From Candidatus Nomurabacteria bacterium (GTDB taxonomy: Bacteria; Patescibacteriota; Minisyncoccia; Phycocordibacterales; UBA9973), in assembly GCA_023267435.1 (NCBI GenBank), contig JAHFNH010000003.1, forward strand, positions 76,717 through 115,841: DNA of 39,125 nucleotides, in the 5' to 3' direction. Shown here in pieces: positions 1 to 39,125 of the stretch. The translations under genes and the position numbers were made by a program. Below the pieces are notes generated by a model. It had not been told where the DNA came from and made no database searches. It was given only the letters and a program-made list of their open reading frames with translations. Numbering within the stretch: position 1 is the first letter of the stretch; every line of letters starts with the position of its first letter.

Positions 1-279
1 ACAATTGTCGGAAAAATGATAGGTGAAACGATTGGTATAACGCTTTATGGAACAATTGGCATGATAGTGCATGATGCATCTTTTACCGAACAAACAATTT
101 TTGTCATGGCTCCGGCATATTTTTTAGGATTACTGGCAATCAACATGATGATATTATCCTCCATTCCGATGATGATGGCATTGTGTGAAAGAATTTATTC
201 CAACAACTCTAATAATTTACGTGCAACACAACAAACAAAAAAGAACAAAGTAAACTCTTCGGAGGCTGTAAAAAATTAA
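1..279 (+). CDS. C-terminal part of a membrane protein (frame stays open to the window start)
   Basis: Hydrophobic translation (TIVGKMIGETIGITLYGTIGMIV...YFLGLLAINMMILSS); no stop between position 1 and the ATG at 16, so the gene probably starts upstream. Confidence 0.5.
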   Translation, partial: TIVGKMIGETIGITLYGTIGMIVHDASFTEQTIFVMAPAYFLGLLAINMMILSSIPMMMALCERIYSNNSNNLRATQQTKKNKVNSSEAVKN

Positions 280-315
280 ATCCAACCAAAACAAACAAAC
301 TAAAAAACTGAAAAA

Positions 316-864
316 ATGGCGGAAATATTAAAAGTACACATCATAACAACAAGTGAAAAAAGATTTCATTTGTTCAAATCATTGCTCGGTATTGCCAACA
401 CTCAAACTTGGGAAGATGTGCAAGAAGACCTTAAAAGAATAAAAGATCTGAATGCGCAAATAAATCCAAATGATCCGATTGATGCTTTCGAAAAAAGCTC
501 AATAATGGCACACGAAATACTCAGCCGAGGACCTGCTGTACTCATTATTGATTTTAATCTTGGGTTAAAATACACTGATGGTTATGATATTGTTCGATTT
601 CTAAATTTTAAAATCAAACAAAAGAAACTAACAGATGAATATTTAGGCGTACCAATACCAGCTATTCATGTTTTTGATCGAACAGAAATTAGAGAAAAAA
701 GATGCCTCTTAGGTGAACACACTGACCATATCCGTTTGGGTAAAAAAGATTCCCTTTTTAAGGTATGGGGTGTTTTACAACCCAAAATGATACGGTTAAT
801 AGATGGGGTAGAAAAAGAGTATGAGAGTCTGGATTGTCTTAAAAGCAAAAGAAGTAGATTATAA
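316..864 (+). CDS. Hypothetical protein resembling a degenerate response-regulator receiver domain
   Basis: 182-aa ORF; motifs VLIIDFNLG..DGYDIVRFL and IRLGKKDSL resemble REC beta3/beta5, but the usual beta1 acidic pair is absent. Confidence 0.6.
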   Translation: MAEILKVHIITTSEKRFHLFKSLLGIANTQTWEDVQEDLKRIKDLNAQINPNDPIDAFEKSSIMAHEILSRGPAVLIIDFNLGLKYTDGYDIVRFLNFKIKQKKLTDEYLGVPIPAIHVFDRTEIREKRCLLGEHTDHIRLGKKDSLFKVWGVLQPKMIRLIDGVEKEYESLDCLKSKRSRL

Positions 865-870
865 AAAATT

Positions 871-903
871 AACCGGTGAACAAAAAGTTCACCGGTTTTT
901 TTA
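871..903. terminator. Bidirectional rho-independent terminator between convergent genes
   Basis: Perfect 11-bp inverted repeat aaccggtgaac-aaaaa-gttcaccggtt followed by a T tract. Confidence 0.9.
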
Positions 904-3882
904 TTTGTAAATTTCTGCTCGTTTACAATATTCGCATTCAGTATTTTTACCGAAAGATTTGTAATTGCAAGGCAAATTCACCCATTCACCAGATTTCAAA
1001 AGATTATTATAATCAGAGATATCTTTCGATAAAAGATCTAATTGTTCAGGATTTATATGAGTATTATAGAATGCATTCTTATCACCTTTTGATGCTTCTA
1101 GAAATAAAAGACGTGAACTAAAAACCTCTTTCTTTTCAGAGCCTTGTATTAAATAAGAATACATCGCGAGCTGACGCATAAACGAAGAAAGTCTATTGTC
1201 TTCGTCAATTTTTTCTATAACGCCTTTTGTTTTTGTACTGCCAGTTTTGAAATCTGTAACAATAATATCTCCATTTGGTAATCTTTCTGTTAAGTCTAAT
1301 TTTCCGTACATTAATAATTGTGGGAATTTCGGATCCCGAAACTGCACAGACCTTTCAGAAATATAATCTTTCGCCAGATTTTCATAATAATTGTCCACCC
1401 AATTCATAACTGCATTCTCAGCATCTTTCGCAAGTTTTTTCATTTCCGTTGGATTGTCTATCCCCTCTTTTTCCAATTCTATTTTTATTTTTTCTTTTAT
1501 CTCAGAAATCTTAGGTAAAGATTTATTTTTCAAAATAAATTCTATCGTGCTATGCACCGCAGAACCGAGAGCGAGCGATACCCCTTTTACTTCCGGTAAT
1601 TTCAAGAAATTCCTAAAATACCATTTCCAAGGACACTCGAAAAAATTATTTAAAAGGGTGACGGTCACTTTAGTCTGCTCGTAATTTTCTTTTACGAATT
1701 TTTTTAAATCTTCCAAGATATCACCTTCTATTTTTTCCGAAACACGAGTATATATTTGAGGTCCATGAGATAAAATTTCTTTTTCTGTTTCTTCTTTGTT
1801 TTGCTTAACGAAATGTATTTCTGGTAATTCGCGTATTATATGAGCCAACTCTATTTCATTGCCTGTATAATTTTGATCCGCATAAGAAATATTACAAAAT
1901 TCTTTAGCGCGAGTGATGGCCACATAAAGTTCTCTTTTGGCAGATTCTATATCGCGACCTGCTATATGCATTTTTACTTTTTCCGGCAATGAAAAACTAT
2001 TCTTTTTTTCAGACATTAAAACCTCTTCATTCATATGTGCTATCCAAACAGCCTTATATTCCAAGCCTTTTGATTTATGTAAAGTCATCACCTGCACGCC
2101 AGACTCGCTTCCGAAAGAAGCCAGACTTATATGGCTGCCATAAGATTCAAGCCTTTTAAAATATTCCAGAAAGTCAGCTAGTTTTTTTCCGCCAACTGGC
2201 GGATTCTGTTTCTGTTCAAATAATGTCGCAATATGAATGAAACTTCTAACAACCTCCACGTTGCGAATTAATTCTTCGTGAGTTTTAACTCCATCGATTA
2301 AAAATTCATTTCCAATAGTGCTGACTGCAACAGAAAGTTTTTCATTGGAAAGAGCGTCTATCCAATTTTTTAATTTACTACCCCATTTTGAAATAGCATT
2401 CTCCCCTGCAAAAAGTCCTGCTTCCTTGCCGTGCATTATCAATTCTTCAATTGTTAATCTATCTGGACGAGTAGCTTTTAAAAATTTATGAGCGGAAAAA
2501 GTTTCTATGCCGCTATATTTATCGAGTAACGACTCAGAAAGAGAAACTGTATTAAACGGATGTGAAACAATATTTAAAACATTTAAGAAGCTTTGAGTTT
2601 CTAAAACATCAAACAAAGACAAATTTTTTCCAGCAGCGACTGGCACGCCCATATTGTTCAATATTTCTATCGCGTTTCGCACGTGATAATTTTTCGGCAC
2701 GAGTAATGCGCATTCTTTAGAATCCAAACCTTCCTCGATTTTTTTCTTGAAATACAATCCTGCGCCCAATATCTCATCTCGCGGATAAGCATATTCACTC
2801 AATGATGTTTGATTATTCAATTTTGTATTAGTATGTAATTTTTCTTTAGTAATTTTGCTTTTTAATAAATCATCTGCTAAAGCGAGAATATATTCCGTCG
2901 AACGATAATTTTCCACGAGAGTTATAAGTTTCGCTTTACCGAAAAGATGTTTAAACTCTTCGAAATACGACATCGATGCACCGGAGAAACCATAAATAAG
3001 CTGACGATCATCCCCCACTACGAAAATATTCGGATTCTCCTCTCCTTGCCACACCGCCTTCAAAAAATTATTCTGAACTCCGCTTGAATCCTGATGTTCA
3101 TCCACTAAAACATACTGATAATTCTCATACACATCCGCACGCACATCTTCGTATTCTTCCACTAGTTTTACGGCATATTCTAAGATATCATCATAATCCA
3201 TAAAGCCTAATTCAAGCTTTTTTTCTTCATAAATCCTGTAAAATTCCACAACTTCGCGCGTACGTTCTAAAGATTCTATTTTCTTTTCAATTTCTTTTTT
3301 AAGCTGACCTTTACTTTCACCTCTGGAAGAAATGCTCTCTGGATCATTTTTAAAATTTTCTATATCAGATTCAACATAAGATAAAAATTCTTCGGGAGTT
3401 AATCTTTCTCTTTTTAATATCGAAATCAATTGCTTTAAATCACCGAAATACATCACGGGATTCGTACGTGGACGGATATGTTCCCATTCATTATTTTGCA
3501 AAATATCATCAACCAAAAAAACCGCCTCGTCGTCCGAAAGCAATTTCGGCATCATTTTAAAACCAAGCAATTCATAATTCTTTTCAATCAATTCAATTCC
3601 GAAACTATGGAAAGTAGCAATTCTAACTTTTTCCGCATCATTACCAATATAATCATTCAAGCGATTTTTCATCGCCTTCACTCCAGAATTCGTAAAAGTT
3701 AGACACAAAATGCCATCCGGCTGGATATCAGTCTTTATTCGAATATTCGCAATACGAAGCGCCAAAATCTGTGTCTTCCCTGTACCGGGCCCTGCCACCA
3801 CCATCACTGGACCATCTATAGCATCCACTGCTTCCTTCTGAGCTTTATTTAACTTTTTGTATTCTTCTTGAAAAATTTTCAC
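901..3882 (-). CDS. UvrD/PcrA-type superfamily 1 helicase fused to a C-terminal RecB/AddB-like PD-(D/E)XK nuclease
   Basis: Walker A VVAGPGTGKT, VDEHQDSS, VVGDDRQLIYGFSGA, VMTLHKSKGLEYKAVW, YVAITRAK; nuclease GKLDLTERLPNGDIIVTDFKTG; possible Fe-S cysteines CPWKWYF and C-x10-C-x2-C; GTG start. Confidence 0.9.
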   Translation of the reverse strand: MKIFQEEYKKLNKAQKEAVDAIDGPVMVVAGPGTGKTQILALRIANIRIKTDIQPDGILCLTFTNSGVKAMKNRLNDYIGNDAEKVRIATFHSFGIELIEKNYELLGFKMMPKLLSDDEAVFLVDDILQNNEWEHIRPRTNPVMYFGDLKQLISILKRERLTPEEFLSYVESDIENFKNDPESISSRGESKGQLKKEIEKKIESLERTREVVEFYRIYEEKKLELGFMDYDDILEYAVKLVEEYEDVRADVYENYQYVLVDEHQDSSGVQNNFLKAVWQGEENPNIFVVGDDRQLIYGFSGASMSYFEEFKHLFGKAKLITLVENYRSTEYILALADDLLKSKITKEKLHTNTKLNNQTSLSEYAYPRDEILGAGLYFKKKIEEGLDSKECALLVPKNYHVRNAIEILNNMGVPVAAGKNLSLFDVLETQSFLNVLNIVSHPFNTVSLSESLLDKYSGIETFSAHKFLKATRPDRLTIEELIMHGKEAGLFAGENAISKWGSKLKNWIDALSNEKLSVAVSTIGNEFLIDGVKTHEELIRNVEVVRSFIHIATLFEQKQNPPVGGKKLADFLEYFKRLESYGSHISLASFGSESGVQVMTLHKSKGLEYKAVWIAHMNEEVLMSEKKNSFSLPEKVKMHIAGRDIESAKRELYVAITRAKEFCNISYADQNYTGNEIELAHIIRELPEIHFVKQNKEETEKEILSHGPQIYTRVSEKIEGDILEDLKKFVKENYEQTKVTVTLLNNFFECPWKWYFRNFLKLPEVKGVSLALGSAVHSTIEFILKNKSLPKISEIKEKIKIELEKEGIDNPTEMKKLAKDAENAVMNWVDNYYENLAKDYISERSVQFRDPKFPQLLMYGKLDLTERLPNGDIIVTDFKTGSTKTKGVIEKIDEDNRLSSFMRQLAMYSYLIQGSEKKEVFSSRLLFLEASKGDKNAFYNTHINPEQLDLLSKDISDYNNLLKSGEWVNLPCNYKSFGKNTECEYCKRAEIYK

Positions 3883-3886
3883 AAAT

Positions 3887-4429
3887 TTATTTTATGATTT
3901 CTTTGCAAACTCGGCGAGCTAGATCAGTAAGAGAATTAACAACTTCTAATCTTTCTTTATCTGAAAGAGAATCATATTTAGGAGTAGGTGGAGTAACTTT
4001 TTCTTTAATTTCTGAAATTTCTTTTATCAAATTAGGATCGATTTTATTTTCCTTAGTCAAAAGCTCATCAAACATGACAAAAAAATTACGTATATTATGA
4101 TGGGCTAGTTTATTTTTATCATAAAGATCAAAAGCTTTATGATTTATCTCAGCCATCGAAACCTTAAAATTTCTACGATCGATTCTGTCTGTAAAATAAT
4201 CCAAGATAACGGGTGCTTTCAAATAACCTGGTACTGCGTTGATTAAAAGATCTTTAAAATCGGCATATTTTGGATCTTTTTTAATAACTTTTTCTGTCTC
4301 ATCTGCAATCTTCACGTCCTCAGAAGAGGCTTCTTCTATGTCCCAAACATTTCCTGTTTTCATAAGAAAATCTTGAGGTGTTGGTTCTTTGTTTAAGTCT
4401 TCTATTTTCATAAGCCAATTATACTCCAT
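3887..4429 (-). CDS. Hypothetical protein (true start possibly 4411)
   Basis: 180-aa ORF packed between the TerC-like gene and the helicase; a TATAAT lies just upstream of an in-frame ATG at 4411. Confidence 0.65.
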   Translation of the reverse strand: MEYNWLMKIEDLNKEPTPQDFLMKTGNVWDIEEASSEDVKIADETEKVIKKDPKYADFKDLLINAVPGYLKAPVILDYFTDRIDRRNFKVSMAEINHKAFDLYDKNKLAHHNIRNFFVMFDELLTKENKIDPNLIKEISEIKEKVTPPTPKYDSLSDKERLEVVNSLTDLARRVCKEIIK

Positions 4430-5325
4430 TAATTCTTTTTAAAAAAGAAAAATCCGATTATTAGAAATGTCGCTAATGGCGAAGTATATTCCGGTATGGA
4501 ATATCCGAAACTTTGCAAAAGCATGATAATACCCAGAACAAGGATAGAATACATAGCGCCATTTTTTAGATAAACGTATTTTTTTATGCGTTCAATATTA
4601 CCGACAGTAAGCTGACGCACCAGTATCGCTCCCAAGCCATTACCGATCAAAATCAAAGGCACCGAGAGAGTGAAAGCGAACGCTCCCAAAACGCCATCAA
4701 TTGAGAAGGTCGCATCAATTATTTCTAAAAATAAAAGCTTGCTCAAATCAGAACGAGTACTATTCATCAATTTCTTTTCGTCTTCTTCAGCACTCTGCTT
4801 GAATCCATGCGTGATAAAAAATAAAGTCGAACCCATCACCGCCCCAAAACCCATCATATTGTTTTCCCTTATGGCAAACCAAGTCACGACTGCGAGAAGG
4901 ATTGAAACAGTGGCATAAAACCAAACGCCATTTTTCATGAAAAATCTTTCAGCTCTAGGCAAGCCAAATTTTTTGTCTTCCAAAAAGAGCCAATGTAAAA
5001 ATAAAAATATTAAAAACATCCCGCCAGCAATCAAAAGTATCGGCGCAGATTTCACTATCGACTCATGTACAGATGGATCACCAGACCAAGCAGCTGTGAA
5101 AGCCTGCACAGGTCCGAGCGAAGGATTAAAACCCCAAATTATAGCCCAAGGTAAAACACCTCTTATCAAGAAAACGGCGATTAAGATACCCCAGAGCAAA
5201 AACCATTTCCTTGCTTTTCGACTCATCGTAGAGAGAACTTCGGCATTGATGATGGCATTATCTATAGAGGAAATAGCCTCGAAAATAGATAAGCCTATTA
5301 TTGTCAGTAAAGCTGAAAGCCACAT
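4429..5325 (-). CDS. TerC/DUF475-like integral membrane protein
   Basis: Multiple hydrophobic helices; FEAISSIDNAIINAEVLSTM and FLEIIDATFSIDGVLGAFAFT motifs typical of the TerC superfamily. Confidence 0.8.
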   Translation of the reverse strand: MWLSALLTIIGLSIFEAISSIDNAIINAEVLSTMSRKARKWFLLWGILIAVFLIRGVLPWAIIWGFNPSLGPVQAFTAAWSGDPSVHESIVKSAPILLIAGGMFLIFLFLHWLFLEDKKFGLPRAERFFMKNGVWFYATVSILLAVVTWFAIRENNMMGFGAVMGSTLFFITHGFKQSAEEDEKKLMNSTRSDLSKLLFLEIIDATFSIDGVLGAFAFTLSVPLILIGNGLGAILVRQLTVGNIERIKKYVYLKNGAMYSILVLGIIMLLQSFGYSIPEYTSPLATFLIIGFFFFKKN

Positions 5326-5327
5326 AT

Positions 5328-6107
5328 TTATATCTTACTCCATTTTCCTATTTTTGTCCTTTTTATGGAAAAAGCCAAAGCTGGAAGATTAATTTTTTCT
5401 CCAAGTGAATTTGCTATCCCCCGCACGTATGTACCACTACCGCATTTTATTTTAAATTTTACCAGCAAGAAACTATCGGGAACTTTTTTATTTTTTACTA
5501 TTTCTTTCTGCCAAATTTTTAAAATTTCTTTTTGTCTAAAATCCCCGCTAACTTTATTAATTCTTTTTTCAATATTTTCTAAAAGTTTTTCTTTTTTTAT
5601 TTTTCTAATTTTTAAAAATTTTAACTGCGATACAAAAACTTCCCTTTCAGGAATTTCCACTTCAGTACCCGCTCGTGAGTGTGCGAACATCGGAACACCG
5701 TTCACAGGTTTTGAAGAATACGCGGGATATTTCTGAATAAATTTTCCAGTAAAATACTTTAAATTTTCTTTGATTTTTTTTACAAATTCAATACTAGACC
5801 CCCTCTCTGCCTCCCCCTTATCAAGGGGGAGGTTTACAAATGTAACTTTTCCTAAAATATCGTAAGTATCCGTAGCAAAACCAAATAAAACTTCAAATTC
5901 ATATTCTTTTGTAAATGCTAAATATTTTTCTTTATTTTTTGTCTCTTTCCCTGCCAAAATCAAAAGCACTCCTGAAGCCATCGGGTCGAGTCGGCCGGCA
6001 TAAGTCATCGGTACATTTTTATATCCTATATTTTTACTGCGAAACTTTTCCAGTGCTTCTAAGGGTGTCTCGCCTTCTTTTTTATTTAAGAGAATAACTT
6101 TTTTCAA
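5328..6107 (-). CDS. truB: tRNA pseudouridine-55 synthase TruB
   Basis: MTYAGRLDPMASGVLLIL catalytic motif, FIQKYPAYSSKPVNG, CGSGTYVRGIANSLG; TTG start. Confidence 0.93.
   Translation of the reverse strand: MKKVILLNKKEGETPLEALEKFRSKNIGYKNVPMTYAGRLDPMASGVLLILAGKETKNKEKYLAFTKEYEFEVLFGFATDTYDILGKVTFVNLPLDKGEAERGSSIEFVKKIKENLKYFTGKFIQKYPAYSSKPVNGVPMFAHSRAGTEVEIPEREVFVSQLKFLKIRKIKKEKLLENIEKRINKVSGDFRQKEILKIWQKEIVKNKKVPDSFLLVKFKIKCGSGTYVRGIANSLGEKINLPALAFSIKRTKIGKWSKI
5800..5832. repeat. Palindromic repeat element inserted in frame within truB
   Basis: Perfect inverted repeat cctccccctt-atc-aagggggagg (5810-5832) with adjacent accccctctctg; encodes NLPLDKGEAERGS on the truB strand. Confidence 0.75.
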
Positions 6108-6164
6108 AATATTTGATCTGTAACCATACTAGCTTTTTAATGAAGTGATTATAGCACAATTTGG

Positions 6165-6170
6165 TATACT
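6165..6170 (+). promoter_or_regulatory. Putative -10 element for the GH3-family gene
   Basis: ttggTATACTat lies inside the N-terminal extension of the called ORF and upstream of the ATG at 6202. Confidence 0.5.
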
Positions 6171-6201
6171 ATATTCGGCTAAGGCCAAAAACAATAAATT
6201 T

Positions 6202-7710
6202 ATGAACTTTATCCATAGTATTCTAAAATTACCTGTAAAATATAGGCTTAATAAGCTAGAAAAGCTGAGTAAAAACCCTAAGGAAACCCAAGAAAAGGTA
6301 TTATTTAATCTTTTAAATAGAGCTCAAAATACCGAATGGGGTAAAAAATATAAATACAATTCTATTAAAAAAATAGAAGATTTTCAAAAGACCGTGCCAA
6401 TTAATTCATACGAAGATCTTTATCCTTATATCTCGCGCATGATAGCTGGAGAAAAAAATATTCTTTGGCCAGGCACTGTCACCTGGTTTTCCAAATCTTC
6501 CGGCACTACCAATGCTCGAAGCAAATTTATTCCAGTCTCCAAAGAATCGCTGAGAAGTTGTCATTTCAAAGCAGGACACGATGAACTTTGTCTCTATATT
6601 AAAAATAATCCAAAAACTAAAATTTTAAAAGGAAAAAGTATCTGTGTCGGTGGAAGTTTTACTAAAATAAATCAGAATCCAGATATTTTTTGCGGGGACG
6701 TCTCGGCGGTGATGATGAAGAATATGCCTCTCTTGGGAAGATACATCAGAAGACCTAGTTTGGAAACTGCATTGCTAGAAGATTATGAAAAGAAAATAGA
6801 AAAAATAGCAGAAGAAGCTATACCAGAAAATGTCACCAGTATTGCCGGTGTACCGACATGGACTTCCCTACTAATCAGAAAAGTATTAGAAAAAACCGGA
6901 GCTAAAAATATTTTTGAGGTGTGGCCAAATCTAGAAGTATTTTTCCACGGCGCAGTTGCCTTTTCACCTTATAAAAAAACTTTTCATGAATTATTCCCCT
7001 CACCGAATATGCATTATATGGAAGCATATAACGCTTCAGAAGGATTTTTTGGAATTCAAGATGATCCATCTCGCGAAGGAGAAATGATGCTTCTGCCGGA
7101 CAATGGTGTTTTTTATGAATTTATTCCAATAAATGAATTTGGAAATAAGAACCCAAAAATATACATAATGCACGACGTAGAAATTAATAAAAATTATGCA
7201 TTAGTTATTTCCACCAACAGCGGGCTATGGCGTTATGTCATTGGTGATACTGTCGCCTTCACATCTTTATTTCCGCATCGCATAAAAATAACCGGCCGTA
7301 CGAAACATTTCATTAATGTTTTTGGAGAAGAAGTGATGGTACACAACACTGATACAGCCATCAAAGAAGCTTGCGACAAAACAAAATCAAGTATTGTCGA
7401 CTACACCGTCGGTCCGGTTTTTATGGATAATTCAAACAGAGGCGGACACGAATGGATTATTGAATTCGAACAAGTACCAGCTTCTATTAAAGAATTCAGT
7501 GAAATTCTCGATAATTCTTTGCGCAAAATTAACTCTGATTATGATGCTAAAAGATATAAAGACATCGCTCTCGCTCCGCCGGTTATTAACTCAGTTCCAA
7601 AAGGCACATTTTATGAATGGATGAAAAAACGCGGAAAACTCGGCGGTCAAAACAAAGTCCCCCGCTTATCCAATACCCGAGAATATATTGAAGAAATAAA
7701 GGAATTTTAG
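6202..7710 (+). CDS. GH3 auxin-responsive promoter family protein (acyl-adenylate/amido-synthetase fold)
   Basis: WFSKSSGTTNARSKFIPVS, IAGVPTWTSLLIRKVLE, YNASEGFFGIQ, GLWRYVIGDTVAFTS, ITGRTKHFINVFGEEV; start moved from the GTG at 6145 to the ATG at 6202. Confidence 0.88.
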   Translation: MNFIHSILKLPVKYRLNKLEKLSKNPKETQEKVLFNLLNRAQNTEWGKKYKYNSIKKIEDFQKTVPINSYEDLYPYISRMIAGEKNILWPGTVTWFSKSSGTTNARSKFIPVSKESLRSCHFKAGHDELCLYIKNNPKTKILKGKSICVGGSFTKINQNPDIFCGDVSAVMMKNMPLLGRYIRRPSLETALLEDYEKKIEKIAEEAIPENVTSIAGVPTWTSLLIRKVLEKTGAKNIFEVWPNLEVFFHGAVAFSPYKKTFHELFPSPNMHYMEAYNASEGFFGIQDDPSREGEMMLLPDNGVFYEFIPINEFGNKNPKIYIMHDVEINKNYALVISTNSGLWRYVIGDTVAFTSLFPHRIKITGRTKHFINVFGEEVMVHNTDTAIKEACDKTKSSIVDYTVGPVFMDNSNRGGHEWIIEFEQVPASIKEFSEILDNSLRKINSDYDAKRYKDIALAPPVINSVPKGTFYEWMKKRGKLGGQNKVPRLSNTREYIEEIKEF

Positions 7711-7741
7711 GTTTATAAAAAAATAAGATATAATTACAGGA

Positions 7742-8998
7742 ATGAACACAAAAAGTCTAAAAAGTAGTTTAATGAAATTCATGCCGTTTTGGCTCTTTTT
7801 GACTTTCTTCAAATTCGGCGGAGGTTTGCATTACACAGTGCTTGCTCCGATCGGAGAAAAATTATTCCCTATCTGGCTGGTGGGTCTCATGGTGGGAATT
7901 TCCGCTTTTGCCCAGCTCTTGCTCGATATCCCTGCAGGCTACCTGCTCGACAAATATGGATACAAGAAACTTTTAACAATTACAACTTTTCTTTTCATTA
8001 TTGCTTCAGCCTGTTTCCTGCTCGGCTTCTCGAAATTCGCTTTTCTTTTGTCTCTCATTATCAGCACATTCGGCTGGCTCTTTTTCGGACCCGGTATTAA
8101 TGCTTATGTGATAAACCAATCTCCGAAAGAATCCATCGGCAGATTTATTTCCGCTCGAGACGTCTTCGCTTCGATCGGTATAGTTTTTTCCAGCGCGCTC
8201 ATACCCTTCGTCGTCATGCTTGATATGAAAATAGTCGGAGCCATACTGCTCGCGATTTTCTCTGTTGCATTCATATTTATACTCTTCGCTCCGAAAGAAA
8301 AAGAAATAAAACATCATGAACCAGCACATCCAGCACGAAACAAAGACAGAATGAAAAAGAATTTTCTCGTCGAAGCATATCGGGCTGTCATGCGCTTGAG
8401 ACCCGCGAGTATCATGCTTCTATCCGTCGGATTGAGCGCTTCGACATTTTATGGAATCATCTGGTTCGTGGTACCTCTTCTCATCGCACATCAAGTGAAC
8501 AATGGAGTGCTAGGACTCGGGCTCGGGGTTTTTGATTTTTCAGTCGTGATTCTCGGCTTTATACTCGGAAAGGTCGTCGACTCTTTCGACAAAAAAATAT
8601 TGATACTTATCGGGCTCGGACTTTTTTCAATCGCAGGAATATTCATAGGATTCAACTTCGGTTTCCTTTTCCTTCTGCTTGGATTCCTAGCAACATCCGG
8701 AGACGAACTTTCCGGCCTTTCTCTCTGGGCCTGGCTCTACAAAATAGATAAAAAACATGAAAGCTACGGGCTTATTTCCGGCACAATCAGCTTATTTGAA
8801 GACCTCGGATGGACGATAGGACCAATACTCGCCGGAGTGCTTTACGGCGTCGTAGGACCGACATGGACCATAGCTATCGGCGGACTGATTATTTTCTTAA
8901 ACCTAATCATCTTCTTGTTACTTGTTAAAAATCCAATCCCCGAAGAATTCCATTTACCTCCACCACTCAAACCTCACAGAAGAAGATATAAGCATTAA
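7742..8998 (+). CDS. Major facilitator superfamily transporter
   Basis: 418 aa, about 12 hydrophobic segments, DIPAGYLLDKYGYKKLL MFS loop 2-3 signature. Confidence 0.88.
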   Translation: MNTKSLKSSLMKFMPFWLFLTFFKFGGGLHYTVLAPIGEKLFPIWLVGLMVGISAFAQLLLDIPAGYLLDKYGYKKLLTITTFLFIIASACFLLGFSKFAFLLSLIISTFGWLFFGPGINAYVINQSPKESIGRFISARDVFASIGIVFSSALIPFVVMLDMKIVGAILLAIFSVAFIFILFAPKEKEIKHHEPAHPARNKDRMKKNFLVEAYRAVMRLRPASIMLLSVGLSASTFYGIIWFVVPLLIAHQVNNGVLGLGLGVFDFSVVILGFILGKVVDSFDKKILILIGLGLFSIAGIFIGFNFGFLFLLLGFLATSGDELSGLSLWAWLYKIDKKHESYGLISGTISLFEDLGWTIGPILAGVLYGVVGPTWTIAIGGLIIFLNLIIFLLLVKNPIPEEFHLPPPLKPHRRRYKH

Positions 8999-9018
8999 AA
9001 TTTAACTTACAATCACAG

Positions 9019-9103
9019 CGGAGGCGGAGAGATTCGAACTCTCGGTGGGTTTCCCCACACAGACTTTCCAGGTCTGCGCACTAGACCGCTATGCGACGCC
9101 TCC
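9019..9103 (-). tRNA. tRNA-Ser (anticodon GGA)
   Basis: 7-bp acceptor stem ggaggcg/cgcctcc, T-arm GAGAGTTCGAATCTCTC, anticodon loop CTGGAAA, long variable arm GTGGGGAAACCCACC; no encoded CCA. Confidence 0.95.
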
Positions 9104-9176
9104 GCTGTAACAATAAGTTTTATTTACTACTGAATTTTCATAATAATCTTTAAACCAAACAAAAGCAACTTTATAT

Positions 9177-11693
<2,517 letters not shown>

Positions 11694-11706
<13 letters not shown>

Positions 11707-12284
11707 TTAAATAAATCTTCTGAAAAAGAAACGTTGTACTTGCCTGAACCTTGCGTCCAAAAAATGGTGGACGTAATTTTTATTTCATCAATGCTAATTT
11801 GGGTTGCAGTAATCTGGCGAATAAAACCTGAATTTATACCTGAATCATATTCATATTTTCCATTAGTATCGTCATACTTAAGAGGCGGACAAGATAATAT
11901 CTTGCAAGGGACAAGCTGGACATCCGCCATCGGCATGGAAAAATTATTAAAAACAAGATCAGCATTATTGAAATAACATCCGCCAGGAGCATTAGGAGAA
12001 GCGCAATTGTTATTTAATGGACCCTTAAATGCATCCCAGCCGTCTTGCGCAGTGCCAGAATAAAGCATATAAGTATCACGCATATTTCGTATTTCTTCGA
12101 TACCTTCCTGAGCTAAATATTCTGCGGTAATTTTCTTTTTAGCATAAGTGGTATTGGCGATACCATTCGATAAAACAACCATCAAAGATAAAACAGACAT
12201 AGTAAAAATAGAAATTGCCACAAGCGTCTCCACTAAAGTGAATCCCCTATTTTTATTATTCTTTTGTTTTAAAAATTTTGTCAT
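11694..12284 (-). CDS. Prepilin-like protein (PilV-like)
   Basis: Class III signal NRGFTLVETLVAISIFTMSVLSLMVVL. Confidence 0.85.
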
Positions 12285-12300
12285 TTAATTTAAAAAAATA

Positions 12301-12894
12301 TTACTGTTGCTTATCTATCAATCTCTGAGAAACGGAAGTCTGAAGGGAAAAAGGAGAAACGACGCCTTTATAGGTTATCGTTCCGACTAGTCTGATAATT
12401 GCGAAAGGTTGCTGTTTATCCCCTGGTGGAGGTTCTGCGCCTAATACTGAAAAACTAGAGACTGGATCTATTTTTACTTCATCGGGAGTCAGTTGAACAG
12501 TCTCGCCGCCAGCTGTTTTAAAAATACTATATGCAGTAGATGAAGTAATATTAGGATTAACACCTATATAATACACCCACTGATCCCCGAGAGAAGTCTT
12601 GAAAGAAATTCCTCCTCCATTGGCACAACTATGCGGATTGATAGTGGTAAGAACGCCATCATCGATGCAATGATAATCATATCCTGTTCTTAAATTTCTA
12701 GAAATATCTTCCGTAACAAAACTTAAATTGTCTACGAGTGAACGCATATCCTGAGATTTTTGGTGAAGCAAATTGGCATTTAATAATGCTCCCATGCCAG
12801 CCATAATAATAATTAAAAAAAGTGAAATGGCGATCATTGTCTCGATAATCGTGAAACCATTTTGCTTATTTTTTTGTTTGATATTTTTTCTCAT
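12301..12894 (-). CDS. Prepilin-like protein (PilW/GspJ-like)
   Basis: Class III signal NGFTIIETMIAISLFLIIIMAGM. Confidence 0.82.
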   Translation of the reverse strand: MRKNIKQKNKQNGFTIIETMIAISLFLIIIMAGMGALLNANLLHQKSQDMRSLVDNLSFVTEDISRNLRTGYDYHCIDDGVLTTINPHSCANGGGISFKTSLGDQWVYYIGVNPNITSSTAYSIFKTAGGETVQLTPDEVKIDPVSSFSVLGAEPPPGDKQQPFAIIRLVGTITYKGVVSPFSLQTSVSQRLIDKQQ

Positions 12895-13511
12895 TAATTT
12901 ATCTGAACTCTACCTGAAGGATAAACTTTGATATAAGCTTTGATTCCTTGAGGAGAAGAGACTGTAATCTGTACATGATCAATACCGGTTATTTTCTGTC
13001 CCGCTGAACTTATAACTGCGTTAGAATTGGGTCTGGTAAAATCAATCGTTAAATCATTTATGGTGGGAGGACGAGACGTGTCTGAACTTGGATTGACTAA
13101 ATCTAAACTGGATATAAAATTGCCTTTATTTATAAGAGGATTATCTAAGCATTCTCCAGTACATCCAGGATCTGTGTAAAAATTGTCATTGTTAATATCA
13201 GTAAAATAAATAAAATTTTTCGGATTAGCTGTATTAAAATAAACGCCATAAGAAGGCTTCCAAGACGGATCAAATGAAAGAGCTGGCAATTTACCAGACA
13301 TAGCAGACTTCTGCGCTTCAACAATTTTCAAGGCAATATCATTCGCCAAGTTTTTAATATCAACTTTCGCTTGAAATTTATTGTAGTTAAAAAGAACAAT
13401 CGAAGACATTATCGAAAAAATACTCAAAACAACAATGAGCTCGACATAGGTCATTCCCCTGTTGAACTTAACTTTCTTGTTAATTTTAAATTTTTTAAAA
13501 AATGAAATCAT
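12894..13511 (-). CDS. Prepilin-like protein (GspH/FimT-like)
   Basis: Class III signal RGMTYVELIVVLSIFSIMSSIVLF. Confidence 0.82.
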   Translation of the reverse strand: MISFFKKFKINKKVKFNRGMTYVELIVVLSIFSIMSSIVLFNYNKFQAKVDIKNLANDIALKIVEAQKSAMSGKLPALSFDPSWKPSYGVYFNTANPKNFIYFTDINNDNFYTDPGCTGECLDNPLINKGNFISSLDLVNPSSDTSRPPTINDLTIDFTRPNSNAVISSAGQKITGIDHVQITVSSPQGIKAYIKVYPSGRVQIN

Positions 13512-13520
13512 TTATCAAAA

Positions 13521-14309
13521 TTAAAAAATTGGAAAAAGATGTAACTCAAAAAGAAAAGCTATAATCGCGCCAAAAACCAAGAATGGCGCAAATGGAATTT
13601 CGCTTTTCATTCCATGCTTTTTAGAAAAAGCGATCAACAAAAGTCCGACTATTGCCCCAGACCAGAAAGCTACAACGACACCACTTAGCACTCGAGAAAG
13701 TCCTAAAAGCCAACCTAAACCTAAAGCCAACTTAGCATCCCCTAGCCCCATCCAGGTCCCCCTGGAAATAAGCCAGATCAAAGCGAAAGGCAATGCGATA
13801 AATATTCCAGACAAAAATTCTAAGGCAGATGGAATATGCGGATAAAAACCAGAACTAGAGAAAAGAAACATTCCTAAAAATGCTAATGCTCCAAAAAACA
13901 AAGCAAGAGTGTTGGGAATTATTTTATGCCTTAAATCATATACTGCAATAATTATAAGCAAAGAAAACATCGTGGCATAGAAAGCCATAGTGAAAGAAAA
14001 TACGTAAGTATTCACATAAAAAATATCTCTGAACTTCAAAAACAATCCGGCAAAAATAAGTCCAGTCACAAGCTCGACAAGAGGATACTGAATTGATATT
14101 TTACTCTGACAATGCGCGCATCTGCCCTTGAGAGTAAGATAACTAACTACTGGTATAAGCTCATGCCAAAGCAATTCTTTTTGGCAATTCATACAAGAAC
14201 TACGTCCGCCTAAGTTTCTCTGAGTGTTGTATCGCAAAATCACAACATTTAAAAAACTTCCTATAATAAGACCGAAAACAAAGAAAAAAGTTGTGATGAT
14301 TGATATCAT
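13521..14309 (-). CDS. pilD: Type IV prepilin peptidase (A24)
   Basis: GSFLNVVILR, CMNCQKELLWHELIPVVSYL...CAHCQ zinc site, DLRHKIIPN, GLGDAKLALGLGWLLG catalytic Asp motif. Confidence 0.95.
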   Translation of the reverse strand: MISIITTFFFVFGLIIGSFLNVVILRYNTQRNLGGRSSCMNCQKELLWHELIPVVSYLTLKGRCAHCQSKISIQYPLVELVTGLIFAGLFLKFRDIFYVNTYVFSFTMAFYATMFSLLIIIAVYDLRHKIIPNTLALFFGALAFLGMFLFSSSGFYPHIPSALEFLSGIFIALPFALIWLISRGTWMGLGDAKLALGLGWLLGLSRVLSGVVVAFWSGAIVGLLLIAFSKKHGMKSEIPFAPFLVFGAIIAFLFELHLFPIF

Positions 14310-14362
14310 TTTTATTGATTTAAATTAATAAAGCTTCCTTTATTATATCACAACAACGCAAA

Positions 14363-14396
14363 ACAAAAACCACTCCAAGACTAGAGTGGTTTTTGT
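14363..14396. terminator. Rho-independent terminator after the major pilin gene
   Basis: Perfect inverted repeat acaaaaaccactc-caagacta-gagtggtttttgt. Confidence 0.88.
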
Positions 14397-14412
14397 TTAA
14401 ATAATTTTTATA

Positions 14413-14916
14413 TTATGGGCAAGCAGTAAAAACAGTATTGAGTGTCAGAGTATCCTCAATTTTAGCAAGTCCGGCAGAATCAACACAATAATAATCAACA
14501 CCAGAAGAAGAATTAACCACATTTTGTGATTTTAATTGAACACCCGCTGCCCAAAGCTGGCCAGTAGAGTCAACATAACCATATGCGATTGTACCAGAAG
14601 CTGCAGCTGTAGCTTTCATTGCTTCTAAAGCGCCAAGGCTTGCAGAAGGACCAAACATATCGGTACAACTACTAGCAACACCAGCACTTGTGACATTACA
14701 AGCAAGGAGTCCGGTAGAATATTTATTGTTAGTATCATAATAAAGCGCTGCTTGAGCTCTCATACCGCTTAAATTTGATTTGATTGCGGCATCTGCACCT
14801 TTTGTTCTTGCAGAGTTTAATGATGCCAAAACAACAGAAGCCAAGATGCCGATGATAGCAACAACGACCAAAAGTTCAATCAATGTGAAACCTTTCTTTG
14901 AATTCATTTTTTTCAT
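14413..14916 (-). CDS. pilA: Major type IV pilin-like protein
   Basis: KKGFTLIELLVVVAIIGILASVVLASLNSAR canonical N-terminus. Confidence 0.93.
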   Translation of the reverse strand: MKKMNSKKGFTLIELLVVVAIIGILASVVLASLNSARTKGADAAIKSNLSGMRAQAALYYDTNNKYSTGLLACNVTSAGVASSCTDMFGPSASLGALEAMKATAAASGTIAYGYVDSTGQLWAAGVQLKSQNVVNSSSGVDYYCVDSAGLAKIEDTLTLNTVFTACP

Positions 14917-14955
14917 AAATTATTTTTAATTATTCTTATAATATATAACTGTCCT

Positions 14956-14964
14956 ATTATACCA
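14956..14964 (-). promoter_or_regulatory. Putative extended -10 promoter of the pilin gene
   Basis: TGGTATAAT on the minus strand, 39 nt upstream of the pilin ATG. Confidence 0.6.
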
Positions 14965-14988
14965 CAAATGTAAAAGAGATATCCACTT

Positions 14989-16194
14989 CTAGCTTATTCC
15001 TCCTGCCATATTGTAAATCGGCATCAAAACAGAAACTAGAAGCAGTCCCACACCGAGACCTAAAACCACGATCATAACCGGCTCAATAAGCCCGACAAGT
15101 GTATCAACTGCATCATCCACTTCGCGCTTATAAAAATCAGCCAAAGTTTTTAAAATTGAACCTAAGGCACCTGTCTCCTCTCCGACCTTCACCATCTGCA
15201 CCATAATACCCGGCATTTCCGGATGTTTTTCAAAAGCAGCAGAAAGCGCTAGACCTGACTTCACTCCGTCTGCTGCGTCTTTTAATATTTCCTTATACAC
15301 TCGGCTGCCAACAACAGAAGAAGTGATATCAATAGCTCGCACAATCGGCACACCAGAAGTGAGCATTGTGTCTAAGTTGTCAGCAATACGAGAAAGATAT
15401 AATTTTTTATAAAGATTGCCCACTGCAGGGATAGAGAGACGAGCCTTGTCGAGATATTCTTTTCCTTTTTCAGTACTAGAAAGTCTCCAAAGCCAGACAC
15501 CTAAAAGTGCTACGAAAATGATAGCAAGAAAACCATAGTGAACAGTGAAATCAGAAAGCGCAATAACGACTTTAGTATAAAAAGGAATATCTTGTCCGGA
15601 GTCTAAGAGAATAGCTGACAATTTCGGAATAACCACGACGAACATAAGACCCATCACCACAAAAAATGTAACGATAACGAAAATAGGATAAATAAGAGCG
15701 TTTCTAGTTTTAGAAGTTAGTGCGTATTGGCGATCTAAATAATCAGCCAAATGTGCAAAGGTTTGATTTAATTTTCCTGTTTCTTCTCCAACTTTGACCA
15801 TGTTCACATAAAAATCAGAAAAAACATCCGGATGTTTTGCTAAGGCACCGGAAATGGAAACACCCGCCTGTAAATCATCACTGATTTGATTGAGTTTATG
15901 GCTCAATATTTTATTTTCTGCATTGGCTGCAAGCATTGTGAAAGCTTTAAGGGCTGACACTTGCGCTTCGAATAAAGTCGAGATTTGGCGAGAAAGAATC
16001 ACGACATCTTTCATTGGAATTCTTTGTGTGAAAGAAAATTGAAGAAGAGAAGTTTTAGCGCCTTCTTCTTTTATAGAAATAACAATAAGGCCACGGCGCT
16101 GAAGCCCGCTTATCGCCATATCGCGATTGGTCGCATCGATCGATCCTTCCCTACTTATTCCTTTGTCGTCTACTGATTTATATTTAAATAACAT
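14989..16194 (-). CDS. pilC: Type IV pilus inner-membrane platform protein PilC
   Basis: Duplicated GspF/PilC domain: FYVNMVKVGEETGKLNQTFAHLADYLDR and VQMVKVGEETGALGSILKTLADFY. Confidence 0.95.
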   Translation of the reverse strand: MLFKYKSVDDKGISREGSIDATNRDMAISGLQRRGLIVISIKEEGAKTSLLQFSFTQRIPMKDVVILSRQISTLFEAQVSALKAFTMLAANAENKILSHKLNQISDDLQAGVSISGALAKHPDVFSDFYVNMVKVGEETGKLNQTFAHLADYLDRQYALTSKTRNALIYPIFVIVTFFVVMGLMFVVVIPKLSAILLDSGQDIPFYTKVVIALSDFTVHYGFLAIIFVALLGVWLWRLSSTEKGKEYLDKARLSIPAVGNLYKKLYLSRIADNLDTMLTSGVPIVRAIDITSSVVGSRVYKEILKDAADGVKSGLALSAAFEKHPEMPGIMVQMVKVGEETGALGSILKTLADFYKREVDDAVDTLVGLIEPVMIVVLGLGVGLLLVSVLMPIYNMAGGIS

Positions 16195-16212
16195 ATTTGT
16201 AATTATTAATTA

Positions 16213-17271
16213 TTAAATCATGCGCTCGAGCGCTTTTGGATTTAATGAATATTGATAAGCGTTCTCGATTGAAATTTCTCCTGCGCGCACGAGCTCTATG
16301 AGAGAACGGTTTAAATCAACCATTCCGCTCTCCATCCCCGTTTCTATAACCACATCTATTTCATGAGTGCGCTTTTCGCGAATCAAATTTGAAACAGCGC
16401 TATTATTTAAAAGGAGTTCATAAGCTGGCACAAGTCCGCCAGCAATTCTGGGAACAAGCCTTTGGGAGAAAATACCGAGCAAGCTGGAAGCAAGCTGAAC
16501 TCTGATCTGATCCTGCTGGTTGCCTGGGAAAGAATCGATAATACGATCTATCGTCTGAGAAGCATTATTAGTATGTAAAGTTGAAAGAACGAGATGACCC
16601 GTCTCGGCAGCAGTCACAGCTGTCGAAATAGTATCAGGATTGCGCATTTCACCGATCATTATTACATTTACATCCTCGCGAAAAATAGATTTTAAAGCTA
16701 TATGAAAATCCTCTGTATCAATACCGACTTCACGCTGATCAATGATGGATTTATTTGGAACATACACATGCTCTATTGGATCTTCTACGGTCACAATATG
16801 GCGCGCCTGTTCGTTATTGATCAAATTTATCATAGCCGACAAGGTGGTTGATTTACCTTGACCAACCGGACCGACTACCAAGAAAAATCCTTGTTTCTTA
16901 CGAGCTAAATCAGCAATTATCTGAGGAAGCTTCAAGTCAGCTAAAGGCTTTACTTTTGGAACAAGCCTGAAAGCCAAACTAATTAATCCTTTTTGGAAAA
17001 AAGCGTTTCCTCGAAGTCGAGCTTCTCCTCTAAAATCATAAGAGAAATCCATTTCTTTCTTTTCTAAAAATTTAGTGAGTTTTTCTTTGTCGAGAACTTC
17101 ACCTAATATTCCGATCATGTCTTCTTTAGTGAAAACCGGATGTTTGACTAAAAAAATAAGCTCGCCATTAACGCGAATAGCCGGAACGCGTCCGCCACCT
17201 AAATGCAAATCAGATCCGCCTTCGCGGATAACAGTCAAAATAAGTTCTTCAAGTTCTTTTTTATAATCCAT
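16213..17271 (-). CDS. pilT: Type IV pilus retraction ATPase PilT
   Basis: VVGPVGQGKSTTLSAMI, TVEDPIEHVY, IMIGEMRNPDT, AAETGHLVLSTLHTNNASQTIDRIID. Confidence 0.95.
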   Translation of the reverse strand: MDYKKELEELILTVIREGGSDLHLGGGRVPAIRVNGELIFLVKHPVFTKEDMIGILGEVLDKEKLTKFLEKKEMDFSYDFRGEARLRGNAFFQKGLISLAFRLVPKVKPLADLKLPQIIADLARKKQGFFLVVGPVGQGKSTTLSAMINLINNEQARHIVTVEDPIEHVYVPNKSIIDQREVGIDTEDFHIALKSIFREDVNVIMIGEMRNPDTISTAVTAAETGHLVLSTLHTNNASQTIDRIIDSFPGNQQDQIRVQLASSLLGIFSQRLVPRIAGGLVPAYELLLNNSAVSNLIREKRTHEIDVVIETGMESGMVDLNRSLIELVRAGEISIENAYQYSLNPKALERMI

Positions 17272-17304
17272 CCTATATAAAATTAAAAAATAATAATTAA
17301 GTTA

Positions 17305-17706
17305 TTATTTAACAGCACCAGTTTTCTTAGACAAAATTTCTAAAACCTGAGTGATAACTTCTGCTGGAGTTGAGTTTGCTTTAACGATATAACCATCTAC
17401 GCCTAATTCCCTGCCATGATCAACATCTTCCTTTTGTCCCTTGTTGGAAAGAATTATTTTTGCAGAATCAACAGATAATTTTTCTGCATTGATCTTTTCA
17501 AGCATTTCAAAACCATTCATCTCCGGCATAATTATATCTGTCAGGATAATATCGGGCTTTAATCCGGATTGAAGTTTCTCTAAAGCTTGTGCACCACTGC
17601 CTACTGCATGGACATCAAAATTACTCTGGCTGAACTTCAACGCATACATATCCAACAGGAAACTATCATCATCTATTAGTAAAATTTTTCTTTTTCCTTC
17701 ATTCAT
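17305..17706 (-). CDS. Stand-alone REC response regulator within the pilus operon
   Basis: KILLIDDDSFLLDMY, DIILTDIIMPEMNGFEML, GVDGYIVKA; no output domain. Confidence 0.92.
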   Translation of the reverse strand: MNEGKRKILLIDDDSFLLDMYALKFSQSNFDVHAVGSGAQALEKLQSGLKPDIILTDIIMPEMNGFEMLEKINAEKLSVDSAKIILSNKGQKEDVDHGRELGVDGYIVKANSTPAEVITQVLEILSKKTGAVK

Positions 17707-17766
17707 ATATTTATCTTTTAATTATATTATAAAACGACTTTTAATGATATAAACCGATTAAAGAAC

Positions 17767-19518
17767 CTATTCATTCTCATTAGTGAAATTATACACCTCT
17801 TGGAAAGGAATTACACCATCCACAGCTTTAAGCATAGCATCTTCACGCATCATCAGCATTCCCTTCTTACGGGCAACCTTGTAAATCTCAGAATCTACAG
17901 GGTTTTTGAGTATCACTTCCTGCATTTCCTTGTCTACTTTGAACATTTCATAAATTGCAATACGGCCACGAGTACCGGCAGGACATTCAGGCGAAGGAAC
18001 AGTATCATACATCTCGTTTTTGATTTCAATATCTTTTTTAAATTCTTCCGGCAAATCTTTCATCTGTTCTTCGATCTGCATTCTGATGCTTTTATCCATC
18101 GGTGTAAGTTTTCTGGATGAAGGGCAAGTTAATCTCGTCAAACGTTGCGCCACAGAAAGAATCAAAGTTGGAGCAATAAGATAAGGATCCACTCCCATAT
18201 CTACAAGACGTGGAATAGCGCCAATGGCGGAGTTAGTGTGAAGTGTTGATAAAACAAGGTGTCCAGTTAATGCCGCTTGAATAGCGAGCTGGGCTGTTTC
18301 TTTATCTCGGATTTCTCCAACCATGATTACATCTGGGTCCTGACGAAGAATCGAACGCAAACCTGACGCGAAAGTATATCCAATTTCCGGCATCATTTGC
18401 GACTGGTTTATGTCAGGCATGTGATACTCAACAGGGTCTTCTAATGAAACGATATTACTTTTTTCCTTATCTAACTCATTCATCATAGAATAAAGAGTGG
18501 TGGATTTTCCGGAACCAGTCGGTCCAGTAATAAGAATAAGTCCGTAAGGTTTCTTAATAGCTTCTCTGATCATCTTGAGATTTGTTTTTGATAAGCCAAG
18601 TTGATCTAACGGCTTCACCCCTTTTTCAGAATCCAAGATACGCATCACAACCTTCTCACCATAATAAGCCGGCATTGTTGAGACACGGAAATCAATTTTT
18701 CTGCCATCAATGTTTGTACTAAAAGATCCGTCTTGAGGTTTTCTTTTTTCATCTAGACGCAATTTGGAAAGAATTTTTATGCGCGCAACTATTCCGCTGT
18801 ATACATTTGTCGGCAAAATAATCGTCGTATGAAGAGAGCCGTCCACACGATAACGAACTTTAACCTTTTCTCCAGTATGTTCTATATGTATATCGGACGC
18901 ATTACCTTCTATGGCATTACGCAATATAACTGCGACGATTTTTATAACAGGAGCATCTTCTACAATTTTTTCTTCTTCTCCAGGTTTTACGTCTTTTATG
19001 TCTTTGCTCAATCTCATAGCTTCGCCTGATTTCTTTAAATCAATAGCCTCATCTTCGTCTAATTCACCCAAGGCTTCATCTACTTGGTTTGAAATGCCTT
19101 TGTAGTTTTCCATTACGCCATTGTAATCTGTTTTAGAAATGAGAAAAATTTTGAAAGGAATTCCAAGCTTTGCAGAAATAAATTGCAATGCATCCATCGC
19201 CTGAATATTTTCCGGATCCGTCACACCAACTTCCAATACTTCATCTTGCAAACTGAGTGGAACAAATCCATAATGCATCGCAGAATCTTCCGGAATATAT
19301 TTAAGAGCATCAAAAGAAAGAGCTTTCGGATTTACTTTTTTTGTCGGCATTTGAAAATACTCTCCTTTTATTTCCAAGAGAGTTTCTTCTAAAACGCCCG
19401 ATTCAATCAAAGTATCATCAACATTACCACCGTGCTTTTCTTTGGCACGATTTTTAATTTCCCCTATTTGGCTTTCATTGATTACGCCCTTTTTAGCTAA
19501 TTCTTCTAAAAAACTCAT
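17767..19518 (-). CDS. pilB: Type IV pilus assembly ATPase PilB
   Basis: ITGPTGSGKSTTLYSMMNEL, SLEDPVEYHMPDINQSQ, VGEIRDKETAQLAIQAALTGHLVLSTLHTN; N-terminal T2SSE domain. Confidence 0.96.
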   Translation of the reverse strand: MSFLEELAKKGVINESQIGEIKNRAKEKHGGNVDDTLIESGVLEETLLEIKGEYFQMPTKKVNPKALSFDALKYIPEDSAMHYGFVPLSLQDEVLEVGVTDPENIQAMDALQFISAKLGIPFKIFLISKTDYNGVMENYKGISNQVDEALGELDEDEAIDLKKSGEAMRLSKDIKDVKPGEEEKIVEDAPVIKIVAVILRNAIEGNASDIHIEHTGEKVKVRYRVDGSLHTTIILPTNVYSGIVARIKILSKLRLDEKRKPQDGSFSTNIDGRKIDFRVSTMPAYYGEKVVMRILDSEKGVKPLDQLGLSKTNLKMIREAIKKPYGLILITGPTGSGKSTTLYSMMNELDKEKSNIVSLEDPVEYHMPDINQSQMMPEIGYTFASGLRSILRQDPDVIMVGEIRDKETAQLAIQAALTGHLVLSTLHTNSAIGAIPRLVDMGVDPYLIAPTLILSVAQRLTRLTCPSSRKLTPMDKSIRMQIEEQMKDLPEEFKKDIEIKNEMYDTVPSPECPAGTRGRIAIYEMFKVDKEMQEVILKNPVDSEIYKVARKKGMLMMREDAMLKAVDGVIPFQEVYNFTNENE

Positions 19519-19526
19519 AATATAGT

Positions 19527-19955
19527 TTAGGGTTTTGGAGTCTGAGTAGTTGGAGTATTTGTCGAACCAGGATTTGTAGTAGCTGGAGAGTTTGTATTAG
19601 GAGTTAAAGCGTTAATGGGAGCTGCGATTACATCTGAACCGATAGGAGCAAATGGGTTTGGTCTTCCTTCTGTTCCATCAGATACAAGTTGAATGCTAGA
19701 ATCACGCAAAGTAGCAAAAGCCGGATCAGAAAAAATAGAATCATCTAATTTTATGCTTTTTACATTAAGAAGGACAGTTAGAAAATCTCCACCGATAGCA
19801 CTAGAACCTGTGCTAGTCGTACTTGTGGTTGATGTGCCAGTGGATGAAGTTAAAGCTGACTGGTCTGGAGCAGGTTTAAGGAAAAAGACATAAGCCAAGA
19901 TAAGGATTATGGCGACGACTGCTAATATTATTATGTTTTTGATTATTGAAGACAT
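19527..19955 (-). CDS. Small membrane-anchored pilus-operon protein with Ser/Thr-rich linkers
   Basis: One N-terminal TM helix, S/T-rich spacer, short core (VLLNVKSIKLDDSIFSDPAF...GRPNPFAPIG), P/T/N-rich tail; lies between pilB and pilO. Confidence 0.75.
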   Translation of the reverse strand: MSSIIKNIIILAVVAIILILAYVFFLKPAPDQSALTSSTGTSTTSTTSTGSSAIGGDFLTVLLNVKSIKLDDSIFSDPAFATLRDSSIQLVSDGTEGRPNPFAPIGSDVIAAPINALTPNTNSPATTNPGSTNTPTTQTPKP

Positions 19956-19958
19956 ATT

Positions 19959-20567
19959 TTAATTTTTCAGCCAATAAGTTTTAATTTTAAATCCATATTT
20001 ATAAGAATTAGAAGAAGTAGCAGCTGCCGCAGCGGAAAGCCCCGCACCAGTATCAGAAGCAAATTGAATTGATGATACGTCGACAATTCTTAGATTACTT
20101 TCCAAATCTTTTACGAAATTAAGAAAATTTAAATAAGTGCCTTGAGTAGAAAACTCCAAATTCCAAGCTCCGTAATTCTTGCGTGAAGCAGTATTGGCGA
20201 CTCCCCCTTGGATTGCACCACTTGGTTGAGCAGTAGCGGATTGGCTGGTTGTGTCATATTTCACATCTTTCAAGACCATACCGTAAGGCGAAGCAACCTT
20301 TTCAATTTCCAAAATTAAACGAATATTATCTACAGTATCAGGTAAGAACTTCTGTAATTTATCCAAATTTCCAGGATCAATCGAATTATATTTTTGAGTC
20401 AATTTGTCTCGCTCAGCTTCAAGCGTCTTGGAATTATTCAATGCTTCATTATAAGAAGCGACTTGAGATCTCAAATCAGAAATATCATTGTAAAGCGGAA
20501 CAGTAAATACAAAAAACCCTGCAGCGGCGACTCCTATTAAAATTGCTGGAAAAGCGAATCGAAACAT
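19959..20567 (-). CDS. pilO: PilO-like pilus assembly protein
   Basis: TM helix, coiled coil, then VASPYGMVLKDVKYD...FSTQGTYLNFLNFVKDLESNLRIVDVSSI. Confidence 0.85.
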   Translation of the reverse strand: MFRFAFPAILIGVAAAGFFVFTVPLYNDISDLRSQVASYNEALNNSKTLEAERDKLTQKYNSIDPGNLDKLQKFLPDTVDNIRLILEIEKVASPYGMVLKDVKYDTTSQSATAQPSGAIQGGVANTASRKNYGAWNLEFSTQGTYLNFLNFVKDLESNLRIVDVSSIQFASDTGAGLSAAAAATSSNSYKYGFKIKTYWLKN

Positions 20568-20569
20568 AA

Positions 20570-21181
20570 TTATTGAGTATTACTGCTCTGCGTTGCGAGC
20601 ATTTGCTTATAATCTACAAACGATGGATCGACCGAAAATTCTAAATCGAACAAAACATTACCATTATTATCAAGAGAAAGATTGGAAAAAACTGGATCGA
20701 TTAATTCTTTTGCATTTGTAGAAAAAAGCATAGACTGTAACGCAATCGAACGATATCCTATAGCCTGTCCACTCATTTTAACATCTACTTTGGCATTTTT
20801 TTCGCCACTGAAATCATAACTAAATTTTGTATATCTAATATTTTTTAAAGTTTCTCTTGAGAGAACATCGAAAATCGGAGATACGGCAATATGGTTCGCA
20901 AGAATTTCATTAGAAGAACTCAAACGCTTGTCTAATACTTGAAGCTGAGTTATTTTAGAACGTTCAAAACGATTTTGAGCAAGATTTAAATCGTTCTGCA
21001 TTTGAGTAATATTTTTAGCTAAAATTCCTTTATAAAAATATAATCCACCAGAGACAACTACTATGGAAATGAAAATAAAAATTGAAAGAATAGTCAAAAG
21101 ACCGACAGGACGCGAAGCGACTGCTCGCTCTTCGACCATCGGCTTCTTTGGTATGAATGATGTTTGAAAATCTGACTCCAT
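20570..21181 (-). CDS. pilN: PilN-like pilus assembly protein
   Basis: Single TM plus coiled coil between pilM and pilO; inferred mainly from position. Confidence 0.7.
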   Translation of the reverse strand: MESDFQTSFIPKKPMVEERAVASRPVGLLTILSIFIFISIVVVSGGLYFYKGILAKNITQMQNDLNLAQNRFERSKITQLQVLDKRLSSSNEILANHIAVSPIFDVLSRETLKNIRYTKFSYDFSGEKNAKVDVKMSGQAIGYRSIALQSMLFSTNAKELIDPVFSNLSLDNNGNVLFDLEFSVDPSFVDYKQMLATQSSNTQ

Positions 21182-21203
21182 ATTGTTTATTATATTATCT
21201 CAC

Positions 21204-22331
21204 TTATTGTAATTTTCGCAAAGCTAAACCTAACGCAATTGCAAACTCGGGACCTGTCGTTTCGAGAACTTTTCCTAAAAATGCCGGTGCGCCGATTTTT
21301 GAAAATGGATTTCCGATTTTTACTTCCGCTCGAAAATTATTTGATGCTGTTTCCGGTAAACCTTTCAAAAGAGAACCTCCGCCTGTGAGTATAACCTTGC
21401 TGATAGTCCGATTGTACTTCTTCTCGTATCCTAATAATACATTATTCGTTTCTGAAAAGATATAGTCGGTGTGGATTTTGATGATGTCGGACAAACTTTT
21501 TTCCGCAGGACTTCCGAAAAGTCCGAATTCTTTTTTCATTTCTTCCGCTTTGGAATATGGAATACTTAAAGATTTGGAAATGGCATCGGTTATATCTGCT
21601 CCCCCGCGGTTTATAATATGAAAACCTCTGACTGATCCGAATTCGACAATAGAAAGCTTAGTATGCGATGCGCCGAAATCCATAAGGAGTACTGGTGAGA
21701 GCTCATGTTCAAAATTTGCGCGAATGGAAGAAAAAATTTCTATCTCAAAAAATCCTGCTTCGAGAGAACATTGAGAAACCAAAGATCGATATTTAGAAAC
21801 TGCATCATTCTGAATTGCCACAACTAATACTTCTGTCTTATCGGCTGGAAGAGATGCTAAATCAGGATTATTCGCTTCTTCAAAGGAAGCTTCTTTTTTA
21901 GGAAGGACAAACCAATCAAGTGAAACTTCTGTAATCGGCACAGGAATATATTTGCGAGCTTCCGTTGGAATAATGGACGCCAATTCACTTTGTTTAACCT
22001 GTGCTGGCAAATCGATGGTAAAAATAAGACTCGACTGTACTGGAACAGAAAGAGCCACGGACGGAGTCGTAACGCCGGATTGTTTTAAAACTTCTTTCAA
22101 TGCCTCGACTATTTTTTCAGCCGGTAAATTGGTAACACGTCCATTATCAAGATCAGCATAAGGACCCAATGCAATGGCTCCGTAAGTTTCAAGTACGGCT
22201 TTTCCGTTTTTTTTCTTTATTTCAACCACTTTAATCGACGAAGAACCGATGTCTATGCCGACAGCGCTATCGCTTCCACCACCTCCGAACAGGTTTCCAC
22301 TTGAGAAAAATTTTTTAAAAGGATTGTCCAT
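21204..22331 (-). CDS. pilM: PilM, actin-like type IV pilus assembly protein
   Basis: AVGIDIGSSSIKVVEIKKKNGKAVLE, LLMDFGASHTKLSIVEFG, KVILTGGGSLLKGLPE. Confidence 0.95.
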   Translation of the reverse strand: MDNPFKKFFSSGNLFGGGGSDSAVGIDIGSSSIKVVEIKKKNGKAVLETYGAIALGPYADLDNGRVTNLPAEKIVEALKEVLKQSGVTTPSVALSVPVQSSLIFTIDLPAQVKQSELASIIPTEARKYIPVPITEVSLDWFVLPKKEASFEEANNPDLASLPADKTEVLVVAIQNDAVSKYRSLVSQCSLEAGFFEIEIFSSIRANFEHELSPVLLMDFGASHTKLSIVEFGSVRGFHIINRGGADITDAISKSLSIPYSKAEEMKKEFGLFGSPAEKSLSDIIKIHTDYIFSETNNVLLGYEKKYNRTISKVILTGGGSLLKGLPETASNNFRAEVKIGNPFSKIGAPAFLGKVLETTGPEFAIALGLALRKLQ

Positions 22332-22347
22332 TTTCTTGAATTACGCT

Positions 22348-22357
22348 TATAATTATA
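22348..22357. promoter_or_regulatory. Putative bidirectional promoter: overlapping divergent -10 elements
   Basis: 10-bp palindrome TATAATTATA; plus-strand TATAAT (22348-22353) toward comF, minus-strand TGaTATAAT (22352-22360) toward pilM. Confidence 0.6.
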
Positions 22358-22363
22358 TCATAT

Positions 22364-23014
22364 ATGAATTTTTTAAACACCATATTAAATATAGCTTTCC
22401 CTGTAAACTGCATTTCCTGTGGCAAAAATGGTTCAGATTTGTGCTTGAAATGCCTCGAAGAATCTCCCGAAGCGGAACGCGAAAGTGCCAAATGGATATT
22501 TCCTATGTATGACTATCGACACCCTCCAGTAAAAAGATCTATCTGGCTTTTAAAATATAAAGGTAAGTTTAATCTGGCTGGCATCTTCGCGGAAGTTTTG
22601 TATGGCAGAATTATCGAAGAACTTTCAGATTTATCAGTAATGGAAAATTTCCGTGAGCCAATATTGATACCCATTCCCCTCGCCGGCAAGCGCAGGCACG
22701 AGCGCGGTTTTAATCAAGCTGAGCTTATTTGTAAAAAATTAATTAAATTAGATAAAAATAAAAATTTTAAACTCGAAACAGACGTCTTGATAAAACCGCA
22801 TGACACTAAACACCAAGCACAAGTTGAAAATAGAAATGAAAGATTAAAAAACATTGTCGGATCTTTCGACATAAAAAATCCAGAAAAAATAAAAGGAAGA
22901 AATATAATATTAATAGATGATGTCACCACCACCGGTGCGACTTTCAATGAAGCCAGAAAAATTTTAAAAAAACACGGCGCGAAAAAGATAATTGCTTTCG
23001 CTATCGCGCATTAA
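22364..23014 (+). CDS. comF: ComF-family phosphoribosyltransferase
   Basis: CISCGKNGSDLCLKC zinc finger, PIPLAGKRRHERGFNQAELI, IILIDDVTTTGATFNEARKILKKHGAKKI. Confidence 0.93.
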   Translation: MNFLNTILNIAFPVNCISCGKNGSDLCLKCLEESPEAERESAKWIFPMYDYRHPPVKRSIWLLKYKGKFNLAGIFAEVLYGRIIEELSDLSVMENFREPILIPIPLAGKRRHERGFNQAELICKKLIKLDKNKNFKLETDVLIKPHDTKHQAQVENRNERLKNIVGSFDIKNPEKIKGRNIILIDDVTTTGATFNEARKILKKHGAKKIIAFAIAH

Positions 23015-23020
23015 AAATAA

Positions 23021-23051
23021 AAAAAGACACTGAAATTTCCAATGTCTTTTT
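23021..23051. terminator. Bidirectional terminator between comF and a convergent hypothetical gene
   Basis: aaaaagaca...tgtcttttt inverted repeat with T/A tracts. Confidence 0.8.
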
Positions 23052-23069
23052 ATTTATTACTCTAATCCC

Positions 23070-23588
23070 TTATTTTTGCTCAGTCATTAATTTTGCAATT
23101 ATTGGAATAAATTTATTGTCTGGAGCAACAGATTCACCAATGATACGAGCAGTTTCTAAGAAAACTTCCCAATTATTAAAATTACTCATTGACCCTGAAT
23201 TGTGGATCGCTATTAACCATAATGTGCTAATAGCTTCATCAATCATTGATTCATGTCCGGATACACCAGCACAACCATTTATTAATGTTATTGCGCCAGG
23301 ATACTGTTCTAATGTATCATTTTCAAATTCCTTAGAGCGTATTTTTCCAAATGACAACGTCTGCATTACTTTTTTAACAGCAAATTGAAAATACTTCATT
23401 TGCTTTTCTACAGGAACATCTCCAATTTTTTCAACGGTTAATGTATCCCCGTATTTGTAATAATATGCAAGATAAAATCCTTTACACTGAGGTTTAGGAT
23501 TATCAGGTAAATTTTTAAGAGCTATTTCAAGCCTCATTAAAAATTCGTTCATATCGGAGTGAGCCACCGATTTAAAATGTGTTTCCAA
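23070..23588 (-). CDS. Hypothetical protein
   Basis: 172-aa ORF with terminator and promoter context; likely TTG start or a downstream ATG. Confidence 0.65.
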   Translation of the reverse strand: METHFKSVAHSDMNEFLMRLEIALKNLPDNPKPQCKGFYLAYYYKYGDTLTVEKIGDVPVEKQMKYFQFAVKKVMQTLSFGKIRSKEFENDTLEQYPGAITLINGCAGVSGHESMIDEAISTLWLIAIHNSGSMSNFNNWEVFLETARIIGESVAPDNKFIPIIAKLMTEQK

Positions 23589-23633
23589 TTTTCAAAGAAT
23601 TTATCCTGACAAGCGGATCGCTTTTGATTCAGA

Positions 23634-23663
23634 TGAATTATAACACAGACCGTACATAAAAGT
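23634..23663 (-). promoter_or_regulatory. Putative sigma70-like promoter
   Basis: Minus-strand TTGACT, 18-nt spacer, TATAAT with TG extension (TGTTATAAT); coordinates approximate. Confidence 0.6.
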
Positions 23664-23735
23664 CAAACAAATAACTGACTTTACTTTTTTATAAAATGTA
23701 TTACAATTAGTTAAATCAATCAATTCTTCGTAAAG

Positions 23736-24122
23736 ATGGAAAAAATAAGCGTTTGTATAGAGTTTCTGCGCAAAGGTGCTCACGAAGGCGTTCTTGTCAG
23801 CTACAAAGACTGGTTATCAGATCAAGAGGGGTACTCCTCTCCTTTCATAATAAAATATGACGAAAAGGATGCTTGTTTTAAAATAACTTTTCCCTCAAGA
23901 GAAGTTTCAGAAAAACATGCTTCTTTTTTAGAAAAAGAAAAAACATGCTTCATGGCTATCATCGCATATGATCAATACAATCAGTCTATGACACTAGGAA
24001 GACAGGAAATTAAATTAGGCATAGTCTGTAAATTTAAAAAATTTACAGAAGAAAAAATGGTGATTGAGATCACAAACTTCAATACCGAAGCGATTCCGCC
24101 TGAGGTATCAAAGAGAAAATAA
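23736..24122 (+). CDS. Hypothetical protein
   Basis: 128-aa ORF followed by a strong terminator. Confidence 0.65.
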   Translation: MEKISVCIEFLRKGAHEGVLVSYKDWLSDQEGYSSPFIIKYDEKDACFKITFPSREVSEKHASFLEKEKTCFMAIIAYDQYNQSMTLGRQEIKLGIVCKFKKFTEEKMVIEITNFNTEAIPPEVSKRK

Positions 24123-24133
24123 AACGCAGAAAC

Positions 24134-24166
24134 AAAAAGGAATGACTTAAAAGTTGTTCCTTTTTT
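24134..24166 (+). terminator. Rho-independent terminator
   Basis: aaaaaggaatgactt-aa-aagttgttccttttt, near-continuous stem plus T tract; overlaps the over-extended start of the next ORF. Confidence 0.85.
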
Positions 24167-24170
24167 ATGT

Positions 24171-24176
24171 TATACT
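24171..24176 (+). promoter_or_regulatory. Putative extended -10 for the ATP-grasp gene
   Basis: TGtTATACT, 7 nt before the ATG at 24184. Confidence 0.5.
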
Positions 24177-24183
24177 CATCTTT

Positions 24184-25371
24184 ATGAAACACTGCAAAGA
24201 TTGCGAACCAGCGCAAACAATACACTGGATAGCTTACACTTCTGTCTTGATAGGCTGGCTAAATCAGCCATTTCTCAATTTCATGGAATATGTTTTTAAA
24301 AATCCAGCTGAAGCTATTTCACGTAAAGTCTCCCTGCCTTTTATAAAAACAATGGTCTTTCTAAAGCTCGGTCATTTGTCAGACAAACCCGATGAAAAAG
24401 ATACTTGGCGTACGAAAGCATTTTGGGATGAAGCAGAAAGGCGCGGAATAAAAGTACGCGAATTTCATCTAGGTCCGATCAGAGATATTTTCATCGCTAA
24501 ATACAATGGCAAGACGATTTCCTTCGACGGATTGCCAAGACCAGAAAAAGAAAATACAAAATCATTGCAGTGGATGGACAATAAAGGAACAATGAAAAAG
24601 AAATTCCAAGCCATCAAATTACCCGTCGCAGATGGCGGAGTGGCTTGGAATCGTTTTCAAGCACTTAATATTTTTGGAAAAATTAGAAAGCCAGTAATTA
24701 CTAAACCAAATTTAGGATCCAGAAGCAGACATACAATGATACATCTAGAAACACCAGAAGATTTAATGATTGGATACAGAAAGGCAAAGAAACTCTCCCC
24801 TTTCGTTATTGTCGAGGAAGAATTAAATGGTTATCTTTTCCGTGGAACACTGATTGACGGAAAACTTGTCGGAGTGGTAAAACGCGACCAGCCGGCAATT
24901 ACAGGCGATGGAGTTCATACTGTGCGCGAACTTTGGGAAGAAGAAAATAAAAGACCGGAACGCAAGGGACCTATCTTTCATCCAATACTGATAGACCACG
25001 AAGCAGAAGTAGAACTTGCTCGACAAGGTGTAACAATGGAAAGTATTCCAGAAAAAGGAAAAGTTATTACCTTCTCTCAAAAGACGAGTCGAGGATGCGG
25101 AGGCACTACCACAGAACTGACAGAATTAACCCACCCAGAAAATATAATCATGCTCGAAAGAATTGGAACTTTTTTGGAAAATCCGATTGTTGGAGTCGAT
25201 TTTATAATAGAAGATATTACCAAACCGTGGTTCGAAGAACAGCACTGCGGAATCATAGAATTAAACAGTCTGCCTTTCATAGATCTTCACCACTACCCTC
25301 TTTTTGGTAAGCCAAATAATGTTGCTGGCAAGCTCTGGGATTTAGTCATACCTGAATCTAAAATAGATTAG
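24184..25371 (+). CDS. ATP-grasp protein related to the cyanophycin-synthetase/RimK-type ligase core
   Basis: KPNLGSRSRHT, FVIVEEELNGYLFRGTLIDGKLVGVVKRDQPAITGDGVHTVRELWEE, VGVDFIIED...GIIELNSLPFIDLH; start moved from 24154. Confidence 0.82.
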   Translation: MKHCKDCEPAQTIHWIAYTSVLIGWLNQPFLNFMEYVFKNPAEAISRKVSLPFIKTMVFLKLGHLSDKPDEKDTWRTKAFWDEAERRGIKVREFHLGPIRDIFIAKYNGKTISFDGLPRPEKENTKSLQWMDNKGTMKKKFQAIKLPVADGGVAWNRFQALNIFGKIRKPVITKPNLGSRSRHTMIHLETPEDLMIGYRKAKKLSPFVIVEEELNGYLFRGTLIDGKLVGVVKRDQPAITGDGVHTVRELWEEENKRPERKGPIFHPILIDHEAEVELARQGVTMESIPEKGKVITFSQKTSRGCGGTTTELTELTHPENIIMLERIGTFLENPIVGVDFIIEDITKPWFEEQHCGIIELNSLPFIDLHHYPLFGKPNNVAGKLWDLVIPESKID

Positions 25372-25390
25372 TTTTTGAAAAAATAAAAGC

Positions 25391-25396
25391 TATAAT
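25391..25396 (+). promoter_or_regulatory. Putative -10 element for the P-type ATPase gene
   Basis: TATAAT 9 nt upstream of the ATG at 25406. Confidence 0.45.
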
Positions 25397-25405
25397 GTAA
25401 CTTGT

Positions 25406-27259
25406 ATGATAGCTAAACTAAGAAGTTATTCATTTCCAGCGTGGATCGTACTCGCTAGTTGCGTTGTATTAATCATTTCTGGTTTTTTATTTATTTTCGG
25501 GAAAAAAGAATTAATTTCTGAAATATTTGAAATCAGTATTTTTGTACTCGCTTTGCCTCTTTGGATAAGCATCATCCGCGACATAATAAAAGGGCATTTC
25601 GGAGTCGACATCATTGCCGGCGTGGCAATTTTGGGCGCACTATTGCTTGGACAATTCTTACCTGGGTTAGTAATTATTTTAATGCTCTCCGGCGGACAAA
25701 CACTCGAAGCATATGCGATGCGCCGAGCGAGCCTTGAACTGACAAAACTTTTGGAAAAATCTCCCACGCGCGCGACCAAAAAAGAAAACGGTCTTTATAT
25801 AGAAGTTTCTGTAGATGAAATAAATCCAAACGATGAAATTTTAATAAAGTCGGGAGAAATAATTCCTGTCGATGGAATAGTTATCGAAGGAATTTCTTTA
25901 ATAGATGAATCAAGTCTGACCGGAGAATCAATACCAGTCGAAAAAATTTCCGGAAGTTTCGTATCTTCTGGAACAGAAAACACAACTGGTAATATTTTGA
26001 TTCGTGCGACAAAGATAGCGAAGGAAAGCCGTTATGCCAAAATAGTCTCATTGGTAAAAAGCGCTCAAGAATCTAAAGCTCCGATCGTCCGTCTCGCCGA
26101 TCAATACGCTGTTGTTTTTACTTTTATAACAATTGGAATATCTCTAATTGCCTGGCTTGTATTTCATGACGCAGTGCGAGTTCTGGCTGTGCTTGTAGTC
26201 GCTACGCCCTGCCCTCTGATATTAGCGACGCCGATCGCAATAATTTCCGGAATGAGCCGAGCGGCAAAATCAGGCATTATTGTAAAAAATGGCGGGGCAT
26301 TAGAAAACCTCGCAAACATCAGAAGTATCCTTTTTGATAAAACAGGCACGATCACTTTAGGCGTCCCTGAAATTGTAAAAATAGAAAACACAAAAGGAAA
26401 TCCTAATGAAATTATGAGCATTGCGGCATCTCTTAATCGCGGATCGTCTCATATTCTGGCACGTTCAATGGTAACTTTCGCTAATAAAGAAAAACTATTT
26501 TTCCATGAAACAATTAAATTCAAAGAATATTTCGGAGAAGGAGTCAGTGGTATTATTGAAGGTAAAAATTATTTTCTCGGCAAGCTGTCATTTTTAAAAT
26601 CACAAAATATTTCAATTCCATCCGAAATTGAAAAAGAACATGAAAAAAATAGAGATGATGGGAAGATGTCTGTTTATTTAGCGCGAGAAAAAGAAGTTCT
26701 GGGCGCAATAATATTTTCAGACACAGTAAGAAAAGACGCGGAAGGAATATTCCAAAAACTAACTTCTGAATATAATATTTCCTGCGCGATGGTTACCGGA
26801 GATCATGAAAATGTTGCACAGAGAATAGCTGATAGTATTGGTATAAAAAAAGTCTACGCTGATTGCCTGCCGGAAGAAAAAGTTTCAATTGTTAAAAAAA
26901 CAAATAAAGAAAACGGGCCAGTGGCTATGGTTGGCGACGGTATCAACGATGCTCCAGCGCTTGCGCAAGCAGACGTCGGCATTGCCATGGCGACACACGG
27001 TGATACAGCGACAGTCTACGCTTCTGATATGGTTATCATTCATAGCTCCATCAAACGCGTAGCAGATATATATCAAATCGCGCGAAAAACTATCATCATC
27101 GCCAAACAAGGAATACTTGTCGGCATTGGACTTTCAATCTGCGCTATGATATTGGCAACACTCGGGTTCATCAATCCCCTTTCCGGCGCGCTTCTACAGG
27201 AAGGAATAGATGTCCTCGTTATTCTAAGCGCACTCAGAGTTTCAAGAATAGTTATATAA
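25406..27259 (+). CDS. P1B-type heavy-metal-translocating ATPase with a TPC motif
   Basis: VVATPCPLILATPIAIISGMSRAAKSGIIVKNGGALE, FDKTGTITLG, SLTGESIPV, VAMVGDGINDAPALAQADVGIAM; no N-terminal CxxC HMA domain. Confidence 0.93.
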   Translation: MIAKLRSYSFPAWIVLASCVVLIISGFLFIFGKKELISEIFEISIFVLALPLWISIIRDIIKGHFGVDIIAGVAILGALLLGQFLPGLVIILMLSGGQTLEAYAMRRASLELTKLLEKSPTRATKKENGLYIEVSVDEINPNDEILIKSGEIIPVDGIVIEGISLIDESSLTGESIPVEKISGSFVSSGTENTTGNILIRATKIAKESRYAKIVSLVKSAQESKAPIVRLADQYAVVFTFITIGISLIAWLVFHDAVRVLAVLVVATPCPLILATPIAIISGMSRAAKSGIIVKNGGALENLANIRSILFDKTGTITLGVPEIVKIENTKGNPNEIMSIAASLNRGSSHILARSMVTFANKEKLFFHETIKFKEYFGEGVSGIIEGKNYFLGKLSFLKSQNISIPSEIEKEHEKNRDDGKMSVYLAREKEVLGAIIFSDTVRKDAEGIFQKLTSEYNISCAMVTGDHENVAQRIADSIGIKKVYADCLPEEKVSIVKKTNKENGPVAMVGDGINDAPALAQADVGIAMATHGDTATVYASDMVIIHSSIKRVADIYQIARKTIIIAKQGILVGIGLSICAMILATLGFINPLSGALLQEGIDVLVILSALRVSRIVI

Positions 27260-27279
27260 AAAGTAAAATTGCAAATAAA

Positions 27280-27313
27280 AAAACCATAGAGTCCGGAGAA
27301 CTCATATGGTTTT
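27280..27313. terminator. Bidirectional terminator between convergent genes
   Basis: aaaaccatagagt...actcatatggtttt inverted repeat. Confidence 0.75.
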
Positions 27314-27331
27314 GATTAATTTTTCTACTTT

Positions 27332-28183
27332 TTAGGAAGCATGGCTGGCGTTCAACGCAACAATAGTTCTATCCACCTCACTCAGTTTTACAAGAGTGAA
27401 AGCTGTAAATCCACCCATGATCAAACGGGTGGCAACAGTGTTTATTTTTGGATTATTATTGCTATTGAAATAGGTTTCCTGTTTTTTAAGCTCATTAGCA
27501 AAAGCCACGATGTCTTTCACTGAACAATTTATCTTTTGTGAAATAAAATCTTTCTGCTCGATGACCGCATCGGCAAATTCTATTTTATTTACAAAAGTAG
27601 TGTCATGAGTAAGGCAGGCAATAAATTCTATCAAATCAGTCAAGGTCAGGGTTATTTTTTTCATACCCAACTGTTCTGCCATATACGGATATTGGTCAGA
27701 AATCTCCTTAATCTTAGAATTTATTGTTACTGCAAAAACATTGATCCATTTTACCGATAAACTTTTTAACACCTTGCTGATCGATGATTTTTGGAATTCC
27801 AGGTGTTCAACCGGTGTAGTTGAAACGGTTTCAAAAATAAACTTAAAGGGCGCTGCTGTGCTAATTTTAGCAAGCCATTTAATAACACTGATTCCGTTAG
27901 CTTCATTGTACACCATGTAATAGTAAGCGATTAACTCAGCCTTTTCTTTTGAAAGAGTTGGCGTTTCTCCCTTTTTAAAATAATCAAGCAACGCTTGAAA
28001 CATTCCGGGATCAATACCAAATTTGATCATTTTTTCTCTTTCTTCTTTAAACCGGGCAATTATTTTTTCTGAGGAAAATCCCACCATGATGGCGAAAATA
28101 AAAAGTGCTACTTTTGCAACTGCGGGCTTAATTTCTGTTCTGATTAATGTTCCTGTAGTAGAAACTGATTTTGTTTTGTTCAT
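27332..28183 (-). CDS. Hypothetical protein with one N-terminal hydrophobic segment
   Basis: 283-aa ORF with terminator downstream and a long structured leader region upstream. Confidence 0.65.
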   Translation of the reverse strand: MNKTKSVSTTGTLIRTEIKPAVAKVALFIFAIMVGFSSEKIIARFKEEREKMIKFGIDPGMFQALLDYFKKGETPTLSKEKAELIAYYYMVYNEANGISVIKWLAKISTAAPFKFIFETVSTTPVEHLEFQKSSISKVLKSLSVKWINVFAVTINSKIKEISDQYPYMAEQLGMKKITLTLTDLIEFIACLTHDTTFVNKIEFADAVIEQKDFISQKINCSVKDIVAFANELKKQETYFNSNNNPKINTVATRLIMGGFTAFTLVKLSEVDRTIVALNASHAS

Positions 28184-28259
28184 AAGATTTGAATTTAAAG
28201 TTTATAGTTTTGAATTGTCGACATACTGTGTCGTCCAGGCAATGCATAACTCCGGATTA

Positions 28260-28306
28260 TGAAAAGCACGCACAGCACCAGAACCTGATGCGATCCGTGC
28301 TTTTCA
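28260..28306. other. 47-nt near-perfect hairpin, possible structured RNA or palindromic element
   Basis: 11-bp outer stem tgaaaagcacg/cgtgcttttca; inner 7-bp stem (GCATCAG-GTT-CTGGTGC on the minus strand, one G-T pair); symmetric 4x4 internal loop; no T tract. Confidence 0.7.
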
Positions 28307-28407
28307 CGATCCAATACAATTTAAATTATTTTTCAAAGAACCACAGAATAACACCTTAGCAAGATTCTAAGATTTTGTAAAGAGTTATCAAGAGAAATAA
28401 GAGAAAT

Positions 28408-28905
28408 TTATTTTATTTTATCTATAGTGACTTCTGAATCAGGATTGTAAGCATCCGGATCCATCGTAAGATGAGAGATATATTTTTCTTGCACCACAAA
28501 ATCTCCTAAAAATTTAATAAAATCAGCCTTGTGTTCTGTCTCGCCATTTTCAGCAAAATGATCCACAGGGTGTTCCTCGGGAGTAAACTCATAATGCCCT
28601 CTTATTTCCCCGTCTTCAAAAACACGCAAATGATATTGTCTGCTGAAGCTTTCTAGTTTGCGCCACGACAACACCTGGCCCGTATCAGTCCAAGCCACGA
28701 AATGATTTCCGAATCCCCATTTCTCATTCAAATGTTTTTTTAAACCCCCTAATGTTTTGTGCGGAGCCAACCAGCCGAGATGATATTTTTGTCTTTTTTT
28801 CTCATGCCAGACAAGACCCCATTTCAACAAATCTTTCTGAAGCATCGGGAAAAATCTATATATTCCTCGCCATATTTTTTGTTTTAATTTTTCAAAAAAA
28901 GTCAT
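28408..28905 (-). CDS. Hypothetical protein
   Basis: 165-aa ORF 15 nt downstream of a histidine kinase gene on the same strand. Confidence 0.7.
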   Translation of the reverse strand: MTFFEKLKQKIWRGIYRFFPMLQKDLLKWGLVWHEKKRQKYHLGWLAPHKTLGGLKKHLNEKWGFGNHFVAWTDTGQVLSWRKLESFSRQYHLRVFEDGEIRGHYEFTPEEHPVDHFAENGETEHKADFIKFLGDFVVQEKYISHLTMDPDAYNPDSEVTIDKIK

Positions 28906-28920
28906 AATATAATAAATTAT

Positions 28921-30876
28921 TTAATTGAGTGGCAAAGAGACAAAGAAAATGGTCTTGCCTTTTTCAGAATCAAACCAAATTTTTCCGCCAAGAATATTTA
29001 CATATTCATGGCAAATAAATAATCCCAAACCCGCACCAACAATTTCAGTCGTATCAAAATTATTACCTCTAAAAAACTTGGTAAATATTATGCTTTGCTG
29101 TTCAGGAGGAATGCCAATGCCATTATCCTTAAACGATAAAATAATATTCTTTTTATTTTCATCTATCGAAACTCTAATATCTATCTCTCCTTCGGGTTTA
29201 TTGTAATTAATAGCGTTTTCAATCAATTCAATAAAAACCTGTTCGAGAAGCTTCGGATCTGTCTTGATCTCAGCTAAATATGAAATGCCTTCTGTCTTAA
29301 TGATTATGTTAGATTTGTCTGCTTTTTCTTTTAAAGAACTGACAGCTGTTTCAAACAAATTCGCCAAATTTACATTTTTATAAGACGGCAAAATATTTTT
29401 TTGATCAATTATCGAAACAGTATAAAGCTGAGAAACAAGCTTTTGCGTGCTCTTTATCGACTGGTGGGCAATATTCAGCTTATCCTTAATTTTAACCATA
29501 TCTTTTTCTTCTATCGCCTGATCTATGCTCCATAATGCCTTAGTGACAGGAGTATTTAGTTGATGAGAAGCATAAGCAAAATCAGATTTAAGTGTCCTGC
29601 TTTCTTTCTCTTCGGAAGAATTTCTGAAAACAATTATTGCGCCTGTTACATTTCCAGCATCGTCAAAGACCGGCGCGGCGCTATCACCGACAGGTATGTC
29701 ATTGCCAGCTTTGTCGACAAAAAATGAAGGATTTTTCATAAAAATAACCTTACCAAAAAGCATCGCGTCTTCTATGAAAGAAATATTTTCTGAACGATCT
29801 TTTTCATGCATAAATTTTATGAATTTTCTAAGCGGTTGACCGATCACTTCCTGCTCTTGCCAGCCAGTGAGCAAAGTTGCAGCATTGTTGAATAAAGTAA
29901 CATTCCATTCCCTGTCGATGGCAACAACCCCGTCTCCAATACTAGCTAACAGTATTTCATTTTTTTTCTTTTCTTGAATTAATTTTTCATCAGCTAATTG
30001 ACGCATTTTTTCTAATTCATAAAGCACAGAACCTATCCACCAAATAAATGGGAAAAGTACCATAATGATACCAACAATAGAAAGGGACATTGAAAATTCA
30101 TGCGGAAATATTCCTCTTCTTCTAAGAAGAATATCTAAATATCCAAAAAGGGACGGAAAAAAGAAGGCTGGAGGAATTAATTTACGTGTAACAATTCCAG
30201 CAGTAGTTTCTGTTGATAGAAAAATCATCAATCCTTGATCAGGAAAACTAAACAACATTCCAACAGACAAAAGCATAAAGGAAATTGCGGTGTTTAATGC
30301 CATAGGAATATAATTAACAATTCCAATAAAATTTTTCACGCCATATAAATATCCTAAAAAGGCAAGAAAACCTATAAAAAAAGAAATTACAGAAAATAAT
30401 TGTGCATATTTTTTATCATTTTTTTTATAAAGTAAAATTAACGATATTCCAGCAATTAAAAAACTTAGAGCTGTATTAGGAGCCATACGATTTGTCTGAC
30501 CCGTTACCAGAGCCTCTGCATTTAATTGTTGGCTAAAAAAATAGTTGTCTAAATGAATATCTTTGTTTAATAAGACTCCACTAAATTTTAACAAACCAAT
30601 AAAGAAAACTAATAATGCACAAGTTAACCCAACATAAAAAATAACCTTCTTCCCCTTTTCATTAGTGCAACACATAAGAGATATCCCAGAAAGAATGAAA
30701 GCAATAGCAGTAAGAGGATTCATGGATACTAAACCAGAAAACACAGACTTCATGAATTGGTTATCTAAAAAATAGCCCAAAATAACGGAACTACCCAAAA
30801 AAACAACAACAATACCTAAAAAAAATGAAACTCTTTTAAATAAAGTGACAAAATTTTTGTTGTTTCTTTCAATCAT
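28921..30876 (-). CDS. Multi-TM membrane histidine kinase with PAS domain
   Basis: N-terminal polytopic region, PAS (ILLASIGDGVVAIDREWNVTLFNNAATLLTGW), H-box FAYASHQLNTPVTKALW, ATPase ELIENAINYN, DNGIGIPPEQQSIIFTKF, GAGLGLFICHEYV. Confidence 0.94.
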   Translation of the reverse strand: MIERNNKNFVTLFKRVSFFLGIVVVFLGSSVILGYFLDNQFMKSVFSGLVSMNPLTAIAFILSGISLMCCTNEKGKKVIFYVGLTCALLVFFIGLLKFSGVLLNKDIHLDNYFFSQQLNAEALVTGQTNRMAPNTALSFLIAGISLILLYKKNDKKYAQLFSVISFFIGFLAFLGYLYGVKNFIGIVNYIPMALNTAISFMLLSVGMLFSFPDQGLMIFLSTETTAGIVTRKLIPPAFFFPSLFGYLDILLRRRGIFPHEFSMSLSIVGIIMVLFPFIWWIGSVLYELEKMRQLADEKLIQEKKKNEILLASIGDGVVAIDREWNVTLFNNAATLLTGWQEQEVIGQPLRKFIKFMHEKDRSENISFIEDAMLFGKVIFMKNPSFFVDKAGNDIPVGDSAAPVFDDAGNVTGAIIVFRNSSEEKESRTLKSDFAYASHQLNTPVTKALWSIDQAIEEKDMVKIKDKLNIAHQSIKSTQKLVSQLYTVSIIDQKNILPSYKNVNLANLFETAVSSLKEKADKSNIIIKTEGISYLAEIKTDPKLLEQVFIELIENAINYNKPEGEIDIRVSIDENKKNIILSFKDNGIGIPPEQQSIIFTKFFRGNNFDTTEIVGAGLGLFICHEYVNILGGKIWFDSEKGKTIFFVSLPLN

Positions 30877-30882
30877 TTTTCT

Positions 30883-30891
30883 ATTATATCA
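30883..30891 (-). promoter_or_regulatory. Putative extended -10 promoter of the membrane kinase
   Basis: Minus-strand TGATATAAT, 6 nt upstream of the ATG at 30876. Confidence 0.55.
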
Positions 30892-30928
30892 AAAAACGTG
30901 GCAAAAAAGAAAATATATTCAAAAATTG

Positions 30929-31017
30929 CGGAGCCGGGGAGATTCGAACTCCCGAGGGGTTTTGAAGCCCCTGCCTCTTTAGCAAAGAGGTACGTTAGAC
31001 CACTCTGACACGGCTCC
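30929..31017 (-). tRNA. tRNA-Ser (anticodon GCT)
   Basis: Acceptor stem ggagccg/cggctcc, anticodon stem-loop CCTCTTTGCTAAAGAGG, long variable arm, T-arm GGGAGTTCGAATCTCCC. Confidence 0.95.
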
Positions 31018-31062
31018 TGACCCAGATACTTTATCACACTTTCTCAATTTTTATAAATTAGT

Positions 31063-31455
31063 TTATTTTGCACTATTCAAATGCTTTTTAACTCTTTCGA
31101 CAATATGATTCAAATCAGTTTGTCCTTTCATAATGTATTCCAATATATTGTACTCGGAGACTTTTTTAAGCGTATCGACTCCCGCAGAAACAGAGACGAC
31201 AACCACCGGAATATTTTTATAATTCTCGTTGTTTTTAATAATTTCCAAGAATTTCAATCCGCCCATGCCAGGCATAAGCAGATCAAGCCAGATCAAATCA
31301 ATAGGTTTGGTCTTTTCCAAGACTTGCAACGCTTCCTCTCCAGAGCTTGCAGTAATAGTATCAAAACCATCTTTTTCCAGCTTGTGCGTAATCACATGCA
31401 AAAGGCTTGGTTCATCTTCAACAACGAGTATTAATTTTTTTATTTCCTTGGCCAT
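31063..31455 (-). CDS. Stand-alone REC response regulator
   Basis: LILVVEDEPSLLHVI, DLIWLDLLMPGMGGLKFL, VVVVSVSAG, EYIMKGQ; no output domain. Confidence 0.92.
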   Translation of the reverse strand: MAKEIKKLILVVEDEPSLLHVITHKLEKDGFDTITASSGEEALQVLEKTKPIDLIWLDLLMPGMGGLKFLEIIKNNENYKNIPVVVVSVSAGVDTLKKVSEYNILEYIMKGQTDLNHIVERVKKHLNSAK

Positions 31456-31475
31456 ATATTTTTAATTATGAATAA

Positions 31476-33146
31476 TCAAGACAATAATCCCACTTCGCCT
31501 TTTTTCGACTGCATACCAGACAAAGGAATAGTAAAATAAAAAGTTGTTCCTTTTCCCTCTTCTGATTCGAACCATATTTTTCCATTCCACATTTCCACGA
31601 CAGAACGCGCCAAATTGAGACCCAATCCAGTGCCACTGGGAACAGTTGAAACAGCATTATCGGCGCGGTGAAATTTCTCAAAAATTTTACTCTGAGCATT
31701 CTTAGGAATACCAATGCCATTATCTTTAATCATAAAGATTGCTTGTTCTTTATCACCGACTATCTCTTTTTTCAAAGAGATATCAATCTTGCCGCCATCC
31801 GGAGTGTAGTTTAAAGAATTGGAAATCAAATTTAGTATTGCCTGCCTTAAAAATTCAGTACCCAATTTTATTTTCGGCAATTTTGGATCAGCAATAAAAT
31901 TAACTTTTAAGTGTTTTTTATTTGCAAGATTCTTCAATTGCTCCAATATTTCATCAGTTATACTTTTTACATCAGTCATTTCTGTTTCAATATTAACTCT
32001 GCCGGCTTCAAGTCTACTAATAGCAAGTAATGCGCCGATCAAATCAAGTAAGCGAACTGACCCCTTGTGTAAATCTTCCATAAAACCAACTTGCTTATCG
32101 GTCAATTTACCAATGTCACCTGACAGAAATAATTCAGAGACCCAACGGAGTGTTGTAAGAGGTGTACGTAGCTGATGCGAAACTATGGAGATAAAGCTGT
32201 TTTTTGCCTTGTCTAAATCTTTTTCTTCGGTCAAATCCCAGAAAATCACAACTGCGCTGGTAACACCATTTTCTACGAGAGGTGTTATCGCCAAACCGAC
32301 TGGAAATCTTTTATCAGCAGAAGTTTGGAAATAAATATTATCTTCTATGTTTGCATAAATTGTCTGGCCAGTCTCAAACATTTTTACAACTGGAATGTCT
32401 TTTTCATCAAGTAGAATATCTCCTTTTAATGTTGTAATTATGTTTTTTACATTGCGTCCGATAGCGTTATCAACCGAAACACCTAAAAGGTCTTGAGCTT
32501 TGTTGTTTAATAAAGAAATTTTGTAATCTTTGTTAATAATCAAAAGCCCTTCTCCCATTGAAGAAATAATCGCCTTTGAATAATCGCTCTCTTCTTGAGC
32601 TCTTCTTTCCGATTCTTTACTATCTTCTAAGATGTTATAGAGAGCATTTTTGGTATCTTCAATTTTCTTTAGATAATCCTGTCTTTCTCCCTCTTTTGTT
32701 TTTTCATAAGTGACATCACGGGATAAAAACAAAACGTATTCCACTTTTCCTTTTTCATTTTTTACAGGCTCAAAACTGCTCTGACACCATTCACCTTTGG
32801 AAGTGCCGGCAACATGCTCTATTTCAAAACTACTCGACTCTCCTTTTTCTAATGCCAATTTCATGGCATCTTTTATTTTTTGATGGTATCTTTTTTCAAT
32901 GCACTCAAAATAATTCCATTTTTTTATTTCTTCGTCAGTCTTATCAGTTAAAAAATGCTCTTCTCGGCCATTTTTGTTTATCGAGATCAAATCGCCATTT
33001 TTATCGAACCATTTAATACAAAGAGGAGTGGTATCTAAAAGAGTTCGGAACATTTTTTCCCTTTCTTTTAATTCCAAACATATTTTCTCGTTTTCTTCTA
33101 AACGCTTTTCTAGGGAATCCTTGTTTTTATGGAAAAAATTAAACAT
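31476..33146 (-). CDS. PAS-PAS histidine kinase without TM segments
   Basis: Two PAS-like regions, H-box FISIVSHQLRTPLTTLRWVSELFL, NLISNSLNYTPDGG, DNGIGIP, GTGLGLNLARSVVEMW. Confidence 0.94.
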   Translation of the reverse strand: MFNFFHKNKDSLEKRLEENEKICLELKEREKMFRTLLDTTPLCIKWFDKNGDLISINKNGREEHFLTDKTDEEIKKWNYFECIEKRYHQKIKDAMKLALEKGESSSFEIEHVAGTSKGEWCQSSFEPVKNEKGKVEYVLFLSRDVTYEKTKEGERQDYLKKIEDTKNALYNILEDSKESERRAQEESDYSKAIISSMGEGLLIINKDYKISLLNNKAQDLLGVSVDNAIGRNVKNIITTLKGDILLDEKDIPVVKMFETGQTIYANIEDNIYFQTSADKRFPVGLAITPLVENGVTSAVVIFWDLTEEKDLDKAKNSFISIVSHQLRTPLTTLRWVSELFLSGDIGKLTDKQVGFMEDLHKGSVRLLDLIGALLAISRLEAGRVNIETEMTDVKSITDEILEQLKNLANKKHLKVNFIADPKLPKIKLGTEFLRQAILNLISNSLNYTPDGGKIDISLKKEIVGDKEQAIFMIKDNGIGIPKNAQSKIFEKFHRADNAVSTVPSGTGLGLNLARSVVEMWNGKIWFESEEGKGTTFYFTIPLSGMQSKKGEVGLLS

Positions 33147-33972
33147 TTATTTTATTTTTCAATTCTTCCAGCTCTTTTTTTAGTTCAATCATTTTATATT
33201 CCCTGTCGACAGTCAATTCATGGAATCTTTCTAATTCTTCTATTTTTCCCTGCAACTCTTTTGTCCTATCAGAAACTTTTTGCTCTAAATTAAATGAATA
33301 ATCTTTAATTTTTTTATTTTGTTTACCGAATGAATAACGCAACAACCAAAATATAATAATAAGAGATCCTAGTATAGTACCCCAAACAAAAACATAAAGC
33401 CTTCTAATGAAAGAAACTATATCTGAAGTATCAAAATAAACTTCCACCACACCTATCTTTTCATTGTTACCACTGATATATACGGGTGTATAAATTTCCA
33501 AAAGATTCTGAGAATTAAATTCTTTGAGAATGTCTGAATCTACCGATTTAACAAGCTGTCCTCCTTTTATGGTTTCCAAAACATCATCAGTCTCGTGTTT
33601 CTTACCTATATCTCCATTCAAAACATTCAAGTCAGTCCAAATTAAAATAGAATCTTTGTCGTAAATGTTAATGGCAGCAGTTTTAGGTATGGTCAGTTTT
33701 ACAGCATCCACAAAAGAACTCAGATGTTTTTGTGAATCATCGCTCTGCCAATCTAAAAAATATTTCAGATCATTAATATACACAGTGCTCTCTGAGTGCA
33801 CTGAAGATGTCACGGGATCAGTTTTAATACTGTAAACAAATCTATCTATGGCATTTGAAAAAAAGAATGTAAAAACAATACCGATAAATATAACAATACC
33901 GAGAATAATAAAAACTATAGTAGTAGAATTCACCCCTTGTTTGGCTTCTTTTTTAAAACTAAAGAAATTCAT
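33139..33972 (-). CDS. Membrane sensor module (two TMs with Cache-like extracytoplasmic domain) ending in a coiled-coil linker; lacks a kinase core
   Basis: N-terminal TM, about 160-aa extracytoplasmic region, second TM, then SDRTKELQGKIEELERFHELTVDREYKMIELKKELEELK, a linker typical of histidine kinases. Confidence 0.8.
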   Translation of the reverse strand: MNFFSFKKEAKQGVNSTTIVFIILGIVIFIGIVFTFFFSNAIDRFVYSIKTDPVTSSVHSESTVYINDLKYFLDWQSDDSQKHLSSFVDAVKLTIPKTAAINIYDKDSILIWTDLNVLNGDIGKKHETDDVLETIKGGQLVKSVDSDILKEFNSQNLLEIYTPVYISGNNEKIGVVEVYFDTSDIVSFIRRLYVFVWGTILGSLIIIFWLLRYSFGKQNKKIKDYSFNLEQKVSDRTKELQGKIEELERFHELTVDREYKMIELKKELEELKNKINV

Positions 33973-33978
33973 TTTTTC

Positions 33979-34338
33979 TTATTTTCCTTTAAGGATTACC
34001 ATTTTTACCTTGTCTATGATTTCATTGACTGGATGCTCGCTTTTTACAAAATAGTCTACCGCTCCGAGCTTCAAGCCTTTCTTAATGCTCTCATCATCAC
34101 CGAGATTACTGGTAATTATAACCGGCACATTATCCCCCTCTATTCCTTTTAGAACTTCAAAACCATCTTTTTTAGGCAACATCAAATCAAGCAAAATAAC
34201 ATCTGGTTTCCAGTTTTTAATATCATCAAGAGCATCTTCGCCATCAGTCGCAATCTTGGTTGAAAAACCGGCTTTTTTGAATTTTTCTTCAAGCACTTTT
34301 GCTAAAACATCTTCATCTTCTACTATAAGTATTTTCAT
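33979..34338 (-). CDS. Stand-alone REC response regulator
   Basis: KILIVEDEDVLAKVL, DVILLDLMLPKKDGFEVL, VPVIITSNLGD, DYFVKSEHPV; no output domain. Confidence 0.92.
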   Translation of the reverse strand: MKILIVEDEDVLAKVLEEKFKKAGFSTKIATDGEDALDDIKNWKPDVILLDLMLPKKDGFEVLKGIEGDNVPVIITSNLGDDESIKKGLKLGAVDYFVKSEHPVNEIIDKVKMVILKGK

Positions 34339-34349
34339 ATTATTATATA

Positions 34350-36083
34350 TTATCCTATTTCTTCTATATTTTCAAGCACGTAATTCTTTGCTTTCTCAAT
34401 ATTACCATCAATCTTCTTGAGTGTGTAGTTAACATTTATTTCGACATCCTTGCCTGGAGCTTCACCGTTAACTTTATGTTCTTTAATTATAGATGCTATG
34501 TCTTTCTCGATATTAACAAGGATAGCATTCACATCTCTCTCAGCAATTATAATACGGTTATGCCTTTGTTTTTCAGCAAGATTTCTTAAAACCCAACCGG
34601 AAAAGAACGAGATTCCAAAAAACAGAATTAGAATAACCAGAAGGCCTTGATATGTGACATTTAATTTACCCAATACCAAAACAGGCCTTTCGGTAACGCT
34701 AATGCTGTCAGATTTTACTGGAAAGCTCAATGCGCCACGATTATCCTTCGCAGTAATTTCAACAATATAAGAACCTTTTTTAAGAGACTGATCAATGCTG
34801 ACAGACCAAAAGCCTTTTTCATTGGATGATACTTCTCCTTTAAATATACTTTCCCCCGACTCTAATTTAAGATTATAAAGTATCGTTGATGAAGGAAAAG
34901 AAGAACCATTTAAGGACAATCCGCCCTCTCCGATAAATATATTGCGGTTAATAAAAAGTATTTCCGGCGATTGAATTGGCAAAATTTCAAGATCTAATCT
35001 GCCTTCTGTAATATTGCCAGCCTTATCTCTGGCATCAACAACGACCTGATGCTTGCCTGGTGCAACTGGTTTGAACACATAAGAAGTTTTTTGAGTTTTA
35101 ACTTCTTCCTTACCGTCAATTAATATTTGATAATAATCGATACCTGAAAATTGATCACTGGAAGAAAATTTAATCTCAGGTGTTGGATTATCAGAAACAG
35201 GATCACCTGTTATTTCTACTTTAAATGGTAATGGTGGAAGAGCATCAATCAATATCTTGTAATGATTGGTAACACCCCAGCCGATATTATTCTTAAACCT
35301 AACATGCAAGTACCAAACTCCATTTGAAAGAGCCTTGAATGTCTTATTATCGAAAAGCCCTTCTGATTTTGTGGGATCTGTATTTGGAATTTTATCAAGA
35401 GAAGATGCAATATCGGTCACATCTTTAGGCAAATTCCAATTAGCTGAAAAATCTGAAACTGTATCATACCAACTGCCTGAATTGGGATAAAGTAAAACGT
35501 TTAAAACTGGCTTCGTAGGCAATGAAGCAGCAATTTCAGCCGCACGCGTGATCTGAGCCTGCGCCGCTTTATTCACCTCTGATTTACTTAGAACAGAAAA
35601 AGAAACTCCTTTACTGATAGAGAGAACATTCGCACCGGAACCATCAGCTGCACTGATGGCAGTATCGGAGAAAACTAAACTAGCATCACCATTGCCTATC
35701 ACTTTAAATTTAATTCGAAGCACTTGCAGTGATTTACCCGAATAACCGCTGATCGTCGAACCACCAACAAAAGAAACATTTCCTAGAGTATTATCAAAAG
35801 AAGGTTCCGTCAACCAAAAATTAAAAGTGGAATCAGTCTTATCAAGAGTATCAACTTTTAAAATATCAGTTGGAAATTTAATGGTAGCTTGTGCAGCGTT
35901 AATGCTCACGTCTTCACTATCAATCTTAACATCAACAGTCAGAGTATCCCCTACTACCGGATTTGCTTTGTCGGTAAACATTCCTAAACTAGCCGCTTCG
36001 GTAATGGCTGGTCTAAAAAATACAGCAAATATGATGATTGCAACTAATGAGAACTGAACAAAAATTGATTTGTAATTATTCAT
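34350..36083 (-). CDS. Secreted, membrane-anchored protein with an N-terminal cohesin-like domain, Ig-like domains and a C-terminal TM
   Basis: Signal peptide; NPVVGDTLTVDVKIDSEDVSINAAQATIKFPTDILKVD...LQVLRIKFKVIGNGDASLVFSDTAISAADGSGANVLSISKGVSFSV is cohesin-like; TM GLLVILILFFGISFFSGWVL and a cytoplasmic charged tail. Confidence 0.78.
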   Translation of the reverse strand: MNNYKSIFVQFSLVAIIIFAVFFRPAITEAASLGMFTDKANPVVGDTLTVDVKIDSEDVSINAAQATIKFPTDILKVDTLDKTDSTFNFWLTEPSFDNTLGNVSFVGGSTISGYSGKSLQVLRIKFKVIGNGDASLVFSDTAISAADGSGANVLSISKGVSFSVLSKSEVNKAAQAQITRAAEIAASLPTKPVLNVLLYPNSGSWYDTVSDFSANWNLPKDVTDIASSLDKIPNTDPTKSEGLFDNKTFKALSNGVWYLHVRFKNNIGWGVTNHYKILIDALPPLPFKVEITGDPVSDNPTPEIKFSSSDQFSGIDYYQILIDGKEEVKTQKTSYVFKPVAPGKHQVVVDARDKAGNITEGRLDLEILPIQSPEILFINRNIFIGEGGLSLNGSSFPSSTILYNLKLESGESIFKGEVSSNEKGFWSVSIDQSLKKGSYIVEITAKDNRGALSFPVKSDSISVTERPVLVLGKLNVTYQGLLVILILFFGISFFSGWVLRNLAEKQRHNRIIIAERDVNAILVNIEKDIASIIKEHKVNGEAPGKDVEINVNYTLKKIDGNIEKAKNYVLENIEEIG

Positions 36084-36099
36084 TAATAGATGAATTTAA

Positions 36100-39000
36100 T
36101 TATTTTTTAATTGCTTGCAAAAGCTTACTAAAATCTCCTTGATCTATTGTACCATTTTTATTGAAATCAAATTTCTTTATCTGTGAATCCGATAATTTTC
36201 CACCAGTCTTTTCATATAGAAAAGTTGCATTGAAGGCTGAAACATCTGCAAGATTAACTTTGCCATCTTTATTCGTATCCACCTGCGGTATTCTAGTCTT
36301 CACAATCTGGAAGGATTGTTCAAGTGATTTTCCTTTCAAACCATCTACAACATAGAATGTGTGCTGGCCGTCAGACAGGTCATTGGCAGAAACCTGAATT
36401 TCGTAAGAATCATCTGCTTTTATATTGGTCTTCTTGTACATTTTACCATCAATATATAAGGTTATAGTCTTATCTTTTGCATAACCTCGGATGTAAGTAA
36501 AGAATGCAAAGTGGTCATCAGAAATCGAAACTGTCGGAGGAATGTTGGCGCTTTTTACATTAATATTTCCCTCTTTGTCATTATTGTAAAGCATAAATGG
36601 AGCACTGTTGCCATTTACATCGGTATATTGAATTCCAAAAGCTGGGAAATTAGCTGGTATATTTTCTTTTTTAATTACGAATGATCCATCCTGATTAGGC
36701 TTAACTGCAAGACCCAAGGGGACTAAATTAGTGGTTGAGCTGTCTGAAACATTAACACCGAAAACATTAATTGTTCCTCCTGTAACTGATGCAGATTTAC
36801 CCGCTATAAAGATATCTGCTGTTGAAGTATTTGTTGGTGTTGTTGAAGATTCATTTGAAATTGAACCGCCTCCACCTCCGCAAGTTCGGAAAGTAACTGA
36901 AGCTGAATCAGGCATGATTTTTCCAGTATCTACATCTACTAAAGAAACAGTGATAATTTCAGCGTTAGCATCAGCAATATTTGTCTGATAAAAACCACCA
37001 GAAAGATGTACTGGAAGACTGTTTGGTGTAGCTGAACCAGTGACAGCTAAAGTCACATTTCCATCAAGAAGAGTATCAGCATGTCCGGCATTATCTACCG
37101 CCTGAAGAGTGACTTTCACAACGTTGGTTGTACATACATCATTATTATCCAAGTTCATATCAATACGAGTTGAGATGATAGGGGTAGGGCTCGCGGTAAT
37201 ATTAAAACTACCACTTGAAATTGACGGATCAGAACTTGCAGCGGTAATTACAGAATCTCCTGGCAGAGCATCTGTATATTGAAAACCGACAGACGAAGAT
37301 CCTCCTGGGATTGTTACAGAATTAGGATTGAAAGAAGCGCTACCTGAACTTGAAGACAAATTAACTTGATTTGAACCGGAAGTAATTTCCACATCAGATG
37401 CATTTAATCTTGTAACTATACAATTTACAAAAGTACTGACTGTGAAAGTGGAAGCAACGCAACTGGTTGTGAGTTTAGTTACAGGTTGATTCGAATCAAT
37501 TTCAAAAGAAGGAATTGGAAGGAGTGTACTTGGATTTCCGGCTGTGTCTGTAACTAGGATTGTACAATTTGAATAAGTTCCATTTGGAAGCGCACCGAAA
37601 GTTACAATATTATCCCCTACTATAGCTAGAGCTGGTGAAGCTGTTCCACAAGAACCGCCGTAAGTAATATTTCCTGCTTCGTTTGAATGAAAAGTATAAC
37701 TTGGAGTCGTATCGTTAGATAATACTGAAACAGGTGTAACCCCACTTAGTGTCGGTCCAGTAATATCATAAGTAATATGAAGATTTGTAAGCAAGTTTCC
37801 ATTGTTGGCACTATCGTGTGCAGCATCAGCAGGAATTGTTATCGTGACTGTTCCTTCAGTTGGAGAAGTTATATCAAAAGTATAACTAGATCCGCTGCCG
37901 GCAAAATTGGTCACTGTTCCAGAGTTAAGATTTATATCGCTTGAATCAAAATCAGTAACACTTGCACTTAAATTAACTGTCACTGGTATCGGAGCAGTTT
38001 TTGTAATACTGGATGCAACTATTGCTACTGTTAAGGCTGATTTGTTTATGTCGTAAACATCACCGCCAACGAATGGAATATTGGATATATTATTACCAGT
38101 AGCGTCTGCTATTGTCGCCGTGCCTGAAACATCGAGGCGAATTGTTCCATCACCAGTACCAGTATCCACTGTAACCGTCACTGATGAACCGGAGCTAGCA
38201 CTAACTCCCGTCACAGAAGCACCAGCAAGGGCACCTGTTCCTGTTATAGAAAAATCATCCGTTGCAATACCTGAGACTGATTCAGAAAAAACAACATTGA
38301 AGTTCACACTTTGAGCGTTGGTTGGACTTGAACCTGTTTTGGTAATAGAACTTACTGTTGGTATTACGGTATCGACAGTCCAAGTAAATTCGACTGGTGT
38401 CGGATCAACATTACCTACACCGTCAATCGCTCTAACTAAGAATGTGTGGCTAGTACTGGAAAGAGATGAGTAAGCTTGAGGGCTGGTACAAGGAGCATAA
38501 CTGCCAGCATCTAATTTACACTGGAAAGTTCCAGCTTTACTTGAAGAGAAATCAAAGGACGCACTTGATGAATTGGATATGATTGATGGAGAAGATGTGA
38601 TACTTGTATCTGGTGAAACTGTATCAGTTGTTATAGAAGAAACGTTTGTTGTTGAAACAACTTGAGTTCCAGCGTTTGTTGCGAGATCAGAAAAATCTAT
38701 CGTGAAGGTGACTGCTCCGCTCGTATCAGTGGCATCGACAATATATGAAGCTGTCCAATTATCTCCACTTGGATTATTTATTGAAACACTATTTGATACA
38801 CTTGCTCCGCCTGATTTGAAAATAACAGTTGGAGAATTTATTGCCTCATCCGCAGTAAAGGAAAGAGTTATTCGATCACCGGGTTTAGCCGAAGCGGTAT
38901 TTGCATTGTTTGAAATGATAGTAACTGAAGTTAATGTTGGAGGAGTAGTGTCTAGATTGATTGCAAAACTGGCAGTCACAGAAATGTTTGCAAGAACATT

Positions 39001-39125
39001 TGAATCAGTTCTACCTGCTGTTAGAACTCCATCACTCCATGAAGTGAAGTGATATCCAGAAGCTGGTGTTGCTGTAACTAATGTACCTGAAGCACCACTG
39101 TTCACTGTTTGTGGTGAAGTACCGA
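36100..39125 (-). CDS. Large surface protein (N-terminus beyond the window) with Ig-like repeats and a C-terminal type I dockerin-like domain
   Basis: Repeated DTTPPTLTSVT-, DTVIPTVSSITKTG- and SADEAINSP-type Ig-like modules; C-terminus DTNKDGKVNLADVSAF...DFNKNGTIDQGDFSKLL gives two dockerin calcium-binding loops. Confidence 0.85.
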   Translation of the reverse strand, partial: GTSPQTVNSGASGTLVTATPASGYHFTSWSDGVLTAGRTDSNVLANISVTASFAINLDTTPPTLTSVTIISNNANTASAKPGDRITLSFTADEAINSPTVIFKSGGASVSNSVSINNPSGDNWTASYIVDATDTSGAVTFTIDFSDLATNAGTQVVSTTNVSSITTDTVSPDTSITSSPSIISNSSSASFDFSSSKAGTFQCKLDAGSYAPCTSPQAYSSLSSTSHTFLVRAIDGVGNVDPTPVEFTWTVDTVIPTVSSITKTGSSPTNAQSVNFNVVFSESVSGIATDDFSITGTGALAGASVTGVSASSGSSVTVTVDTGTGDGTIRLDVSGTATIADATGNNISNIPFVGGDVYDINKSALTVAIVASSITKTAPIPVTVNLSASVTDFDSSDINLNSGTVTNFAGSGSSYTFDITSPTEGTVTITIPADAAHDSANNGNLLTNLHITYDITGPTLSGVTPVSVLSNDTTPSYTFHSNEAGNITYGGSCGTASPALAIVGDNIVTFGALPNGTYSNCTILVTDTAGNPSTLLPIPSFEIDSNQPVTKLTTSCVASTFTVSTFVNCIVTRLNASDVEITSGSNQVNLSSSSGSASFNPNSVTIPGGSSSVGFQYTDALPGDSVITAASSDPSISSGSFNITASPTPIISTRIDMNLDNNDVCTTNVVKVTLQAVDNAGHADTLLDGNVTLAVTGSATPNSLPVHLSGGFYQTNIADANAEIITVSLVDVDTGKIMPDSASVTFRTCGGGGGSISNESSTTPTNTSTADIFIAGKSASVTGGTINVFGVNVSDSSTTNLVPLGLAVKPNQDGSFVIKKENIPANFPAFGIQYTDVNGNSAPFMLYNNDKEGNINVKSANIPPTVSISDDHFAFFTYIRGYAKDKTITLYIDGKMYKKTNIKADDSYEIQVSANDLSDGQHTFYVVDGLKGKSLEQSFQIVKTRIPQVDTNKDGKVNLADVSAFNATFLYEKTGGKLSDSQIKKFDFNKNGTIDQGDFSKLLQAIKK

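Follow-up and report, generated by a model that had tools for sequence, protein, structure and literature searches.

A probable bidirectional promoter shared by the type IV pilus operon and comF in a Candidatus Nomurabacteria-type genome and its relatives

The palindrome TATAATTATA, located at positions 22348-22357 of the window (the whole stretch of 39,125 nucleotides analysed in this study, which belongs to a 797-kb Candidatus Nomurabacteria-type MAG of the CPR), probably acts as a bidirectional housekeeping-sigma promoter serving both the pilus operon headed by pilM and the divergent gene comF. Depending on which way it faces when it binds the palindrome, RNA polymerase, having melted the shared A/T-rich core, would start either the pilM operon or comF. 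Most likely, such a site would be a compact constitutive promoter of a streamlined genome rather than a switch, setting a roughly fixed, pilM-biased ratio of pilus to ComF. Pilus assembly and DNA uptake would thereby be linked at one site, in a group (the CPR) of which cultivated Saccharibacteria are known to undergo com-dependent transformation (PMC10633639).

The entire predicted promoter lies in the intergenic gap of 32 bp (22332-22363) between pilM on the minus strand (21204-22331, ATG at 22331; Pfam PilM_2, E=1.5e-40) and comF on the plus strand (22364-23014, ATG at 22364), with gene starts taken from ORF-based calls. The rest of the pilus run (16213-21181) is on the same strand as pilM and comprises an unassigned ORF in the PilN position (20570-21181), PilO (19959-20567), a small ORF (19527-19955), a PilB-type ATPase (17767-19518), a response regulator (17305-17706), and a PilT-type ATPase (16213-17271); based on strand and spacing, the run is presumably transcribed as a single unit. 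The product of comF is a ComFC-like phosphoribosyltransferase-fold protein with a Pribosyltran match and a weak DZR_2 match in Pfam, and the gene stands alone, as the following ORF is on the opposite strand. A strong promoter-like site (TTGACT, 18 nt, and a TG-extended TATAAT) was also observed at 23637-23666 on the minus strand, ahead of an ORF at 23070-23588 that has no Pfam match.

Two -10 hexamers on opposite strands overlap by 2 bp within the palindrome, so that the gap, the palindrome, and the overlapping elements described in the earlier note were all recovered in the sequence. The element facing pilM is the extended -10 TATGATATAAT (22352-22362, minus strand; hexamer 22357-22352, TG one base upstream at 22360-22359), an exact match to TRTGNTATAAT that includes the TGATATAAT (22360-22352) from which the earlier note had correctly called this side extended. 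The element facing comF, TATAAT at 22348-22353 on the plus strand, ends 10 nt before the ATG, and this side of the window reads ACGCTTATAAT, with no TG in the corresponding position. Transcription starts were predicted at 7 nt past each hexamer, at 22345 for pilM (minus strand) and at 22360 for comF (plus strand), the latter also in view of the genome-wide distances between -10 and ATG, and would be 15 bp apart. The pilM direction would thus use a strong extended -10 with a predicted leader of about 14 nt and no Shine-Dalgarno, and the comF direction a TATAAT lacking TG with a predicted leader of about 4 nt, which is near-leaderless. Since the comF half of the window lacks the TG that most relatives have, comF output in the window may be weak. 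No RNA family was found at the promoter in Rfam.

The strongest evidence for the shared promoter comes from relatives. Same-genus genomes were searched for PilM and ComF, the loci so obtained were combined with those on named GTDB contigs, and deduplication by sequence left 74 non-identical same-genus loci, whose PilM proteins are 65-81% identical. A TG with a near-consensus hexamer is present on the pilM side in 67 of these 74 loci, and a recognisable pilM-facing extended -10, on which the alignment was anchored, in 72. Among these 72 loci, a comF-facing TG-extended -10 (TGnTA) occurs at one of two discrete spacings, rather than scattered, in 56: an overlapping class with the hexamers offset by 4 and overlapping by 2 bp (36 loci), and a spaced class with an offset of 13-16, about 10 bp further apart (20 loci). 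A further 12 loci, one of which is the window, have the exact TATAATTATA at this position without TG on the comF side, and only four loci have neither comF-facing form. When the 32 bases adjacent to the -10 of pilM were shuffled in 2000 trials, both spacings together gave a mean of 0.85 loci and a maximum of 6, a comparison that ignores kinship; by class, the means were 0.57 (offset 4) and 0.28 (offset 13-16), never exceeding 5 and 3, respectively. Conservation of the palindrome, which the earlier note had put forward as a check, is therefore seen both as the exact form and as paired -10s, and the proposal of one overlapping -10 for both genes is supported by two halves that are each conserved across the genus. 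This comparison is strong sequence-level evidence, decisive for placing the arrangement beyond chance, and part of the symmetry is nevertheless inherent to TATAAT.

The spacing classes interleave on a tree of the ComF and PilM proteins, and some supported sister pairs differ in class (for instance, the loci L030 and L136). The four classes need 23 changes on this tree, and well-supported branches alone require at least seven changes for the overlapping class and at least six for the spaced class; these counts are approximate, as the tree comes from a quick search and has many weak branches and the loci were deduplicated by sequence. In the palindrome class, nine of the 12 loci form one well-supported clade together with one variant (L008), and the window (L005), L007, and L079 are placed outside it. 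As the spacing changed several times, the pairing of the -10 elements is not one inherited accident. Furthermore, both elements were kept while their relative position was rebuilt, which is predicted by selection for two promoters and not by a passive mirror image of TATAAT. Many relatives have a gap of 20-24 bp, in which each hexamer stops about 10 nt short of its own ATG, and almost every locus of the overlapping class has 8-11 nt between the comF -10 and the ATG, close to the spacing usual in the genome of the window. A tentative explanation, which we regard as a possibility and not as the expected outcome, is that selection maintains just two placements of the opposed -10s, the 2-bp overlap and a separation wider by about one turn of DNA, with hardly any intermediate. 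These placements alone would give compatible start sites and usable leaders (near-zero or at least 12 nt) in bacteria without Shine-Dalgarno pairing, and the choice of orientation by the polymerase would set the fixed pilus-to-ComF ratio.

We infer from the arrangement of the elements that both transcripts are made, with starts at the sites given above, and it is reasonable to suppose that polymerases would exclude one another there. Of the reciprocal or joint tuning that the earlier note envisaged, the reciprocal kind would, going by E. coli data, require one side to be strongly activated. Exclusion could amount to a regulatory switch added to, and compatible with, the bidirectional promoter, in which strong occupancy by polymerase in the pilM direction represses comF and vice versa. 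This addition seems unlikely: overlapping -10s cannot hold two polymerases at once, and interference has a precedent in E. coli, where strong activation of one direction of a bidirectional promoter brings it about, but the same study reported no competition at basal strength (PMC12825309), no activator site was found here, and the spacing varies freely among relatives.

The conserved comF-facing half also bears on the suggestion of a pilM promoter alone, with a mirrored half that is an accident of the near-symmetry of TATAAT and a comF transcribed from elsewhere, such as from inside pilM. The pilM side is indeed the stronger and better conserved one, the comF side of the window has no TG, and neither of the comF-facing forms looked for is present in the four loci mentioned above. 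However, nothing in the pilM motif dictates a comF-facing TGnTA, which nevertheless occurs at fixed spacing in 56 of the 72 loci, where 0.85 were expected, and has arisen anew at a second spacing on several occasions; this makes a pilM-only promoter improbable. The set of loci across this CPR genus, with both halves kept and their spacing repeatedly rebuilt, is evidence from evolution for a functional second direction, as opposed to a by-product of -10 symmetry.

The same variation in spacing speaks against the palindrome being the operator of a dimeric regulator coordinating pili and competence. A near-perfect palindrome of 20 bp, as in TATGCTAAAATTATANCATA, is present in many relatives and would suit such a role, but its half-site is the ordinary promoter motif of the genome at an ordinary distance from the ATG, the two -10 hexamers differ (TAAAAT or TAATAT against TATAAT), and the halves lie about 10 bp further apart in 20 loci, a change seldom compatible with a rigid dimer site. 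With half-sites at 4 or at 13-16, and hence no fixed spacing, the operator was rejected as very improbable. Chance in A/T-rich DNA hardly merits consideration, for although the decamer is not enriched genome-wide, the arrangement is conserved across loci as divergent in PilM as those compared here.

The motif counts in the genome of the window separate the decamer from the extended element. The decamer alone is found at six sites, compared with five for the reversed control, so it is not over-represented; by simple arithmetic, the odds of it landing by chance in this particular 32-bp gap are roughly 1 in 4000. Enrichment is seen for the extended form, TRTGNTATAAT, with 30 sites against 7 in the control. 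Statistics given for the genome were compiled from the window and ten 20-kb stretches (approximately 239 kb). Further sites with a double extended -10 of the same geometry in this genome are L172 (G000:C3:42599), which separates divergent genes, and L174 (G000:C9:179000), where an ATG follows 6 nt past the hexamer.

The distances of promoters to starts in this sample help to explain how so short a gap may be sufficient. A -10-like hexamer lies 3-12 nt from the start codon, in every case an ATG, in 55 of 149 operon-leading genes, with a peak at 6 nt (21 of the 149, 15 of these 21 with TG), and Shine-Dalgarno-like motifs are at background level in the same 239 kb. In addition, the 3' end of the 16S rRNA of this genome reads TCGTGGAATAATTCAATTTG after helix 45 and lacks CCTCC; CCTCC is likewise missing in each of the 30 relatives inspected, of which 17 belong to other families of the order. 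Single CPR members, Campbellbacteria and Wolfebacteria among them, were already reported to have lost the anti-Shine-Dalgarno (PMC10783764, the only directly relevant study that literature searches on leaderless transcription or anti-Shine-Dalgarno loss in CPR brought up), and its absence here is an extension of a known phenomenon. The near-absent comF leader fits a genome with -10s close to the ATG and a 16S rRNA without anti-Shine-Dalgarno, and with leaderless or near-leaderless starts, 20-32 bp would be room enough for a promoter and the starts of two genes. From the sequence of the window together with L162-L171, leaderless transcription is predicted to be a main mode in this genome.

On sequence features, the site belongs with the bidirectional promoters described by Warman/Grainger in E. 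coli and Salmonella (PMC12825309, PMC10268837), a kind defined above all by divergent RNAs from both strands, in which near-symmetry likewise gives overlapping -10s on opposite strands that serve two divergent genes; here, the two elements share base pairs (the 2-bp overlap), and both halves are conserved beyond chance (the 56 loci against 0.85, plus the 12 exact palindromes). However, its predicted geometry is unusual, as the start sites would be about 15 bp (offset 4) or 5 bp (offset 14) apart, whereas the preferred distances reported are 18, 10, and 23 bp (PMC12825309), a statistical preference that is not strictly defining. Other differences are that most relatives have TG extensions on both halves and that at least one leader is nearly absent. 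Compared with extended -10 promoters (TGnTATAAT), the pilM side fits fully, and the comF side fits in the 56 relatives but not in the window itself. The site also resembles promoters of the leaderless type, such as those of the leaderless bacterial genes treated in PMC3160421, since the comF -10 ends 10 nt before the ATG and the genome peak is at 6 nt, but here two of them would stand back to back in 20-32 bp.

The earlier note had also proposed TTGTCC, 18 nt upstream of the comF TATAAT, as the -35 element of comF. The hexamer is indeed at that position (22324-22329, plus strand), but it is the complement of pilM codons 1-3 (Met-Asp-Asn), and its conservation as a -35, for which a classical promoter would have 16-18 nt, seems poor: TTATCC or TTATTC stands at this place in most relatives. 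TTRTYC is found 18-19 nt from the comF -10 in nine of the 12 palindrome-class loci and 8 nt from it in many loci of the overlapping class, the distance elsewhere being mostly 8 nt or irregular. As the comF -35, TTGTCC is poorly supported, being mostly pilM codons. It may be a weak substitute for the missing TG, with a minor -35 role, or may merely reflect a constant length of the pilM leader. Promoter-like sites in general number 13 in 3 kb, compared with 9.7 expected, which also weakens the case for the -35.

In each of the 42 order-level loci evaluated outside the genus, comF and pilM remain divergent, mostly across a different gap, and in many families of the order pilM is preceded by a similar extended -10 that faces it. 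A promoter shared across the whole order was rejected: the divergent gene order is kept, yet no fixed shared -10 was found in these loci. Sharing is most simply read as a genus-level trait, in which an older divergent pair would have been condensed. Among the records used, L071 (JAMPXW010000001.1) carries a pilM locus of the Nomurabacteria type under the title "Burkholderiales bacterium", and this title seems wrong.

Several relatives have a copy of an inverted-repeat element between the shared promoter and comF. Its ends resemble TCCCGTTAGAAA and TTTCTAACGGGA, and its arms are often 50-110 bp apart. The element lies in the comF leader in L013, L028, L031, L060, L107, and L147, and on the pilM side in L159. 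No Rfam match was obtained for the inserted repeat in six relatives carrying it, and TTTCTAAYGGG, a pattern related to the repeat arm, is absent from the genome of the window. An exact 12-mer of the arm is present at 4-12 copies per genome in nine relatives.
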